Source: Natronomonas halophila (lineage in GTDB: Archaea; Halobacteriota; Halobacteria; Halobacteriales; Haloarculaceae). Taken from it: 64,000 bases of DNA. This document shows positions 1 to 64,000 of this stretch, piece after piece (positions within the stretch are counted from its first letter, which is position 1; the number at the start of each line of letters is the position of its first letter). Location: positions 2,728,001-2,792,000 of the forward strand of contig NZ_CP058334.1 in the NCBI RefSeq assembly GCF_013391085.1, in the 5' to 3' direction. Position numbers and translations under genes: made by a program. The notes under the pieces are model-generated. The model saw nothing but the letters and a program-made list of their open reading frames with translations. It had not been told where the DNA came from and did no database searches.

Positions 1-146
1 GATACTCGACCGCCGCGGACGGCACCGGGTTCGGTCTCAGCATCGTCAAGAAAATCACCGAGGCCCACGGCTGGGATATCGACGTCACCGAAAGCGAGGC
101 GGGCGGCGCCCGCTTCGAAATTACGGGCGTCGAGGTGGACCGCTGA
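1..146 (+). CDS. Sensor histidine kinase, C-terminal end (partial)
   Basis: Only the last 47 codons are in the window, read from base 3 to the TGA at 144-146. The fragment shows the G2 box of a HATPase_c domain (DGTGFGLSIVKKI), which closes over ATP in histidine kinases, and the usual final strand of the fold. The N-terminal sensor and the phosphoacceptor histidine lie outside the window, so the signal and the partner regulator cannot be named. It converges on tmk with no gap. Confidence 0.85.
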   Translation, partial: YSTAADGTGFGLSIVKKITEAHGWDIDVTESEAGGARFEITGVEVDR

Positions 147-737
147 TTACGCTTCGAGCAGGTCGAGAACCGCCTCTTCGGCGGCGGCGATGACCTCCTC
201 GGGCGACCGCGTCGCGTCGATGCGGACGAACCGCTCGGGTTCGGCCTCGATGAGCCGTTCGTAGTTCTCCTCGACCTGTCCCAGGTAGTCGACCGTCTCG
301 AACTTGTTCGTCGCGCCGGCCCGCTCGGCGCCGATGTGCGGCGGCACCTCGAAGTACAGCGTCGCATCGGGCGGCCGCGTGAACGGCTGGTGGATACCGC
401 GAACGTACTCCATCGGTCGCTTGAGGACGCCCGACAGCGTCGCGCCCTGATAGGCGTACCGCGAGTCCGAATACCGGTCGGAGATGACGACCTTGCCGTC
501 CTCCAGGGCCGGCCGAACCACCCGCGAGAGGTGGTCGGCGTGGTCCGCCGTATACAGGAACAACTCCGCCAGCGGGTCCGCCTCGTCGTCGCCGATGGAG
601 CGGTTGACTGCCTCGCCGTACCACGACTCCGTCGGTTCCCGGGTGAACACCGTCTCCTCCTCGGGGAGGGTGTCCTGTAACGCCTCGGCCACCGTCGACT
701 TGCCGCTGCCGTCGAGGCCCTCCAGCGTGATGAGCAT
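147..737 (-). CDS. tmk: Thymidylate kinase (dTMP kinase)
   Basis: This 196-residue kinase phosphorylates dTMP to dTDP in dTTP synthesis. The P-loop GLDGSGKST is at residues 7-15. The [11 protein letters not shown] stretch gives the dTMP-binding Glu-Pro segment, and [15 protein letters not shown] is the DR(Y/H) motif. I chose the ATG at 737 because the P-loop then lies at the usual place. A longer in-frame reading to 857 adds 40 non-homologous residues over the promoter. Length is normal for the family. It is divergent from purS. Confidence 0.95.
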
Positions 738-808
738 ATCCGAGCGTTGTCGCCATCGCTTAAGAGTGGCCGGGATGCCGGTCGACGCTCCAACTGATAA
801 CCACGAAC

Positions 809-830
809 GTGTATACCACTCAAAATACAC
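809..830. promoter_or_regulatory. Inverted repeat upstream of purS
   Basis: GTGTAT and ATACAC form a 6-bp inverted repeat with a 10-base spacer, between the divergent tmk and purS starts and 35 bases before purS. Its position next to the purS promoter region suggests an operator, but no regulator is known for it. The repeat may also simply contain promoter A/T tracts. Confidence 0.35.
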
Positions 831-864
831 AACCGTTTTTACGCACGAACACGCCACGTCAGGT

Positions 865-1116
865 ATGCCCGCCTACACCGCGACCGTGACCGTGCGGCTG
901 AAGCACGGCGTTCTCGACCCGGAAGCCGAGACGACCCAGCAGGCCCTCGAACGGCTGGGCTTCGACCTCGAGGACCTGCGGTCGGCCGACCGCTTCGAGG
1001 TCGACCTCGATGCGGCCGACGCCGACGCGGCAGCAGACCGCGCCACCGAGATGGCCGAACGCCTGCTCGCGAACCCGACCATCCACGATTACGACGTGGA
1101 GGTCGCCGAAGCCTGA
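865..1116 (+). CDS. purS: Phosphoribosylformylglycinamidine synthase subunit PurS
   Basis: PurS is the small (83-residue) structural subunit of the three-part FGAM synthase (PurS-PurQ-PurL) in step four of purine synthesis. It bridges glutaminase PurQ and synthase PurL. The sequence has the PurS signature: a V-R-L-K-x-G-V-L-D-P-(E) start, then QALERLGF, and ends in the typical [12 protein letters not shown] strand. It overlaps purQ by one base (TGATG), so the two are surely co-translated. purL is not in the window. Confidence 0.93.
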
Positions 1117-1790
1117 TGACGGTCGCCATCATCAGATTCGGCGGCTCCAACTGCGACCGCGACGCCCTTCGCGCGCTACAGTACCTCGGCATCGACGCCG
1201 AAATCGTCTGGCACGAGGACGGCCTACCCGCCGACACCACCGGGGTCATGATTCCCGGCGGCTTCTCGTACGGCGACTACCTGCGTGCCGGTGCGATGGC
1301 CGCCCGTTCGCCCATCATGAGCGAGGTTCGCGAGGCGGCCGACGACGGTACGCCCGTCCTCGGCGTCTGCAACGGCGCCCAAATCGGTTCCGAAAGCGGC
1401 CTGACCCCCGGCGCGTTCACCACCAACCGGAGCGCCCGCTTCCAGTGTGAACCGGTGTATCTCCGCGTCGAGAACGCCGACACGCCGTGGACGTCGGCCT
1501 ACGACGAAGGCGAGGTCATCGAGGTTCCAATCGCACACGGCGAGGGGCGCTTCGAGGTCCCTGACGACCACCTCGACACGCTCAACGACGAGAACCGCGT
1601 CCTCTTCCGCTACTGTGATGCCGACGGCAACGTCACCGACGCCGCGAATCCCAATGGGTCGAAGGAGAACGTCGCGGGCGTCCTCGGCGAAACCGACCAC
1701 GTCGCGGTGCTGATGCCCCACCCCGAGCGGGCGTCGCTGCCGGATATCGGCGCGACCGACGGTCAGGGCGTCCTCGACGGCTTCGCCTAA
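1116..1790 (+). CDS. purQ: Phosphoribosylformylglycinamidine synthase subunit PurQ
   Basis: This 224-residue class I glutamine amidotransferase supplies ammonia to PurL. It begins VAIIRFGGSNCDRD, typical of PurQ. The nucleophile cysteine is in VLGVCNGAQIG (about residue 87). The His-Glu pair is in the C-terminal MPHPERAS. It is translationally coupled to purS and overlaps the last four bases of the convergent regulator gene downstream. Confidence 0.96.
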   Translation: MTVAIIRFGGSNCDRDALRALQYLGIDAEIVWHEDGLPADTTGVMIPGGFSYGDYLRAGAMAARSPIMSEVREAADDGTPVLGVCNGAQIGSESGLTPGAFTTNRSARFQCEPVYLRVENADTPWTSAYDEGEVIEVPIAHGEGRFEVPDDHLDTLNDENRVLFRYCDADGNVTDAANPNGSKENVAGVLGETDHVAVLMPHPERASLPDIGATDGQGVLDGFA

Positions 1791-4700
1791 TCGTCGGCTT
1801 TCGTGCCCGTGGTGGTGAGTTCGGCCGCGCGTTCCCGGTGGCTTGCCGCGGCCTCGATATCACCGATTGCTTCTCGACAGTCCGCCAGTTTTGAGAGCGT
1901 TCCCGCTAACTCGCCGCGAGCGCCGGCCTCTTCCAGCACCTCGGCGGCCGCCTCGTAGCGCTGGCAGGCCGCCTCAAGGTCATCGCGGGCGCGTTCGAGG
2001 TCACCGTAGGCGGCCAAAATTCGGCCGGTTCGGTGGGTGTAGCCGTCCTCGCGGCCCGTCCGGAGGGCCGCATCGAGGTGGGATTCCGCGCGGTCGAACT
2101 GCTCACGCTCGCGGGCGACGCCGGCCAGAACGGCCCGGGCCTCCATCCTACCGCGCGGGTCGCCGATGGCGTCGAACTGGTCCAGCGCTGCCGAGGCAGT
2201 CGTTTCGGATTCGTCGAGGTTCCCGCGTTCGAGAGCGATACGCGCCAACTGGACGCGACACTGGACCTGTCCCCACTCCTCGCCGACGTCGGCGTAGGCC
2301 TCCTCGGCGCGCTCGTAGTATTCGACGGCCTCGTCGAGGTTGCCGCGTTCCAGTGCCACCTCGCCGTGGTTCTGAAGGGCGTTTGCGATGCCGTTTTCCT
2401 CGCCGATGTCCCGGTAGATGCCGAGCGCGCTCGCGTAGTGGTCGGCCGCCGCGTCGATGTCGCCGCGGACCACCAGCGCGACGCCGAGATTGAGGTGGAC
2501 GTCCGCCTCGTCGGCCGGCCGACCCATCCGGCGATACTTGTCGAGACACTCCTGATAGCGCTCGATGGCGCCCTCGATATCGCCGCGTTCCTCACGGATG
2601 GCGGCGAGGTTGAAGAGGCTGTAACTGGCGAGTTTCTCGTCGCCGAGTTCCTGCAGGCGCTCGTAGCTTCGGGTCAGTTGCCGTTCGGCGGTATCGAGGT
2701 CACCACGGAGGAACGCAACGGTGCCGAGGTTCTTGCGCGCGTCGGCGATGCCGTGGGGGTCCTCGGCCGCCCGGAACAGCGATTCGGCGCGCTCGTAGTG
2801 GTCGGCGGCGGCCTCGAAGTCGCTTCGCTCGCGGGCGACGCTGCCGAGGCCGTTCGACCGCTCGGCCGCATACCGGGTCGCTGCCGGGTCATCGAGCAGG
2901 GATTCGGCGCGCTCGGCGAGGCGTTCGTACTCCCGTTCGGCCCGGTCGAGGTCGCCCTGATAGCGGGCCATCCGGGCCCGTTTTTCGGTCACCTCGACGA
3001 CCGCCTCGGCGTCGAGCGCCGATGGGAACGAGACCGGGTCGGGGTCGCTCTCGCCGAACAGCGGCGTGAGATGCGGTCGTTCGAGGCCGGCCGCAAAGAG
3101 CCGGTCGACGGTGGTTTTCGCCCAGGCGGCCGGGTCGGCCTCGACGCGCTCCATGGTCGGGGCCGGGTCGAACGCCTCGACGATGGCGGCCCGCGCCTCG
3201 GCGTCGTCGGCGACCGCCAGCAGGCGACTCAGGCACTCTCCGACCCGTTCGTCGATGCCGTCGCGTTCGGCCGCCGCACGGAGGTACTGGCTCGCCCACG
3301 CCTCGTGGACGGTCCGGAAGCCACCGGCGGGGTCCGGAAAGAGGATGCGGCCCGAAAGCGTCGACAGCGTCTCCCGGACTGCTTCGGGGTCTTCGGGTGC
3401 AAGCGTCGCCACGAGGTCGGCAGTCACCTCGATGCCGGCGACGGTACAGAGCGAGACCAAGAGCGCGGCGTCGTCGGTCAACTCGCCGTCGGCACGCACC
3501 GTCTCGGCGACGTCCCGAACCGCCGCATCGAGGCTCGTCGGTTCGCCGTCGCCGAGCGGGTCGGCCAGCAGCGAGAGCCGATGGAGGACACAGAGCAGGC
3601 GGGCCGGCCGCTCGTCGGTGGTTTCGACGGCATCGAGCAGGGCCGAGGCCGTGGTGTCGACGCCGTCGACGGCCGCCTCGAACCGCTTGACCAGTCGGTC
3701 GGCGTCGTGTTCGTCGAGGGGCGGCATCGACACCACCTCGACGTTCGCCCGGAAGTCGTCCGGCAGGTCGTCGCTCGCAGGGTCGTCCCATTCGCTTTCG
3801 CGGGCGTCGAGCAGGAACCGCACGTCCTCGTTGGGGAACGCCTGCATCAGCCGAAACGCGGCGTTGGCTTCCGGCCGAACCGCGTCCTCGACGACGACCA
3901 GCGCGTTGCCCTCGACGGATTGGAGTCGGTCGGCGAACTCCGGCCACGATTCGAGCGGTTCGCCGGACCCGCTTTCGCGGTAGAAGACGGGGCCTTCAGA
4001 CTGGTACCACTCGCAGGCGGCCGCCTTGCAAGCCGTCGATTTCCCCGACCCGGCGGGCCCGACGAGGGCCACGTCGCTGCCGTCCCGAAGCCGGTCGAGC
4101 AGGCGTTCGCTGAGCGGTCGGCGGTCGCCGTCCTCGGTCTCGACGGTCCGTTCGATGGCGTGGCCGGCCGCCACCTCGGCGAGGTCGAGGCCCGCCCGCC
4201 AGCCCGTCGGCAGGGGGGCGGCCTCGCGGGCCGCGAAGTAGGCCGGCGTCAATTCGACGATGCCCTCTCTGGCGAGGGTCTCGCGGGTTTCCGGTTGTGC
4301 CGTCTCCTCGACGTGGCCGTCCTCCAGAACGGGAGTGGCGCCTTCGATGGCCGTCGCAATCAGCTCTCGGCCCCACGCGACGGCTTCGGGGTCGGTGGCT
4401 TCGACGGCTACCAGTCCATCGACGTCCTCACCGACGAGCAGTACCGCCTCGGCGTCGTCCGTTTCGACCACGAGGACGGCGACCGGCGGGGTATCGCCCG
4501 CGAACGCGCTGGCTCTGTCGGCGGCCGCCAGCCACCGCGTGATACCGGGGAGTCGCTCGGGGAGCGAATCGACCGCCGCCGTATCGAGGACGACGTCGAC
4601 GGACCCGCTCCCGAGTTCGCGCGTGGCCGAAAGAACGGGTGGCCCCGTCGCTGGCGGTGTGACTATCTGAACCGCTTCGGCCTCTCCGAGGTACGTCCGG

Positions 4701-5071
4701 ATGGGGCCAGGCAACCGGTGGTCTTCGGCGGATGCGGTATGGAGCGTCCCGTCAGCGAGCAACGCCGCCGGGGGGTCGATGTCGGGCGGGAGCGCCGGCA
4801 ACGCGTCGGCGATGGCCGCCACGCCCTCGCCGACCGCGAGCAGCCGGTCGACGGCCGCTCGGAGCGCAGACCCGACGGCCGTCAGGCGGTAGGACCCTTC
4901 GTCCCAGTCGACGAGGCCAGCAGTCTCCAACTCCCGGACGGCACGGTCGACGGTCGACCGGGAGACGTCGAGTTCGTCCACGAGTTCTCGCTTCGTCCGT
5001 GGCTCCCGGAGGGCGTCGAGCACGTTCCGACGCCGGAGCGCGAGCGAAACTACCTCACCCCCTCTATCCAT
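1787..5071 (-). CDS. Large regulator: winged helix + FilR1-like domain + P-loop NTPase + TPR array
   Basis: This acidic protein of 1,094 residues combines four parts. Residues about 5-65 form a winged helix (DELDVSRSTVDRAVRELE is the recognition region). Residues about 85-255 resemble the FilR1 domain of archaeal winged-helix regulators, ending with the typical DPEAVAWGRELI. Residues about 338-600 are a P-loop ATPase: Walker A GPAGSGKST near 339, a Walker B-like ALVVVEDA near 392, and FLLDARES near 420 as a possible sensor. From about 690 to the end there are roughly ten TPR repeats. The layout is that of STAND-type signal ATPases such as MalT. I chose the ATG at 5071 because a TATA box lies 23-30 bases before it; the ATG at 5107 would translate through that box. 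No binding site or ligand is known. Confidence 0.85.
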   Translation of the reverse strand: MDRGGEVVSLALRRRNVLDALREPRTKRELVDELDVSRSTVDRAVRELETAGLVDWDEGSYRLTAVGSALRAAVDRLLAVGEGVAAIADALPALPPDIDPPAALLADGTLHTASAEDHRLPGPIRTYLGEAEAVQIVTPPATGPPVLSATRELGSGSVDVVLDTAAVDSLPERLPGITRWLAAADRASAFAGDTPPVAVLVVETDDAEAVLLVGEDVDGLVAVEATDPEAVAWGRELIATAIEGATPVLEDGHVEETAQPETRETLAREGIVELTPAYFAAREAAPLPTGWRAGLDLAEVAAGHAIERTVETEDGDRRPLSERLLDRLRDGSDVALVGPAGSGKSTACKAAACEWYQSEGPVFYRESGSGEPLESWPEFADRLQSVEGNALVVVEDAVRPEANAAFRLMQAFPNEDVRFLLDARESEWDDPASDDLPDDFRANVEVVSMPPLDEHDADRLVKRFEAAVDGVDTTASALLDAVETTDERPARLLCVLHRLSLLADPLGDGEPTSLDAAVRDVAETVRADGELTDDAALLVSLCTVAGIEVTADLVATLAPEDPEAVRETLSTLSGRILFPDPAGGFRTVHEAWASQYLRAAAERDGIDERVGECLSRLLAVADDAEARAAIVEAFDPAPTMERVEADPAAWAKTTVDRLFAAGLERPHLTPLFGESDPDPVSFPSALDAEAVVEVTEKRARMARYQGDLDRAEREYERLAERAESLLDDPAATRYAAERSNGLGSVARERSDFEAAADHYERAESLFRAAEDPHGIADARKNLGTVAFLRGDLDTAERQLTRSYERLQELGDEKLASYSLFNLAAIREERGDIEGAIERYQECLDKYRRMGRPADEADVHLNLGVALVVRGDIDAAADHYASALGIYRDIGEENGIANALQNHGEVALERGNLDEAVEYYERAEEAYADVGEEWGQVQCRVQLARIALERGNLDESETTASAALDQFDAIGDPRGRMEARAVLAGVAREREQFDRAESHLDAALRTGREDGYTHRTGRILAAYGDLERARDDLEAACQRYEAAAEVLEEAGARGELAGTLSKLADCREAIGDIEAAASHRERAAELTTTGTKADD

Positions 5072-5093
5072 TACATAAGGGCAGCGTCCGCCG

Positions 5094-5101
5094 TAATATA
5101 A
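5094..5101 (-). promoter_or_regulatory. TATA box of the large regulator gene
   Basis: Read on the minus strand this is TTATATTA, 23-30 bases before the ATG at 5071. That is the usual spacing for a leaderless haloarchaeal transcript. It decides the start codon, because an in-frame ATG at 5107 would place the box inside the coding region. Confidence 0.6.
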
Positions 5102-5143
5102 GTCCACGGCCGCCGACGACGATTGCCGTCCGGCGGCGGGTAT

Positions 5144-6226
5144 TTAGTTGACGAGCGGCTGGTTGTACGACGTTTCCTCGGCCATCACGTACTCCCACGT
5201 CGCCTCGCACTCACAGGAAACTTCCTCGAAGACCGAGGGGTCCTGCCGGAGGTCGAAGTCCTTGATGGCCTTCTGGACGAGGTCGTCACACTCCCCGCAG
5301 TTGTGGGGGCCGCGGTCCGAGCCGTGACCGACGGGGTCGGAAACGACGATGGCGTCGGCGTCGGCGGTCGATTCGAGGATGTCGGCGACCGACCACAGCC
5401 ACGGCGGCCGGTAGCCGCCGTCGTGGTACAGTTCCTCGACCATCGTGTGCCGCTGGACGTTACAGGGGTTCATCGAGACGGTGTGACAGCCGTCGACGGC
5501 TGCACACTTCCGAATCGACCGTTTCATATCCTCGACGGCGTCGGGTTCGGCGAGGAAGGGCGGCTTCATGAGCAGGTAGGCCTTGACGCCGGCGCCGGCG
5601 GCCTTTGCTTCCTCGCAGGCGTCCTCGAAATCCTCGAAATCGAAGTACTTGTTGACGGCGTCGTGGCGCACCCGGTCGGTCGCGGTTTCGAGGCCGATGG
5701 CGACGTCGGTTTCGAGGCCGCGGTCGGTGTAATCACGGACCTTCTCACGGTCGACGAAGTCAGGCAGGGACTCCACGACCATGCGGTCGCGGTCCGAGAA
5801 TGTCTCGGCGATGGCCTCGCGCGTCTCGGCGGGGACCTCCCGCTCGTCGAGGAACGAGCCGGAGGTGTAGATTTTGATGAGGCCGGCCTTCTCACCGTCG
5901 TCGGCGTTCTCGCGTTCGTGTTCCAGACAGGCCTCGATCTGGGTCATCAGGTTCTCGTGGCCGACGCTGCCGCCGTCGACCGATTCGGCGACGTAGCCAC
6001 ACATCGTACACCCGCCCGCGCGGGCCCACCGACACCCGCCGGTGTTGAGGATGATGGTGAGCGACTGGTAGACGCCGTCGGGGGTGTTGTCCTCGTCGAG
6101 CCAGACCCGCGTCGGTTCGGTGGGGTCGTAGGTCTCGTCGTTGCGGGCCCGGATGTCGCGCATCACCTCGTTGTGCGCGTCCATCCCTCGGCCCTGTTCG
6201 TAGGCGTCGGGACTCGGTTGACTCAT
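5144..6226 (-). CDS. Radical SAM enzyme for archaeosine formation (RaSEA)
   Basis: RaSEA works with ArcS in the last step of archaeosine (G+) synthesis at tRNA position 15. ArcS attaches lysine to preQ0 in tRNA, and RaSEA cleaves the lysine adduct to leave the formamidine. The 360-residue protein has the unusual cluster motif C65-x7-C73-x2-C76 (CRWARAGGCTMC), plus KIYTSGSFLD and GLET segments of a radical SAM barrel. A second set of cysteines (HNCGECDD and CECEATWEY) near the C-terminus looks like another metal site. A TATA-like TATATTA lies close upstream, so the message is probably leaderless. The partners arcS and tgtA are elsewhere in the window. Confidence 0.9.
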   Translation of the reverse strand: MSQPSPDAYEQGRGMDAHNEVMRDIRARNDETYDPTEPTRVWLDEDNTPDGVYQSLTIILNTGGCRWARAGGCTMCGYVAESVDGGSVGHENLMTQIEACLEHERENADDGEKAGLIKIYTSGSFLDEREVPAETREAIAETFSDRDRMVVESLPDFVDREKVRDYTDRGLETDVAIGLETATDRVRHDAVNKYFDFEDFEDACEEAKAAGAGVKAYLLMKPPFLAEPDAVEDMKRSIRKCAAVDGCHTVSMNPCNVQRHTMVEELYHDGGYRPPWLWSVADILESTADADAIVVSDPVGHGSDRGPHNCGECDDLVQKAIKDFDLRQDPSVFEEVSCECEATWEYVMAEETSYNQPLVN

Positions 6227-6287
6227 TGGCGGCCCTAATATACGAGCGCGGATAGCCGTGTCGTTCCGAGAACGTTGCGGCAGTCGT

Positions 6288-6677
6288 CTATCGTTCAGCC
6301 CCGAAGACGGGCGCAGTCAGTCGCCACAGCGTCGCACCGAGAAGCGCCCCGAAGGCGTTGATACCGACGTCGAGGAGCGTCATTGTCCGATACGGGATGG
6401 TTCCCTGCAGGAGTTCGATGCCGATGCCGTAGAGGGTCGACAGCCCGGCCGCGAGCAGGAGGACGCGCCGGTCGGCCGATAGTCGCGCGTAACCGATGGC
6501 GCCGGTGAATCCCGCATAAGCGATGACGTGGAGATAGACGGTCGTCCCGATACCGAACAGCGTCGTCGGAACGCCGTCGTCGACGGCCGTCACCGACGCA
6601 TAGAGGATGACGACCGCACAGGCGAGGACGCCGGCATAGCGGAGCGGTCGGGGCGCGACCGGTAGCGTACGGTTCAC
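6288..6677 (-). CDS. VanZ-like membrane protein
   Basis: This 129-residue protein has four predicted membrane segments. It shows the VanZ pattern: an HVIAYAGF segment with His, then GIELLQGTIPYRTMTLLDVGINAFGALLG, including the E-L-Q and D-x-x-x-N residues typical of the family. The role of VanZ-like proteins in archaea is not known. It stands alone behind RaSEA. Confidence 0.75.
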   Translation of the reverse strand: MNRTLPVAPRPLRYAGVLACAVVILYASVTAVDDGVPTTLFGIGTTVYLHVIAYAGFTGAIGYARLSADRRVLLLAAGLSTLYGIGIELLQGTIPYRTMTLLDVGINAFGALLGATLWRLTAPVFGAER

Positions 6678-6829
6678 ACCCGACGGCTGCCGGCCTGTCG
6701 TATTTAAATAACTGGTTCGAGCCGGAGACCTACTACTCCCTAGCGGCGGGCCAACGCCAGTGACGCGTTCGTTCTATCGCCCGGCTACGCTTCTCTGGGC
6801 CTGGACACGGTCGAGGCGATGGCCGTGAT

Positions 6830-6847
6830 GTAACTGGTATCAGTTAC
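6830..6847. promoter_or_regulatory. Palindromic operator candidate, distal to AOR
   Basis: GTAACTG and CAGTTAC form a perfect 7-bp inverted repeat around a 4-base centre. It lies 58-75 bases before the AOR start, upstream of the probable TATA element (CTATTACG near 6861-6868). A second copy of the half-site GTAACT/AGTTAC lies about 55 bp downstream. Confidence 0.6.
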
Positions 6848-6882
6848 ACGATGGTGGCAACTATTACGACCTTTGCAACCAA

Positions 6883-6903
6883 GTAACTAGTGGGATAAGT
6901 TAC
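6883..6903. promoter_or_regulatory. Palindromic operator candidate at the AOR start
   Basis: GTAACT and AGTTAC flank a 9-base centre. The right arm ends one base before the ATG of AOR, so the site covers the expected transcription start. Bound protein here would block initiation. It repeats the half-site of the palindrome at 6830-6847. Confidence 0.55.
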
Positions 6904-6904
6904 C

Positions 6905-8845
6905 ATGACAGATTTAGGCGGATTCCACGACCACGTCGCTCGCGTGGACCTCTCGGATGGCGATGTAGCCTACGAGAGCGTCGACGACGAGGACGCACGG
7001 AAGTATATCGGTGCGCGGGGGCTCGGCGTCAAGTACGTATTCGATCAGGGGCCGGACGTCGACCCGCTCGGACCCGACAACCTGCTGGCGTTCATGAACG
7101 GGCCGCTGACGGGGACCCAGACGACGATGAGTGGCCGAATCGCGGTCTGTACGAAATCGCCGCTCACCGGCACCGTCACGGACAGCCACCACGGCGGGTG
7201 GTCCGGCGCGCGCCTGAAATGGGCCGGGTTCGATGGCCTGCTGTTCGAGGGCGAGGCCGATAGTCCGGTCTACGCCTACGTCGAGGACGGCGAAGTCGAA
7301 CTCCGGGACGCCTCCCACCTCTGGGGCGAGGGCTTCCACGACACCCGAGACGCCATCGAGGAGGAAGTCGAGGGTGAGTACGGCAAGAACCTCTCGGTGA
7401 TGGGCATCGGCGAGGCCGGCGAGAACGGCGTTCGCTTTGCCTGCATCATGAACGAGGACGACCGGGCCTCGGGCCGCGGCGGTACCGGCGCCGTCATGGG
7501 GTCGAAGAACCTCAAGGCGGTCGTCGTCAAATCCGGCACGGAGATGCAGAAGCCCGCCGACCCCGAGACGTTCAAGCAGGGCCACAAACAGGCCATGGAG
7601 GTCATTCAGGAATCGGACGTCACCGCACCCAACGAGGGCGGCCTCTCGATGTACGGGACCAACGTCCTGATGAACGCCACCGAGGAGATGTCTGGCCTCC
7701 CCTCACGGAACGCCAAATACACCTCGACCGGCGACGCCCGCAACGACGGTTGGGCCGGCGAGGAGTTCGACGCCGAGAAGGTCTCCGGGGAGAACGTCCG
7801 GGAGAACATCCTCGTCGACGAACCGACCTGTCACTCCTGTCCGGTCGCCTGCAAGAAGGAAGTCGAAGTCGACGTGATGCACAAAGGCGAGGAGTTGAAC
7901 GTCCGCACCGAGTCCTACGAGTACGAATCGGCGTGGGCGCTCGGCCCCAACTCCGGCCACACCGAGCGCGACGAAATCGCGCTGATGCTCCAGCGCTGTA
8001 ACGACCACGGCATCGACACCATCGACGGCGGGAACATGCTCGCGATGGCCATGGAGATGACCGAGGAAGGCAAACTCGACGACCTCGGCGACGGCATCGA
8101 GTGGGGCGACACCGAGGAGATGGTCGAGATGCTCACCAAAATCGCCAACCGCGAGACCGAACTCGCCGACCACCTCGCGGAAGGCCCCGACCGCTTCGCC
8201 GACGAATTCGACGGCCACGAGAACTCCCTGGCCGTCAAGGGCCAGACCATGGCCGCCTACGACCCCCGCTGTATGAAGGGCATGGGCATCGCCTACGCCA
8301 CCTCGAACCGTGGCGCCTGCCACCTGCGCGGCTACACGCCGGCCGCAGAAATCCTCGGCATCCCCGAGAAGGTCGACCCCGTCGAATGGGAGGGCAAGGC
8401 GGAACTGACCGCCACTTTCCAGGACATGCACGCCATCAGCGACTCCTTCGACATCTGCAAGTTCAACGCCTTCGCGGAAGGCGTCGAGGAGTACGTCCTC
8501 CAGTACAACGGCATGACCGGCCGTGACGTCAGCGAGGAGGAACTGATGAAGGCCGGCGAGCGCATCTGGAACCTCGAACGCTACTACAACAACCTCGTCG
8601 GCTTCGACGGTGCCGACGACTCCCTACCGAACCGCTTCGTCGAAGGCGATGAACACGCCATGCCCGGTCAGGGCGGCGTCGAGGGCAGCCTCGTCGAACT
8701 CGACCAGATGAAAGACGCCTACTACGACCACCGCGGCTGGGTCGACGGCGTCGTCACCGACGAGAAACTCGACGAACTCGACATCGACGTCGGCCCCGGT
8801 ACCGGCGTGACTGCAGGCGAAGGCGCGGCGCCCGCCGACGACTAG
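6905..8845 (+). CDS. aor: Aldehyde:ferredoxin oxidoreductase (tungstopterin family)
   Basis: This 646-residue protein belongs to the AOR family, which oxidises aldehydes to carboxylates with a tungsten bis-pterin cofactor and one [4Fe-4S] cluster, passing electrons to ferredoxin. The cluster ligands are visible: CHSCPVAC (C-x2-C-x3-C) near residue 305 and a fourth Cys in DSFDICKFNAF near residue 517. The N-terminal GARGLGVKYVFD and SGRIAV segments and DSHHGGWSGARLKWAGFDGL match pterin-binding parts of the family. The substrate cannot be told. The gene is monocistronic, with two palindromic operators upstream and a strong hairpin just after the stop. Confidence 0.93.
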   Translation: MTDLGGFHDHVARVDLSDGDVAYESVDDEDARKYIGARGLGVKYVFDQGPDVDPLGPDNLLAFMNGPLTGTQTTMSGRIAVCTKSPLTGTVTDSHHGGWSGARLKWAGFDGLLFEGEADSPVYAYVEDGEVELRDASHLWGEGFHDTRDAIEEEVEGEYGKNLSVMGIGEAGENGVRFACIMNEDDRASGRGGTGAVMGSKNLKAVVVKSGTEMQKPADPETFKQGHKQAMEVIQESDVTAPNEGGLSMYGTNVLMNATEEMSGLPSRNAKYTSTGDARNDGWAGEEFDAEKVSGENVRENILVDEPTCHSCPVACKKEVEVDVMHKGEELNVRTESYEYESAWALGPNSGHTERDEIALMLQRCNDHGIDTIDGGNMLAMAMEMTEEGKLDDLGDGIEWGDTEEMVEMLTKIANRETELADHLAEGPDRFADEFDGHENSLAVKGQTMAAYDPRCMKGMGIAYATSNRGACHLRGYTPAAEILGIPEKVDPVEWEGKAELTATFQDMHAISDSFDICKFNAFAEGVEEYVLQYNGMTGRDVSEEELMKAGERIWNLERYYNNLVGFDGADDSLPNRFVEGDEHAMPGQGGVEGSLVELDQMKDAYYDHRGWVDGVVTDEKLDELDIDVGPGTGVTAGEGAAPADD

Positions 8846-8852
8846 CGACCAC

Positions 8853-8888
8853 TTTTTGCACGGGGCGCCTGCGGCGCCCCGGCAAAAA
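8853..8888. terminator. Long hairpin after AOR
   Basis: An outer TTTTTGC/GCAAAAA pair encloses an 8-bp GC stem (GGGGCGCC-TGC-GGCGCCCC). It starts seven bases after the AOR stop. Because it is symmetrical and bounded by T and A runs, it could end transcription in either direction. A near-copy lies behind cdc48 at 24404-24445. Confidence 0.6.
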
Positions 8889-9075
8889 CGTGGTGAAAAT
8901 ATGCGCGACTCGTTCCCGTCGCGCGCCTTCGGCGCGCGGTGGTCGCTCGTCGCTACGGCGCCTCCCTGCGGTCGGCGCCGGGAACCGCCTCGGGGGCCTT
9001 CTTCGAAGGCCCCGCTCGGCGGATGCTAGCTACCTATTTTTGTGTAATCGTTTAGTAGGTTGGATGCTGGTATAG
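8889..9075. repeat. Gene-free stretch with short perfect hairpins
   Basis: No credible gene is seen. The stretch holds several short perfect hairpins, most with a TTC loop: 8920-8938 (8-bp stem), 8956-8980 (7-bp stem) and 8993-9013 (9-bp stem, GGGGCCTTC/GAAGGCCCC). The same kind of DNA is found at 24.46-24.82 kb. Confidence 0.6.
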
Positions 9076-9669
9076 CTACGCCGTCGCTTCTTCGTACTGC
9101 TCTCGCGTGACTGTGTACCGTCGGAGGTCACGCACCTCGTTAGCCTTCGTAATCCAGTTTCGCAGAAGGCCATCGTACTGGCCGCCGTGGGCCTCGATGT
9201 ACTTCTCGATGGCATGGCGGGATTGCTCGTTACCCGGTTGGTGGGAGGCGCCGACGACTTCCAAATCGAGGTCCTCGAAGGCCCACTCGATGAGGGCGGC
9301 GGCGCGCTCGCCGGAGTAGCCGCGGCCCCAGAACGGCTTGCGGAGCCAGATACCGAGGCCGCCCGTTTTGCGGTCCCACGCGAAACGCATGTTCGTCAGA
9401 CCGGCGAACTCGCCGGCGTCGTCCTCGCCCTCGCGCGGGTAGATGATGTAGGTCGCCTGCTTGCGGCTTTCCCACTCGTCTTCGAGTTCGTCGAGGTACT
9501 CGGCGGTCTCCTTGGGATGCTCGTGGGGGTCCCACATCACGTGCTGGCTCACCTCGTCCATATGCGGCGCGTCGACGCGCATATGCTCGTAGAGGCCCAG
9601 CGCCGAGATGTTCTCCCGACAGCACCGAACGAGTCGGAGCCTGTCGGTTTCGAGTTCCGCCGGGAACAT
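9076..9669 (-). CDS. GNAT-family N-acetyltransferase (RimJ/RimL type)
   Basis: This 197-residue protein begins ELETDRLRLVRC, the typical start of RimJ/RimL acetyltransferases. The acetyl-CoA loop is seen in KPFWGRGYSGERAAALIEWAFEDL, and the late GNEQSRHAIEKYIEAHGG segment matches motif B. Such enzymes acetylate protein N-termini or small molecules; the substrate cannot be predicted. It converges on the hairpin stretch behind AOR. Confidence 0.85.
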   Translation of the reverse strand: MFPAELETDRLRLVRCCRENISALGLYEHMRVDAPHMDEVSQHVMWDPHEHPKETAEYLDELEDEWESRKQATYIIYPREGEDDAGEFAGLTNMRFAWDRKTGGLGIWLRKPFWGRGYSGERAAALIEWAFEDLDLEVVGASHQPGNEQSRHAIEKYIEAHGGQYDGLLRNWITKANEVRDLRRYTVTREQYEEATA

Positions 9670-9739
9670 ACTCGTGCATGCGGTGGCTTCGACATGAGCC
9701 TTATCGTGGCCTGCGGGGCGTTCGCAAAGAGTGGTCGAC

Positions 9740-10105
9740 TCAGGCCGAATTCTTCCCGATGACGACCGGCTCGCGCAGTTCGAGCGCGCTTTCGAACTCC
9801 GCGCGGCGATCGAGTTCGCCGCCGAGTTGCTTCAGGTGTTCGGCGTGGGCACGCCGCAGGGCCTGCCACTCCCGTTCCTCGAGGGCCATCTCCTCGCCGA
9901 GGTCCGCCCAGTGGCCCTCTTCGGCGAGGAAGACGGCCTCGGCTTCGTCCTCGTAGACACACTCGTAGGTACGAGCGTACTCCGGCAGACGAGACGTGAG
10001 GTGCTCTTGGGCGCGGTCCGCGAGGTCCGGCAGGCGCTCGCCGGAGACGGACGCCTTCGTGGCGGCGAGCACCAGCGCGTTGCCTTTCAGTGGCCCGCCC
10101 GCCAT
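9740..10105 (-). CDS. Conserved haloarchaeal protein, unknown function
   Basis: I do not recognise this 121-residue acidic protein. It starts MAGGPLKGNALVLAATKASV, then is mostly helical and rich in Glu and Ala, and probably soluble. I chose the ATG at 10105, two bases after the stop of the upstream gene; a start at 10120 would overlap it. It is the last gene of a tightly packed minus-strand group with the 85-residue protein and the SAMP3-like gene. Confidence 0.6.
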   Translation of the reverse strand: MAGGPLKGNALVLAATKASVSGERLPDLADRAQEHLTSRLPEYARTYECVYEDEAEAVFLAEEGHWADLGEEMALEEREWQALRRAHAEHLKQLGGELDRRAEFESALELREPVVIGKNSA

Positions 10106-10106
10106 C

Positions 10107-10364
10107 TCAGCCTCCGGCACGAATCGCCTTCTGGGCGAACTTCTCGATGAGCGGTTCGAGCGTCTCGGCCTCCCCCTCGAACTCGACGGTCACTTCGTTC
10201 AGTGTGATGGAACCGACGGGGTTGACTTTCCGCTCTTCGAGGGTGGCACTCCAGCCGTCCCCCTCGACGCGGTTGCCACCGTTTTTGGCCTCGCCGCCGA
10301 GGTTTTCGAGGTACTGGACGGCAAGCCGTTGGGAGATGGCGCGGAACTCGCGTGTCTCTTGCAT
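10107..10364 (-). CDS. Small conserved protein linked to the SAMP3-like gene
   Basis: This 85-residue protein is not a family I can name. It alternates strands and helices and ends LIEKFAQKAIRAGG, with a C-terminal Gly-Gly that may be accidental or may matter beside a ubiquitin-like gene. Its ATG follows the SAMP3 stop directly. The two Gly codons of SAMP3 (GGAGGA) form a Shine-Dalgarno-like site four bases ahead, so translation is coupled. Confidence 0.65.
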   Translation of the reverse strand: MQETREFRAISQRLAVQYLENLGGEAKNGGNRVEGDGWSATLEERKVNPVGSITLNEVTVEFEGEAETLEPLIEKFAQKAIRAGG

Positions 10365-10646
10365 CTATCCTCCGGCCACCGGCGGGAAGACGCTGACACG
10401 GTCGCCGTCGTCGAGTTCGGTCTCGGTCCCCTCCAGATGGACGACCTCGCGACCGTTCTTGAGGACGGTCAGTTGCGGCTGGATATCGCCGTCCTCGTCG
10501 AGCAGTTCGCCGACGAGTTCCGGATATTCGTCCTCGATGGCCCACAGGATGTCGCCGATGGTCGAATCGTCGTCGACCTCCCAGGTGACGGTTTTCTGGC
10601 CGACCGCCGCGCGGAACGTCGCGAAGAACCGCAACTCCAGTTCCAT
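10365..10646 (-). CDS. samp3: Ubiquitin-like small archaeal modifier protein (SAMP3-like, MoaD/ThiS fold)
   Basis: This 93-residue beta-grasp protein starts MELELRFFATFR and ends FPPVAGG. The free C-terminal diglycine is the feature activated by the E1 enzyme UbaA in haloarchaea for protein conjugation or sulfur transfer to molybdopterin. The sequence is closest, from memory, to the SAMP3 group. MoaD-like function for molybdenum or tungsten cofactor is an alternative, which is of interest with AOR nearby. A start at 10673 would add nine residues and overlap the upstream stop as ATGA, so it cannot be excluded. Confidence 0.85.
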   Translation of the reverse strand: MELELRFFATFRAAVGQKTVTWEVDDDSTIGDILWAIEDEYPELVGELLDEDGDIQPQLTVLKNGREVVHLEGTETELDDGDRVSVFPPVAGG

Positions 10647-10669
10647 GGTCCCCTGTTGGTCCGCCCCCG

Positions 10670-11056
10670 TCATAAATCGGAGAGTCGGACGCCGTCCTCG
10701 ACGAGGCGGGCGTTGCGCTCGCGGTCCAGTTGGGCGGCGAGCCAGTCGTGTTCGTACAGTTGGGCGATGAGGTCCGCATACAGGTTCCGCCAGGCGATAG
10801 CGAAGATGGGTGATTGCCCCCACGCGCGCAACTCGGGGACGAACTCGTCGTGTCGCTCGCCGCGGGCCTCGAAGTGTTCGATGACGTCGAGGACGGCGCT
10901 TGCGGCCTCGGCGTCGTCGTCGGCATCCTCCAGCATCGCCTTCAGTTGCTGATTGTACCCTTCGACGGCACGCTGCATGTCCTGTGCGGCGCCCCCGTCC
11001 TCTTCGGGGAGCGACTCCAGGAGCGGTCCGGGAACGCCCAACTCGATTTCGTCCAT
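10670..11056 (-). CDS. Conserved haloarchaeal protein, unknown function
   Basis: This 128-residue acidic, helical protein has no motif I can assign. It begins MDEIELGVPGPLL and has a long charged helix (AVEGYNQQLKAMLEDADDDA). I took the ATG at 11056; a GTG 15 bases upstream is possible. Its stop lies just before the SAMP3-like gene, so the group 11056 to 9740 looks like one operon of four genes. Confidence 0.6.
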   Translation of the reverse strand: MDEIELGVPGPLLESLPEEDGGAAQDMQRAVEGYNQQLKAMLEDADDDAEAASAVLDVIEHFEARGERHDEFVPELRAWGQSPIFAIAWRNLYADLIAQLYEHDWLAAQLDRERNARLVEDGVRLSDL

Positions 11057-11107
11057 GGGTTGTAGTGGCACTACCCGACCAAAAAGGTGGCCGGCGATGG
11101 CGCGGCG

Positions 11108-11530
11108 TCAGCGATTCCGGGCTCCGAACGGGAGCGCGTAGCCGCCGAGCACCAGCAGGCCGAACATGAGCGCGTCGACCAGCGAATACGTCCCGACGGT
11201 CAGCGCCTCCAGGTAAACGGACGTGGTGGCCATACTGGTACTTGGGAGCGACCACAGGAAGAGATACCCGGCGACCACGCCGACGAACGCCGCGATGGCG
11301 GCGACGCCGAGCACCGACGGCGGGTCGTCGTTCGCGGTCGAACCGTAGGCGTAGCCGACGGCGGCGAAGCCGACCACGGCGACGGTCGTCCACAGGAGTT
11401 TCGTCGACAGCGACAGCATCGCCATGTCGAGGGATTCCCTGACGACGCGGAACGTCGGCAGCGACCGCAACGGGACCACGATGGCGGCGATACAGAGGGT
11501 TGGGACTGCGAGGAGGGCAGGGCGGTCCAT
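11108..11530 (-). CDS. Predicted membrane protein, four segments
   Basis: This 140-residue protein is mainly hydrophobic, with four predicted membrane segments near residues 5-20, 38-60, 70-92 and 110-132. I do not recognise the family. The ATG at 11530 starts MDRPALLAVPTLCIAAIVV; longer readings upstream look non-coding. It lies between the SAMP operon and arcS. Confidence 0.6.
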   Translation of the reverse strand: MDRPALLAVPTLCIAAIVVPLRSLPTFRVVRESLDMAMLSLSTKLLWTTVAVVGFAAVGYAYGSTANDDPPSVLGVAAIAAFVGVVAGYLFLWSLPSTSMATTSVYLEALTVGTYSLVDALMFGLLVLGGYALPFGARNR

Positions 11531-11579
11531 ACATGGCCGTTCAGCCGAACCACTGAAAAAAGCTACCGCTCTGTGACCG

Positions 11580-13334
11580 TTATCGCTCCTCGCAGTGCCG
11601 CACGTCGACGGCCGACCCACGGGTCGCCTCGACCATCGCCCGGCCGTGACAACTCGCGCGGCCGACGCCGAAGGCCTTCGGTCCCTCGAAGAGCACCTCG
11701 TCGCCCGGCCGAATCGACTCGTCGGCGTCGATGACGCCCGGCGCGAGGACGCTCCCGCTCGGGACGAAACCGTCGATTTCGACCGTTTTGGTCGGCGCGG
11801 CGCTTTCCTGCCATGCGTGGGCGCCGGCGCCGGTCAGCGACAACGTGCCGTACTGGGCGACCTGCGTCGCCAGCAGTTCGCCGTCGGCATCGCGAACCCG
11901 GAGTTTCGGATACCGGCCCTCGGTCGAGATGTTCTCGCCGAAGACCTCGTCGCCCGCACCCTCGCCGAACTGGTAGTCGGCGATGGCCCGGACGATGGAC
12001 TGCTCGCGCTCGCTTTTATAATAGCTCTCCTCGCCCTGCAGCGCCTTCGCGAGGTTGCCGAGCGACTCGGTCGTCGTCGGGTGGTCTTCGACCGTGTATT
12101 CGAACTCGATGCCGAGCGAGTCCTCGACGCGCTCGCAGATTTCGCGGTAGCCCTCGCCGGGTACGTGGGCGATATGGCGGTCGTAGTCGGCGCGTTCGAG
12201 GTAGCGTTCCAGCACCGCGGCGACGAACTCGATTTCGGTCGCGGTCCACTCGCCGGTCACCACGCTGTCGTAGTGTTGGGCGGGATAGGTGGTCTCCAGT
12301 TCGCTCGGGACGACGCCGATGGGCGAGGTCATCGAGACGACGTGGCCCCGATACTGGATGGCATCCATGAACTGCCGGTGGCTCTGGGAATCGCTGTAGG
12401 GCTTCCGCGCCGAACACGGTACGAGAACGAGCGGGCCCTTGAGGCGGCGCTGATACCGACTCGTCACCCGGTCGGCGAACCGCTGAATCTCGGCACGTCG
12501 GATGCTGTCGTCGGTGGCGGCCAGCAACTCGCTCCGGCGGAAAACCGGCGTCCGTTCCTCGACGTAGGCGTACTGCTGGTCGAGACGGCGGAACGTCGCG
12601 GTCAGCCACGCCTCGTGGCGGGCCTGGCCCTCGATGTAATCCCGGAGGCGACCCTCGGAGATTCGGTGGCGAACGCGGGCCATCTCAGCACGGAGGGCGT
12701 TGGCGTTGTGCTCGGCACAGTCCGCCCGCGAGAACTCCGAGACCGGCTGCTGGCAGGCCTCACAGGCGCACGGCAGTTCGTCGAGGTCTTCGAGGAACTC
12801 CTCGCCGTCGGTGGTCAGATAGAACCCATCGAGGCCGCGCGTCCGGGCGCGTGTCTCGTCCAGTAGGTCGACGCCGGCGTAAACGAGCGTCGCCGCGTTC
12901 GCGGGCGTCGCGACACCGGAGAGATAGAGCGCAGTGTCGTCGGGAATGGCCTCCTTCGTCTCCAAGAGCGCCTCCACGAACGCCTCGGCGTGGCCCGCAT
13001 AGCCCGGCGCGCCGGCCAGCACGTAGGCGTCGGCGCCGTAATCGTCGGCCGTCCCCGGCGAGACGACGGCGGCGCTCGGGAAGTCGACGTCTGGGTAATC
13101 GACTGCGAAAGCCTCCTCGACCGGTTCCTCGGTGCCCGGCGGGAAGGCGCGGTGGGGCAGTACCGTTAGCGTCGATTCGTCGCCCTCCGGCATCTCCGAG
13201 GCCTCGTGCCAGCGACTGCCGGCGTCCTCGACGATATCGTCGACGAGTGCCGGCGTCGAAACCGGCTCCGAGAGGCGCAACTCGCCCCGACGAGCGGCGG
13301 CGTCGCGCGCGTGAACTTCGAAATAGTCGGTCAT
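11580..13334 (-). CDS. arcS: Archaeosine synthase ArcS
   Basis: ArcS modifies preQ0 at G15 of tRNA; with RaSEA it forms archaeosine. The 584-residue protein carries the ArcS-specific motif PCSARKPYSDSQSH at residues 306-319, needed for lysine transfer. Upstream there is a TGT-like part with a zinc-site set (Cys189, Cys191, Cys194, Cys206 and His209 nearby). The C-terminal 80 residues (PTKTVEIDGFVPSGSVLAPGV and onward) form a PUA RNA-binding domain. It is separated from its partners RaSEA (5.1 kb) and tgtA (56 kb). Confidence 0.95.
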   Translation of the reverse strand: MTDYFEVHARDAAARRGELRLSEPVSTPALVDDIVEDAGSRWHEASEMPEGDESTLTVLPHRAFPPGTEEPVEEAFAVDYPDVDFPSAAVVSPGTADDYGADAYVLAGAPGYAGHAEAFVEALLETKEAIPDDTALYLSGVATPANAATLVYAGVDLLDETRARTRGLDGFYLTTDGEEFLEDLDELPCACEACQQPVSEFSRADCAEHNANALRAEMARVRHRISEGRLRDYIEGQARHEAWLTATFRRLDQQYAYVEERTPVFRRSELLAATDDSIRRAEIQRFADRVTSRYQRRLKGPLVLVPCSARKPYSDSQSHRQFMDAIQYRGHVVSMTSPIGVVPSELETTYPAQHYDSVVTGEWTATEIEFVAAVLERYLERADYDRHIAHVPGEGYREICERVEDSLGIEFEYTVEDHPTTTESLGNLAKALQGEESYYKSEREQSIVRAIADYQFGEGAGDEVFGENISTEGRYPKLRVRDADGELLATQVAQYGTLSLTGAGAHAWQESAAPTKTVEIDGFVPSGSVLAPGVIDADESIRPGDEVLFEGPKAFGVGRASCHGRAMVEATRGSAVDVRHCEER

Positions 13335-13473
13335 GACTCCCTTTCGGCCGTCGCTCCGTAATTGTTCATCGGTTCTCGGTCGGGTCCCGTGATTCGTTTT
13401 TATAAATCGGATGTGGTAGCTTTTTGACTCTAAACAGCCGGTTGAGCCCCCGATAACCCCGTCTCCGAGAACT

Positions 13474-13968
13474 CTATGCTTGCGACGATGGGTGTGTCAT
13501 CTCGTCGCTTTCCTCGCCGGGCGTGCGTAATTTCACCCGTGCGATACCCGCACCGATGAGCAACAGCCCGCCAGCAGCGAGCAGGAACGGCTCTGCCCCG
13601 AAGATGAGCATAATCGGTTCTCCATCGAAGCCGGGAGCCTGTGGCGAGTACTCCTGATAGAGGGGCCTCCGTGATGACACGACCCAGCTGAACATCGCTC
13701 GGAGCGCGTAGAACAGGACGATACTCCCCATCACGACCGGGACGCTTGCCAAACGTTTCCAGCGAAGGGCGGCAACCGTCCCTCCGACACCGACTATCCC
13801 CAACTGTGCGAGCAGCACCTCCTCGTGATTCAGGTCGCCACCCCAGCCGGACATAACCGTTCCCTCGTATCCCGGCGCGACGTGGACTAATCCTTGGTAC
13901 ACACCGACCACGATGGCCACACACCCAGCGACGGCCAACACTATCGGAACGAGCCGGTGATTTTCCAT
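13474..13968 (-). CDS. Predicted membrane protein, four segments
   Basis: This 164-residue protein has membrane segments near residues 7-25, 52-66, 72-93 and 122-144. The loop between the first two is soluble and includes GYEGTVMSGWGG. I do not know the family. A second open frame of equal length overlaps it on the same strand, but it is Arg-rich and looks like a shadow. Confidence 0.6.
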   Translation of the reverse strand: MENHRLVPIVLAVAGCVAIVVGVYQGLVHVAPGYEGTVMSGWGGDLNHEEVLLAQLGIVGVGGTVAALRWKRLASVPVVMGSIVLFYALRAMFSWVVSSRRPLYQEYSPQAPGFDGEPIMLIFGAEPFLLAAGGLLLIGAGIARVKLRTPGEESDEMTHPSSQA

Positions 13969-14168
13969 GCCAGAATGTCGTTCAATCGACTGTTAAATGT
14001 TGGCTTGGTTTTAGGGCCGTCAGCGTGGCTCTCGAAGGGTTTTCTCCGCAGCCAAGCGTCCAGTCCGTGGTTCGCGGATAACTATCCCCGACTCGAAATG
14101 GAGACGGAACGTGTCGCTTTTCAAGACGCGCCGCTCACCGGGTAGTATGGCATTCAGTACGTCCCCCC

Positions 14169-14174
14169 GGAGGT
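14169..14174 (+). promoter_or_regulatory. Shine-Dalgarno site of purU
   Basis: GGAGGT ends seven bases before the GTG at 14182. It supports that start over the GTG at 14173, which overlaps the site itself. Confidence 0.6.
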
Positions 14175-14181
14175 GTCGGCT

Positions 14182-15147
14182 GTGAGTCGCGAATACACCG
14201 AAATCACGGTCATCGGGGAGGACGACACCGGACTCATCGCCCGGGTGACGACCCTGCTCTTCGAGCGGGACATCAACATCGAGGACCTCGACCAGGCGGT
14301 CCGCGACGGCGTCTTCCGGATGACGATGTCGGTCGACACGTCGGGGATGACCTGCACGGAGGCCGAACTCCGCGAGGCCCTCGGCGACCTCGGCGACGAC
14401 CTCGGCGTCGAGGTGCAGGTCCGCTTCCCCGCCGACCGCGAAACCCAGACCATCGCCGTCCTCGTCACGAAGGAATCCCACTGTCTCGAAGCCCTCTTCG
14501 AGGCGTGGGCCGACGGCGAGTTGGGCGCCGAAATCAGCGTTATCATCGGCAACCACGACGACCTCGAACCGCTGGCCGACCACTACGGCGTCGATTTCCA
14601 CGATATCGGCGACGAGAAGGGCAGTCCCGACGAGGAGCGCCTGCTGGAGGTGCTGGACGACTACGATACGGACCTCATCGTCCTCGCGCGCTACATGCGC
14701 ATCCTCAGCCCGAACGTCGTCTTCCGATACGAGGACCGTATCATCAACATCCACCCGAGCCTGCTGCCGGCTTTCCCCGGCGCCGAAGCCTACCGGCAGG
14801 CCCGCGAAGAGGGCGTCCGCATCGGCGGCGTCACGGCCCACTACGTGACGACCGACCTCGACCAGGGACCCATCATCACCCAGCGGGCGTTCAACGTCCC
14901 GGCGAAAGCCGACGTCGACGAGATAGAGCGCCGCGGGCAACCGCTCGAAGCCGAGGCACTCCTTGAGGCCGTCCGACTGCATCTCGACAACGCCGTCCAC
15001 GTCTATCACGGCCGCACGGAGTACCGCGATGACGTCGACCCCGAGGAGTATCAACTGGGCCTTCCCGAATCGTTCGAGGAGCGCCAACCGGACCGGCCGG
15101 TCGACGGTCTCGGGGGCGTCGTCTCCCGGAACGCCGACGGCGACTAA
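14182..15147 (+). CDS. purU: Formyltetrahydrofolate deformylase
   Basis: PurU hydrolyses 10-formyl-THF to formate and THF, balancing one-carbon units for purine synthesis. The 321-residue protein has an N-terminal ACT-like domain (about 1-85: EITVIGEDDTGLIARVTTLL) and a C-terminal formyltransferase domain. The catalytic Asn-His-Asp set is seen as NIHPSLLPAFPGA and later TTDLDQGPII. A C-terminal tail of about 40 residues extends past the bacterial end. The start is GTG with a good Shine-Dalgarno site. Confidence 0.9.
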   Translation: MSREYTEITVIGEDDTGLIARVTTLLFERDINIEDLDQAVRDGVFRMTMSVDTSGMTCTEAELREALGDLGDDLGVEVQVRFPADRETQTIAVLVTKESHCLEALFEAWADGELGAEISVIIGNHDDLEPLADHYGVDFHDIGDEKGSPDEERLLEVLDDYDTDLIVLARYMRILSPNVVFRYEDRIINIHPSLLPAFPGAEAYRQAREEGVRIGGVTAHYVTTDLDQGPIITQRAFNVPAKADVDEIERRGQPLEAEALLEAVRLHLDNAVHVYHGRTEYRDDVDPEEYQLGLPESFEERQPDRPVDGLGGVVSRNADGD

Positions 15148-15160
15148 CCCCTAGCTTTTT

Positions 15161-15180
15161 GTTTTAGGCCAGCCTAAAAC
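15161..15180. promoter_or_regulatory. DtxR/IdeR-like palindrome
   Basis: GTTTTAGGC and GCCTAAAAC form a perfect 9-bp inverted repeat with a 2-base centre. The TTAGGC/GCCTAA core resembles boxes bound by metal-dependent DtxR-type repressors, which are common in haloarchaea (SirR/Idr). A T-rich tract just before it could be the TATA element. It precedes a strongly structured segment. It could alternatively end purU transcription, but no U-run follows it on the plus strand. Confidence 0.55.
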
Positions 15181-15183
15181 AGA

Positions 15184-15320
15184 ATGCGGAGCAGGGACGA
15201 ACGACTGCTCGGTTCGTCCCGACGCCATCCGGGATTCCGGCCACACCGTGGGCATCAACCGGAATCGTGGCATACCGTTCCGCGTCTGTCCCTTCCTGCA
15301 GCAGTCGACGCGTAGCGAAA
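15184..15320 (+). ncRNA. Candidate structured RNA (or leaderless 43-residue frame)
   Basis: Three stems can form a three-way junction. P1 pairs 15184-15190 with 15279-15285 (7 bp, one G-U). P2 pairs GGGACGAAC at 15194-15202 with GTTCGTCCC at 15212-15220 (9 bp). P3 pairs GATTCCGG at 15233-15240 with CCGGAATC at 15259-15266 (8 bp), with a CCAC/GTGG helix inside. The segment begins at the place where transcription from the preceding box would start. An ATG at 15184 opens a 43-codon frame to the TAG at 15313-15315, but the product is rich in Arg and His, unlike halophilic proteins. Confidence 0.35.
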
Positions 15321-15327
15321 AAGCCGA

Positions 15328-15492
15328 TTACGCGTGGACGCCGTTCGATTCCTCGTCTTCCTCGTGGCTCTCCGGCGGTTCGCTGATTTTCTTGAACGTC
15401 CAGATGAAGCCGCCCAAGATGGCGAGCGTCGCGAAGACACTCAGGAGGACGACTGGCATCGCCGGGTCCGAGAACGTCTGTAGCGGTATCAT
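15328..15492 (-). CDS. Small single-span membrane protein (54 residues)
   Basis: The frame runs from the ATG at 15492 to the TAA at 15328. It encodes a protein beginning MIPLQTFSDPAMPVVLLSVF, with one membrane helix at about residues 10-33 and an acidic tail (EPPESHEEDEESNGVHA). The hydrophobic-then-acidic pattern is typical of genuine small haloarchaeal membrane proteins. I cannot assign a family. It lies upstream of purC on the opposite side from purU. Confidence 0.6.
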   Translation of the reverse strand: MIPLQTFSDPAMPVVLLSVFATLAILGGFIWTFKKISEPPESHEEDEESNGVHA

Positions 15493-15571
15493 ATCCGGCG
15501 GTTCGCGTCAGGGAGATAAAAACGGCGGGGATTCGATGCGGCGGGTCGGTCGGACAGCGGTGTCGCCCGTC

Positions 15572-16594
15572 TCAGAGGTTCTGAACGGTCTCGACGGCCT
15601 CCGAGAGCGGTGGCGCGCTGAACAACTCCCGGTCGAGGTAGGCGTTGGTGCCCGCGGTGTACATGTCACGGACGGCGTCGATGACGTGGTCATCGAGCGG
15701 TTCGGGGTCGACCTCGCAGAGTTCGCGCCAGTCGGCGACGTCCGCCTCCTTGGCGCGGTCCTTGGCCTCGTTGACGGCTTCGACCCACTCGGGCTGGGTG
15801 CGCTTGTGGTACTGTCGGACGACCTCCTTGGAGAGTTGCTGGCCCTCGTAGGAAAAGCGGTTCTCGTCGAAGGTGCCAACCACGTCGGCGACCCGGATTT
15901 CGCCGTCGAAGTAGAGACACTCGATTTTGCCGTCCTCGTGTTTCAGGCCGTCCTCGGCAGCCTTCTCGGTAACGATGTCGTTGACATCGCGAGCGACCGC
16001 TTCGAGGTCATCGACGTCGGCCTCGCCGGCGATGTAATCGGCGTTGTCACGCGTCAGGTATCGGTCCGATTCCTCGTATTTCGTCGAGAACTCGACGACC
16101 GGTTCGGGCAGGTCGATGGGTTCGTCGGGCCATTCCTCGTACTCGAGGTCGAAGTCGGCGGGGTCGGCCCGCGAGCGGAGCGACGAGCCGACCGGGACCG
16201 TGTTTCGGAAAACGATTTCCAGCGGAATCAGGTAGTTCTCGCCGGCTTCCTCGTGGAACACGGTGTAGTCGTATTCCCGGCCCTCGTGGGGCAGGTCGGG
16301 TACGCGCGTCAGGTCGATGGCCATCTCCCGCGGCGGGGCAGCCGTCTCTTCGAGCGGCACGACCTCGCCGCTGTTGGCGACGACGCCACGGTAGTGGGTC
16401 GGAATCCCCTCGGCCTCCAGGGCCTCGAAGTTCGCCGCCCCCATCGCACACAGCGACGCGCCCTTGTTCGGAATCGAGTCGGGCATCTTCCCCCAGTCGA
16501 ACACCGAGTAATCGTCCGTGAACACGAAGGCGCCCGCACCGAGTTCGTCCGCCGTTGCGGCTTCCTCGATACGGAACTCCTTGACGCTGGTCAT
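15572..16594 (-). CDS. purC: SAICAR synthetase
   Basis: PurC joins CAIR and aspartate in purine synthesis. The 340-residue protein has the ATP-binding N-terminal part (GAGAFVFTDDYSVFDWGKMPDSIPNKG in family terms) and SAICAR signature segments LIPLEIVFRN and VGSSLRSR. The DGKIECLYF part near residue 215 matches the D-x-K-x-E(F) core. The haloarchaeal form is longer than the bacterial one of about 240 residues. It is a separate transcript with its own upstream gap. Confidence 0.93.
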   Translation of the reverse strand: MTSVKEFRIEEAATADELGAGAFVFTDDYSVFDWGKMPDSIPNKGASLCAMGAANFEALEAEGIPTHYRGVVANSGEVVPLEETAAPPREMAIDLTRVPDLPHEGREYDYTVFHEEAGENYLIPLEIVFRNTVPVGSSLRSRADPADFDLEYEEWPDEPIDLPEPVVEFSTKYEESDRYLTRDNADYIAGEADVDDLEAVARDVNDIVTEKAAEDGLKHEDGKIECLYFDGEIRVADVVGTFDENRFSYEGQQLSKEVVRQYHKRTQPEWVEAVNEAKDRAKEADVADWRELCEVDPEPLDDHVIDAVRDMYTAGTNAYLDRELFSAPPLSEAVETVQNL

Positions 16595-16676
16595 TACTGT
16601 GTGGGTGCCTGCGATGGCGGAAAGGCGTTTCTATCGGTCTCCGGTCGTGGGACAGGCCCCCGCGTGGGCCGTCGCA

Positions 16677-18332
16677 CTACAGTTGCTCGCTGGATTCCAG
16701 CGGCCCGTCGAGTCGCTCTTCGACGTCCTCCTCCAGTTTGTACCGTTGAACTTTCCGGGTCCCGCTTCGGGGGAGTTCGTCCACGAAGAAGACCCGCCGT
16801 GGGTGCGCATACGAGGCGACGTGGTCCAGCGCGAACTCCCGAACCTCCCGCTCGCTCAGCGACTCTTCGACGGTCGGTTCGAGGACGACGAAGGCGACCG
16901 GCGCCTCGCCCTTCCGTTCGTGGGGCGCGCCGACGACGGCGGCAGCCTGTATGTCCGGGTGCTCGAAGAGCGCGTCCTCGACTTCGGCCGGGTAGACGTT
17001 CTCGCCGCCGACGATGAGCATGTCGTCGGCGCGGTCGACCATCCAGAGGAAGCGGTCCTCGTCGATGCGAGCGATGTCGTCGGTGTAGAACCAGCCTTCC
17101 TCGTCGAAGACTTGGGCGGTCTTCTTCGGCAGGTTATGATAGCCCTCGAAGACCTGCGGGCCGCGAATCGCGATTTCGCCGGTGGCCTGCTCTTCGTCGT
17201 CGGGGTCGATGCCGTGGTCCTCGAGCGTCTTGGCGGCCGTCGGGTCCAGTGCCTCCGGCGGCACGCGCGTCTCGCGACTTATCGGGTCGACGAGTTTGAT
17301 TTCGACGTTCGGCAGCGGTTGACCGATACAGCCGGCGCCTTTCGTGACGCCGTAGGTCGATTCGGTGGTGCCGGCGGGCGAGGTTTCGGTCATGCCCCAC
17401 CCCTCCGTGATGGGGGTATCGAAGGCCTGCTCGATTCGGCGGCGCGTGTCGTCCGCGAGGGGTGCGGCGCCGCTGCCCAGCGTCGTGATGCTGGAGACGT
17501 CGTATTCGTCGGGGTTCGCCTCCATCTCTTCGAGCATCTCGATGTAGACGGCGGGGATGCCCGCGAAGGAGGTCACCTCGAATTCGGTGATGGCCGACAG
17601 CAACTCGGAGGCCACGGGCGTCGTCCGGAGGACGACGGTTACGCCGTTGTAGACGCTGGTGAGCATGACAGTACTGAGGCCGTACATGTGGAACAGCGGG
17701 AGGAAACACAGCGAAACGTCCTCTTCGGGGTCGGAGCCGCCGCGGGAGGAGTAGGACTGGACGGTCGACAGCAGGTTCTCGTGGGTCGTCAGGACGCCCT
17801 TCGGGTCGCCCGTCGTCCCCGAAGTGTAGCACTGAACAGCGACGTCCTCGAAGTCTCGGTCGGGCCTGTCGAACTCTGTCGAGGCGTTGTCGACGTGTTC
17901 GTCGTAGTCCTCCAGTCCCTCGGCGCCACCGGGGATGAACGCGAGCGGCACCTCCTCGGCGAGGTCGGTGCCGACACTCGGGAAGACCGGCGAGGTGAGA
18001 AGCGCCGCCGCGTCGGCGTCCGAGAGGATGTAGCGGAGGCTGTCGGTGTCCATGCGGTGGTTCAGCGGAACGGCGACGGCACCGGCCTTGATGACGCCGA
18101 AGAAGGATTCGGGGAACTGCAGGGAGTTCTCCAGATACAGCGCGACGCGGTCGCCGGGTTCGATGCCCGCTTCGACCAGCGCGTTCGCCACCTGATTCGA
18201 CCGCGCGTCGAGGTCCTCGTAACTGTACTCCTCACCGCGGTATTCGAAGGCGAGTTTGTCCCCGTACCGTTCGGCACCCATCGACGGCAGGTCGCCGAGA
18301 TGCCGGAGCGGTTCCTGCTGATAGAACTTCAT
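16677..18332 (-). CDS. Long-chain acyl-CoA synthetase (AMP-forming)
   Basis: This 551-residue ANL-family enzyme activates a fatty or aryl acid with ATP and CoA. Motifs are YTSGTTGDPKGV (near 170, the P-loop), GWGMTETSP (near 305), YTDDIARIDED and WMVDRADDMLIVGGENVYP, and the catalytic lysine near the end in GTRKVQRYKL. Length and order fit acyl-CoA synthetases; the chain length of the substrate is not predictable. A hotdog thioesterase lies just upstream on the same strand. Confidence 0.88.
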   Translation of the reverse strand: MKFYQQEPLRHLGDLPSMGAERYGDKLAFEYRGEEYSYEDLDARSNQVANALVEAGIEPGDRVALYLENSLQFPESFFGVIKAGAVAVPLNHRMDTDSLRYILSDADAAALLTSPVFPSVGTDLAEEVPLAFIPGGAEGLEDYDEHVDNASTEFDRPDRDFEDVAVQCYTSGTTGDPKGVLTTHENLLSTVQSYSSRGGSDPEEDVSLCFLPLFHMYGLSTVMLTSVYNGVTVVLRTTPVASELLSAITEFEVTSFAGIPAVYIEMLEEMEANPDEYDVSSITTLGSGAAPLADDTRRRIEQAFDTPITEGWGMTETSPAGTTESTYGVTKGAGCIGQPLPNVEIKLVDPISRETRVPPEALDPTAAKTLEDHGIDPDDEEQATGEIAIRGPQVFEGYHNLPKKTAQVFDEEGWFYTDDIARIDEDRFLWMVDRADDMLIVGGENVYPAEVEDALFEHPDIQAAAVVGAPHERKGEAPVAFVVLEPTVEESLSEREVREFALDHVASYAHPRRVFFVDELPRSGTRKVQRYKLEEDVEERLDGPLESSEQL

Positions 18333-18423
18333 CGGACACGTCCTTGTGGCGTGTTATCAAAAGGCTTCGCCCTCTGTTCTGTGCCGACTTAAAGGGATGA
18401 CCGAACCGGACGACGGCGATGGC

Positions 18424-18852
18424 TTACTCGTAGCCCACGTCGGGGCCCAGTTCCACGTCGCTTTTGAGGAAGGTGCCGGTGCCGCGGGCCAACTGGTTGC
18501 CCTCGCCGTCGCGTAGCACGCCGTCGGCGATGAGTTGTTTCGGGTGGTCGTTGACGACTTCCGCGGTCGCGACGAGTTCGCCCGTCGAGACCGGCCGGGT
18601 CAACTGGAGGTGGAAATCGGTCGTCAGCACGAAGACGTCCTCGACGATGGAGTTGGCGGCGAAGAAGGTGGCGTCGTCGAGCGCCTTGAAGTAATAGGAG
18701 CCGTGAACCGCGCCCGCGGCGTGGTGTTGGCTCTCGTCGGCTTCGATACGCACTTCGGCGGTTCCCTCGCCCGTAATCGAAAGGGTCGGCTCGACGCCCT
18801 CGTTACAGGGCGCATCGTGGTACATCCGTTCGAGTTTCCGGTAGTGCTCCAT
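18424..18852 (-). CDS. PaaI-like hotdog thioesterase
   Basis: This 142-residue protein has a hotdog fold: AAGAVHGSYYFKALDDATFFAAN includes the HG-x3 helix of PaaI-type thioesterases, followed by LTTDFHLQLTRPVSTGELVATAEV. Such enzymes release CoA from acyl or phenylacetyl thioesters. I chose the ATG at 18852; upstream in-frame residues are Arg-rich and non-coding. Its position beside the acyl-CoA synthetase suggests one acyl-CoA pool. Confidence 0.8.
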   Translation of the reverse strand: MEHYRKLERMYHDAPCNEGVEPTLSITGEGTAEVRIEADESQHHAAGAVHGSYYFKALDDATFFAANSIVEDVFVLTTDFHLQLTRPVSTGELVATAEVVNDHPKQLIADGVLRDGEGNQLARGTGTFLKSDVELGPDVGYE

Positions 18853-18977
18853 ATCGGGGCCTCGCCGCGGCGAGGCATTTGGGTGTCGGTGTCGGCATCG
18901 CCGTCGGCCATAGCCAACAGTTTCGGCCGCCGACACGGAACTGGAGGTTTTTAACCGAACGCGGCGAACGGACACAC

Positions 18978-19679
18978 GTGAGCGAGCCGATTCCGACGGG
19001 GTGTGAAACCGTCGACGACCTCCTGAACGGCGGCTTCGAGCGGGGCACCGTCACACAGATTTACGGCCCGCCGGCCGCGGGCAAGACGAACCTCGCGCTG
19101 TCGGCAGCCATCGAAGTCGCCGCCGACGGCGGGACCGCCCTCTACATCGACACGGAGGGGATCTCCGTCGACCGCTTCGAGCAACTGGCCCGCGCGAAGG
19201 CCGGCGAGGAATCCGTTGAGGACATCGCTTCGCGGGTTATCATCACCGATGCCCTGGATTTCGCCGAACAGCAGGAGGCCGTCAAGGACGCCGCGGACTT
19301 CGCCGAACAGGCCGACCTCGTGGTCCTCGACAGCGCTACCGGCTTCTACCGACTGGAGCGGCACAACGAGGACGAAGGCGACACCCTCCGACAGGTCGCC
19401 AGTCAAGTGACCCACCTGCTGTCGCTGGCCCGCCGTCACGACCTCGCGGTCGTCATCACGAATCAGGTCTACTCGGACCCCGATTCGGACTCCTCGCGGG
19501 CGCGCCCGCTCGGCGGTCACACCCTGACCCACTGGTCGGGGACCGTCCTCCGACTCGAACGATTCCGGGCCGGCAACCGCCGCGCAACTCTCGAAAAACA
19601 CCGCGCGAAAGCCGCCGGGGAGACGGCCCGGTTCCGTATCACCGACAGCGGCCTCGAAGGCGTCGAAGAAGAGGTCTGA
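18978..19679 (+). CDS. radB: DNA repair and recombination protein RadB
   Basis: RadB is an archaeal RecA/RadA paralogue that assists RadA. The 233-residue protein lacks the N-terminal helix-hairpin-helix domain of RadA, as expected. It starts SEPIPTGCETVDDLLNGGFE, then Walker A GPPAAGKT near residue 30 and the Walker B-like LVVLDSATG near 112. The GTG at 18978 is chosen because a TATA-like TTTTTAA lies about 25 bases before it. Confidence 0.93.
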   Translation: MSEPIPTGCETVDDLLNGGFERGTVTQIYGPPAAGKTNLALSAAIEVAADGGTALYIDTEGISVDRFEQLARAKAGEESVEDIASRVIITDALDFAEQQEAVKDAADFAEQADLVVLDSATGFYRLERHNEDEGDTLRQVASQVTHLLSLARRHDLAVVITNQVYSDPDSDSSRARPLGGHTLTHWSGTVLRLERFRAGNRRATLEKHRAKAAGETARFRITDSGLEGVEEEV

Positions 19680-19691
19680 CCGTCGCGCGCC

Positions 19692-20987
19692 TTATTCGTC
19701 CAGATACGCCGCTTCGGCCCGCCGGACGATTTCTCTAACTGCGAGGTCCGTTTCCTCCGCAACCGCGAGGGCGTCGTCGTACTCCGCGCTGACGTCGTAG
19801 ACGCCGCCGTCTTCGTCGCTCGCGACTTTGACGGTAATCTCGTAAGTCTCGCCGTCGATGTCGAGTTCGACCGTCTCGAAACGCCGGTCGGCAATCCAGC
19901 GGTGACTCGCTGCCGTCTCGCGGATGCCGAGCGTGCCCGTTTCCTCGGCGAGGCGGCGCGCGACCGCCTGCACGTCCTCGGGTTTGACGATGACCTTGAT
20001 GAGGTGCCCCGGCCGGGATTTCTTCATCGTTGCCGGAAGGATTGTCACATCGCGTGCGCCGGCGTCCGTGAGTCGCTTTTGGAGGCCACCCAGAACCTCG
20101 GGCGTCGCGTCGTCGAGGTTCGTCTCTAGGACGCGAATCCCGTCGCGCGTGAGGCCGGCTTTTGCCTCGCCGCGGGTCGCTCGCAGGACGTTCGGGTACT
20201 CCGCGAAGGATTTGGTGCCAGCACCGTAGCCTGAAGCCTCGATTTGCATCTCGGGCAGCGAGGAAACGCCCTCGGCGAAGTGGGCGAGCAGTGCCGCGCC
20301 GGTCGGCGTCAGCAGTTCTTCGTCTATCGGGCCGCCTTCGACCTCCCACGACGCCGTCTCGACGATGTAGGAGACGGCGGGCGTCGGTACGGGATAGACC
20401 CCGTGGCTCATCGACACCTCGCCGCCACCCACGGAGACGGGCGTCGTCACGATGCGGTCGAGGTCCAGGTCGTCGAACAGGAGCGCCGCGCCGACGATGT
20501 CGGCGATGGCGTCGTCGGCGCCGACCTCGTGGAAGTGGGTTGCTTCGAGGTCGGTGCCGTGCACGCGCGATTCGGCCTCGCCGAGGATGCGGAAGACCGC
20601 CTGCGCGTCCGCGGTGACTTCCTCGGAGAGGTCCATCTTGCCGACGAGGTCACGACACTCGGCGTAGGTCCGATGGGGACCGTGGCCCTCGGCGTGGCCG
20701 TCATCGTGGCTGTGGTCGTGAGTATGGTCGTGGTCGTGACTGTGCCCATGCTCGTGGTCATGGCTGTGTTCGTGGGCGTGTCCCTCGTCGCTTTCTTCGT
20801 CGGCCACCAGCACGTCCACGTCCGTCGCCACGATACCGTTCTTCGTGGTTTCGCCGATACGATACTCGACATCGAGGACGTCCTCGACGACCGACAGTCG
20901 GTCGGGGTTGGCGCCGGCCGCGACCAGCGCGCCGAGTATCATGTCGCCGCTGGCGCCGGTCCGGCCGTCGAAGGCGAGCGTCTGCAT
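19692..20987 (-). CDS. larC: LarC-type nickel insertion protein
   Basis: LarC inserts nickel into the pyridinium dithiocarboxylate pincer nucleotide used by lactate racemase LarA. The 431-residue protein starts TLAFDGRTGASGDMILGALV, the LarC signature, and includes FHEVGADDAIADIVGAALL and later ETNLDDATPEVLGG. Unlike the Lactobacillus gene, N- and C-terminal parts are one continuous frame. A stretch at about residues 70-105 is extremely His-rich (alternating His and Asp), suitable for metal storage. No larA, larB or larE is in the window. It is divergent from the zinc dehydrogenase. Confidence 0.9.
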   Translation of the reverse strand: MQTLAFDGRTGASGDMILGALVAAGANPDRLSVVEDVLDVEYRIGETTKNGIVATDVDVLVADEESDEGHAHEHSHDHEHGHSHDHDHTHDHSHDDGHAEGHGPHRTYAECRDLVGKMDLSEEVTADAQAVFRILGEAESRVHGTDLEATHFHEVGADDAIADIVGAALLFDDLDLDRIVTTPVSVGGGEVSMSHGVYPVPTPAVSYIVETASWEVEGGPIDEELLTPTGAALLAHFAEGVSSLPEMQIEASGYGAGTKSFAEYPNVLRATRGEAKAGLTRDGIRVLETNLDDATPEVLGGLQKRLTDAGARDVTILPATMKKSRPGHLIKVIVKPEDVQAVARRLAEETGTLGIRETAASHRWIADRRFETVELDIDGETYEITVKVASDEDGGVYDVSAEYDDALAVAEETDLAVREIVRRAEAAYLDE

Positions 20988-21069
20988 ACCCGCGAATCGG
21001 GTGGCCGGCGCGAAAAGTGACACGGTGGCAGGGCCGAGGTTTAACCCCCGTCCGCCCGTCGGGTCGGGT

Positions 21070-22116
21070 ATGCGTGCCGCCATCTTCGAATCACCGGAAG
21101 AAATCGGCATCGAGGAGGTACCGAAACCGGACATCGAGGACCCGACGGACGCCATCGTCCGGGTCACCCACACCGCGATCTGCGGGTCAGACCTCTGGTT
21201 CTACCGGGGCCTGAGCGACCGCGAGGAGGGTTCTCGCGTCGGCCACGAACCGATGGGCATCGTCGAAGACGTCGGCGACGAGGTTACCTCCGTCAAGCCG
21301 GGTGACCGCGTGTTCGCGCCCTTCGTCGTCAGTTGCGGGCAATGCGAGTTCTGCCGGAAGGGACTGCACACCTCGTGTGTCAACGGCGGGTCGTGGAGCG
21401 GCGACAACGGCGGCGCACAGGGTGAGTACGTCCGGTCGCCACATGCCGACGGCACGCTTGTTCGGGTGCCGGACCGACACGCCGACGACGAGGATACCCT
21501 GCGGTCGCTGCTGCCGCTGACCGACGTGATGGGGACGGGCCACCACGCGGCGGTCAGCGCGGGCGTCGACGAAGGCGACACCTGTATCGTCGTCGGCGAC
21601 GGCGCGGTCGGCCTCTGTGGTGTGCTCGCGGCCCGCCGGCTCGGCGCCGAGCGCATCATCGCGATGGGCCACCACGAGGACCGACTCGAACTTGCCGAGG
21701 AGTTCGGCGCCACGGAGACGGTCGCTGCCCGCGGCGAAGAGGCTGTCGAGCGCGCGCAGGACCTCACCTACGGCGGCGCGAATCACGTACTGGAATGTGT
21801 CGGCGCGGCGTCGGCGATGGAGACGGCCATCGAGGTCTGTCGCCCCGGCGGCACCGTCGGCTACGTCGGCGTCCCCCACGGCGTCGACGAGGAAGGGCTG
21901 GACGTCTATTCGATGTTCGGCGACAACATCACGCTGCGGGGCGGCATCGCGCCGGTTCGGGCCTACGCCGAGGAGTTGATGGCCGACGTCCTGCAGGGGA
22001 CGCTCGACCCGTCGCCGATTTTCACGAAGACGGTCGATTTGGACGGCGTTCCGGCGGGCTACCGCGCTATGGACGAACGTGAAGCCATCAAGGTGCTGGT
22101 GAAGCCACAGCGGTAG
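21070..22116 (+). CDS. Zinc-dependent alcohol dehydrogenase family protein
   Basis: This 348-residue medium-chain dehydrogenase has catalytic-zinc residues in ICGSDLWFYRG and GHEPMGIVEDVG, and a structural-zinc loop with Cys in VSCGQCEFCRKGLHTSC. The NAD(P) fold shows VVGDGAVGLCGVLAARRLGA. The substrate is not evident; sorbitol, threonine and glucose dehydrogenases are relatives. The ATG at 21070 was chosen as the family start. A promoter must lie in the 82 bases shared with larC. Confidence 0.88.
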   Translation: MRAAIFESPEEIGIEEVPKPDIEDPTDAIVRVTHTAICGSDLWFYRGLSDREEGSRVGHEPMGIVEDVGDEVTSVKPGDRVFAPFVVSCGQCEFCRKGLHTSCVNGGSWSGDNGGAQGEYVRSPHADGTLVRVPDRHADDEDTLRSLLPLTDVMGTGHHAAVSAGVDEGDTCIVVGDGAVGLCGVLAARRLGAERIIAMGHHEDRLELAEEFGATETVAARGEEAVERAQDLTYGGANHVLECVGAASAMETAIEVCRPGGTVGYVGVPHGVDEEGLDVYSMFGDNITLRGGIAPVRAYAEELMADVLQGTLDPSPIFTKTVDLDGVPAGYRAMDEREAIKVLVKPQR

Positions 22117-22173
22117 GCCGACCCCCGGCAGCAAAAAGCATATCTCCGGCGCGTCCCGATACTATGTATCAGG

Positions 22174-24399
22174 ATGAACGAGGTTCAACTAGAGGTCGCG
22201 AAGGCCTACCCGAACGACTCGGGCCGGGGCATCGCGCGCCTCGACCCCGACACGCTTCTGCATCTGAAGCTGTCTCCGGGAGACATCATCGAAATTGAGG
22301 GTGCAGACACGACCGCGGCGAAGGTCTGGCGGGCCGACCGGCAGGACTGGAACACCGATACGGTCCGCATCGACGGGTTCACGCGCCAGAACGCCGATGT
22401 CGGTATCGGCGAGCGCGTGACGATTCGGAAGGCCGAGGCGACGAAAGCGGACAAACTCGTCCTCGCGCCGCCCGAGGAGGCGTCGGTCCAGTTCGGCTCC
22501 GACGCCGCCGGCATGGTCAAACGCCAGATTCTCAAGCGGCCGGTCGTCGAACGCGACATCGTACCCGTAATGAGTTCGACGAACCACCCGTTCATGCGGT
22601 CGCCCGGACAGGCGATTCCGCTCATCGCCGTCGAGACGGAACCGGACGGGGTCTGTCTCATCACCGAGGACACCGAGGTCGAACTCCGCGAGGAGCCAAT
22701 CAGCGGCTTCGAGAAGACCGGTGGGGGAATTACCTACGAGGACATCGGCGGCCTGCAAAACGAGATTCAGCGGGTCCGCGAGATGGTCGAGTTGCCGATG
22801 AAACACCCCCAGATATTCAAGAAACTCGGCATCGAGCCGCCCGCGGGGGTGTTGCTCCACGGCCCGCCCGGGACCGGCAAGACCCTGCTGGCGAAGGCCG
22901 TCGCCAACGAGACGTCGGCGTCGTTCTTCTCCATCGCCGGCCCCGAGATTATCTCGAAGTACTACGGCGAATCCGAACAGCAACTCCGTGAAATCTTCGA
23001 GGACGCGACCGAGGAGTCACCGTCTATCATCTTCATCGACGAGTTGGACTCCATCGCGCCCAAACGCGAGGACGTCACCGGCGAGGTCGAACGCCGTGTC
23101 GTCGCCCAACTGCTGACGATGATGGACGGCCTCGAAGAGCGCGGGCAGGTCGTCGTCATCGCTGCGACCAACCGGGTCGACTCGGTCGACCCCGCGCTCC
23201 GCCGTCCCGGCCGCTTCGACCGCGAAATCGAAATCGGCGTCCCCGACGAGACCGGCCGCAAGGAAATCCTCCAGATTCACACCCGCGGGATGCCGCTGGC
23301 CGACGACGTCTCGCTGGACCACATGGCCGACGAGACCCACGGCTTCGTCGGTGCCGACATCGAGAGCCTAACCAAAGAAGCCGCGATGAAGGCCCTGCGG
23401 CGTTACCTCCCGGAAATCGACCTCGACGAGGAGGACGTTCCGCCGAGTCTCATCGACCGTATGATAATCAAGCGGTCGGACTTCCGCGGCGCGCTCAACG
23501 AGGTCGACCCCTCGGCGATGCGGGAGGTGCTGGTCGAACTCCCCAAGGTTTCCTGGGACGACGTCGGCGGCCTCACCGAACCCAAAGAGCAGGTACAGGA
23601 GTCCGTCGAGTGGCCGATGAACCAACCGGAGAAGTTCGACCGTTTCGGTATCGAACCGCCCGCGGGCGTCCTACTCTATGGCCCGCCCGGTACCGGGAAG
23701 ACGCTGATGGCCAAGGCCGTCGCCAACGAGACCAACGCTAACTTCATCTCGGTGCGCGGCCCGCAACTCCTCTCGAAGTGGGTCGGCGAAAGCGAGAAGG
23801 CCATCCGCCAGACCTTCCGGAAGGCCCGGCAGGTTTCGCCGACGGTCATCTTCTTCGACGAGCTCGACAGCCTCGCGCCGGGCCGCGGCGGCGAAACCGG
23901 CTCGAACGTCTCCGAGCGGGTCGTCAACCAACTGTTGACCGAACTCGACGGCCTCGAGGAGATGGGCGAGGTGATGGTCATCGGTGCGACCAACCGCCCC
24001 GACATGATCGACCCCGCGCTCATCCGTTCCGGGCGGTTCGACCGCCTCGTCATGATCGGCGAACCCGACGTCGACGGCCGCGAGCAGATTCTCCGCATCC
24101 ACACCGAGGACATGCCGCTGTCGCCGGACGTCAGCCTCCGTGAACTCGCCGAAATCACCGGTGGCTACGTCGGTTCGGACCTCGAATCCATCGCGCGAGA
24201 GGCGGCCATCGAGGCCCTCCGCGAGGACGACGACGCCGAGGAAGTCGGGATGAGCCACTTCCGGCAGGCGCTCGATTCGGTCCGCCCGACCATCTCCGAC
24301 GACATCCGTGAGTACTACGAGCAGATCGAAGAGGAGTTCCGCGGCGGCGGTGCCGAGGCCGGACACCGGCAGGGCGGCGGCCGTATCGGTTTCCAATAG
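22174..24399 (+). CDS. cdc48: Cdc48/p97-type AAA ATPase (VAT)
   Basis: Cdc48 is a hexameric unfoldase that extracts and unfolds proteins, in archaea feeding the proteasome. The 741-residue protein has the N-domain (double-psi barrel plus 4-stranded part, about 1-180), then two AAA modules. Each has Walker A GPPGTGKT (near residues 230 and 503) and a Walker B ([12 protein letters not shown] and [13 protein letters not shown]). SRH arginines occur in RRPGRFD and RSGRFD. The tail ends in a Gly-rich segment. It is probably highly expressed; a strong hairpin follows the stop. Confidence 0.96.
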
Positions 24400-24403
24400 A
24401 ACC

Positions 24404-24445
24404 TTTTTGCACGCTCGGGCGCCTGCGGCGCCCTCGCGGCAAAAA
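24404..24445. terminator. Long hairpin after cdc48
   Basis: TTTTTGC and GCAAAAA arms enclose a 7-bp stem GGGCGCC-TGC-GGCGCCC. It begins five bases after the cdc48 stop and repeats the arms and stem core of the hairpin at 8853-8888. T and A runs at the two ends make a bidirectional terminator the simplest reading. Confidence 0.6.
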
Positions 24446-24819
24446 CGTTCATGAAAAAGACACGGCGGCCTTCCCTCAGGAAGACTCGCTTCGCTCACGG
24501 CTTCGCCGTTCGCTTCTCGTGGTTCTCGCTCCCTGCGGTCGCTCCGAACCACGCACCGCTCGTCTTCCAACGCTCCCGCTCACTCCGTTCGCGGGACCTA
24601 CGGTCAGGCCTTGGTCCCGCGCCTCATGGTTCGAAAGACGCCTTCGACGTCTTTCGTCATCACGAGAGAGCTTCGCTCTCTCGAACGACTTCGTTCGGCG
24701 CGGTGTGGTTCGAAAGACGCCAACGGCGTCTTTCGTCATGCCAAAAGAGCGCCCCGCGCTCTTTTGAGCAAACCGCTCGCGCCCTGCGGGCGCTCGCGGA
24801 TGCTATCAGAAATCTTTAC
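24446..24819. repeat. Gene-free hairpin array
   Basis: About 370 bases hold no credible gene but a chain of short perfect hairpins. Examples are 24497-24509 (5-bp stem), 24663-24683 (9-bp, TTC loop), 24682-24697 (7-bp), 24712-24734 (10-bp), 24742-24766 (11-bp, CCC loop) and 24779-24793 (6-bp). A stem made of GAAAGACG/CGTCTTTC at 24633-24655 and its 10-bp relative at 24712 share flanks (GGTTC before, GTCAT after), so a unit of about 33 bases is duplicated. Confidence 0.65.
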
Positions 24820-25149
24820 TTAAGAGACGCTCGCTCTGCTGTGGAGTACGAAGCCAGCGAACACCACGATATAGCCGACCAGCGTTAGGAATAGGCCAGC
24901 ATCCTGAATGAACAAGGCTTGCTCGAAGGAGAGGAGTGGCGTCACCATGAGGGAACCGAGTGCACCCAGTGCGGCGGCCTGCCCAATCGCGAGCAGACAG
25001 GCGCCTCCGGCGAGGACTTTCATCACGCGCCGCCGAGTCGACGAGTCGGCGACCGGATGCCGATACCGGAGATAACCGTAGAACCCCCCGATAATCGTGA
25101 GTTGGAACAGCAGGGCAATTAGGCCGAGTTGAACGAATCCGGGAACCAC
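24820..25149 (-). CDS. Predicted membrane protein, three to four segments
   Basis: This 109-residue protein has membrane segments near residues 5-25, 43-68 and 82-103. It starts with GTG at 25149. A TATA-like ATTAATTC lies about 30 bases upstream on the minus strand. Family and function are unknown. Its 3' end runs directly into the hairpin array. Confidence 0.6.
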   Translation of the reverse strand: MVPGFVQLGLIALLFQLTIIGGFYGYLRYRHPVADSSTRRRVMKVLAGGACLLAIGQAAALGALGSLMVTPLLSFEQALFIQDAGLFLTLVGYIVVFAGFVLHSRASVS

Positions 25150-25246
25150 TACCCGCCGTTCGACCGGCCTTGAATTAATCGTTATGCGTGTTTCTCGTCC
25201 GATAATCGTGTGGGAGGAATCCTGAAACGGCCGCCAGAGGAGAATA

Positions 25247-25927
25247 TCAGTAAATTAGTTCGTCGCTGTTGTCGACCATATAGAGAGTGCGGGCGGCGAT
25301 ATTGACGGCGTGGTCGCCCATCCGTTCGAGGTCCCGGATCGTCAGCAGGAGGCGCGAAACCTCGCCCATCAGGTCCTCGATTTCCTCGTCGGAGGAATCA
25401 TCGCCCAGTTCCGTCTCGATGAGGTCCCGGACGACGGTACTGGAGGCCCGTTCACAGAGCGCGTCGATTTCGTCGTCGCGGTCGTCGATTTCGTAGCAGG
25501 CCTCGACGTCCTTGTCGGCGTAGGCTTCCATCGAATCGTCGATCATGTCGACGACGCGGTCACCGATGCCCTGAATGTCGACGTCGGGATAGAGGTCCCG
25601 CTCGGCCTGCAGGGTGTAATCGCCGAGGTTCGTCGCGAGGTCGGCGACCCGTTCGAGGTCGGTGATGATCTTGAACGAGGCGGCGATAAAGCGGAGGTCG
25701 CCCGCGACCGGCTGCTGGAGGGCAAAGAGGTCGATACAGTCCTGTTCGAGTTCCAGATACAGTTCGTTGATCTCGTGGTCGCCCTCGATGACTTCGCGGG
25801 CGAGGTCTTCGTCTTTCGATTCGAGCGCGCGCAATCCCATACGAACCCGTTCGAGAACGACCTCGCTCATGTAGAGGACGTTCTCCCGGAGTTCGTCGAG
25901 TTGCTCCTGAAATCCCTTTCGTGCCAT
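25247..25927 (-). CDS. phoU: Phosphate signalling protein PhoU
   Basis: PhoU links the Pst transporter to phosphate control. The 226-residue all-helical protein has two three-helix repeats, each with a metal-binding motif: FKIITDLERVADLATN (near 86) and LLTIRDLERMGDHAVNIA (near 190). That is the E/D-x3-D-x3-N pattern of PhoU. It lies 65 bases after pstB on the same strand and is probably co-transcribed. Confidence 0.94.
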   Translation of the reverse strand: MARKGFQEQLDELRENVLYMSEVVLERVRMGLRALESKDEDLAREVIEGDHEINELYLELEQDCIDLFALQQPVAGDLRFIAASFKIITDLERVADLATNLGDYTLQAERDLYPDVDIQGIGDRVVDMIDDSMEAYADKDVEACYEIDDRDDEIDALCERASSTVVRDLIETELGDDSSDEEIEDLMGEVSRLLLTIRDLERMGDHAVNIAARTLYMVDNSDELIY

Positions 25928-25992
25928 TGGTAGCGTGTAGTCGCGTCTCCGATGTGTTTCTTCCGGCGGTTCGTCTGACGCCTGTCTGCCGA

Positions 25993-26850
25993 TTACCCGA
26001 ACTTCCCGGTGATGTAGTCCTCGACGCGCTGGCTGGAGGGGTTCTCGAAGACCTTGTCGGTGTCGTCGAACTCCACCAGTTCGCCACCGGTGAGGAAGAC
26101 GGCCGTCTTATCGGAGATACGCGCCGCCTGCTGCATGTTGTGGGTGACGATAACGACCGTGTACTCCTCCGCGAGGTCGTCGATGAGGTCCTCGATTTTC
26201 GAGGTCGCGACCGGGTCAAGCGCCGAGGCCGGTTCGTCCATCAGGATGACTTCGGGGTCCGCCGCGATGGCCCGCGCGATACAGAGCCGCTGTTGTTGGC
26301 CGCCCGAGAGGTCGAGCCCCGAGGAATCGAGCTGGTCTTTGACCTCGTCCCACAGCGCCGCGCTTTTCAGAGCCTCCTCGACGCGTTCGTCGATGTCGCC
26401 CTCGTAGCCCTGAATTTTCAGGCCGTAAGCGACGTTGTCGCGGATGGATTTCGGGAAGGGGTTCGGCTTCTGGAACACCATGCCGACCTTCCGTCGGAGG
26501 GCGACCGGGTCGACGTCGTCGTCGTAGACGTTCTTGTCGTACAGTCGGAGGTTCCCCTCGACGCGGGCGGCGTCGATGAGGTCGTTCATCCGGTTGATAC
26601 ACCGGAGGAACGTCGATTTCCCACAGCCGGAGGGGCCGATGAGGGCCGTTACCTGCTGTTCGGGTATCTCCATCGAGATGTCGTTGAGCGCCTGCGTCTC
26701 GTCGTACCAGACGCTGATGTTCTCGGCTTCGACGATCGTTCTGCCGGTGCCGTCACGCCCCGCCTCTTCGAGGCCTGCGACGGGGGAGTCGGCGAGCGAT
26801 TCCGATTCCGACGTCGATTCCGTCTCGGTGAACGTGTTGTCCGAACTCAT
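25993..26850 (-). CDS. pstB: Phosphate ABC transporter ATPase
   Basis: PstB is the ATP-binding subunit of the high-affinity phosphate importer. The 285-residue protein has Walker [10 protein letters not shown] (near 93), the PstB-type [14 protein letters not shown], the signature [14 protein letters not shown] and Walker [14 protein letters not shown]. An N-terminal extension of about 40 residues is acidic and rich in Ser and Asp. PstS, PstC and PstA are encoded about 22 kb away. CTATATA boxes lie upstream, between pstB and the divergent AbrB-PhoU gene. Confidence 0.95.
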
Positions 26851-26963
26851 TGTCAGTTGATTTCGTCTCCGCGCGGGCCACGGCTGCTACGCGTTGACCC
26901 CGAGTCACGCGCCTACCCGTGCGTCGTTATCCCCAACGGGTATCCGCGTCCCTAAATACCCAT

Positions 26964-26989
26964 CTATGATTTCTATATAGTTCTATATT
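26964..26989. promoter_or_regulatory. CTATATA-type boxes upstream of pstB
   Basis: CTATGAT, CTATATA and CTATATT begin at 26964, 26973 and 26983, giving a repeat of about one helical turn. The same pattern occurs before pstS1. Such A/T boxes fit the P-box elements known at haloarchaeal pst promoters; one copy must also serve as TATA element. Confidence 0.5.
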
Positions 26990-27079
26990 TTTGGGGAGTT
27001 TCGGGCGGCTATTTTCGGCGCGGACCGTATCAGAAACACGCCATCTACCAGGTATGTTGGTATCAATGCCGATAGTTGT

Positions 27080-27119
27080 CTATATATTCCAGTAGTAATT
27101 TATATCTTCAGTCTATATC
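27080..27119. promoter_or_regulatory. CTATATA-type boxes and TATA element of the AbrB-PhoU gene
   Basis: CTATATA (27080), TTATATC (27100) and CTATATC (27113) lie within 46 bases of the ATG at 27126. The TTATATC copy is 20-26 bases from the start and may be the TATA box. The shared motif with pstB and pstS1 suggests phosphate control of this regulator as well. Confidence 0.45.
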
Positions 27120-27125
27120 CGGGGT

Positions 27126-28121
27126 ATGGAAACCCGGAAGGTGCAGGTTACGGGGGGGTCGACGTATACCGTCTCGCTGCCCAAGGAGTGGGCGACTGAC
27201 AACGATATCAGCGGGGGCAGCGTCGTCGAGTTCTATCCCGAGGAGGACTCGCTACTCCTGACACCCCGCCGTGACGAGGAGAAGGTCGAAGGGACGCTCA
27301 ACATCACGGGACTCGAAGACGACGAATTGATGCGTGCGGTCGTGACGATGTACGTCAGCGGTTTCGACATCATCACCCTGGAGACCCAGCAGGTCACCGC
27401 CGCCCAGCGGCGAACGATTCGCGAGGCCACCCAGGGACTGGTCGGCCTCGAAGTCATCGGCGAGACCGCCGAACGGGTCAAGCTGCAGGACCTCCTGGAC
27501 TCCTCGGAACTGTCGATTCACAACGCCATCACCCGGATGCGACTCGTCTCGACGACGATGCTCGCCGACGCCGTCGATGCCCTCCTGAAGGACGACGACG
27601 ACCTCGCCGCGGACGTGGTCCAGCGAGACGACGACGTCGACCGCCTGTGGTCGATGGTTTCCCGGGTGTTCCGGTCGGTCCTCCGGGACCCCTCCGCGGC
27701 CGCGACCATCGGCCTCGACCGCGAGACGTGTTTCGATTACCACTCCAGTGCCCGCCAACTCGAACGGGTCGGCGACCACGCCGCCAAAATCGCGACCCAC
27801 GCCGAAACCCTCGGGTCGCCGCCCGAGGACGCCGCCGAGGCGCTGCAGGACCTCCACGACGAGGCGACCGAAATCATCGAGATGGCGATGGACGCCCTTC
27901 TCGAGGAGGATTCCGACCGCGCGACCCGCCTCGCCAACGACGCCCGCCAGCGCGTGACGAAAATCGACGAACTCTCCCGGCGGGTCGACGACGAGATTCG
28001 CCAACTGGAACCCCAGCAGGCCCAACTGCTCGGCCTCGTGGTCGACTCCCTTTCTCGAAGCGCCGACTACGGCGGCAACATCGCCGAAACCGCCCTCCAG
28101 AAGGCCGCCCCGAAGCCGTAA
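27126..28121 (+). CDS. Phosphate uptake regulator, AbrB-PhoU fusion
   Basis: This 331-residue protein joins an N-terminal AbrB/SpoVT swapped-hairpin DNA-binding domain (METRKVQVTGGSTYTVSLPK, then EWATDNDISGGSVV) to PhoU-like helical repeats (about 120-330, with YHSSARQLERVGDHAAKIA and SLSRSADYGGNIAETA). Haloarchaeal proteins of this type are thought to control pst transcription. Being divergent from pstB-phoU with shared boxes between them fits that role. Confidence 0.88.
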   Translation: METRKVQVTGGSTYTVSLPKEWATDNDISGGSVVEFYPEEDSLLLTPRRDEEKVEGTLNITGLEDDELMRAVVTMYVSGFDIITLETQQVTAAQRRTIREATQGLVGLEVIGETAERVKLQDLLDSSELSIHNAITRMRLVSTTMLADAVDALLKDDDDLAADVVQRDDDVDRLWSMVSRVFRSVLRDPSAAATIGLDRETCFDYHSSARQLERVGDHAAKIATHAETLGSPPEDAAEALQDLHDEATEIIEMAMDALLEEDSDRATRLANDARQRVTKIDELSRRVDDEIRQLEPQQAQLLGLVVDSLSRSADYGGNIAETALQKAAPKP

Positions 28122-28168
28122 GCCGCGCTGCCGTCGTCTTTTAACTATTAGCGGGCCCTGAAGACCGT

Positions 28169-28843
28169 ATGGTCACGGAACTGCGGGATGGGGTGTGGTG
28201 GTACGAGGCCAGCGGCGTCAACGCCTACTTCGTCGCCGACGACGACGGCGTCACACTTGTGGACGCGGGGACGCCCTTCGACACGTCGACGGTCGAGCGG
28301 GCCGTCGAGGAAGCCGGCTTCGGCCTCGGCGACGTCGAGCGGATTCTCGTTACCCACTACGACGTCGACCACGTGGGGTCGATAGCCAAACTGGCCGTCG
28401 ATGCGCCCATCTTCGTCGGCCGGAAGGACGCACCGTTCCTGACGGGCGAAAAGCGCCCCTCGCCGCTACGATTCAAGGGATTCACCCAGTTCGTTTCGGG
28501 GCCGTTCGTTCCCGACGTTCCCGAAGCGCGCGTCCGTCGCGTGGATGACGGCGATGCCATCGGTGGCTTCGCCGCGTATCACACACCGGGGCATACGCCC
28601 GGCCATACCGCCTACGTCCACGAGAATCTGGAGGTGGCCTTCCTCGGCGATTTGGTCATCGAACGCGACGGCGCGTTGCGGCCAGCGCCGTGGTTCATCT
28701 GCGACGACGCGGATACCGTCGACCGGAGCATCCGGTCGTTTGCCGCTGCGGCCCCCGACTTCGAAGTCGCCGCGATGGGCCACGGAACCCCCTTCAAGCG
28801 CGGTGGGAGCGAGCACCTGCGTCAACTGGCCGATTCCCGGTAG
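28169..28843 (+). CDS. MBL-fold metallo-hydrolase
   Basis: This 224-residue protein has the metallo-beta-lactamase fold with motif THYDVDHVGS (near 62-71), where the usual second His of H-x-H-x-D-H is Asp. Further metal ligands are in HTPGHTPGHTAY, LGDLVI and MGHGTPF. Relatives include glyoxalase II and many uncharacterised hydrolases. Substrate unknown. It probably has its own promoter in the 47-base gap after the phosphate regulator. Confidence 0.85.
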   Translation: MVTELRDGVWWYEASGVNAYFVADDDGVTLVDAGTPFDTSTVERAVEEAGFGLGDVERILVTHYDVDHVGSIAKLAVDAPIFVGRKDAPFLTGEKRPSPLRFKGFTQFVSGPFVPDVPEARVRRVDDGDAIGGFAAYHTPGHTPGHTAYVHENLEVAFLGDLVIERDGALRPAPWFICDDADTVDRSIRSFAAAAPDFEVAAMGHGTPFKRGGSEHLRQLADSR

Positions 28844-28880
28844 GCGTACTCTTTTCAAACTGCCGACCGAAATCGTGTGT

Positions 28881-29246
28881 ATGGCTGACACCTCTCTGCC
28901 CGCTCCCGAGGGATGGGGCGAAGTCGAGGAGACGCCGCAACCAATCGAGAAGTATCAGGCCGAAAACCCCGCGCTGTTCGAACACGACGAGGAACCCCTC
29001 GGCGTGCAGGTCCTGCCGGACGACCCGCTGGAAAGCGGCATCTGGCGGGTCGGCGTGATACTGGGCGAGAAGACGGATATGGAGGCCGTCGAGACGGTCG
29101 AACGCGGGATTCGCGGCCGACAGGAAGCACTCCAAGAGGCCCGCGAGTTGATGGAGGCGTTCAACGAGCAGGGGATGGCCCATATCGAGCAGGCGCTCGA
29201 AGACGGAACGAACCCGGTCAAAGAGGCGCCGGAATCCGACGAATAG
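28881..29246 (+). CDS. Conserved haloarchaeal protein, unknown function
   Basis: This 121-residue acidic protein is not a family I can name. The first half is irregular with several Pro; the second half is a long helix (VERGIRGRQEALQEARELME). No membrane segment or Cys is present. A TATA-like CTTTTCAAA lies about 25-30 bases before the ATG at 28881. Confidence 0.6.
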   Translation: MADTSLPAPEGWGEVEETPQPIEKYQAENPALFEHDEEPLGVQVLPDDPLESGIWRVGVILGEKTDMEAVETVERGIRGRQEALQEARELMEAFNEQGMAHIEQALEDGTNPVKEAPESDE

Positions 29247-29261
29247 CGCGGAATCCGGTGG

Positions 29262-29585
29262 TTATGCGGTGAGTTCTTCGGCCACGGCCTCGGCGTCGAG
29301 CAGTTCGGGGTCGATGATGTGGCCGGCCTGTCCCTTGACGAACTCCGGGACGGAATCGCGCGTGTAGAAGACCACGCGCACGTCGGGGTTGAGGTCCGTC
29401 GCGATGGGGACCGAAGTCGCGAGGCCGGCGTCGGTGATGACGATGACGTCGGCCTCGACGATGCCCGCCTCTTCGAGGGCGGGCCGGTTGGCCGTCCCCT
29501 CGGCGTAGGAGACGTCCGCACCGTGGTCTTCGAGCGCTTCGCCGAGATTGTCGGGGTCCTCGCCCGCGATGATTACCTTACTCAT
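29262..29585 (-). CDS. Small Rossmann-like protein of the pyrG-guaA operon
   Basis: This 107-residue protein looks like a truncated nucleotide-binding or receiver-like fold: [15 protein letters not shown], then [18 protein letters not shown] and [18 protein letters not shown]. It resembles the N-terminal half of TrkA/RCK domains, but lacks a clean G-x-G-x-x-G. Its start overlaps the guaA stop by eight bases, so it is the third gene of the pyrG operon. Function unknown. Confidence 0.65.
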
Positions 29586-30495
29586 ATTCGATGGTTGCCG
29601 GGGGTTTGTGGGTCACGTCGTAGACGACGCGGGAGACGTTATCCAGCGTGCCCGTGATGCGGGACTGGATGCGCTGGAGGGTCTCCCAGTCGATTTCCTG
29701 TGCGCGGGCGGTCATGCCGTCGCGGGATTCGACGGAGCGAACCGAAACGACCCACCCGTGGACGCGGTTGTCGCCCTTGACGCCCGTCGCCTTGCCGAGA
29801 ACCGCTGCGAGGGCCTGCCAAGGGTCGTACTCTTCGAGTTCCTCCTCGATGATGTGGTTGGACTCGCGGGCGACTTCGAGTTTCTCCTCGGTCACTTCGC
29901 CGAGGACGCGGATAGCGAGACCGGGACCGGGGAACGGCATCCGCTCGGAGACGACTTCTTCGAGGTCCAGCGCGCGGGCGACCTCGCGAACCTCGTCCTT
30001 GTAGAGGTCACGCATCGGCTCGACGATGCCCTCGAAGTCGACGACGTCGGGGAGACCACCGACGTTGTGGTGGGATTTGATGGTCCCCTCGCTCTCGATG
30101 CGGTCCGGGTAGATGGTCCCCTGAACGAGATAGTCGGCGTCGACCTCGTTGGCGACCGTCTCGAACTCGCGGATGAACTGTTCGCCGATGGCGTGGCGCT
30201 TCTCCTCGGGGTCTGTGATGCCCGACAGCGCATCGAGGAAGCGGTCGCGGGCGTCGACGATGCGGAGACTCTCCATGTAGTCGAACGTCTCACGGACGCT
30301 CTCGGTTTCGCCCTTCCGCATCAGACCGGTGTCGACGTAGACCGGAGTCAACTGGTCGCCGACGGCCTCGTAGGCCAAGGCGGCGGCCGTCGATGAGTCG
30401 ACGCCGCCGGAAAGGGCGATGACTGCGTTCTTGTCGCCGATTGCGTCGCTGATCTCCTCGATTTTCTCCTCGATGAATTCGTCTGTATCGACCAT
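29578..30495 (-). CDS. guaAB: GMP synthase subunit B (ATP pyrophosphatase)
   Basis: This subunit adenylates XMP and aminates it to GMP, using ammonia from a separate glutaminase subunit. The 305-residue protein has the PP-loop [15 protein letters not shown] near residue 25 and the GMP synthase dimerisation part ([17 protein letters not shown], ending [11 protein letters not shown]). The split from the glutaminase is usual in archaea; that subunit is not in the window. Its ATG overlaps the pyrG stop as TAATG. Confidence 0.94.
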
Positions 30496-32138
30496 TAGGC
30501 GGTCACCTCTTCGGTGGATTCGGATTCTGCAAGAATCGTTTCGACCATCGCGAGGAAGGGCGGGGAGGCCCGTCCCGGACGGGAGCGGAACTCGGGGTGG
30601 AACTGCGTCCCGAAGAAGAACGGATGGTCCGGCAATTCGAGGATTTCCATCCGGTTGCCGGCGCGGCCGGAGAAGACGAGGCCGGCGTCTTCGAGGTCGT
30701 CGATGTATTCGGGATTGACCTCGTAGCGGTGGCGGTGGCGTTCGGTACACGACGTATCCTCGTAGATGTCGTGGGCCATCGTTCCGGGTTCGATGTCGGT
30801 CTCGTGGGCGCCGAGCCGCATCGTCCCGCCCATGTCCTCGATTTCGTACTGTTCGGGCAGGATGTCGATGACCGGATGCGGCGTGTCCTCCTCCATCTCC
30901 GCGGAGTGGGCGCCCTCGAAGCCACAGACGTTGCGGGCGAACTCCACGACGCCCATCTGGAAGCCGAGACACAACCCGAGGAACGGGACGTCGTTCTCCC
31001 GGGCGTACTGGACGGCCTCGATTTTCCCCTCGGTGCCGCGGGCGCCGAAGCCGCCGGGGACGATGATGCCGTCGGCCTGTTCGAGGCGGTCGGCGTGGGC
31101 GTCGTCCATCTCGTCGGCGTCGACCCAGAGGACGTTCACGTCGGTGTTGGTCTCGAAGCCGGCGTGTTTGAGCGATTCGTGAATCGAGAGGTAGGCGTCC
31201 TCGAGGGCGTACTTGCCGACCAAGGCGATGTCGACCTCGTCGGTCGTCTCCTGTGTGACGATGTCGCGCCACTCGTTTTCGCGTTCGTCCGCCGGGATGG
31301 CCTCGTCGGCCAGATTCAGCCGCTCCATGACGTACTCGTCGAGGCCCTCTTCCTCGACCATCAGGGGGACGTGATAGATGTCCTCGACGTCGGGATTCGA
31401 GAAGACGGCGTCGGTCGGGACGTCGCAGAACAGCGCGATTTTCTCCTTGGTCTTGGGGTCGAGTTTGTCCTCACAGCGGCCGACGAGAATGTCGGGCTGG
31501 AGGCCGATAGAACGGAGTTCCTTGACGGAGTGCTGGGTCGGCTTGGTCTTCTGCTCGCCGTTCTTCGAGTAGGGGACCAACGTGACGTGGGTAAAGAGGA
31601 TGTCCTCGTCGTCTTCCTCGTGGGCGAACTGTCGGAGTGCTTCGAGGTAGGGCATCCCCTCGATGTCCCCGACGGTCCCGCCGACCTCGATGAGACAGAC
31701 GTCGTGACCCTCGGCGGCCTCCCGAATCCGGCGTTTGATGTCGTCGGTGATGTGGGGGATAATCTGGACGGTGTTACCGAGGTAGTCCCCGGCCCGTTCC
31801 TTCTCGATGACGTGGCGATAGGTCTTGCCCGTCGTGATGTTGTGGTCGAAGGTCATGTCGATATCGAGGAACCGCTCGTAGTTCCCCAAGTCGAGGTCGA
31901 CCTCCCCGCCGTCCTTCAGCACGTAGACTTCCCCGTGCTGGTAGGGGTTCATCGTCCCCGCGTCGACGTTGAGATACGGGTCGATTTTCACGGCCGTCAC
32001 GTCGAAACCGGCGTTGGCGAGCAAGCGTCCCGTACTCGCCGCTGTGATGCCTTTGCCCAGGCCGGACATCACGCCACCGGTGACGAAGATGAACTTGTTC
32101 CCCAGTGTGGGGTCGTAATCAGTAAGCTCCGTCGGCAT
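30495..32138 (-). CDS. pyrG: CTP synthase
   Basis: PyrG converts UTP to CTP. The 547-residue protein has the synthase domain ([17 protein letters not shown] at about 16, [21 protein letters not shown]) and a C-terminal class I glutaminase with nucleophile Cys in [10 protein letters not shown] and the HPEF triad segment. The ATG at 32138 gives the usual family start. It leads the operon pyrG-guaAB-Rossmann-like gene. Confidence 0.96.
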
Positions 32139-32234
32139 ACCGACGGTCCGCGAGCGTCGGACAAAACGGTTTCGACACCCACCCGGTGCGGCCCGGTCTG
32201 TCACGCCAGCGAGTGGCGGTCGAGGTCGGCCGAG

Positions 32235-32876
32235 TCAGGAATGAGCTTCCTCTTTCGCGGCTTCCATCAGTCCCTCGTCGGTGGCGACGAGCACCCACGC
32301 CCAGCGGTAGCGCCGGTCGACGACGACAAGCGTGAAGTTCCACCACGGGTCGCCGAACCAGTCGCTCCATGGGTCGCGAGTACGATAGACGGTCATCTCC
32401 TCGTAGCGGTCCTCGACGATCCCGTCGGTGAACCCGCGCGCGAGTCGCTTCGCGCTCGCACAGCTCCCGTACTGCTGTTCGATGGTATCGACGTACGGCT
32501 TCGACCCACCGTGGACGAGCTGTTCGGCGAGGACGCCGTCCAGTGACAGCGCCGATTCGACGGTAAACGTCGGGTCCGCGTCGTCGTCGGCGTCGATGCC
32601 GAGTGCCGCCGTGACGGCCTTCGAGGTCAGCAGTTCGGTGAAGAAATTCGCCTCCGCGAGCACGTTGTTGGCAAGATACCAGTCTATCGTCTCCGAGTCG
32701 GGAATCCGGACACAACAGTGCCGAGCGTCACCTCTCGGCCGCGTATCTGACATAGACTGGACATATCTGTCGACCGCGTCCACCTCCGGGTCGACGGCGT
32801 CGAACGTGTTGGTCTCCCAGACACGATTTACGTCGTCTCTCCCGGGTTTAGCGGAATCCCAGTCGACATCGAGCAT
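32235..32876 (-). CDS. Conserved haloarchaeal protein, unknown function
   Basis: This 213-residue protein is acidic with a Trp-rich C-terminal part (DPWSDWFGDPWWNF) and a Cys pair (RHCCVRI) near residue 54. It has no membrane segment and no motif I recognise. The start at 32876 is supported by a TATA-like CTTTAAGTA about 27 bases upstream. An internal Met at residue 42 is an alternative. Confidence 0.6.
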   Translation of the reverse strand: MLDVDWDSAKPGRDDVNRVWETNTFDAVDPEVDAVDRYVQSMSDTRPRGDARHCCVRIPDSETIDWYLANNVLAEANFFTELLTSKAVTAALGIDADDDADPTFTVESALSLDGVLAEQLVHGGSKPYVDTIEQQYGSCASAKRLARGFTDGIVEDRYEEMTVYRTRDPWSDWFGDPWWNFTLVVVDRRYRWAWVLVATDEGLMEAAKEEAHS

Positions 32877-32913
32877 ACCGGAAGGACGGTATTCGTACTT
32901 AAAGACTTCGTGC

Positions 32914-33498
32914 CTAAATAAGCAAATTCGCTATCGTGTCGGCGACTTTGACTGTTTGACCGACGAAGAAGTGGTCGGCTCCGATGGCTTCGACCATCCC
33001 CCCGGTGGCGCCCACTCGCTCTGCGACGGCCGCCGCGTCGACGGTGGTGTCCCGCTCGCCGTAGACGATACCGACCGGACAGTCGATATCGTCGATGGCC
33101 GCGACGGCATCGATGTCCTCGGTGAGGCTGGCCGCGGGCGCGAGCGCGGCCACGGCAAAGGGTGGGGTCCCCGCATCGCTCTCGCGGGCCGCCGCCACCA
33201 GCGCGAGACAACCGCCGAAACTGTAGCCGAACAGGCCCACCCGGTCGTATCGGTCCCGCGCCCACGCGTAGGCGTCCCTGGTGTCGACCAGTTCGCCGCG
33301 ACCCTCGTCCCACGCGCCGTAATCGAAGCGGAGACAGGCACAGTCCAGCGCGTCGCTGACCGCCTGCAACCGCGAATCGGTGCGACTGCCGCCCATCTGT
33401 GGATGCGGCGGACAGGCGACGACGCAGGTGTCGCTCTCCGGTGTATCCAGCGTCCCGCGCACATCACGGTCCGAGGGGACGACGATTGACTCGCTCAT
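32914..33498 (-). CDS. Alpha/beta hydrolase of the dienelactone/YqiA-like type
   Basis: This 194-residue protein has an alpha/beta-hydrolase core: CPPHPQMGGSRTDSRLQAV (oxyanion region), LRFDYGAWDEG, the nucleophile elbow GYSFGG (near 92-97), an acid in GIVYGERDTTVD and His in IGADHFF. It resembles small haloarchaeal and bacterial hydrolases of unknown substrate. It converges with nothing nearby and is divergent from pspA. Confidence 0.8.
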   Translation of the reverse strand: MSESIVVPSDRDVRGTLDTPESDTCVVACPPHPQMGGSRTDSRLQAVSDALDCACLRFDYGAWDEGRGELVDTRDAYAWARDRYDRVGLFGYSFGGCLALVAAARESDAGTPPFAVAALAPAASLTEDIDAVAAIDDIDCPVGIVYGERDTTVDAAAVAERVGATGGMVEAIGADHFFVGQTVKVADTIANLLI

Positions 33499-33590
33499 GG
33501 GCCGGCTTTGCGGCCCGCGGACTTGAGCGTGTCCGGTCGGCCGCCGAACGCGCGTAGCGTTTTAAGGGTTGGGCCCCACAATACCCCGGT

Positions 33591-34409
33591 ATGGGTATCC
33601 TCTCGCGGGCCTCCTACGTCATCCGGTCGAAAGTAAACGCCGTCCTGAACCGTGCGGAAGACCCCCACGAGACGCTCGATTACTCCTACGAGCAATTACG
33701 GGACGAACTACAGAACGTCAAGCAGGGCATCGCCGATTTGACGACACAGAAAAAACGGCTGGAAATCCAGAAGCGTCGCCTCGAAGAAAACGTCGACAAG
33801 CACAACCAGCAGGCCAGACAGGCCGTCGAGCAGGGCCGTGACGACCTCGCGCGGAAGGCCCTCGAAAAGAAGAAACAGAAGATGTCCCAGATAGAGGACC
33901 TGGAGGCCCAGATTGCGGACCTCCAGAACACGCAGGACAATCTCGTCGAGAAGAAGAACGAACTCCAGAGCCAGATTCAGCAGTTCCGAACCGAGAAGGA
34001 GACGATGAAGGCCCGCCACGACGCCGCCGAAGCAAGCGCCCGCGTCAGCGAGGCCATGACCGGCGCCGGCGACGAGATGGAGAACATCAACCGCTCCATC
34101 GAACGCGCTCGCGAGCAGACCGAGGAGATGGAAGCCCGGTCGGCCGCGATGGACGAACTCGAGGAAAGCGGCGCCTTCGAGAGCGCGCTCTCGGACGGGG
34201 ACGACATCGACAAGGAACTCGAAGAGATGCGCCGCGAGGGCGAAGTCGAGGCCGAACTGGAGACGCTGAAGTCCGAAACCGGGACGGACGGCGACACCGA
34301 GGCCGCAGCATCCGAAGCCGAACCGGACACCGACACCCCCTCCGCGGACCCCGACATCGAGGCCGAACTCGAGGAACTCAAAGAGGAAGACGAGGACAAA
34401 GAGGAGTAG
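33591..34409 (+). CDS. pspA: PspA/IM30 (Vipp1) family membrane-stress protein
   Basis: PspA-family proteins bind and remodel the inner face of the membrane as ESCRT-III-like polymers. The 272-residue protein starts MGILSRASYVIRSKVNAVLNRAEDP, the amphipathic helix 0 and 1 region, followed by a long coiled coil (about 25-200) and an acidic, low-complexity tail. A TATA-like GTTTTAAGG lies about 30 bases before the ATG. Confidence 0.92.
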   Translation: MGILSRASYVIRSKVNAVLNRAEDPHETLDYSYEQLRDELQNVKQGIADLTTQKKRLEIQKRRLEENVDKHNQQARQAVEQGRDDLARKALEKKKQKMSQIEDLEAQIADLQNTQDNLVEKKNELQSQIQQFRTEKETMKARHDAAEASARVSEAMTGAGDEMENINRSIERAREQTEEMEARSAAMDELEESGAFESALSDGDDIDKELEEMRREGEVEAELETLKSETGTDGDTEAAASEAEPDTDTPSADPDIEAELEELKEEDEDKEE

Positions 34410-34808
34410 TTACGCCGACAGCGTCGCCGTTTCCCGCAACGCCGCCCGCCAGTCTTCGGGCACCGGTATCGGTTCGTCGGCCTCCCCGACGATGACCTGA
34501 ATCGTTTTTCCGGTCGCGGCTTTCTCCTCGCCGCGCCACAGCGTCACTTCGGTCGTGAGGCTCGTCGTCCCGATATCGAGCACCTCGATTTCGCCGACGA
34601 TACGGTCGCCGGCGAACAGTTCGGCGTGGTAGTCGAGTTCGAGTCGAGCGACCGGCCGACCGTACTCCTCGAACCGGGGGACCGTCTCCCGGAGGAACGC
34701 CTCCCGGACCTGCGCGATATAGGCCGGGAAGACGGTGTTGTCGACGTGCTCGTTGCCGACGTCGCGACTCCCGGCGACGAGTTCGTGCTGGAAATTCGCG
34801 CCCGACAT
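34410..34808 (-). CDS. Hotdog thioesterase, 4-hydroxybenzoyl-CoA type
   Basis: This 132-residue protein has the YbgC/4HBT pattern: VGNEHVDNTVFPAYIAQVREAFL, where D-x-x-x-x-x-x-Y is typical, then a central strand LDYHAELFAGDRIVGEIEVL and TGKTIQVIV. It likely hydrolyses an acyl-CoA thioester; substrate unknown. It starts one base before the thrS stop, so it is the second gene of the thrS transcript. Confidence 0.8.
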   Translation of the reverse strand: MSGANFQHELVAGSRDVGNEHVDNTVFPAYIAQVREAFLRETVPRFEEYGRPVARLELDYHAELFAGDRIVGEIEVLDIGTTSLTTEVTLWRGEEKAATGKTIQVIVGEADEPIPVPEDWRAALRETATLSA

Positions 34809-36737
34809 TTATTCGTCGATGAAGTCGGGTTCAACCCGCTTGTCGTCGACTTCCGATTCGAGGTGCTCGCGGAAGGCCTCGACTTCCACGTCCTTTGCCT
34901 CGTTCTCGAAGCGGTCCCGGACCGAGACGGTGCCTGCTTCCTCCTCGTCGTCGCCGACGACGAGCATGTAGGGCACGCGGTCGTCGTGGGCGGTCTGAAT
35001 CTTCTTTCCGACCGTCCACGAGCGGTCCTCGATTTCGACGCGGAAGTCGCCGAGGTAGCGGTTCTTGAGTTGCTTGGCGTAGCCGATGTTGTCGTCGGAG
35101 ACGGGCAGGATGCGCACTTGCTCGGGCGCCAGCCACGTCGGGAAGTTGCCGTTGAAGTGCTCGACGAGCACCATGAAGAAGCGCTCGTAACTGCCGTAGA
35201 GCGCGCGGTGAATCATGACCGGGCGGTGTTCCTCGTTGTCCTCGCCCGTATACGAGAGGTCGAACCGCTCGGGCATGTTGAAGTCGAGTTGGACCGTCGG
35301 GCCGTCCCACTTGCGCCCAAGCGCGTCCTCGAAGGCGAAGTCGATTTTCGGGCCGTAAAAGGCGCCGTCGCCCGACTCGATGTCGTAGTCCATGCCGCTG
35401 TCCTGGAGGACCGAACGGAGCTGGTTTTCGGCCTGCTCCCAGATTTCGTCGCTGCCGACGGACTTCTCGGGGCGCGTCGCGAGGGCCACCTCGTAATCGA
35501 GGTCGAACGTTTCGAGGACCTCGTTAATTTGCTCCATGATGGTGTTGACCTCCCGCTCGATCGATTCCGGCTTGACGAACAGGTGGCCGTCGTCGATGGT
35601 GAACGCCCAGACTCGCGAGAGCCCCGAGAGTTCGCCGCGCTGTTCCTTGCGGTAGACCTTCCCGTTCTCGGCGTAGCGAACCGGCAGGTCGCGGTAGGAC
35701 CAGTTGCCCTGGTCGAAGATGGTCGCGTGACCGGGGCAGTTCATCGGCTTGAGGCCGTATTCCTCCTCGTTGACGTCGAGGAGGAACATGTCGTCGACGT
35801 AGTTGTCGTAGTGGCCGGACTTCTTCCAGAGTTCCGTCCGGAAGAGATGCGGCGTCTCGACGAACTCGTAGCCCTCGTCGTCGTTCAGTTGGTCGACGAA
35901 CTGCTCCAGTTCCCGGAGGATGCGCTTGCCGTTGGGGTGATACAGCGGGAGACCGGGCCCCGTCACGTCGGGAATCGAGAACAGGTCGAGTTCCTGGCCG
36001 AGTTTCCGGTGGTCGCGCTTCTTGGCCTCCTGCCGTCGTTCGAGGAACGTCTCGAGGTCCTTCTCGCTCTCGAAGGCCGTCCCGTAGACGCGGGTCAACT
36101 GTTCGTTTTCCTCGTCGCCGCGCCAGTAGGCTGAGGCGATGTTGAGCAGTTCGACGGCGCCGATTTCGCCCGTCGATTCGACGTGGGGGCCCTGACAGAG
36201 GTCCTGCCAGTCGTCCTGCACGTAGAAGGTGACGGTCTCCTCGCCGCTGGCCTCCTCCTGGAGGATCTCCTGCTTGTAGTCGTTATCGTCGTAGATATCG
36301 AGGGCCTCCTCGTGGGAGCGCTCGACGCGCTCGATGTCGTAGTCGGCCTCGATGATGTCGTACATCTCGGCCTCGATGTCCTCGAGGTCGTCGGCGTCGA
36401 GGTCGACGTTCGTCACGTCGTAGTAGAAGCCGTCCTCGGTCGGCGGGCCGATGGCGAGTTTCGCTTCGGGGTGGATGCGCTGGAGGGCCTGCGCGAAGAC
36501 GTGGGCCGCGGAGTGGCGCAGTACCTGCAGGTATTCGTCGCTCTGGTCGGTGACGATGACGAGTTCCGCGCCGTCGTCGAGTTCGTCGTATTTCGAGACG
36601 AGGTCGCCGTCGACGACGCCCGCGACGGTGTCCTTGCCGAGGCCCGGTCCGATTTCGTAGGCCGCGTCCTCGACGGTCGACCCCTCCTCGAGTTCGAGTT
36701 CGGAGCCGTCCGGCAGCGTGACAACGATATCGCTCAT
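34809..36737 (-). CDS. thrS: Threonyl-tRNA synthetase (bacterial-type editing domain)
   Basis: ThrRS charges tRNA-Thr. The 642-residue protein has an N-terminal TGS domain (about 1-60), then the editing domain with [11 protein letters not shown] (H-x3-H) and the C-x-G-P-H motif in [12 protein letters not shown]. The class II core shows [10 protein letters not shown] and RELPVRYAE-like segments, and the C-terminal anticodon domain ends the protein. The editing domain is the bacterial/eukaryotic type, not the DTD-like domain of most archaea. It leads the transcript with the thioesterase. Confidence 0.95.
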
Positions 36738-36927
36738 GCCCGAGTTAAGCCAAGGCGGGCGGATAAGTGTTTAGAGACGTTGGTGGGTGTTACAGAGTGT
36801 CACACAGGCGTTCGGCAGTAGTTGGTAACGCGATTTTATCCAGTCTCGGTCTCGACCCAGTGTGTGACAGAATCGGCCGATGGAGTGCGCAGACCTATCG
36901 AGTCAAGCAGGATGGAACAGCCGATAC

Positions 36928-37149
36928 TCAGTCTTCGACGGATGCCGGTTGGGGATGGAGCCGACGATACCACGGAAGCAACGGCGGCGCGAGAAGCCCA
37001 ACAATGCCGAGAAAGACGAGTATCGCCAGGAGTGGTCGCGGGATGAGTGCCCAAACGAGCCATGCGGGTATCGCTGCGGCGAATACGTGAGCGAAGAACA
37101 ACACCGCAATCGGAACGAACCCGTGGGAGGGATGCCCAACGACACTCAT
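36928..37149 (-). CDS. Small membrane protein, two segments
   Basis: This 73-residue protein has two membrane helices (about 12-32 and 34-54) and a short basic-to-acidic tail (WYRRLHPQPASVED). A TATA-like TATTAGTATAC lies 30-45 bases upstream. Overlapping frames on both strands are less hydrophobic and look like shadows. Function unknown. Confidence 0.55.
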   Translation of the reverse strand: MSVVGHPSHGFVPIAVLFFAHVFAAAIPAWLVWALIPRPLLAILVFLGIVGLLAPPLLPWYRRLHPQPASVED

Positions 37150-37325
37150 TATACATTCAACATATCCTGACGTATACTAATAAGATATTCTATGATTCTA
37201 ACCTTTCTCGATTGCTACATTCCCGCGCGTTTTCGCGGTTGATTCAGTTATATCGACCTAAAAATATCTAAATCCCGATTCGGCCGATAGAGAGCGTTCA
37301 CGCATGAATCAGTCGAGGTGCGACT
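37150..37325. other. A/T-rich spacer
   Basis: This spacer is clearly richer in A and T than its neighbours and holds no credible gene. It contains several TATA-like tracts (for example TTATATCGACC near 37248-37258), which could serve flanking small genes on either strand. Confidence 0.4.
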
Positions 37326-37436
37326 TCAGCGAAACTCGCTATTTAATCCAGTGTCATCGCTCCAGTACCAGCGGAGCGTCAGGTACCCAACCCCGACGAA
37401 AATGCCGATGCCGACGATTGCGCTGACTAATTCCAT
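37326..37436 (-). CDS. Tiny single-span membrane protein (36 residues)
   Basis: The frame from ATG at 37436 to TGA at 37326 encodes MELVSAIVGIGIFVGVGYLT followed by a Trp/Tyr-Arg interface and a short acidic tail. It looks like one membrane helix with a Gly-x-Gly pattern. It is short, so chance cannot be excluded, but the hydrophobic composition is unlike the shadows around it. Confidence 0.45.
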   Translation of the reverse strand: MELVSAIVGIGIFVGVGYLTLRWYWSDDTGLNSEFR

Positions 37437-37551
37437 GCGGCGATTTTCACGTTCGCCCACTAACAAACTTCGGTCAATTCCCACGCTCGTTCTTACAGCT
37501 ATTTCAACCGATGCTGAATAAAGAAACCGTGCTCCCAGTTACTGAGAGGGA

Positions 37552-38508
37552 TTACTCGCTCCACGGCTCCTCGACGCTTTCGCCGAACAACTCCCGCATC
37601 AGCACGACCACGCTTTCGGGCGGGAACTGCCCGTGCTCGGTGACGATGGCGTCGACGTGACGGGGTGGAGTCACGTCGAAGGCCGGGTTCGCCACGTCGA
37701 TGTCGCCCACTTCCTCGCGTGTTTCGTCGTCGATGACCTCCATGGCGTCCCGCTGTTCGATTTCGACGGCCGCACCGGTCAGCGTCCGTGGATGGAGTTT
37801 GATGGATTGGGCGGCGACCATGACGGGGACGCCACGGTCACGGGCCGAGACGGCGAGGCCGGCGGTTCCGATCTTGTTGACGACGCTGCCGTCGGCGGCG
37901 ATGCTGTCGGCGCCGACAAGCAGGTGGTCGACGTCGTTCATAAATCGGTGGGCGGCGTTGTCGACGATGAGCGTGACCGGCACGCCTAACTCAGAGAGGC
38001 GTTCGGCGGTGATATGACCCTGATTGCGCGGGCGCGTCTCCTTGACGATAGCTTCGAGGTCGGTGCCGTCCTCGACGGCAGCCTCGATACAGGCCAAGGC
38101 GTCCGTCGAGTGACAGTGGGTCATCACCACGTCGCCGTCGTTGAGGCGGCCGGCGCCGATGCGGCCGAGGCGGTCCTGTGCGGCGTCGAGGTCCGCGCGG
38201 AATCGCGCTGCCTGTTCCTCGACCGATTTCCGGAGTTCGGCTACTGTCTCTCCCTCCATGCCCGTAAGGACGTATCGGAGCGCGTTCGGGAGGCTAACCG
38301 CAGTCGGCCGGGTCTCGTGAAGCCGACGGGCCGCATCGCGCATTTCCCTTCGGAACGCCTCGGGGGTTTCGGCATCGCTATCGGCGGCCTGTGCGCCGAG
38401 GGCCGCCGCTGCCGCGTCGGCGATGGTGGCCGCGCCTCGGATTTCCATCTCGGCGATGTCGTCGGCCGTCCGTTCGAGTTCGGGGTGAAGCCCCGAGGAA
38501 TCGACCAT
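37552..38508 (-). CDS. Ribose-1,5-bisphosphate isomerase (eIF2B/MtnA family)
   Basis: This 318-residue protein of the eIF2B/MtnA family most likely turns ribose-1,5-bisphosphate into ribulose-1,5-bisphosphate in archaeal nucleoside breakdown. The N-terminal EMEIRGAATIADAAAAAL and the substrate-loop segment VMTHCHSTDA (Cys) are typical of the archaeal isomerase, as are KETRPRNQGHITA and LVGADSIAADGSVVNKIGT. Methylthioribose-1-phosphate isomerase is a less likely reading. It is divergent from deoC, which also acts on nucleoside sugars. Confidence 0.82.
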   Translation of the reverse strand: MVDSSGLHPELERTADDIAEMEIRGAATIADAAAAALGAQAADSDAETPEAFRREMRDAARRLHETRPTAVSLPNALRYVLTGMEGETVAELRKSVEEQAARFRADLDAAQDRLGRIGAGRLNDGDVVMTHCHSTDALACIEAAVEDGTDLEAIVKETRPRNQGHITAERLSELGVPVTLIVDNAAHRFMNDVDHLLVGADSIAADGSVVNKIGTAGLAVSARDRGVPVMVAAQSIKLHPRTLTGAAVEIEQRDAMEVIDDETREEVGDIDVANPAFDVTPPRHVDAIVTEHGQFPPESVVVLMRELFGESVEEPWSE

Positions 38509-38583
38509 GTCTCCTCTTGGCACGGAACGGGCAAAAGCCCCGCGCCCGGCGGGATTTATAACGCCTCCTCGTGAGGGTCCGGT

Positions 38584-39228
38584 ATGGACCGCGCCGAGTT
38601 CGCCGCGCGTATCGACCACACCGTTCTCGGGCCGGAGACCACCTGGAGCGACGTCGAACAGGTCCTCGATGCCGCGGCCGAGCACGGGATGAACGCGTGT
38701 ATCCCGCCGTGTTACGTCGCCGAGGCCGCCGAATACGCCCCGGACGTCACTCTCGTCACCGTCTGTGGGTTCCCCCACGGACAGGAGGCGCCGGGTGCCA
38801 AGGAAGACGAGGCCGAGCGCGCGTGGGAAGATGGCGCCGACGAGATAGATGTGGTCCTCAACGTCGGCCGTCTCCACGACGCCGACGGCGACGCCATCGC
38901 GGACGAACTCGAACGCGTCGTCGCGGCAGTTCCCTTGCCGGTGAAAGTCATCGTCGAGGCGCCGCTGCTCGGGGTTGGCGAACTCCGAACCGCCTGCGAA
39001 CTCGCTGAAGACGCGGGCGCGGCGTTCGTCAAGACTGCAACCGGCTTCTCGGACGGTGGTGCGACCGTCGAAGACGTCGAAATCATGGCCGAATACCTCC
39101 CGGTCAAGGCCAGCGGCGGCATCGGGAGTTTCGAGGAAGCCGTCGGGATGCTCGAAGCGGGCGCGGAGCGTATCGGCGCCTCCTCGGGCGTCGAAATCGT
39201 CGACGGCTACGACGCCGAGGCGTTCTGA
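38584..39228 (+). CDS. deoC: Deoxyribose-phosphate aldolase
   Basis: DeoC splits 2-deoxyribose-5-phosphate into glyceraldehyde-3-phosphate and acetaldehyde. The 214-residue TIM barrel starts [12 protein letters not shown], has [10 protein letters not shown] with the conserved Asp, KVIVEAPLL, and the Schiff-base lysine in [16 protein letters not shown] (near 153). A second lysine is in [15 protein letters not shown]. It ends next to a convergent lipoprotein gene with no gap. Confidence 0.94.
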
Positions 39229-40386
39229 TTACTCGAGGGCGTACAGCGTCACGTCGCCGTCGTCGTTCATGGCAGCCGCGAACACCGCTCCATCAGCGAC
39301 CGCCAATCCCGTCGTGACGGTGCCGTCGACCTCGTGTCGCCAGCGTTCCGTGTTCACTCGGTACTCGCCGACGCCGGTACCGCCGCCCATCGCGTAGCCG
39401 GCGACGAAGCCGTCGCCGCCGGTATAGACCGTATCGCCCGCGCCCGCCGGCGGCGCACGGAGGCGGTCGTCGACCGTCCAGCGCCGTTCGCCGGTCCGGG
39501 TATGTACCGCGGTGAGTCCCCCACCGACCGCGTACGTGTCGCCCGCGACGACGAACCCATGCGAGCCGGTGTCGTGCGACCAGCGTTCCGCCCCTGCTGC
39601 GGTGTCGTCCCGCCGGGTCGTCGGGCCGCCGAACACCGAGACGACGATGCCGTCGCCGTCGAGCAGGGTCACCTGCACCACGCGTCCGTCCAGTTGTCGG
39701 CGCCACATGCCGTTGGGGTCGCCCATTCCCGCGTACGCGAACAGTTCGCCGCCCGAGGTGCCGGCGTAGAGGACGTCGCCCCACGATGCCAGCGCGGTGA
39801 CTTCGGTGAACGTCTCGCGCCGCCACAGTTGCTCGCCGTCCATATCGAGACCCACGAGGCCGAAATCGGTTCCCACCGCGAGTCGCTCCCGGTCGATGCC
39901 GACTACCGGCGGAGCGGTGGCCGACGTTTCGAACTCGACCGTCCACGCCTCGGTCCCGTCGGTGACGTTGACAGCGACCAGCCCCGTCCGTGTCCCGAGG
40001 TAAGCGAGGCCGTCGACGACAATCGGCGGCGTTCGGAGGTCGGGTCCGTCCTCGCCGAAGCCGAACCGCCACTGCTCGTCGCCCGACGTCACGTCGTAGG
40101 CGACGAGGCCGCCCTGTGTCGGGAGCATCACCCGTCCACTGGCGACGATGGGTCGGCCGGCTGGCCAGATGCTCGGAACGGCCCATCGTTCGTCGGGGGC
40201 CTCCCGCGGAGCGGCGGCGTCGGCGCGGTAGCAATCGAAGCGGTCGGTACCGCCGGGTTGGGGCCATTCGGTGTCGGTCTCGGTTCCAGGGGAAACGTCG
40301 TTCCCGGACGGACCGTCGGTACAGCCGGCAAGCCCCGCTGCCGCGAGGCTCCCGAAACCGCAGAGAAGGCGTCGTCTGGAGGGCAT
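39229..40386 (-). CDS. PQQ-type beta-propeller lipoprotein
   Basis: This 385-residue exported protein starts MPSRRRLLCGFGSLAAAGLAGC. The twin Arg and the lipobox LAGC suggest Tat export and lipid attachment. The rest is a beta-propeller of PQQ-like repeats (for example GLVAYDVTSGDEQWRFGF, GLVAVNVTDGTEAWTVEF and LTAVHTRTGERRWTVDD). Haloarchaeal proteins of this sort are of unknown function; real PQQ binding is not implied. Two ATGs (40386, 40389) are adjacent. Confidence 0.8.
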   Translation of the reverse strand: MPSRRRLLCGFGSLAAAGLAGCTDGPSGNDVSPGTETDTEWPQPGGTDRFDCYRADAAAPREAPDERWAVPSIWPAGRPIVASGRVMLPTQGGLVAYDVTSGDEQWRFGFGEDGPDLRTPPIVVDGLAYLGTRTGLVAVNVTDGTEAWTVEFETSATAPPVVGIDRERLAVGTDFGLVGLDMDGEQLWRRETFTEVTALASWGDVLYAGTSGGELFAYAGMGDPNGMWRRQLDGRVVQVTLLDGDGIVVSVFGGPTTRRDDTAAGAERWSHDTGSHGFVVAGDTYAVGGGLTAVHTRTGERRWTVDDRLRAPPAGAGDTVYTGGDGFVAGYAMGGGTGVGEYRVNTERWRHEVDGTVTTGLAVADGAVFAAAMNDDGDVTLYALE

Positions 40387-40473
40387 CATCAACGCATGCC
40401 CGCGAACCGACAAGTGTCTTTGGGACCCGAAACGTCGCCCTTTTGAGCGCCCGTACGTAACTGCAGGTATACG

Positions 40474-41718
40474 ATGGCCACGTATCACATCGAGACGTAC
40501 GGCTGTACGTCAAACCGGGGTGAGAGCCGTCAGATAGAGCGCAAGCTCCGCGACGCGGGCCACTACCGCGTCGACGGCCCCGAGAAAGCCGACGTGGCCA
40601 TTCTCAACACCTGTACCGTCGTCGAGAAGACCGAACGCAACATGCTCCGGCGGGCCGAGGAGTTAGAGGACGAAACCTCGGACCTCATCGTCACCGGTTG
40701 TATGGCCCTCGCGCAGGGCGAGGAGTTCGACGGCGTCGACGCACAGGTCCTCCACTGGGAGGACGTCCCGACAGCCGTCACCAACGGCGAGTGTCCGACG
40801 ACGACGCCCGACGCCGAGCCGATTCTCGATGGCGTCGTCGGCATCCTGCCCATCGCCCGCGGCTGTATGTCCAACTGCTCCTACTGCATCACGAAGTTCG
40901 CGACGGGACGAGTCGACTCCCCGCCCGTCGAGGAGAACGTCGAGAAGGCACGGGCGCTGGTTCACGCGGGCGCGAAGGAAATCCGAATCACGGGTCAGGA
41001 CACCGGCGTCTACGGCTGGGACAAGGGCGACCGGAAACTCCCCGAGTTGCTCGACCGCATCTGTGATATCGAGGGCGATTTCCGGGTTCGTCTCGGGATG
41101 GCCAACCCCGGCGGTATCCACGGAATTCACGACGAACTCGCGGACGTCTTCGCCGAAAACGAGAAACTCTACAACTTCATCCACGCGCCGGTCCAGTCCG
41201 GAAGCGACGACGTCCTCGAAGACATGCGCCGCCAGCACCGCGTCGAGAAGTTCGAGGAAATCGTCGACACCTTCGACGACCGCCTCGACCACTGGACGCT
41301 GTCGACGGACTTCATCGTCGGCTTCCCCACCGAGGACCCCGAGGACCACGAGAAGTCCATGGAACTGCTCGCTGATGTCCGTCCCGAGAAAATCAACATC
41401 ACGCGCTTCTCGAAGCGGCCCGGCACCGACGCCGCGGACATGAAGGGCCTCGGCGGGACCATCAAGAAGGAGCGGTCCAAGGAGATGACCGACCTGAAGA
41501 TGGACGTCTGTCGGGAGGCCCACGAATCGATGGTCGGCGAAACCCACGAGGCACTGGTCGTCGAGGACGGGACCGGTGATTCGGTGAAGTGCCGTGACGA
41601 GGCCTACCGGCAGGTCATCGTCACGAACGCCTCGGAGAAGGACCTCGAAATCGGCGATTTCGTCGAGGTCGAAATCACGACCAACGAGAACGTCTACTGC
41701 TTCGGCGAACCGGTCTGA
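40474..41718 (+). CDS. tRNA t6A37 methylthiotransferase (e-MtaB/CDKAL1 type)
   Basis: This radical SAM enzyme converts t6A37 to ms2t6A in ANN-decoding tRNAs. The 414-residue protein has the N-terminal UPF0004 domain with three cluster cysteines (YGCTSNRGES, NTCTVVEKTE, TGCMALAQG). The radical SAM core shows CMSNCSYC near residue 130. A C-terminal TRAM domain (about 350-414) binds tRNA. The YGCTSN start is typical of the archaeal/eukaryotic type rather than MiaB. Confidence 0.92.
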   Translation: MATYHIETYGCTSNRGESRQIERKLRDAGHYRVDGPEKADVAILNTCTVVEKTERNMLRRAEELEDETSDLIVTGCMALAQGEEFDGVDAQVLHWEDVPTAVTNGECPTTTPDAEPILDGVVGILPIARGCMSNCSYCITKFATGRVDSPPVEENVEKARALVHAGAKEIRITGQDTGVYGWDKGDRKLPELLDRICDIEGDFRVRLGMANPGGIHGIHDELADVFAENEKLYNFIHAPVQSGSDDVLEDMRRQHRVEKFEEIVDTFDDRLDHWTLSTDFIVGFPTEDPEDHEKSMELLADVRPEKINITRFSKRPGTDAADMKGLGGTIKKERSKEMTDLKMDVCREAHESMVGETHEALVVEDGTGDSVKCRDEAYRQVIVTNASEKDLEIGDFVEVEITTNENVYCFGEPV

Positions 41719-41724
41719 GTCGGC

Positions 41725-42660
41725 CTATTCTCGGCTTTCTTCGGCGTCTTTCCACTCCCCGATACCCGCCGGGTCGAGATGCAGGTGGACGTCGCCGACG
41801 TTGTCCAGTTCGCGGAGACGGTCCATCAGTTCCGTTTCGAGGTCGTGGGCCTCGACGAGCGTCAGTTCGCCGTCGACCTCGACGTGGGCCTCGACTTCGA
41901 GGTCGGTACCGTCGTAGAAGACCACCAGGTCGTGGACGCCCTCGACCGCGGAGTGGTTCCGGAGCGCCTCGACGACGCGCCGCCGTTCGGCGTCGGAGGG
42001 TGCGCCCCCGACCAGATACGTGACGTTCTCGCGGCTGATTTCGAACCCCTGATAAATGACGAGGACGCTGACGACCGCGCCGGCCCCGGCGTCGAGGAGC
42101 GGATAGCCGAGGAAGACGCCGGCGATGCCGACCAGCGCGGCGATGGTCGTGTAGATATCGTTGAGACAATCGACGGCCAGCGCGTCCAGCGCCGCGGAAT
42201 CGACCGTCTCGTTGACCCACGTCGTATACCGGTAGAGGACGTACATATCGGCCATCGCAAAGAGGAGCGCGCCGACCAGTATCGGACTGAAGCGCACGTC
42301 GACGCCGACGACGAACCCCCGGACGGATTCATAAAAGAAGTTCAGGCCGAGCAGGACGACGACGCTACCGACGAACAGCGCGGCCAGTGGTTCGACGCGC
42401 TGGTGGCCGTGCGGGTGGGTTTCGTCGGGGTCGGCGTAGACGCTGCGACCCCACACCAACACGACGATGCTGGCGACGAGGTCGGCGACGGAGTGGGCGG
42501 CGTCGGCCAAAAGCGCGAGCGAACCGAAGGTGAGGCCGGCGGCCGCTTCGACCGCGATTTTGACGGCGTTACCGAGGACGTTGACGACGCTGGCGCGGAT
42601 GAAATCACGCCGCTCGGTGCCGGATTCGACACCCGCCTCGGTCAGCGCCGCGTCGCTCAT
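41725..42660 (-). CDS. Cation diffusion facilitator transporter
   Basis: This 311-residue protein is a CDF antiporter exporting Zn, Fe, Mn or similar metal ions. Six membrane segments lie in about residues 15-205. The metal motifs are DAAHSVADL (D-x-x-H-x-x-x-D) in TM2 and ALDALAVDCLND in TM5. A cytoplasmic domain (about 215-305) includes HDLVVFYDGTDLEVEAHVEVD. The exact ion is not clear. Confidence 0.9.
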   Translation of the reverse strand: MSDAALTEAGVESGTERRDFIRASVVNVLGNAVKIAVEAAAGLTFGSLALLADAAHSVADLVASIVVLVWGRSVYADPDETHPHGHQRVEPLAALFVGSVVVLLGLNFFYESVRGFVVGVDVRFSPILVGALLFAMADMYVLYRYTTWVNETVDSAALDALAVDCLNDIYTTIAALVGIAGVFLGYPLLDAGAGAVVSVLVIYQGFEISRENVTYLVGGAPSDAERRRVVEALRNHSAVEGVHDLVVFYDGTDLEVEAHVEVDGELTLVEAHDLETELMDRLRELDNVGDVHLHLDPAGIGEWKDAEESRE

Positions 42661-42729
42661 ACCGACCGTAGCGTGACCGCCCGGATAAGTGATAGGATTA
42701 GCGGGAGCGAACGCGGCGGTTCGTCGTGG

Positions 42730-43269
42730 CTAAAAATCGAATCGGACCGAGTCACTGTCGGAAACCGATGCGTCGGATTGGGCAGCGAACGCATCATGGA
42801 GCGTCTCGTAGGTGTCGTCGACGGCTTCGACGATGACCTTCGTATCGGAGAGCACCGGCATGAAATTGGTATCGCCGTGCCAGCGGGGAACGACGTGGGT
42901 GTGGAGGTGGTCGTCGATGGAGCCGCCGGAGGCGTTGCCGAGATTCAGCCCGGCGTTGACACCGTCGGCACCGAGTCCCGACTCGATAGCGTCGATAGTT
43001 CGCTGCTTGAGTCGGGCGTGGTCAAGCAACACTTCGTCGTCCAATTCGGTGTACTCGCCCGTGTGTTCCCGGGGGATGACCATCGCGTGGCCGGGGTTGT
43101 AGGGGTAGTTGTTCAACAGGACGAAGGCGTGTTCGGATTCGGCGACGACGCGTGCCTCCCGGGCGTCCGCTCTGTCGGGGAGGACACAGAAGGGACAGCC
43201 CTCGATTTCGTCTTCTTCGTCGTCGCGCTCGACCCACTCGATTCGCCACGGGGCGAACAACTGGTCCAT
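42730..43269 (-). CDS. HIT-family nucleotide hydrolase
   Basis: This 179-residue protein has the histidine triad as HLHTHVVPRW (near 127), plus a zinc-like C-x2-C in EGCPFCVL (near 25) and LLNNYPYNPGHAMVIPREH. It probably cleaves Ap4A or other nucleoside phosphoryl bonds. The haloarchaeal C-terminal extension beyond the triad is about 45 residues. Its upstream region is A/T-rich. Confidence 0.88.
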   Translation of the reverse strand: MDQLFAPWRIEWVERDDEEDEIEGCPFCVLPDRADAREARVVAESEHAFVLLNNYPYNPGHAMVIPREHTGEYTELDDEVLLDHARLKQRTIDAIESGLGADGVNAGLNLGNASGGSIDDHLHTHVVPRWHGDTNFMPVLSDTKVIVEAVDDTYETLHDAFAAQSDASVSDSDSVRFDF

Positions 43270-43505
43270 ATCACCCCTCAGAACGGCGCGCTGTTAACGC
43301 TGCTCACTCCGATTCATACTATATAATGGTTTCGTCGGTTTACAGAGTCGCTAAATTCTCGAAACCCTCTAAGAGGATTCTATAAACAGTATAGGTGGCA
43401 AAGAGGCGTTCTCAGTGACATCTCTCTGTTGCCGCTTGGACGGATTAAACGGTGGTTAACCGAGTTGTGTTTTTATGCAGATACCCGGGGTAGGAAGAGG
43501 TGACC

Positions 43506-43703
43506 ATGGCAACCCGAATCGACGACGAGGGAATGTCGGAGACCTGTACCGAGTGTGGTCGTGAGACCCCCCACGAGGTGAGTATCCAGCTCCTGACCGA
43601 GAGTCGGAAGGAGGAGAACGCGGAGTTCTCCCGAGAGCCCTACCGCGTCGCCACGTGTCGCGTGTGCGGTACCGAGGAAACCGTCCGGATGAACAACGCC
43701 TGA
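43506..43703 (+). CDS. Small zinc-ribbon protein
   Basis: This 65-residue protein has two C-x2-C pairs (CTECGRETPHEV near 11 and CRVCGTEETV near 50) that would form a zinc beta-ribbon. A GAGGTGA Shine-Dalgarno-like site ends four to five bases before the ATG at 43506. Small zinc fingers of this sort are common in haloarchaea and often regulatory; the function here is unknown. Confidence 0.7.
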   Translation: MATRIDDEGMSETCTECGRETPHEVSIQLLTESRKEENAEFSREPYRVATCRVCGTEETVRMNNA

Positions 43704-43813
43704 TTTTCGATCCCGTTCGCCGCTGACTACTGCCTTCGCTAGATGAGCGGCTGTTTTTAAGACGAATCGGCAGCGAAACGCGGCGTCGACGATGCCGGTC
43801 GATTGGTGGCCGA

Positions 43814-44707
43814 TTAATCGAGCCGCGTCGTCACTTCACAGCCGTCTTCAGTGACGATGATGGTGTGTTCCTTCTGGCTGACGAGATAGCCGTCCTGTTC
43901 TTTGAGGACGGGGTAGCCGTGGACGACGTTCTGCTGTTTGAGACGCCGGAGCGCCATCTCCGCGCGCTGGGTTTCGAGCCACCGGCGAGCGAAGGGCAGC
44001 GTCTTGAACTCGTCGACGATCTGTTCGAGCGCGTCGCGGGCCGCGCGGTTGCGGACGCTGGCCTCGCGTTCGAGCGCGAAAATCTCCTCGTCGGCACCCT
44101 CGTTGACCTTGCCACCGCCGTCGGTGGCGAACGGTTCGATGGCGACGACGTCGCCGACTTCGAGTTCGACGCCCTGCTTGACGCCGCGGTTCGGGATGTT
44201 CGGGTCGGTGTGCTGTTCCCAGTGGCCGAGGCCGTGCCCCGAGAGGTTGACGACGGGGTTGTAACCGTAGCCGTCGATGACGTCCTCGATTTCGGCGCCG
44301 ATTTCGCCCGTGTGGACGCCGGGTTCGACGATATCGAGAGCGGCATCCAGCGCCTCGGCGGGCGCTTCGGCCAGTTCTGTATGCCCCGAGAGGTCGACGG
44401 TGACGGCGGTGTCGGCCAGCCAGCCGTCGACGTGGACCCCGATGTCGAGGTTGACCATCTCCTCGCCGAAGGTGGTGTCGTCGCCGGGTTCCGGCGTGGC
44501 GTGGGCGGCCTCCTCGTCGATGCTGATGTTGACGGGGAAGGCGGGTTCGCCGCCGAGTTCGCGGATGCGGTCCTCGGCGAACTCGGCGATTTCGAGGTGG
44601 CTGACGCCGACTTCGACCCGCTCGGCGGCCTCCTCGCGGACCTGCGCGAGGATTTCGCCGGCTTCCCGATGTTTCTCGAACTTCTCGTCGGAGAGGTCCA
44701 CGGTCAT
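43814..44707 (-). CDS. map: Methionine aminopeptidase, type II
   Basis: Map removes the initiator Met. The 297-residue protein shows the metal ligands in NLDIGVHVDGWLADTAVTVD (two Asp), SGHGLGHWEQH (His), AIEPFATDG (Glu) and EHTIIV at the end (Glu). The insertion between these motifs makes it type II, as in other archaea. The ATG at 44707 gives the family start. Confidence 0.95.
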   Translation of the reverse strand: MTVDLSDEKFEKHREAGEILAQVREEAAERVEVGVSHLEIAEFAEDRIRELGGEPAFPVNISIDEEAAHATPEPGDDTTFGEEMVNLDIGVHVDGWLADTAVTVDLSGHTELAEAPAEALDAALDIVEPGVHTGEIGAEIEDVIDGYGYNPVVNLSGHGLGHWEQHTDPNIPNRGVKQGVELEVGDVVAIEPFATDGGGKVNEGADEEIFALEREASVRNRAARDALEQIVDEFKTLPFARRWLETQRAEMALRRLKQQNVVHGYPVLKEQDGYLVSQKEHTIIVTEDGCEVTTRLD

Positions 44708-44803
44708 GGCTTCCGGTTCGGCAGGTGCGATAAAAGGGATTGCGTTCCCGGGAGACCGGCGGAATCGCAACGTTTTCGAGTCACCGCCACGCCGCTTCCG
44801 GTA

Positions 44804-45634
44804 GTGCCGATACTTCCGTCCGGTTTCGCGCTACCCGCGCTTCCGTACCTGCTCGGATTGCTCGTCGCCGGTGTGGCGACGGGGGTCCTGCTGTATCTGC
44901 GTCGCCCGCCCGTCACCGAGGATACGGTGGCTGCGCTCACGCCGTGGATGGCCGGCGGCGGCGCGCTCTACGCGCTGTATCAGGACGGCGTCGTCCCGCC
45001 CGGCGTGGCGCCGCTTTTCGGGTCGCCCGCGGTCTACGTCACGACCGGCATCCTCGCGGGGTTGGTGTGGGCCGCCATCGCTGACCGCGCTCCCGAGGGG
45101 TGGCAGCCGACGACGGCGCCCGGTCTGCTGGCGATTACCGGCACGGCCGTCCTGCTTTCGGCGCTGACGGCGGCGTACGCCAGCAGCGTCAACAGCGGCG
45201 ACGGCTTCAACGGCGGCATCGCGGTCGGCATTCTCCTTGGGGCTGTCGTCCTGACCGCCGTCGTCTGGTTTGCCCTGTTTCGCACGCGCGGCCGCGCCGT
45301 CGAGGCGACGGGCACCGTGGGTCTGGCCGCGGTGTTCGGCCACGCGCTCGACGGGGTGTCGACGGCCGTCGGCTACGACCTGCTCGGGTTCGGCGAGCAG
45401 ACGCCGCTGTCCCGAATCATCATCGAGGCAGCGGGGGCGTTGCCCACCGCGGAACTCATCGGCTCGGGGTGGCTCTTCGTCCTCGTGAAACTGGCCCTCG
45501 CGGCCGTCGTCGTGGCTGCGTTCGAGGACTACGTTCGCGAGGAACCCTCCGAGGGCTACCTGTTTTTGGGCCTCATCGCAGCAGTCGGCCTCGGCCCCGG
45601 CGCACACAACGTCGTTCTCTTCGCTATCGTCTAA
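44804..45634 (+). CDS. DUF63 membrane protein
   Basis: This 276-residue protein has about seven membrane segments. The pattern (TPWMAGGGALYALYQ, AVFGHALDGVSTAVGYDLLG and FVLVKLALAAVVV) is that of the archaeal DUF63 family, whose function is unknown. The start is taken at GTG 44804. It precedes the PfkB kinase on the same strand by 53 bases. Confidence 0.75.
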   Translation: MPILPSGFALPALPYLLGLLVAGVATGVLLYLRRPPVTEDTVAALTPWMAGGGALYALYQDGVVPPGVAPLFGSPAVYVTTGILAGLVWAAIADRAPEGWQPTTAPGLLAITGTAVLLSALTAAYASSVNSGDGFNGGIAVGILLGAVVLTAVVWFALFRTRGRAVEATGTVGLAAVFGHALDGVSTAVGYDLLGFGEQTPLSRIIIEAAGALPTAELIGSGWLFVLVKLALAAVVVAAFEDYVREEPSEGYLFLGLIAAVGLGPGAHNVVLFAIV

Positions 45635-45687
45635 GCGGACGACAGATAACTGACGGTTTTTATAACGGCGCCGCTCCCACTCGGGGT

Positions 45688-46530
45688 ATGCGCGTCGTCT
45701 GTGCGGGCCACATCAACTGGGACGTCCGCCTCCGCGTCGACCGACTGCCCGACCCCGACGACGAGGCTCGCGTTCGCGACCGGTCGGCCTCGGGCGGCGG
45801 GAGCGCGGCCAACGTCGCGGTCTGTCTCTCCCGTCTCGGCATCGATACGCGACTGTTAGGCAGCGTCGGCGACGACGACACCGGCCGCGAGGCGCTCGCG
45901 GACATCCGGGCGGCGGGAGTGGACCCGTCGGTGACCGTCGTCGAGGACGCCGAAACGACGACGAAATACATCCTCATCGACGTCGACGGGGAAGTCGCGC
46001 TGCTGGGAACCGACGGCGCCAACGAGGCGCTCGGTCCGGCGGACGTCTCTCCCGAACTCTTCGATGGCGCCGAACTCGTCCACCTCACCGGACAGCGGCC
46101 GGACACCGCCCGCCACATTGCGGACCTCGCAGTCGACCGTGACGTCTTCGTCAGTTTCGACCCCGGCCGGCGACTCCCGGACCGGGATTACGCCGACGTT
46201 CTGGACCGGACGGACCTCCTCTTCGTCACCGACCGCGAGGCAGAAGCCATCGAGGCGGCCGTCCCGCGACAGGTGACCAAACACGGGGTCGGCGGCGCGA
46301 CCTACGCAGGCCCCGAGGGCGAGTACAGCCACGCCGGGTTCGGCGTCGAGTCGGTCGTCGACACGACCGGAGCGGGCGATGCGTTCGCTGCCGGTTTCCT
46401 CTCGTCGTGGCTCGCGGAACGCGACCCCGAACACGCCCTCTCGGTCGGCAACGCGGCCGGCGCGCTGGCGGCCTCGACCTACGGGCCGCGGCCCGACCTC
46501 CCGTCGGACCCCCTTTCGGAGGTGCGGTGA
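45688..46530 (+). CDS. PfkB-family sugar or nucleoside kinase
   Basis: This 280-residue kinase has the two PfkB signatures: SASGGGSAANVAVCLSRLG (near 32) and DTTGAGDAFAAGFLS (near 221, with catalytic Asp). Its substrate may be a nucleoside, ribose or ribose-1-phosphate. A nearby uridine phosphorylase makes ribose-1-phosphate, and a ribose-1,5-bisphosphate isomerase is in the window, so ribose-1-phosphate is attractive. A TATA-like TTTTTATAAC lies about 27 bases before the ATG. The next gene overlaps the TGA as TGATG. Confidence 0.82.
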   Translation: MRVVCAGHINWDVRLRVDRLPDPDDEARVRDRSASGGGSAANVAVCLSRLGIDTRLLGSVGDDDTGREALADIRAAGVDPSVTVVEDAETTTKYILIDVDGEVALLGTDGANEALGPADVSPELFDGAELVHLTGQRPDTARHIADLAVDRDVFVSFDPGRRLPDRDYADVLDRTDLLFVTDREAEAIEAAVPRQVTKHGVGGATYAGPEGEYSHAGFGVESVVDTTGAGDAFAAGFLSSWLAERDPEHALSVGNAAGALAASTYGPRPDLPSDPLSEVR

Positions 46531-47063
46531 TGGACGCCCTCTCTGTCCCGCTCCACGGCGTGGCTGCCACGACGCCGCTGGACGTCCGACTCGTGGTGGC
46601 CGCCGTCGCGGGGCTGCTTGCAACCCTCGGGATGACCGTCGCGATGCGCCTGCAGTCCCACGGCGATGTCCCGACGTACGTCGCCGCGAGCGCCCTGTGG
46701 CGACAGCCGCCCGAACGGGTCTCGTGGTCGGCCGCTAATGCGGTCCACCTGGTCGCCGGAATGCTCGCCGGCGTACTCTTCGAGGCGCTCGTCGTCGGCG
46801 GTGAACGGCTCCGCTCCGCCCTGGGTATCACCGTCGAGTTTCTCGTCCTCGGGGTCGTCTCGGTCCTCGAACTGCTCGCCCTCGCCGTCGTCGCCGCGTT
46901 CCTCTACGGCTTCTTCGCGTGGGTCGTCTTCCCCCGGTACGGCGGAACTGCCTACGATTCCGGCGCCGGGACGGTCCGACGACAGTGGGCGCTTTCGGCG
47001 GCCGTCTACGTCTGTCTGCTCTTCGCCGCGATGACGGCGATTCATCAGTCGCTGCCGGTATAG
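46530..47063 (+). CDS. Predicted membrane protein coupled to the PfkB gene
   Basis: This 177-residue protein has four predicted membrane segments (about 18-36, 70-90, 98-130 and 150-172). I do not know the family. It starts within the stop of the PfkB gene, and a GGAGGTG Shine-Dalgarno site lies six bases upstream, so the two are translated together. Confidence 0.65.
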   Translation: MDALSVPLHGVAATTPLDVRLVVAAVAGLLATLGMTVAMRLQSHGDVPTYVAASALWRQPPERVSWSAANAVHLVAGMLAGVLFEALVVGGERLRSALGITVEFLVLGVVSVLELLALAVVAAFLYGFFAWVVFPRYGGTAYDSGAGTVRRQWALSAAVYVCLLFAAMTAIHQSLPV

Positions 47064-47153
47064 GGTGGCTGTCGGGCTGTCTGCCATCGTCCGGGTCGCC
47101 CCGGCCGCGTCGAACCCGCGCGACTTTTGGGGCGGCCCGCCGACGATTCCGGC

Positions 47154-47879
47154 ATGGCAAAACAGCCGCACCTGCTCGTCGAGGAGGGTGACCTCGCCGA
47201 CGTCGCGCTCGTGCCCGGCGATCCCGGGCGCGTCGACCGCATCGCCGACCACTGTGACGACGCCGAAACCGTCGCGGAGAACCGCGAATACAAGGTCGTC
47301 AACGCCACCTACGAGGGGACGGAGTTGACAATCTGTTCGACCGGTATCGGGTCGCCGTCGACTGCCATCGCCGTCGAGGAGATGGCGGCCGTCGGCGTCG
47401 AGCGGTTCGTCCGAGTCGGGACGACCGGCGCCCTCCAGTCCGGCATCGAAATCGGGGACATGATCGTCGCCACCGGTGCCGCCAAGGACGAGGGGACGAC
47501 GAAACGCTACGAGAACGTCGAGGTACCCGCAGTGCCCGACTACGAGACGCTGGACGCGCTCGTCGAGGCCGCCAAACACCGCGACGCGCCGGTCCACGTC
47601 GGCCCCATCGCTACCGACGACGCCTTCTACGCCGAAACCGAGGCGGTCGTCGATGACTGGGAGGCCGCCGAGCTGCTCTGTGTCGAGATGGAGGCCGCCG
47701 CGCTCTTCACGCTCGCCCGTCGGAAGGGGCTCAGCGCCGGCGCCATCTGTACCGTCGACGGCAACCTCGTCGAGGGAACCCAGAAGGGCGAAACCGAGGA
47801 CGAGGAACTGCCCGACAAGGCCAAGGACAACGTCGGCCGTGCGATTCGTATCGCACTGGACGCCGTCGAGGGTCTCTAA
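47154..47879 (+). CDS. udp: Uridine phosphorylase (PNP/UDP family)
   Basis: This 241-residue enzyme splits uridine (or another nucleoside) with phosphate into the base and ribose-1-phosphate. It shows VALVPGDPGRVDRIA (phosphate-binding region), STGIGSPSTAIAVEEM, VRVGTTGALQSGIEIGDMIVA and ELLCVEMEAAALFTLA (ribose-binding Glu-Met-Glu). The ATG at 47154 is used. It follows PfkB and its membrane partner by 90 bases. Confidence 0.88.
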   Translation: MAKQPHLLVEEGDLADVALVPGDPGRVDRIADHCDDAETVAENREYKVVNATYEGTELTICSTGIGSPSTAIAVEEMAAVGVERFVRVGTTGALQSGIEIGDMIVATGAAKDEGTTKRYENVEVPAVPDYETLDALVEAAKHRDAPVHVGPIATDDAFYAETEAVVDDWEAAELLCVEMEAAALFTLARRKGLSAGAICTVDGNLVEGTQKGETEDEELPDKAKDNVGRAIRIALDAVEGL

Positions 47880-47949
47880 CCGGTTCTGCCGCTGTTCTCC
47901 CGGTCTTCTTCGGACGACTGCCGTATCGACGAGTCGCTGTCGCTTTATT

Positions 47950-47966
47950 CTATATAGCACTATATA
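47950..47966. promoter_or_regulatory. Tandem CTATATA boxes upstream of pstS1
   Basis: Two perfect CTATATA copies start exactly 10 bp apart (47950 and 47960), 84-100 bases before the pstS1 ATG. The same arrangement occurs upstream of pstB. These look like P-box elements of a phosphate regulon; a TATA box closer to the gene (CTATATG near 48024) remains for the basal promoter. Confidence 0.5.
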
Positions 47967-48049
47967 CGAGTGTATTGCTCAGGGGTGGGTTACAGCGATA
48001 TCTACAACAATCATAGTACCTCCTATATGTGCCCCTCGGATACGCGACA

Positions 48050-49033
48050 ATGATGGAAGCGAGCCGATTCGGCGACCTGACTCGACGTGACGCACTAAAG
48101 GCATTCGGCGGGGCCGGTGCGGTCGCGGTGGCCGGCTGTACCGAAACCGAAAACGGCGACTCGGGAGGCCTCTCCGGGAATATCAATATCGCTGGATCGA
48201 GCACCGTGTTCCCGCTAATGAGCGCGATGGCGGAGGAGTTCAGCAGCGACTACTCCGGTGTCAACATCGACATCTCCTCGACCGGCACCGGCGGTGGCTT
48301 CTCGAACCACTTCTGTCCGGCCAACACCGACTTCAACAACGCCAGTCGGGAAATCATGCCGGAAGAGGAGGAACTGTGTGCCGACAATAACGTCGACTAT
48401 ATAGAACTGACCGTGGCGACGGACGCGCTGACCGTCGTCGTCAACAACGAGGCGGATTTCGTGGACTGCCTGACCGTCGAGGAACTGGCGAGCATCTGGG
48501 AGTCGGATGCCGTCGAGACGTGGGACGAGGTCCGCGACGAGTTCCCTAACGAACCGATCGAGCGGTACGGTGCGGCCGACACGTCCGGCACCTACGACTA
48601 CTTCATCGAGAACGTGCAGGGCGCGGAGGCCGGCCACACCGACGATTATCAGGCGACCGAACGCGACGATACCATTGCACAGGGCGTCGCCGGCAGTGAA
48701 TACGCCATCGGTTACTTCGGCTTTTCCTACTACTACAACAACCCGGATGAGGTGAAAGCCCTCGGCATCGACAACGGCGACGGCTGTGTCAAGCCGAGCC
48801 TCGATACTGCCTCTTCCGGCGAGTACCAGCCGCTCTCGCGGAGACTCTACACGTATCCGTCGATGTCGTCGCTGGCCAAAGACCACGTCGCCGAGTTCGC
48901 CCGCTTCGTCGTCGAACAGACCACCAACGAGGAACTCGTCGCACAGGATGTCGGCTACGTGCCCCTGAACGACTCACGGCAGGAAGAAGAGATGAACAAA
49001 CTGGAATCGGCGATCGAGGACGCCCAGAGCTAA
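48050..49033 (+). CDS. pstS1: Phosphate-binding lipoprotein PstS (copy 1)
   Basis: This 327-residue binding protein captures phosphate for the Pst importer. It begins with a Tat-type signal (TRRDALKAFGGAGAVAVAGC) ending in a lipobox. The mature part has the PstS phosphate-binding segments NINIAGSSTVFPLMSA, STGTGGGFSNHFCPANTDF and later GAADTSGTYDYF. The ATG at 48050 is preferred to the GTG at 48029. It heads a pstS1-pstC-pstA operon. A second copy is at 52.9 kb. Confidence 0.93.
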   Translation: MMEASRFGDLTRRDALKAFGGAGAVAVAGCTETENGDSGGLSGNINIAGSSTVFPLMSAMAEEFSSDYSGVNIDISSTGTGGGFSNHFCPANTDFNNASREIMPEEEELCADNNVDYIELTVATDALTVVVNNEADFVDCLTVEELASIWESDAVETWDEVRDEFPNEPIERYGAADTSGTYDYFIENVQGAEAGHTDDYQATERDDTIAQGVAGSEYAIGYFGFSYYYNNPDEVKALGIDNGDGCVKPSLDTASSGEYQPLSRRLYTYPSMSSLAKDHVAEFARFVVEQTTNEELVAQDVGYVPLNDSRQEEEMNKLESAIEDAQS

Positions 49034-49111
49034 CCACATGACCCAGAAAACGAACGACGCCGGCCGGCCGCTTTTCGCGTGCAGGCCGACTGACCGGAGG
49101 TGGAGCCGACC

Positions 49112-50089
49112 GTGAGCCAAGCGGACGGGCCGGACCTGCAGCGCTCCGGTACCATCGACAGACTCAGAGAGCGGTCCTATAGCGGCTTCTTCCTCGCGTG
49201 TGCGACGGTGACGCTGTTGACGACGCTGGCGATTTTCCTGACCCTGCTTTCGGACGCGGTGGCCTTCTTCATCGAATACAACGTCATCGAGTTCCTGACG
49301 GGCCTGGAGTGGAGTCCGAACCCCCGTGGTGACGGCTACATCTTCGGCATTATCCCGCTTTTAATCGGGACCATCGTCGTCACGATAACCGCCGCGTTCG
49401 TGGCGCTGCCCATCGGGACGCTAACGGCCATCTACCTCAGCGAGTACGCCACCCCGCGCGCACGGTCGATTCTCAAGCCGATGCTTGAAATCCTCGCCGG
49501 CATCCCGACGGTCGTCTACGGCTACTTCGCGCTGGTCTACGTGACGCCCGTACTGGAGGCGACGCTGTTCCCGAACATCAGCACGTTCAACGCCCTCTCG
49601 GCGTCGCTGATGGTCGGTATCATGACTATCCCGATGGTCTCCTCCATCAGCGAGGACGCGATGAGTGCGGTCCCCGACGAACTCCGACAGGCGGGCTACG
49701 GCCTCGGCGCCACGAAATTCGAGGTCTCGACCGGTATCGTCGTCCCCGCATCGATTTCGGGCATCGCCTCCTCGTACATTCTCGCGGTCTCGCGTGCCAT
49801 CGGCGAGACGATGATCGTCGTCGTCGCGATGGGCGCGCAGGCGAACCTGCCGCCGATTCGCGAAATCGCGATTGGTAGCGGCATCCCTTACGTCAATCCC
49901 GCGGACGTCCTCCTCGAACCCGGGATGACGATTACGGTGGCGATGGTCCAGATCGCGGGCGGTGACCTCACCGGTGGCTCCATCGCCTACGACGCGATGT
50001 TCGCCCTCGGGTTGACGCTCTTCGTGGTCACGCTCATCATGAACATCATCAGCGACATCGTCGCACAGCGCTACCGGGAGGAGTACTGA
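49112..50089 (+). CDS. pstC: Phosphate ABC transporter permease PstC
   Basis: PstC is one of the two membrane channels for phosphate. The 325-residue protein has about six membrane segments and the EAA-type loop EDAMSAVPDELRQAGYGLGATKFE (partly SAVPDELRQAGYGLGATK). Binding-protein transporter features continue in SRAIGETMIVVVAMG. GTG at 49112 is used; GGAGGTG lies just upstream and an in-frame GTG at 49100 is possible. It is followed by pstA after one base. Confidence 0.92.
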   Translation: MSQADGPDLQRSGTIDRLRERSYSGFFLACATVTLLTTLAIFLTLLSDAVAFFIEYNVIEFLTGLEWSPNPRGDGYIFGIIPLLIGTIVVTITAAFVALPIGTLTAIYLSEYATPRARSILKPMLEILAGIPTVVYGYFALVYVTPVLEATLFPNISTFNALSASLMVGIMTIPMVSSISEDAMSAVPDELRQAGYGLGATKFEVSTGIVVPASISGIASSYILAVSRAIGETMIVVVAMGAQANLPPIREIAIGSGIPYVNPADVLLEPGMTITVAMVQIAGGDLTGGSIAYDAMFALGLTLFVVTLIMNIISDIVAQRYREEY

Positions 50090-50090
50090 G

Positions 50091-51842
50091 ATGGCGACCG
50101 AAACCTCACCCGAGTTCGAACAGGTCAGTCGAACCAAGGGCGTCGCCTTCGAGTACCTCTCGCTCGGGGCCTCGGTCGTTGGCCTCGTCGCGCTGGCGGT
50201 GCTGCTCATCTACGTCTTCGTCGACGCCTTCGACCTCGCCGCGGCCAGCCCCGAATGGCTGTTGACCTACTTCCTGACGCTCGTCGTTCCCTTCATCGGG
50301 TTCTGTCTGTACAGCGCGAAGAGCCGCGAACTCGCCCGGAACACGGCTATCGCACTCGGTGGTGGTCTCGTCGGTACTGCTGCGGTCTTCACTGCCATCG
50401 AAACGTTCCTCGGCACCGTCCCGCGGCTATCCTGGCAACTGGTCTATCTGTTCGTCGTCGTGACGCCCGTGACGGCCTACGTCACGTTCGTCGGCAGCCA
50501 GAAGCCCACCGGAAAAGCCGGATTCGGCCTCCTCGGTCGCCTTCTGGGTGGCGCCGCACTCGGCCTCGCACTCGTCGTCCTCTTTTTGGTCTTCGACGCG
50601 CGCCTCTGGTTCCTCGCCTACACCCTCGGCGTCTTCCCGGCCGCCGTCGTCTTCCTCTACGGTCGCTACAACCCCGACTCCCGACTCTCGATGGCGGCAG
50701 CCCCGCTTGCGGTCGTCGGCCTCGTCGTCGCGACCGTCCTCCGGCAAATCGTCAACGTCTACCCGACCACCTTCCTCATCTACGTCTGGACGCTGGTCGT
50801 TCCGGTTGCTGCGGCCGTCGGCGCGCTCACCTACCGGCGACGCGGCCGCACCGTCGGCACGATTGCCGGCCTCCTGACGCTGGCAATCGCCGCGGGCGGC
50901 GGGTTTGCGACGGGCATGGTCGGCCAGTCGATGGCCAAGGCGACGCTCGTCCTGCTGACTGCCAGCGCACCGACGATTACCTTCGTCGACCGTGTTTTCG
51001 AAAAGCGCGAGGGCCGGGAAGGCCTGCTGCTCCCGCTGTTGGTACTCGCCGGCGTCCTCGCCGGAGCAGCCATCGTGAGCATGTGGGGCGTTCCGAAACC
51101 GGACCCGTGGCTCGACCCCTCGTTCGTGACGAGCGCACCCTCACGGAACGCCATCGAGGCGGGCCTCTATCCCGCCATCGTCGGATCGGTCCTTATCATC
51201 GCCATCGTGGCTATTCTCTCGTTCGTCCTCGGTGTCGGCACCGCCGTCTTCCTCGAAGAGTACACCTCCGACACCGGCATCATCGGCGCGCTCACCCGAC
51301 TCATCCAGGTCAACATCGCCAACCTCGCGGCCGTCCCCTCGGTCGTCTACGGCCTGCTCGGCCTGGGCCTGTTCGCCAACCTGCTCGGGTTCGGCTACGG
51401 GACGGCCGTCACCGCCGGGATTACGCTCTCGCTTTTGATTCTCCCGATTACCATCATCTCCGCACAGGAGGCCATCCGCTCGATTCCCGACGATATGCGT
51501 CGGGGGTCGGATGCGATGGGAGCGACCCGCTGGCAGACGACGAAGAACGTTGTCCTCCCCGAGGCGCTGCCCGGTATCCTGACCGGGACCATCCTCGCAC
51601 TGGGTCGGGCCATCGGCGAGACGGCACCGCTTATCATGATCGGTGCCGCGACGACCGTCTTCAGCCCCCCCAGCAGCATCTGGAACAAGATCAGCGCGAT
51701 GCCGATGCAGATCTTCGCGTGGGCGAACTACCCCCAAGACGAGTTCCGATACGGGGTCGTCGCTGCCGGCGTCGTCACGCTGCTTATCGTCCTGCTCGGG
51801 ATGAACGCTACGGCGATTCTCATCCGAAACAAGGCCGAATAA
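50091..51842 (+). CDS. pstA: Phosphate ABC transporter permease PstA, with long N-terminal membrane extension
   Basis: The last 280 residues are a normal PstA permease: VLGVGTAVFLEEYTS, the EAA loop RSIPDDMRRGSDAMGATRWQ and LALGRAIGETAPLIMIGAA. The first 300 or so residues add about eight hydrophobic helices not found in bacterial PstA (about 290 residues in total). The total is 583. The extension is probably part of the membrane domain; its role is unknown. It follows pstC directly. PstB must come from the separate locus at 26 kb. Confidence 0.88.
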   Translation: MATETSPEFEQVSRTKGVAFEYLSLGASVVGLVALAVLLIYVFVDAFDLAAASPEWLLTYFLTLVVPFIGFCLYSAKSRELARNTAIALGGGLVGTAAVFTAIETFLGTVPRLSWQLVYLFVVVTPVTAYVTFVGSQKPTGKAGFGLLGRLLGGAALGLALVVLFLVFDARLWFLAYTLGVFPAAVVFLYGRYNPDSRLSMAAAPLAVVGLVVATVLRQIVNVYPTTFLIYVWTLVVPVAAAVGALTYRRRGRTVGTIAGLLTLAIAAGGGFATGMVGQSMAKATLVLLTASAPTITFVDRVFEKREGREGLLLPLLVLAGVLAGAAIVSMWGVPKPDPWLDPSFVTSAPSRNAIEAGLYPAIVGSVLIIAIVAILSFVLGVGTAVFLEEYTSDTGIIGALTRLIQVNIANLAAVPSVVYGLLGLGLFANLLGFGYGTAVTAGITLSLLILPITIISAQEAIRSIPDDMRRGSDAMGATRWQTTKNVVLPEALPGILTGTILALGRAIGETAPLIMIGAATTVFSPPSSIWNKISAMPMQIFAWANYPQDEFRYGVVAAGVVTLLIVLLGMNATAILIRNKAE

Positions 51843-51879
51843 CCGTCGCCGTTCTTTTTCAGTCGAACTATCGCCACAC

Positions 51880-52074
51880 CTAGATGGCGGTGGCGATAGC
51901 ATCACGGAGTCGAAGCAGGGCGTATACCCCCCAGAACGCCAGCAGGGTTCCGAGGACGACGAGGTGTGGGTCCACGTAACTGACGGTGTTCGACGTCAGC
52001 GGGACACCCTCGGCGGCGAGGGCAGTCGTGAGGTCGAACGGCCGGACGAGGGACGTGCCGATGTCGTAGCGCAT
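51880..52074 (-). CDS. Small membrane protein converging on pstA
   Basis: This 64-residue protein has one clear membrane helix (about 38-58, VVLGTLLAFWGVYALLRL) with a positive end, and an N-terminal amphipathic part. A GGAGGT site lies upstream: about ten bases from the ATG used, or four from a GTG at 52080. Function unknown. Confidence 0.5.
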   Translation of the reverse strand: MRYDIGTSLVRPFDLTTALAAEGVPLTSNTVSYVDPHLVVLGTLLAFWGVYALLRLRDAIATAI

Positions 52075-52197
52075 GGTCACGGGGACCTCCCAGACGATGC
52101 TTCCCTCGTATCGTGCCTAAAGGCTGCTAAGAGGGGTTCGTACCGCAAGGGAGCGCTCTATACTCGCCGGGAGCGGTTCGGTCCACCGCTGACGGCT

Positions 52198-52437
52198 CTA
52201 CCGGAACGCTTCAAGGTCGACGACACAGTCCGCGTTGACCGACAGCCACGTCGACATGCGGGGAACGCCGGTTGCGTCAGCGGGAAACACCGTCCAACGG
52301 TCCGGGTCGTCGGACCGGCGAACCGTCCGCGACGTCAGCCCTGGTCGTTCGGGCCGCTCCGAGCGCCGAACGACTGGATGTTCGCGTTCGGTCTCCTCTC
52401 CCTCTCGCTCCGTTCCGGGCGGTCGGTCGGAAGGCAT
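52198..52437 (-). CDS. Small haloarchaeal protein, DUF7511-like
   Basis: This 79-residue protein ends with DDPDRWTVFPADATGVPRMS, then TWLSV and VDLEAFR. From memory this pattern matches small haloarchaeal proteins grouped as DUF7511 (function unknown). The N-terminal half is basic and disordered. The ATG at 52437 has a TATA-like TAAAATAC about 30 bases upstream; the ATG at 52458 would be too close to that box. It overlaps the coiled-coil frame at 52277-52690 in another phase. Confidence 0.55.
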   Translation of the reverse strand: MPSDRPPGTEREGEETEREHPVVRRSERPERPGLTSRTVRRSDDPDRWTVFPADATGVPRMSTWLSVNADCVVDLEAFR

Positions 52438-52690
52438 CGATGGGAACGACGCCGCCATCGTATTTTACAGCTGATAATTCCCGTCCGGAACGGTCAGGTG
52501 AGGCATGGACGTCTCCATACCGTTCGGGAGTACTCCGTCCGGCTACGGGCCCGATCGAACGGACGCGCCTCTCGAAGCGCCGGAACGCGTCGATTTCGTC
52601 GGTTGCACGCCGGCGTTCCCGTTCGAGTTCGGCGGCGGCAGCGGCCAGTCTGGGATCGGTCTCGGTGGTTCGAGAACTGGTAGCTCCCAT
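52277..52690 (-). pseudogene. Coiled-coil N-terminal fragment, possibly decayed gene
   Basis: The first 55 of 137 residues read as a proper helix (DPRLAAAAAELERERRRATD, then EIDAFRRFERRVRSI). This resembles the start of haloarchaeal coiled-coil proteins of unknown function. The rest is Arg/Ser-rich and shares DNA with the DUF7511-like gene, so it looks non-coding. A TATA-like TTATATCG lies about 40 bases before the ATG. I read it as a truncated gene; a genuine short gene is possible. Confidence 0.35.
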
Positions 52691-52832
52691 CGACTACGAA
52701 CGGACCGCGCAGTGTCATAAGCCGATATAATAGGTATACGTAGGGCTGGGGACCGCTATGTGGCCTCTACCGCCGGATGCGCTCGTTGGCGCTGCGTCAC
52801 GCCCCGGCGTCGCTCGAGAGAACGCGTGAGAA

Positions 52833-52875
52833 CATATGTCAATATATGCGTTCCGAGTATAGTATATAGATAGGA
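52833..52875. promoter_or_regulatory. A/T box cluster upstream of pstS2
   Basis: CATATG and TATATG start 10 bp apart (52833 and 52843), followed by AGTATAGTATATAGATAG (about 52855-52872). They lie 60-100 bases before pstS2. The spacing is like the tandem CTATATA boxes of pstS1 and pstB, though the sequence is less exact. Confidence 0.4.
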
Positions 52876-52932
52876 GACGATATACAGCGCTCATAGCATC
52901 GGTTTTACCGTTTACTCGGCAACGCTCAGGTG

Positions 52933-53913
52933 ATGCCGACGAACCGATTTAGCGATATGACGCGACGTGACGCGCTAAAGGCCTTCGGCGGTGCTGGCAC
53001 CGTCGCGGTGGCTGGCTGCCTCGAAACCGAAAACAGCGACTCGGAGGGGCTCTCCGGGAATATCAATATCGCTGGGTCGAGCACCGTGTTCCCGTTGATG
53101 AGCGCAATCGCGGAGGAGTTCAGCAGCGACTACTCCGGTGTCAACATCGACATTTCGTCGACAGGGTCGGGCGGCGGCTTCTCGAACCACTTCTGTCCGG
53201 GCAACACCGACTTCAACAACGCCAGTCGGGAAATCAAGCCCCAGGAAGAGGAGCTGTGTGCGAACAACGACGTCGACTATATAGAACTCGTCGCCGCGAC
53301 GGACGCGCTGACCGTCGTCGTCAACAACGAGGCGGATTTCGTGGACTGTCTGACAATCGAGGAGTTGGCGAGCATCTGGAAATCCGACGCGGTTCAGACC
53401 TGGGACGAAGTGCGTGACGAGTTCCCCAACGAGGAGATCAAGCGGTTCGGCGCGGCCGACACGTCCGGTACCTACGACTACTTCATCGAGAACGTCCAGG
53501 GGTCGGAGGCCGGCCACACCGACGATTATCAGGCGACCGAACGCGACGACACCATCGCACAGGGTGTCGCCGGCAGCAAGTACGCCATCGGTTACTTCGG
53601 CTTTTCCTACTACTACAACAATCCCGACGACGTCAAGGCCCTCGGCATCGACAACGGCGACGGCTGTATCAAGCCGAGCCTCGATACTGCCTCTTCCGGC
53701 AAGTATCAGCCCCTCTCTCGCGAACTCTACACGTATCCGGCGATGTCGTCGCTGGCCAAAGACCACGTCGCCGAATTCGCCCGCTTTTTCGTCGAACAGA
53801 CCACCAACGAGGAACTCGTCGCACAGGACGTCGGCTACGTGCCCCTGAGCGACGAAAAACAGGAAGAACAGATGGAGAAACTCGAAGCCGCCATTGAGGA
53901 AGCACAGGGCTGA
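52933..53913 (+). CDS. pstS2: Phosphate-binding lipoprotein PstS (copy 2)
   Basis: This 326-residue protein is a close paralogue of PstS1, nearly identical over long stretches of the mature part. It has the Tat/lipobox start (MTRRDALKAFGGAGTVAVAGC) and the same binding segments (STGSGGGFSNHFCPGNTDF, GAADTSGTYDYF). No permease genes follow; instead the ars genes begin 57 bases later. It may serve the PstC-PstA permease upstream under different conditions. Confidence 0.92.
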   Translation: MPTNRFSDMTRRDALKAFGGAGTVAVAGCLETENSDSEGLSGNINIAGSSTVFPLMSAIAEEFSSDYSGVNIDISSTGSGGGFSNHFCPGNTDFNNASREIKPQEEELCANNDVDYIELVAATDALTVVVNNEADFVDCLTIEELASIWKSDAVQTWDEVRDEFPNEEIKRFGAADTSGTYDYFIENVQGSEAGHTDDYQATERDDTIAQGVAGSKYAIGYFGFSYYYNNPDDVKALGIDNGDGCIKPSLDTASSGKYQPLSRELYTYPAMSSLAKDHVAEFARFFVEQTTNEELVAQDVGYVPLSDEKQEEQMEKLEAAIEEAQG

Positions 53914-53967
53914 CGCTAGGTCTCTGACTGGACCGGAGCCATTAATTGAAGAGACTTTCAACTGACT

Positions 53968-53980
53968 CTTGTGTCACAAG
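53968..53980. promoter_or_regulatory. Palindrome over the arsR start codon
   Basis: CTTGTG-T-CACAAG is a perfect palindrome covering the GTG start at 53971. A second, weaker inverted repeat (TTGAA and TTCAA, 53946-53961) precedes it. Either could be the ArsR operator, allowing self-repression. Confidence 0.45.
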
Positions 53981-54363
53981 CGACGGAACGCCTCGAACGG
54001 TACCTCGAAGACGAGCTTGGCGAGTGCCGAAGCGAGGACGTCGACCAAAGACTTGACGAACTCGGCAACTTGACGGCCGCTATCGAGGGCGGTCGAATCG
54101 ATCGGGAACTCGACGTCCTTTCGGCGCTCAGCAACGAGACGCGGTTTACGTTGCTTCGCGTGCTGGTCGCGGCCGGCGAGGAACTCTGCGTCTGCGAACT
54201 CAATGCGGTCGTCGACGTCAGCGAGAGCGGATTGAGCCACGCCATGTCCGACCTCGTCGACGCGGGCCTCGTCGACGGACGCAAGGACGGCCGCTGGAAG
54301 AAGTATCGCGCGACCAACCGGGCGGTCGCCATCGTCACGGTTCTGGACGGGAGCATCGAATGA
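53971..54363 (+). CDS. arsR: ArsR-family repressor
   Basis: This 130-residue winged-helix protein has the arsenite-sensing cysteine pair in EELCVCELNAVVDVSESGLS, at the start of the recognition helix as in ArsR. The N-terminal 45 residues form an extra acidic helix. It is expected to leave DNA when arsenite or antimonite binds. GTG is used as start. Its stop overlaps acr3 by four bases (ATGA). Confidence 0.88.
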   Translation: MSQATERLERYLEDELGECRSEDVDQRLDELGNLTAAIEGGRIDRELDVLSALSNETRFTLLRVLVAAGEELCVCELNAVVDVSESGLSHAMSDLVDAGLVDGRKDGRWKKYRATNRAVAIVTVLDGSIE

Positions 54364-55532
54364 CCGCGGCAGAAACCCATGACCACGGCCCGAACTGCGG
54401 CTGTGAGGCATGCGGCGACCCGCGGTCGATGGACCTCCTCGACAAGTATCTCACCGTCTGGATCTTCCTCGCGATGGGCGTCGGCGTCGTACTCGGCTTC
54501 GTCGCGCCCGGGGTAGTCGAGCCGATACAGGAGTACTACCTCGTCGAAATCGGCCTCGTGTTGATGATGTATCCGCCGCTAGCGAAGGTCGACTACGGCC
54601 GTCTCCCCAGAGTCTTCCGACAATGGCGCGTGCTCAGTCTGAGTCTGCTTCAGAACTGGCTCATCGGGCCGACGCTGATGTTCGGCCTCGCGGTGTTCTT
54701 CTTCAGCGGGCTGGTACCCGGCCTGCCCGCCCGCCCGGAGTATTTCCTCGGCTTGGTGTTCATCGGGATGGCCCGGTGTATCGCGATGGTGCTCGTCTGG
54801 AACGACCTCGCCGACGGCTCCAGCGAGTACGCCGCCGGGTTGGTCGCGTTCAACAGCGTCTTCCAGATACTCACCTACGGCGTCTACGTCTGGTTTTTCG
54901 CCCTGTTCCTGCCGCCGCTTCTGGGGATGGACGCGCTCGTCGCCAGCATCGAAACCTTCGACATCTCCGTCGGGCAGGTCTTCCGTGCTATCGCCGTCTT
55001 TCTCGGCCTCCCGTTCCTGGCGGGTATCCTCACGCGCACGGGTGGCGTCCGACTTAAAGGCGAAGACTGGTACGACGACTCGTTCATCCCGACTATCAGC
55101 CCGCTGACGCTCGTCGCCCTCCTGTTTACCGTCGTCGTGATGTTCGCAACGCAGGGTGACACCATCGTCGAGGCACCGACCGACGTGTTGCTCATCGCGG
55201 TGCCGTTGACTATCTACTTCGTCGTCATGTTCCTCGTGAGTTTCGCGATGGGTCACGGCATCGGCGCCGACTACTCCACGACGACGGCCATCGGTTTTAC
55301 CGCCGCCTCGAACAACTTCGAACTCGCTATCGCCGTCGCCGTCGCCGTCTTCGGCGTCGGCTCCGGCGTCGCCTTCGCCACCGTCGTCGGCCCGCTCATC
55401 GAGGTGCCGGTGTTGCTCTCGCTGGTCTACGTCGCTACCTGGTTCCAGCAGCGGTTCGACTGGGTCGGCCACGACACCGGCAGTCTCGATAGTGCGGATA
55501 CACCCGCAAACCCACCCACTGAGGACGATTGA
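54360..55532 (+). CDS. acr3: Arsenite efflux pump Acr3 with Cys/His-rich N-terminus
   Basis: Acr3 exports arsenite. The 390-residue protein has about ten membrane segments and the catalytic Cys in FIGMARCIAMVLVWNDLADG (near 139), which is diagnostic. A short N-terminal extension HDHGPNCGCEACGDP carries three Cys and two His, which could bind arsenite or metal before the channel. It is coupled to arsR; arsC starts one base after its stop. Confidence 0.93.
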   Translation: MTAAETHDHGPNCGCEACGDPRSMDLLDKYLTVWIFLAMGVGVVLGFVAPGVVEPIQEYYLVEIGLVLMMYPPLAKVDYGRLPRVFRQWRVLSLSLLQNWLIGPTLMFGLAVFFFSGLVPGLPARPEYFLGLVFIGMARCIAMVLVWNDLADGSSEYAAGLVAFNSVFQILTYGVYVWFFALFLPPLLGMDALVASIETFDISVGQVFRAIAVFLGLPFLAGILTRTGGVRLKGEDWYDDSFIPTISPLTLVALLFTVVVMFATQGDTIVEAPTDVLLIAVPLTIYFVVMFLVSFAMGHGIGADYSTTTAIGFTAASNNFELAIAVAVAVFGVGSGVAFATVVGPLIEVPVLLSLVYVATWFQQRFDWVGHDTGSLDSADTPANPPTEDD

Positions 55533-55533
55533 C

Positions 55534-55956
55534 ATGACCGACAACTCGATTCGACTCGGCTTTGTCTGCGTCCAGAACGCCGGCCGCAGTCAGATGGCAA
55601 CGGCCTTCGCCGAACGCGAACGCGACGAGCGTGGCCTCAAAGGTACCGTCGACATCGTCACCGGCGGCACCGACCCCGCCGACGAGGTCCACGACATCGT
55701 CGTCCGACTCATGGACGAGGAAGGAATCGACCTCTCCGAGCGAAGCCCCCGCGAGGTGTCGACCGAGGAACTGAACGCCTGTGACGTCGTCGCAACGATG
55801 GGCTGTTCGACGCTGGAACTCGACGCCGACACCGATGTTCGGGACTGGGCCCTCCGTGACCCCGACGGCGCCGACGAGGAAACCGCTCGCGAGGTTCGTG
55901 AAGAGGTCCGCGAAAACGTTCGGGCACTTTTCGACGAAATCGAAGCGGAGCAGTAG
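55534..55956 (+). CDS. arsC: Arsenate reductase-like low-molecular-weight phosphatase
   Basis: This 140-residue protein has the P-loop FVCVQNAGRSQMA (C-x5-R, nucleophile near residue 11). Further Cys occur in NACDVVATMGCS (near 81 and 90), placed as in thioredoxin-type ArsC. It reduces arsenate to arsenite for Acr3 export; tyrosine phosphatase activity is the alternative. It completes an arsR-acr3-arsC operon. Confidence 0.9.
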   Translation: MTDNSIRLGFVCVQNAGRSQMATAFAERERDERGLKGTVDIVTGGTDPADEVHDIVVRLMDEEGIDLSERSPREVSTEELNACDVVATMGCSTLELDADTDVRDWALRDPDGADEETAREVREEVRENVRALFDEIEAEQ

Positions 55957-55967
55957 CCGCTCGCTGT

Positions 55968-57461
55968 TCAGTCTTCGACCGGGTTCTCGCTGTCCTCGCC
56001 GAGTGCGAGCACCTCCACCCTGTCCGGAAGCATCGCCAGCGCGCTCTCGGGCCACCGCCAGTGGGCGACGGCGAACTCCGTATCGGGGTTGGATTCGACC
56101 AGCCGGCGGACGCCCTCTGCGGCGGCCTCGTAGGCCTCGCGGTCGAGGCGCTCGGGGAACTCCGCCGAAACCGGGTAGCTCTCCGAAAGCGCCGAGGGAA
56201 ACGGCCCGAACGGTGGCTGGAGGCGCCACGTTTCGTCGAAGCGGCGGTTGTCGCCGCCCTCCGACAGCAGGACGCGGTCGGCATCGACGGAGAGCCGTTC
56301 GATGCGGTCGTGATGGCGAGTGACCTCCGGACGGCGTGCGGACTGCGGCGAGAGATAGAAGAACGACCCCTTCGAGACGGGGTCCTGCCGCTCCAGTTGG
56401 TCGGCGCCGTCGAGCAGGGCCTTGTAGCCGTCGGCCATCGCGGGGTGGCTCCGGGCGCGCCGTTCGACCAGTTCCATGAGTTCGCCGTCGCGAATCGCCT
56501 GTTTGACCGTCCGGAGTTCCTGATAGCTGACGTGGAGATTGTGCCGGGCCAGCAGTTCCTCCCGCTCGCGCTCGTCGGCCGCCCGGAGGTCATCGGGCGT
56601 GTGCTCGGCACAGACCGGACACGAGCAGGGGAGATAGTCGAGGTCATCGAGGTGTTCGGTACCCGAAATCGTGAGATACCGGTCGTCACGAGCGTAGAGG
56701 GCGTAGGCCGCCGAATCGAAGAGGTCACAGCCGGCGGCGACCGCGAGCGCGAACATCATGGGATGGCCGGCGCCGAAGAGGTGGACCGGCGCGTCGGCGC
56801 CGAGGCCGCGCTTGGCTGCGAGTACGACGTCGACCATATCTGCGTATCGGTAGCTGTTCATCATCGGAACGACGGCGCCGACCGGGAACACGTCGAGGCT
56901 CGTTCCGTAGGCGTGTTCGGCGGCCTCCGTCCGGAGGTCGGCGTAGGTCGACCCCTGAACGGGCGCGTTGACGAGCATCTCGCCAACGTCGACGTCTTCG
57001 GCGGCTTCGATCCGTTCCTTGGTGGTCGCGAGTTCGTCTTCGGCCTGCTCGCGGCCGGCGTCCGGCGGGGTCGGGATATCCACGGGCGTGCCGATGTCCG
57101 AGCCGATTTCGGCCTGGAAGCGCAGGATTTCCTCGTTTGTGACCGAGATTTCGCCGTACTCGGAGAGCTGGAAGGACCCCGAATCGGTCATGATAGCGCC
57201 AGAGAAATCCAGCAGTTCGTGCAGCCCCTCGTCGAGGGCCTGTTCGCGGTACTCCTCGGAGGTATAGAAGATGTAGCCGTTGGTGATGAGGATATCAGCG
57301 CCGAAGTCGGATTCGAGGGTCGCGGGTTCTATCGTTCGGATGTGGGGGTTGATAACCGGCAAGAGCGCAGGCGTCTCGACGGTGACGCCGGCGCGTGGGA
57401 CGTCGAGTTCGCCGATACGACCGGCGCCGTCGACGTCCCGTAACTCGAAGATTTCTCGCAT
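55968..57461 (-). CDS. tgtA: tRNA-guanine(15) transglycosylase (archaeosine TGT)
   Basis: This enzyme swaps guanine-15 of tRNA for preQ0, the first tRNA step to archaeosine. The 497-residue protein shows [13 protein letters not shown] with the catalytic Asp93, [10 protein letters not shown] and the zinc site starting CSCPVC near 286. The C-terminal third lacks the full set of PUA domains known from longer archaeal TGTs; the PUA is on ArcS here. The ATG at 57461 is used. Confidence 0.94.
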
Positions 57462-57557
57462 TACCAGTCGTTTCAGGCCGACGGCGGTAAGGATTACGTC
57501 ACGAGCGCGGTTGTCGCCGTCGACACCCCTAAGAGGGACGCAAACCGACCCACGACT

Positions 57558-57845
57558 ATGGAATGGCGCCTGTTCGCCAACCTCGCGGAGACCGTCGGCA
57601 CGAAACACGTCGAGGTTCCCGCTGAGCCCGGCGACACGTTCGGCGAGGCCTTCGAGCAACTGCTCGAGGCCCACCCCGAACTCGAAGACGAGGTGTTGGA
57701 CGACGACGGAGAGCTTCGGGACCACATCCGCGTTCTCCGGAACGACCACAACCCCTTCGTGAAGGACGACGGCTACGACACCGTCCTCGAAGACGGCGAC
57801 GAACTCGCGCTGTTTCCGCCGGTCAGCGGCGGGTCAAGGAAATAG
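57558..57845 (+). CDS. samp1: Ubiquitin-like small archaeal modifier protein SAMP1 with extended C-terminus
   Basis: This 95-residue beta-grasp protein starts [15 protein letters not shown] and closely follows SAMP1 of Haloferax: [25 protein letters not shown] and [10 protein letters not shown]. In known SAMP1 the diglycine is the end; here SRK follows. To be activated by the E1 enzyme UbaA it would first need trimming. Inserting one C could have changed a TAA directly after Gly-Gly into TCA, giving this tail. Confidence 0.85.
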
Positions 57846-57850
57846 CGTTT

Positions 57851-57863
57851 TTAGGCCACCTAA
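57851..57863. promoter_or_regulatory. DtxR-like box after samp1
   Basis: TTAGG-CCA-CCTAA is an inverted repeat in the context TTTTTAGGCCACCTAAC. It shares TTTTAGGCCA with the palindrome at 15161-15180. It lies five bases after the samp1 stop and in front of the gene-free region. Confidence 0.4.
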
Positions 57864-58386
57864 CGAACGACGACGCCGAGGTCTGTCCCGACCTGCAGTC
57901 CGGCCGTTACCGGTTCGCGTACTTCGGGGGCATCGGCGAGGGGCCGTGGCTGTCTCATTCGACCTGACCGTGTAGCCACTCCGGAATCCGATAGAAACAA
58001 CAGCGGGCGCCGCGATTTGGACCTGGACGGGAGATGTTTTCCACGGCCCGTACGGCTGTTGCCGGTCTCCCGGGTTCGCAAACCTCGTTTACACGAGGTC
58101 CGTTACTTGGCCTTCACGCCCGTCCGCCATGGCGGAGGGGTTTCGGGCCGCTGCGGTTCTCCTTCGAGGCGTTCACCTTGTTCCCCTTTTACGGGGGCTT
58201 TGGTTTTACCTCTAACCTCCTCCAACCCGGTCGGTAACCGGACCGGAGCAGGTCGTCCTGTAAGCCCTCGCGTCGCCTACTGGACATTGTCGTTTGTTAC
58301 CAAGGAACAAAAATCTTTCTGCGCGGCCAGCGGCGGCAATCGCCTCCCGGATGAAAACGTCTGGCTTCCACAGGGACGGCTCGGAG
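57864..58386. other. Gene-free, hairpin-rich region; possible structured RNA or decayed element
   Basis: I see no credible gene in 520 bases; open frames are short or poor in halophilic composition. Inverted repeats are frequent: 57946-57979 (6-bp stem), 58028-58072 (7-bp CGGGAGA/TCTCCCG), 58082-58099 (6-bp ACCTCG/CGAGGT), 58123-58136 (6-bp TCCGCC/GGCGGA) and 58183-58196 (4-bp). I looked for RNase P RNA and SRP RNA motifs and found none. A minus-strand frame from about 58289 is broken by several stops, so a decayed mobile-element gene is another option. Confidence 0.4.
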
Positions 58387-59292
58387 TCAGTACCGGGTCA
58401 GGTCTCGTTCGAGGACGAAGTCGGGGTCCTCGGAGAAATCGACGCGTGCGTAGGCCGCATCCGAGATATGCCGCGGGGTTTCCGGGACGAGCATTCGGGC
58501 CTTCTCGGCGCCCTGTTCGGCCGCATCGCGTGCGATGGCGTCCGCGAGCGATTCCAGCGTCTCGTGGTCGTCCCACGCGCCGACGCCGTACTCACACCAC
58601 GTCTCCTCGTCGCCGTCGTCGTTCTCGCGCTCGAAGGTCCGGAGTCGATAGGTCATGCCGCGGGCGCGCTCGTCGTCCGCGACGGCGAACGCTCGGTCGG
58701 CTTCGGCGAGGCGGGCTTTCGTGACTTCCGCGAGCGCCCACGATTCCTCCAAATCGAGTCCGAGGCCGCAGAGTTCGTGGTAGGCGTCGCTGCCGTGGAA
58801 GACGCTCCAGGCGACGGCGGGGTCCTCGACGACGTCGAGTTCGGGTTCGGCACCGGCGATGGCGTCCGGTTCGACCCAGCGGAACTCCGCGAGTGGCTCG
58901 AAACCCATCGCGCGGGACTGCCCGAGGCCGGCGTCGTTCCACGAAAACACCATGTTCCGACAGACGGTCGCACCCTTGTCGGCGGCCCACTCGTAGACAG
59001 CCTCGGTGAGCCTCGGGCTGATTTGCCGCCCGCGGTAATCGGGGTCGACGCGCATGCCCTGGGCCCACGCTTCGTGGGCCGACAGCATGGCGCCCTGACA
59101 GATGCCGACCGGCCGGCCGTCGATGGTGGCGACGAAGGTGCGCTGGTCCGGCCCGTCGGTTTCTATCCACTCGTCGAAGACCCGCGGGATGTAATCGCCG
59201 CCGAGTTCCGGCCACGTATCGCGCGTAAAGGAGACGACGGCCTCGCGGTCCTCGGCGCGAGCCTTCCGGGTTTCGACTGCCGCGTCGCTCAT
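58387..59292 (-). CDS. GNAT-family N-acetyltransferase, two-domain
   Basis: This 301-residue protein has an N-terminal GNAT domain (about 5-150: RKARAEDREAVVSFTRDTWP, GMRVDPDYRGRQISPRLTEA for CoA binding). The second half (about 150-300) looks like a degenerate GNAT repeat. The substrate is unknown. It lies directly after gatD on the same strand with a one-base gap, so the two are co-transcribed. Confidence 0.85.
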   Translation of the reverse strand: MSDAAVETRKARAEDREAVVSFTRDTWPELGGDYIPRVFDEWIETDGPDQRTFVATIDGRPVGICQGAMLSAHEAWAQGMRVDPDYRGRQISPRLTEAVYEWAADKGATVCRNMVFSWNDAGLGQSRAMGFEPLAEFRWVEPDAIAGAEPELDVVEDPAVAWSVFHGSDAYHELCGLGLDLEESWALAEVTKARLAEADRAFAVADDERARGMTYRLRTFERENDDGDEETWCEYGVGAWDDHETLESLADAIARDAAEQGAEKARMLVPETPRHISDAAYARVDFSEDPDFVLERDLTRY

Positions 59293-59293
59293 C

Positions 59294-60553
59294 TCACGTC
59301 CACGGAACGGAGCGTTCCTGGAGTTCGCCGGCGACCGACCGACGCATCGTCTCCTCAACCGATTCGACGTTCGCCAGCGCCCACATCAGTTTGACGTAGG
59401 CCGTCTCCGGCAGGGTGTCCCCGGCTTCGACGACGCCGGCGTCTAGCAGGTCCCGGCCGGTGTCGTAGACGCGGTCACAGACGCGGCCCTCCAGACACTG
59501 GCTGGTCATGACGACCGTCGTACCGTTCTCGATGAGTTCCTCGATGCGGGGTATCCATTCGGTCGTGACGTGGCCGAGGCCGGTCCCCTCGATGACGAGG
59601 CCGGATGCGTCCTCGGCGACGTCGAGGAACTCGACGGGCGCGCCGGGGACGAACTTGATGTGCTGGACGTCCCGGTCGAGGTCCGCCGCGAGATGCAGGT
59701 CGTTCGCGTCGCGGGCGGCGGGGTCGCGGTTGAACGATACCTCGCCGGCCTCGCCGTCGCCGTCCTTCCATTCGACCTCGCCGAGCGGTTCGGCGCCGAC
59801 CGTCTCGAAGGCATCTCGGCGGGAGGTGTGGTTCTTCCGGACGCGCGTGCCCCGATGGAGGGCACAGTAATCGTCGGATTCGTCGGCGTGCATACAGACC
59901 ACCGTCTCGGAGTGGTCGGCCTTGGCGGCCTCGACCGCACAGACGGCGTTCATCACGTTGTCCGAGGACGGCCGGTCCGCCGAGCGCTGACTCCCCGTGA
60001 AGACCACGGGGACGGGCGTATCCAGCATGAAGGACAGCGCGGAGGCGGTGTGCTGCATCGTGTCGGTCCCGTGCATCACGACGACGCCGTCGGCGCCCTG
60101 CTCGATTTCCTCGTGGACGGCCTCGGCGAGGTCGACCCACACGTCCGGCGTCATGTTCTCCGAGAGGATGTTCGCGACGACACGACCCCGGTAGTTCGCG
60201 CGACCGGCCAGTTCGGGGACGGCCCGGAGGACGTCCTCGGCGTCGAACTGCGCCGTCACGGCGCCCGTCCGGTAGTCGACCGTCGAGGCGATGGTCCCGC
60301 CGGTCGAGATGAGCGAAATCGTCGGCAGGTCGTCCTCGAAGGTGATTTCGGAGGTGCCGCCGGTGTCCTGAGCCTCCTCGATGTCGTAGCTGTCCCGTTC
60401 CAGTACCTCGACGTCGGCCTCGTCGCGGTCGATGCCGACGTTGTAGCCGCCTTCCAGTTTGACGACCAGGTTCTCGGCCGTCGTCGAGGGCATCAACACG
60501 CCCTCGTAGGTGGCGGTGTCGCGTTCGACGCGCACGCGGTCCCCTGCGTTCAT
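59294..60553 (-). CDS. gatD: Glu-tRNA(Gln) amidotransferase subunit D
   Basis: GatD is the archaeal asparaginase-like ammonia donor of GatDE, which turns Glu-tRNA(Gln) into Gln-tRNA(Gln). The 419-residue protein has an N-terminal strand-rich part (about 1-70), then ISLISTGGTIASTVD and VVVMHGTDTMQHTA with the catalytic Thr and Asp, and NHTSRRDAF. The N-terminal part separates it from plain asparaginase. gatE is not in the window. Confidence 0.93.
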   Translation of the reverse strand: MNAGDRVRVERDTATYEGVLMPSTTAENLVVKLEGGYNVGIDRDEADVEVLERDSYDIEEAQDTGGTSEITFEDDLPTISLISTGGTIASTVDYRTGAVTAQFDAEDVLRAVPELAGRANYRGRVVANILSENMTPDVWVDLAEAVHEEIEQGADGVVVMHGTDTMQHTASALSFMLDTPVPVVFTGSQRSADRPSSDNVMNAVCAVEAAKADHSETVVCMHADESDDYCALHRGTRVRKNHTSRRDAFETVGAEPLGEVEWKDGDGEAGEVSFNRDPAARDANDLHLAADLDRDVQHIKFVPGAPVEFLDVAEDASGLVIEGTGLGHVTTEWIPRIEELIENGTTVVMTSQCLEGRVCDRVYDTGRDLLDAGVVEAGDTLPETAYVKLMWALANVESVEETMRRSVAGELQERSVPWT

Positions 60554-60678
60554 ACAGTCGGCTACCACACCAGTACCCTTCAAACCCACTTTTCCCCGCG
60601 GGCGCAGTCTTCGGACGCGGTCGCTACGCGCCGGTATCGAAACGGACGATGGCTAACACGCCTCACTCCCGAGCGGCG

Positions 60679-60945
60679 TTATGCCTCGATGGCGAAATCC
60701 TCGACCGACCGACCCTTTCGGGCGACCTGTTCGCTGATGAGGAGCTTCTCCTGACGGTCAAGTTTCGACCATTCCAGGGACTCGGGCGGTGACTCCTCGA
60801 AGGTCCGGAACTGTTCGAAGACTGTTTCGTTGACCAGCCGTTCGAACGAGTCACAGACGGGGCAGTGCTTCGAGAGGTGCGAGGTGTCGAAGGGCCGGGA
60901 GACGGTGTGTTCGGTGCAGTTGAGGCACCGATACGTGCGGTTCAC
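60679..60945 (-). CDS. Small zinc-finger protein
   Basis: This 88-residue protein has CLNC and CPVC pairs (about 7 and 31), forming a likely zinc knuckle with His between, then a helical tail (DRQEKLLISEQVARKGRSVE). The GTG at 60945 is chosen because a TATA-like AGATATACAC lies about 27 bases upstream. The family is known to me only as conserved in haloarchaea. Confidence 0.65.
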   Translation of the reverse strand: MNRTYRCLNCTEHTVSRPFDTSHLSKHCPVCDSFERLVNETVFEQFRTFEESPPESLEWSKLDRQEKLLISEQVARKGRSVEDFAIEA

Positions 60946-61033
60946 GTTTCCAGTAGGGGCCTGCGGCGTGTATATCTGTCCGCTCCGACAAATCGTGGGA
61001 AAGACCGATAGCCGTGGCGTCCCACGTTCACGT

Positions 61034-61531
61034 ATGAGCCGCGACCGGACCCGGACCGACGAGCGCTCCGGTGGCGACGTCACCGCCGACCTCGATGTCG
61101 GTCTCGACGAGGAAAGCGACGCCGGTCAGTCGTCCGAAACTCGGTCGTCCGGTATCCGTGGTCGTGTCGGTTCACGGGCAACATCGGTCTTCTCTCCGCG
61201 GATGTTCGTCGCCGCGTTCCTGCTGTCGGTCTTCGGCGTCTTCGTCGCCAGCACGTTCGTTCCCGTTCCGGGAAGCGGCCTGCTCGGCGTGTTCCTCGCC
61301 ACCTTCGTGTTCGGCCTCGTCGTCTCCGAGCGTCGGTATGTGGAGGCGACCGCCGCGGGCGGCATCGCGATGGCTGGCAGCGCCGTCTTCGATGTGGCCG
61401 TCATCGCCTTTCTGGGCGGCTTCGGCCTGCCGCTGGCGCTGCTCGGCGGTGCGGCCGGTGCCGTGGTCGGCCTTGTCGGCAACTATTTCGGCCGGGATTT
61501 GCGCCACGGGCTGACGCGGGATATCGAGTGA
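61034..61531 (+). CDS. Predicted membrane protein with acidic N-terminus
   Basis: This 165-residue protein has an acidic, disordered N-terminal 50 residues, then four Gly-rich membrane segments (about 57-75, 80-98, 105-128 and 130-150). It somewhat resembles DUF456-type proteins, but I do not name a family. It converges on the two-wing regulator with one base between the stops. Confidence 0.65.
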   Translation: MSRDRTRTDERSGGDVTADLDVGLDEESDAGQSSETRSSGIRGRVGSRATSVFSPRMFVAAFLLSVFGVFVASTFVPVPGSGLLGVFLATFVFGLVVSERRYVEATAAGGIAMAGSAVFDVAVIAFLGGFGLPLALLGGAAGAVVGLVGNYFGRDLRHGLTRDIE

Positions 61532-61532
61532 G

Positions 61533-62204
61533 TCAGGCCAACTGCCAGCGGTCGCCGTCCTGTTCGACGACGCCGTGGGCGGCCAGTCCCTCCAGCGCGT
61601 CGGCGACGACGTCCGGTGGGGCCTCGACGCGACGGCTCAGTTCCGTGGGCGTCGCCGGCCCCGTCGCGAGGCCGCGCAGGAGGTCGGCATAAAAGCGGCC
61701 GTCCAGCCCCTCGAAGTGGGCGCTGATCTGGTCGAGTGTCTCGGTGAGTCGTCCCTGAACCCACCGCTGGGCCATCGACAACTCGTTTTCGAGGCGTTCG
61801 AGACATTCGAGGTCGGCGGCCAGTTCCGTGAGGTCCTTGTCTGCGATGTCGGCCTCCGAGAGGTCCTCGGGGCGGTCGGTTTTCAGCGAGACGTAGCGCC
61901 ACGACGTGATATCGAGGTTCGAGGAGGCCGAGTACGCGCTTTTCGTGCCGAAATCGTAGGGGGAGACGTTGACTTCGAGCCGGAGGTTCCGAGCGATAGA
62001 GAAGTACTTCCGACGGCCGTCATCGACGGTCGATTCGACGAGACCGGCCTCTTCGAGCTTTCGCAGGTGGTCGATGACGGCTTTCGGACTGACCCCCAGG
62101 TACTCGCTGATCTCCGTCACGTAGCAGGGCTTCCGCGCGAGCAGCCGCAGGATGCGCCTACGGTTCTCGTTGCCCAGCAAATCCAAGAGGGCAGCCGAAT
62201 CCAT
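61533..62204 (-). CDS. ArsR-type winged-helix regulator with second wing
   Basis: This 223-residue protein has an N-terminal winged helix (LLDLLGNENRRRILRLLARK, with VTEISEYLGVSPKAVIDHL and GLVESTVDDGRRKYF). A middle region (about 75-150) is helical. The C-terminal 60 residues look like a second winged helix (TPTELSRRVEAPPDVVADAL, then VEQDGDRWQL). No metal-binding Cys is evident apart from single ones, so the ligand is unknown. Confidence 0.8.
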   Translation of the reverse strand: MDSAALLDLLGNENRRRILRLLARKPCYVTEISEYLGVSPKAVIDHLRKLEEAGLVESTVDDGRRKYFSIARNLRLEVNVSPYDFGTKSAYSASSNLDITSWRYVSLKTDRPEDLSEADIADKDLTELAADLECLERLENELSMAQRWVQGRLTETLDQISAHFEGLDGRFYADLLRGLATGPATPTELSRRVEAPPDVVADALEGLAAHGVVEQDGDRWQLA

Positions 62205-62256
62205 TAGCTACCTCTTCGGGTTGCGTACGAAAAAGCGTGACGCGAACTCGGCGAGA

Positions 62257-63066
62257 TTACCCGGTCGTCTCAGCGCCGTCTTCCCCGTCCGGCTGTGAGT
62301 CATTCCCGGAGTCGCTTTCGCTCCCGTCCGGTCCCGGCTCATCACCATCGGCGGGGCCGTTTCCGCTACCTCGCTCGTCGGTGCTTCCGTTCTTCGGTTG
62401 GTGGTCGGCCTCGCCGCGCTCGGCGGAGCCGTTACCCGGACGGTCGATACTCGCGTTTCCCGCCCGGTCGGGTCGTTCCTCGCTGGCGTTTCCGGCCGGC
62501 GAGTCGACCGGCGGGCCGCCGACGCCGGGGCGGTCACCGGGTGGGCCCGCGAGGCTACGGGCGAGTTCGGCGACTTCACCGCCCGAGAGGTCCCGGGCGT
62601 TCGTCCGGAGTTGCTCCAGTCGGGTCGTGTTGACGCCGGCGCTCGCCGCGACCGGCTCGGTTTCGTTGACGGATTCGGTCAGTTGGGTGGCGCCGACGGC
62701 GACGCGGACCGCCAGCGCTCGGTCACGAACGTTGCCGGTGCTCCGGATGTCCGCCCGGCGTTCTTCGAGGCGCTGTTGGCGCTCCTCGAGCCGTTGGGTC
62801 CGGTTCTCGATGAGTTGACGGCGCTCCTCGGGGTCTTCGGTGCGGCTCAGCGCCGCGTCGAACATCCCGTCGTCAACCTCGCCTTCGGCCTCCGCGGTGC
62901 TGGCCTGCATGAACGAGGACACCTCCGCACCGACCGACGCGTTGCCGCTGGAGGCGTTCGCCCCGGTCTCGGTGGTGTGGGTATCGGCGACGGCACCGCC
63001 CATTGCGGCCACCGCGAGGACGGCGAGGGCAACGAGGAGCCCCGCCGCGACAGCATTGGTTCTCAT
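62257..63066 (-). CDS. Secreted coiled-coil protein with low-complexity tail
   Basis: This 269-residue protein has a Sec-type signal peptide (about 1-27, LLVALAVLAVAAMGGAVA). The mature part has a Thr/Asn-rich region, a coiled coil (about 75-115, RQLIENRTQRLEERQQRLEE), and a tail rich in Gly, Pro, Asp and Ser. Several Asn-x-Ser/Thr sites could be N-glycosylated. Function unknown; it is probably cell-surface associated. Confidence 0.75.
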   Translation of the reverse strand: MRTNAVAAGLLVALAVLAVAAMGGAVADTHTTETGANASSGNASVGAEVSSFMQASTAEAEGEVDDGMFDAALSRTEDPEERRQLIENRTQRLEERQQRLEERRADIRSTGNVRDRALAVRVAVGATQLTESVNETEPVAASAGVNTTRLEQLRTNARDLSGGEVAELARSLAGPPGDRPGVGGPPVDSPAGNASEERPDRAGNASIDRPGNGSAERGEADHQPKNGSTDERGSGNGPADGDEPGPDGSESDSGNDSQPDGEDGAETTG

Positions 63067-63303
63067 TACCTGTTTCTGAGGGACGTATATCGTAAAAACC
63101 CGCCTTCTGTTCGGACCGTTTACCGCTACTCCGAAACGCCATTAAATCGTCCAATAGCGTTCATCGGGATAGCAATCGCGACGATAGCGGAATTCAGTCG
63201 AACGTGTCAGCTGATGTGAAACAGAGGTCGCTGTTTGCCCGACGGCATAAGGGCTTCCGCGCAACGCTTATGTGTGGTAACCAATGACATGGTACTAGCG
63301 GCA
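63067..63303. other. Intergenic region between divergent genes
   Basis: No gene is seen. The region is relatively A/T-rich and should hold promoters for the secreted protein (minus) and the DUF5802-like protein (plus). Confidence 0.4.
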
Positions 63304-63648
63304 ATGTTCGAACCGTTCTCAAGCGGCTACTACCTCGGTCGGCTCTACGTCGAGCCATACGAGGGCGACCGCGCGGTCATGCATCGCGCGGAACACGAGC
63401 AGGTCAACGAACAGTTGTACGACGGGCAAGGCGACCCGCTCGTCATGAAAATCGGGTCGGCACACGTCCCCGTCCACGGCGCCGAGGACGTCCCGGGTCG
63501 GACCATCGGCCTCCCCGAATCGGCCCTCGCGGCCACAGGCGTCGACAACCCGCCGACGCTCCGGGAGGTCCTCTTGGCGAAAGCCGACCGCGCCGCCCAA
63601 CTGCTCGGGGTCGACCCGGGGACGGACGACGGTCCCGCGGGCTTTTAG
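63304..63648 (+). CDS. Small haloarchaeal protein, DUF5802-like
   Basis: This 114-residue protein starts MFEPFSSGYYLGRLYVEPYE and continues with HVPVHGAEDVPGRTIGLPE. From memory the sequence matches the haloarchaeal family DUF5802, function unknown. An ATG at 63289 would add five residues. It is acidic and soluble. It lies 24 bases before the release-factor-like gene, likely in one transcript. Confidence 0.65.
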   Translation: MFEPFSSGYYLGRLYVEPYEGDRAVMHRAEHEQVNEQLYDGQGDPLVMKIGSAHVPVHGAEDVPGRTIGLPESALAATGVDNPPTLREVLLAKADRAAQLLGVDPGTDDGPAGF

Positions 63649-63672
63649 GCGCCTCCCTTCGTCGGTCCGGCG

Positions 63673-64000
63673 ATGCTCGACGACCTCCTCGGCCGGACGA
63701 AACTGAAAGAGCGAATTGCGGAACTCGAAGACGAGGTCGACAGCCTCCAGGCGCAACTGGAGGCCGAAAACGAGCGCCGTTCGGCGGCCGTCAGCGCCAA
63801 ACAGGAGGCCGAAGAGCGCGTCAACCGCCTCGAAGACCGCATTGCCGACCTCGAAGGCCGAGTCGACGCCGACACCGAGGAGGCCGCCGTCGGCTTCCGC
63901 CATCAATCGTCGGTCCGCGGCGCCCGCCTCGATGCCGTCCTCTCGCGACTCGACTCGTTCTACGGCGAGCCCGAAAGCGTCCTGACGGCCTACGTCGACG
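63673..64000 (+). CDS. Vms1/ANKZF1-like protein, N-terminal part (partial)
   Basis: The first 109 residues are present; the gene runs off the window. The start MLDDLLGRTKLKERIAELED leads into a coiled coil (about 10-68). This N-terminus is typical of haloarchaeal proteins annotated as Vms1/ANKZF1 family peptidyl-tRNA hydrolases, which release stalled chains from ribosomes. The catalytic part is outside the window, so the call rests on the N-terminus only. Confidence 0.55.
   Translation, partial: MLDDLLGRTKLKERIAELEDEVDSLQAQLEAENERRSAAVSAKQEAEERVNRLEDRIADLEGRVDADTEEAAVGFRHQSSVRGARLDAVLSRLDSFYGEPESVLTAYVD

Follow-up and report, generated by a model that had tools for sequence, protein, structure and literature searches.

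A conserved haloarchaeal small RNA gene with a DtxR-type operator and complementarity to the start codons of ferredoxin and aconitase mRNAs: a candidate iron-sparing regulator

Introduction

Iron-sparing small RNAs (sRNAs) are textbook regulation in bacteria, where RyhB (RF00057), PrrF, FsrA, NrrF and IsaR1 represent the class and provide the functional analogues for the putative RNA described here. No archaeal counterpart of these RNAs was found in the literature searched. Regulators tied to iron homeostasis in haloarchaea include Idr, SirR and TroR of Haloferax and Idr1/Idr2 of Halobacterium, and Haloferax volcanii, a species outside those examined here for the RNA, contains less ferredoxin under iron starvation (PMC11349517). 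Archaeal intergenic sRNAs that act on mRNAs in trans include sRNA162 and sRNA154 of Methanosarcina mazei and s479 of Haloferax volcanii (PMC3510493, PMC8155600). A search of the open literature, the original papers on archaeal DtxR regulons not included, yielded no iron-responsive haloarchaeal sRNA with the targets described below.

Here, we analysed a short intergenic segment within a 64-kb stretch of haloarchaeal DNA (the window). We consider it very likely that the segment encodes an iron-starvation sRNA of about 120 nt, a trans-acting antisense RNA that would block the translation of iron-rich proteins.

Results

Predicted promoter and operator of the RNA gene

The segment sits in a 180-bp gap between purU, encoding formyltetrahydrofolate deformylase (14173..15147, + strand; NCBIfam PRK06027/PurU), and a convergent gene for a 54-aa small membrane protein (15328..15492, − strand), both of which lie outside the system. 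The 54-aa protein has a single span and no Pfam match, and was found in 13/20 congeners in varying gene contexts. Directly 3′ of the purU stop are putative promoter elements (15145..15160, + strand), namely a BRE-like AACCCC and a T-rich TATA box, CTTTTTG, whose T-run occupies 15156-15160. These are followed by an inverted repeat at 15161-15180 (no strand assigned), GTTTTAGGC-CA-GCCTAAAAC, with perfect 9-bp arms and a 2-bp spacer. The original prediction of a perfect 20-base palindrome was thus slightly too strong, as the arms are perfect but the central CA is not palindromic. At up to three mismatches, TTTTAGGCNNGCCTAAAA occurs once in the 64-kb window, where shuffles expect about 0.02 occurrences.

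The palindrome was kept in all homologous loci. Across 30 of these, the spacing of the BRE-like element, the T-rich TATA box and the palindrome was roughly fixed, and two sets of columns 5′ of the palindrome were conserved, −20..−14 (A/C-rich) and −10..−6 (the T-run). Our homologue searches required the palindrome TTTAGGNNNNCCTAAA and did not require its spacing from the TATA box. The recurrence of TTTAGGNNNNCCTAAA at a fixed distance from a TATA box in these 30 loci is what is expected of an operator of a DtxR-family regulon (archaeal Idr/SirR). Given this fixed promoter spacing, transcription would start just 3′ of the palindrome, here at about 15179-15185, placing the operator between the TATA box and the predicted start site. 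The RNA gene is accordingly annotated at 15180..15302 (+ strand), with a 3′ end that is uncertain and lies after 15292; its architecture is conserved in about 30 genomes.

In relatives, the same palindrome precedes genes for a siderophore-type diaminobutyrate transaminase, Peripla_BP_2 and SBP_bac_6 proteins. It also precedes a DtxR-family (DtxR/MntR-like) gene in a Firmicute and occurs at a gene for a metal-binding protein. Its presence before such genes elsewhere is in keeping with metal control. Of the original prediction of an iron- or manganese-controlled small RNA, the RNA is strongly supported, as it recurs with its promoter and palindrome in about 30 genomes, keeps a hairpin of varied stem and co-varies with two mRNAs; control by a metal is suggested by the DtxR-type box. 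The only other copy of the palindrome sampled in the same genome (L199:16059-16074; G000:C1 about 2096059) lies between pcna and a gene for a 262-aa protein of unknown function, 20 bp 5′ of the latter, and no iron gene with this box was identified in this genome.

Predicted fold

Two hairpins were predicted within the RNA. The 5′ hairpin P2 (15194..15220, + strand) pairs 15194-15202 with 15212-15220 (GGGACGAAC/GUUCGUCCC, 9 bp), and P3 (15233..15266, + strand) pairs 15233-15240 with 15259-15266 (GAUUCCGG/CCGGAAUC, 8 bp plus a 4-bp inner helix) and carries the ferredoxin seed described below in its loop. A third stem, P1, would close the whole structure. The fold of the whole segment was only mildly better than that of shuffled sequences (z = −1.46; 14/200 shuffles equally good), so the case rests on comparison between genomes. 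Taken locally, the P3 hairpin of this genome was more stable than expected (z = −3.06), with 0/200 flank shuffles as stable.

In 27/31 seed sites, the ferredoxin-seed loop was enclosed by at least 7 pairs, with stem sequences that varied by genus, and other genera had a strong hairpin of different sequence 3′ of the palindrome. The elements persisting in relatives were the palindrome, the 5′ hairpin and a P3-type hairpin. P1, and with it the precise three-way junction, was not kept in the relatives compared, nor was the inner helix. Of the three-stem arrangement originally proposed, the stems are predicted in this genome and the hairpins persist in relatives, but the three-way junction is not conserved. 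Around the ferredoxin seed, a weak hairpin or none was predicted in G018, G421, G426 and others, and in several congeners the local seed hairpin was no stronger than in shuffles. A formal count of compensatory pairs in one gap-free alignment was not significant, there being too little variation. Nothing in the window scored at the gathering threshold of any Rfam covariance model, that of RyhB (RF00057) included, and no tRNA was found; both identities were rejected.

Occurrence across haloarchaea

A DNA search with the whole segment returned only short matches outside the species, and most homologues were consequently found by motif. In four congeners (G001, G009, G015 and G018), the region 3′ of purU contains the palindrome, the hairpins and two conserved strings, GTGGGCATC and GTCTGTCCC. 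When 391 Halobacteria genomes were searched by pattern, further copies emerged within the genus (G004, G010 and G012) as well as outside it (G341, G305, G031, G370, G101 and G261), some with the two strings in swapped order. Strict patterns matched in only 12/391 genomes, which points either to a patchy distribution or to patterns that were too strict. A scan of 84,980 species with the palindrome plus CTGTCCCA retrieved 25 stretches, 20 of them haloarchaeal, and one of these 20 (L134) was without a convincing ferredoxin seed. Overall, the promoter, DtxR-type palindrome and structured RNA recur in some 30 haloarchaeal genomes, including those of Halobacterium salinarum, Halorientalis, Halosimplex, Halovivax, Halorubellus and Natronoglomus. 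The two short motifs persist across these homologues and the rest of the sequence diverges. Two candidates, G162 and L134, were rejected as they matched the palindrome patterns but had no convincing seed pair, and the pattern matches in G023, G121, G207, G302 and G377 were unrelated sequences with no palindrome.

Gene neighbourhoods differed between genera. The upstream neighbour is purU in this genus; in many genera, a DUF7553 gene lies divergently upstream of the locus, and in Halobacterium and Natronoglomus the neighbour is a cobalamin adenosyltransferase-like gene (named by eye from its sequence). The conserved unit is the RNA gene itself. The DUF7553 gene (MNKHFEDAQYYLKRAG...) was seen beside the palindrome at L121, L123-L125, L127, L129, L131, L132, L136 and L139; it starts about 130 bp from the palindrome, and the operator might be shared.

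Complementarity to the ferredoxin start

The first conserved string, seed 1 (ACCGUGGGCAUCAAC; 15245..15259, + strand), is antisense to −4..+11 of the start-codon region of ferredoxin (fdx). Its reverse complement, GTTGATGCCCACGGT, encodes the Met-Pro-Thr-Val with which the classical halophilic ferredoxin begins. In this genome the ferredoxin gene starts ...CGTGTTG-ATG-CCC-ACG-GTA, giving 15 contiguous Watson–Crick pairs with the RNA, and its product was identified as the [2Fe-2S] ferredoxin Fer (NF041393, 218 bits; cut-off 150). Among 1715 start-codon windows sampled from 464 kb of this genome, the ferredoxin start ranked first at 15 nt, the next best reaching 12. No second site anywhere in the genome approached the 18-nt antisense sequence over a contiguous run of similar length.

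In 28/28 genomes for which both sequences were available, the RNA contained 8–15 nt antisense to the ferredoxin start of its own genome (only 8 nt in G424), compared with about 6 for shuffled RNAs. The pairing reaches at most −4 upstream of the AUG, and as it hardly extends 5′ of this codon the mRNAs would appear to have almost no leader. Second matches to ATGCCNACNGTNGARTA in Halobacterium, G010, G018 and G429 were discarded, being 5-codon frames and not ferredoxins. Halobacterium RNAs (L119, about 1180-1240; L138, minus strand; L128) have not one but two stretches antisense to ferredoxin, CCGTCGGCA and CGTCGGCATCA, which may be separate binding sites or copies of different age. An extra stretch in G018 (L070), CTGTCCGTCCCGCGTGGGC, located about 110–135 nt 3′ of the palindrome and 5′ of the aconitase seed, resembles a degenerate duplicate of the two seeds.

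Complementarity to the aconitase start

The second string, seed 2 (GCGUCUGUCCC; 15282..15292, + strand), is antisense to +3..+13 of the aconitase coding start (AUG GGA CAG ACG C), with 11 contiguous pairs. Its reverse complement, GGGACAGACGC, matches the gene start (ATG-GGA-CAG-ACG-C) of an aconitate hydratase (TIGR01342), and the motif is conserved in the homologues. Pairing with aconitase spanned 8–13 nt in nearly all genomes compared and was shortest, at 8 nt, in G370, G427 and G010. In this genome the 11-nt match was not unique, aconitase being among the best seven of the 1715 start windows in the 464-kb sample, a rank that on its own would not convince. Four Halorientalis loci (L121, L125, L131 and L135) share another conserved string, CACCATGC(A/C)T(C/T)CGGCCG, between the aconitase and ferredoxin seeds. 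It could serve as a third seed (in some loci its reverse complement includes ATGCATGG) or have a purely structural role.

Co-variation of the RNA with its predicted targets

The RNA followed its targets through synonymous change. Codon 3 of ferredoxin (Thr) is ACG, ACC, ACA or ACU depending on lineage, and the RNA base was complementary each time. In Halobacterium, codon 2 (Pro) has changed from CCC to CCG and the RNAs read CGUCGGCAU or CCGUCGGCA. Similarly, aconitase of G010 starts AUGGGACGGACG (codon 3 Gln-to-Arg) and the RNA of this genome reads CCGUCCC, mirroring the change. None of the strings used in the searches included the wobble bases that change. Moreover, the loci from the 84,980-species scan were found without the ferredoxin seed, making ferredoxin complementarity at these loci an independent test.

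Among 16 representatives, native ferredoxin pairings had a mean length of 12.50 nt versus 10.43 nt for non-native pairings. None of 100,000 random re-pairings reached the native ferredoxin mean, and for aconitase (native 9.88 nt, non-native 9.32 nt) 575/100,000 did so, counts that ignore shared ancestry and are therefore not strict probabilities. The aconitase signal is weaker than the ferredoxin signal. Complementarity to the translation starts of two iron-protein mRNAs has thus been kept in evolution, with co-variation, as expected of an iron-sparing sRNA, and pairing with both start codons is strongly supported by the comparison.

Discussion

A model for iron sparing

From the operator, promoter layout, hairpin with its loop seed, start-codon complementarity and target co-variation, each established above by sequence comparison, we infer an RNA that is transcribed, with iron as its signal and repression as its outcome. 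When iron is plentiful, a metal-bound DtxR-family repressor (Idr/SirR type) would occupy the palindrome, blocking the promoter from its position between the TATA box and the start site and keeping the gene off. When iron becomes scarce, the repressor would be released and the RNA made. The hairpin loop would then pair with the [2Fe-2S] ferredoxin mRNA at its start codon, and the second stretch likewise with the aconitase mRNA, which would block translation and spare iron. Ferredoxin and aconitase, both iron–sulphur proteins, are thus probably shut down by the RNA under iron scarcity.

The small-protein reading offered by the original prediction, a leaderless gene of 43 codons at 15184-15315, now has next to no credibility. 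An open frame with an ATG is present in the window, but in congeners the frame is absent or scrambled: G001, G009, G015, G010 and G004 have no ATG or conserved frame, and G018 and G012 have an ATG followed by an unrelated peptide. The frame has no Pfam match either. It is also very improbable that the conserved strings serve in protein binding or structure and that their matches to the ferredoxin and aconitase starts reflect coincidence or the pattern searches. Patterns containing one string did retrieve several homologues, but the other of the two strings was absent from the patterns of the 84,980-species scan and of one search of the 391 genomes. The wobble positions that change likewise fell outside the patterns, native pairings exceeded all permutations, and Halobacterium has CGUCGGCAU exactly where its ferredoxin reads CCG.

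The sign of regulation and the nature of the signal are more open to alternatives. Start-codon pairing alone gives no indication of effect and methanogenic archaea have sRNAs that stabilise their targets (sRNA154), so the RNA could activate or stabilise the mRNAs it pairs with, or these mRNAs could act as sponges for it. We regard this as quite unlikely, as the AUG itself is covered at both targets, which should block initiation, and iron-consuming targets fit repression by an RNA whose box is expected to be de-repressed in low iron. The fall of ferredoxin protein under iron starvation in Haloferax volcanii (PMC11349517) points the same way, although this species was not examined for the RNA. 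The alternative with the most weight, though still unlikely, retains the RNA and its targets and replaces iron with manganese or another metal, sensed through an MntR/SirR-type member of the DtxR family instead of the iron-sensing Idr. DtxR-family boxes of this type also serve manganese regulators, and the palindrome is shared with the Firmicute DtxR/MntR-like gene and the gene for a metal-binding protein. Against this, both predicted targets are iron–sulphur proteins, and in relatives the box precedes siderophore-type diaminobutyrate transaminase and Peripla_BP_2 genes. We favour the iron-starvation sRNA.

If this is correct, archaea would have a conserved sRNA acting in trans for which there is a predicted inducer, a promoter logic and a pair of defined targets. 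It would illustrate how an sRNA can target mRNAs whose leaders are very short or missing, namely by pairing across the start codon, and iron limitation would have met with a convergent solution in another domain of life. As the RNA is present in the model organism Halobacterium salinarum, these ideas are directly testable there.

Comparison with known systems

The best explanation for the locus is an archaeal functional analogue of RyhB that has no Rfam match. Like RyhB, PrrF, FsrA, NrrF and IsaR1, the haloarchaeal RNA is predicted to be de-repressed in low iron and to pair with the starts of iron–sulphur mRNAs, including aconitase or ferredoxin. In contrast to RyhB, with which it shares no sequence or Rfam match, it has a BRE/TATA promoter, and its operator is a DtxR-type TTTTAGGC/GCCTAAAA palindrome and not a Fur box. 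It further differs from RyhB-type RNAs in having one fitted seed per target, placed over the start codon, with a seed order that varies by genus. With the haloarchaeal DtxR-family regulons (Idr1/Idr2 in Halobacterium; Idr, SirR and TroR in Haloferax) it shares a TTAGG-type operator and the link to iron, whereas no sRNA was named as a member of these regulons in the literature searched, which lay outside the primary Idr papers. The RNAs sRNA162, sRNA154 and s479 belong to other organisms, signals and targets (the regulator MM2441, nitrogen fixation and zinc transport), and in the literature consulted none concerns the start codons of iron–sulphur proteins.

The locus would represent a new, apparently independently evolved variant of the iron-sparing sRNA, whose design is strongly supported by the comparisons made here. 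It is probable, with rather less confidence than we place in the iron-sparing role itself, that haloarchaea independently evolved such an RNA to act on mRNAs that have no leader, or almost none, through coverage of their first nucleotides and start codon, each seed being fitted to one target and following even its synonymous changes, in a codon-by-codon co-evolution of RNA and mRNA.
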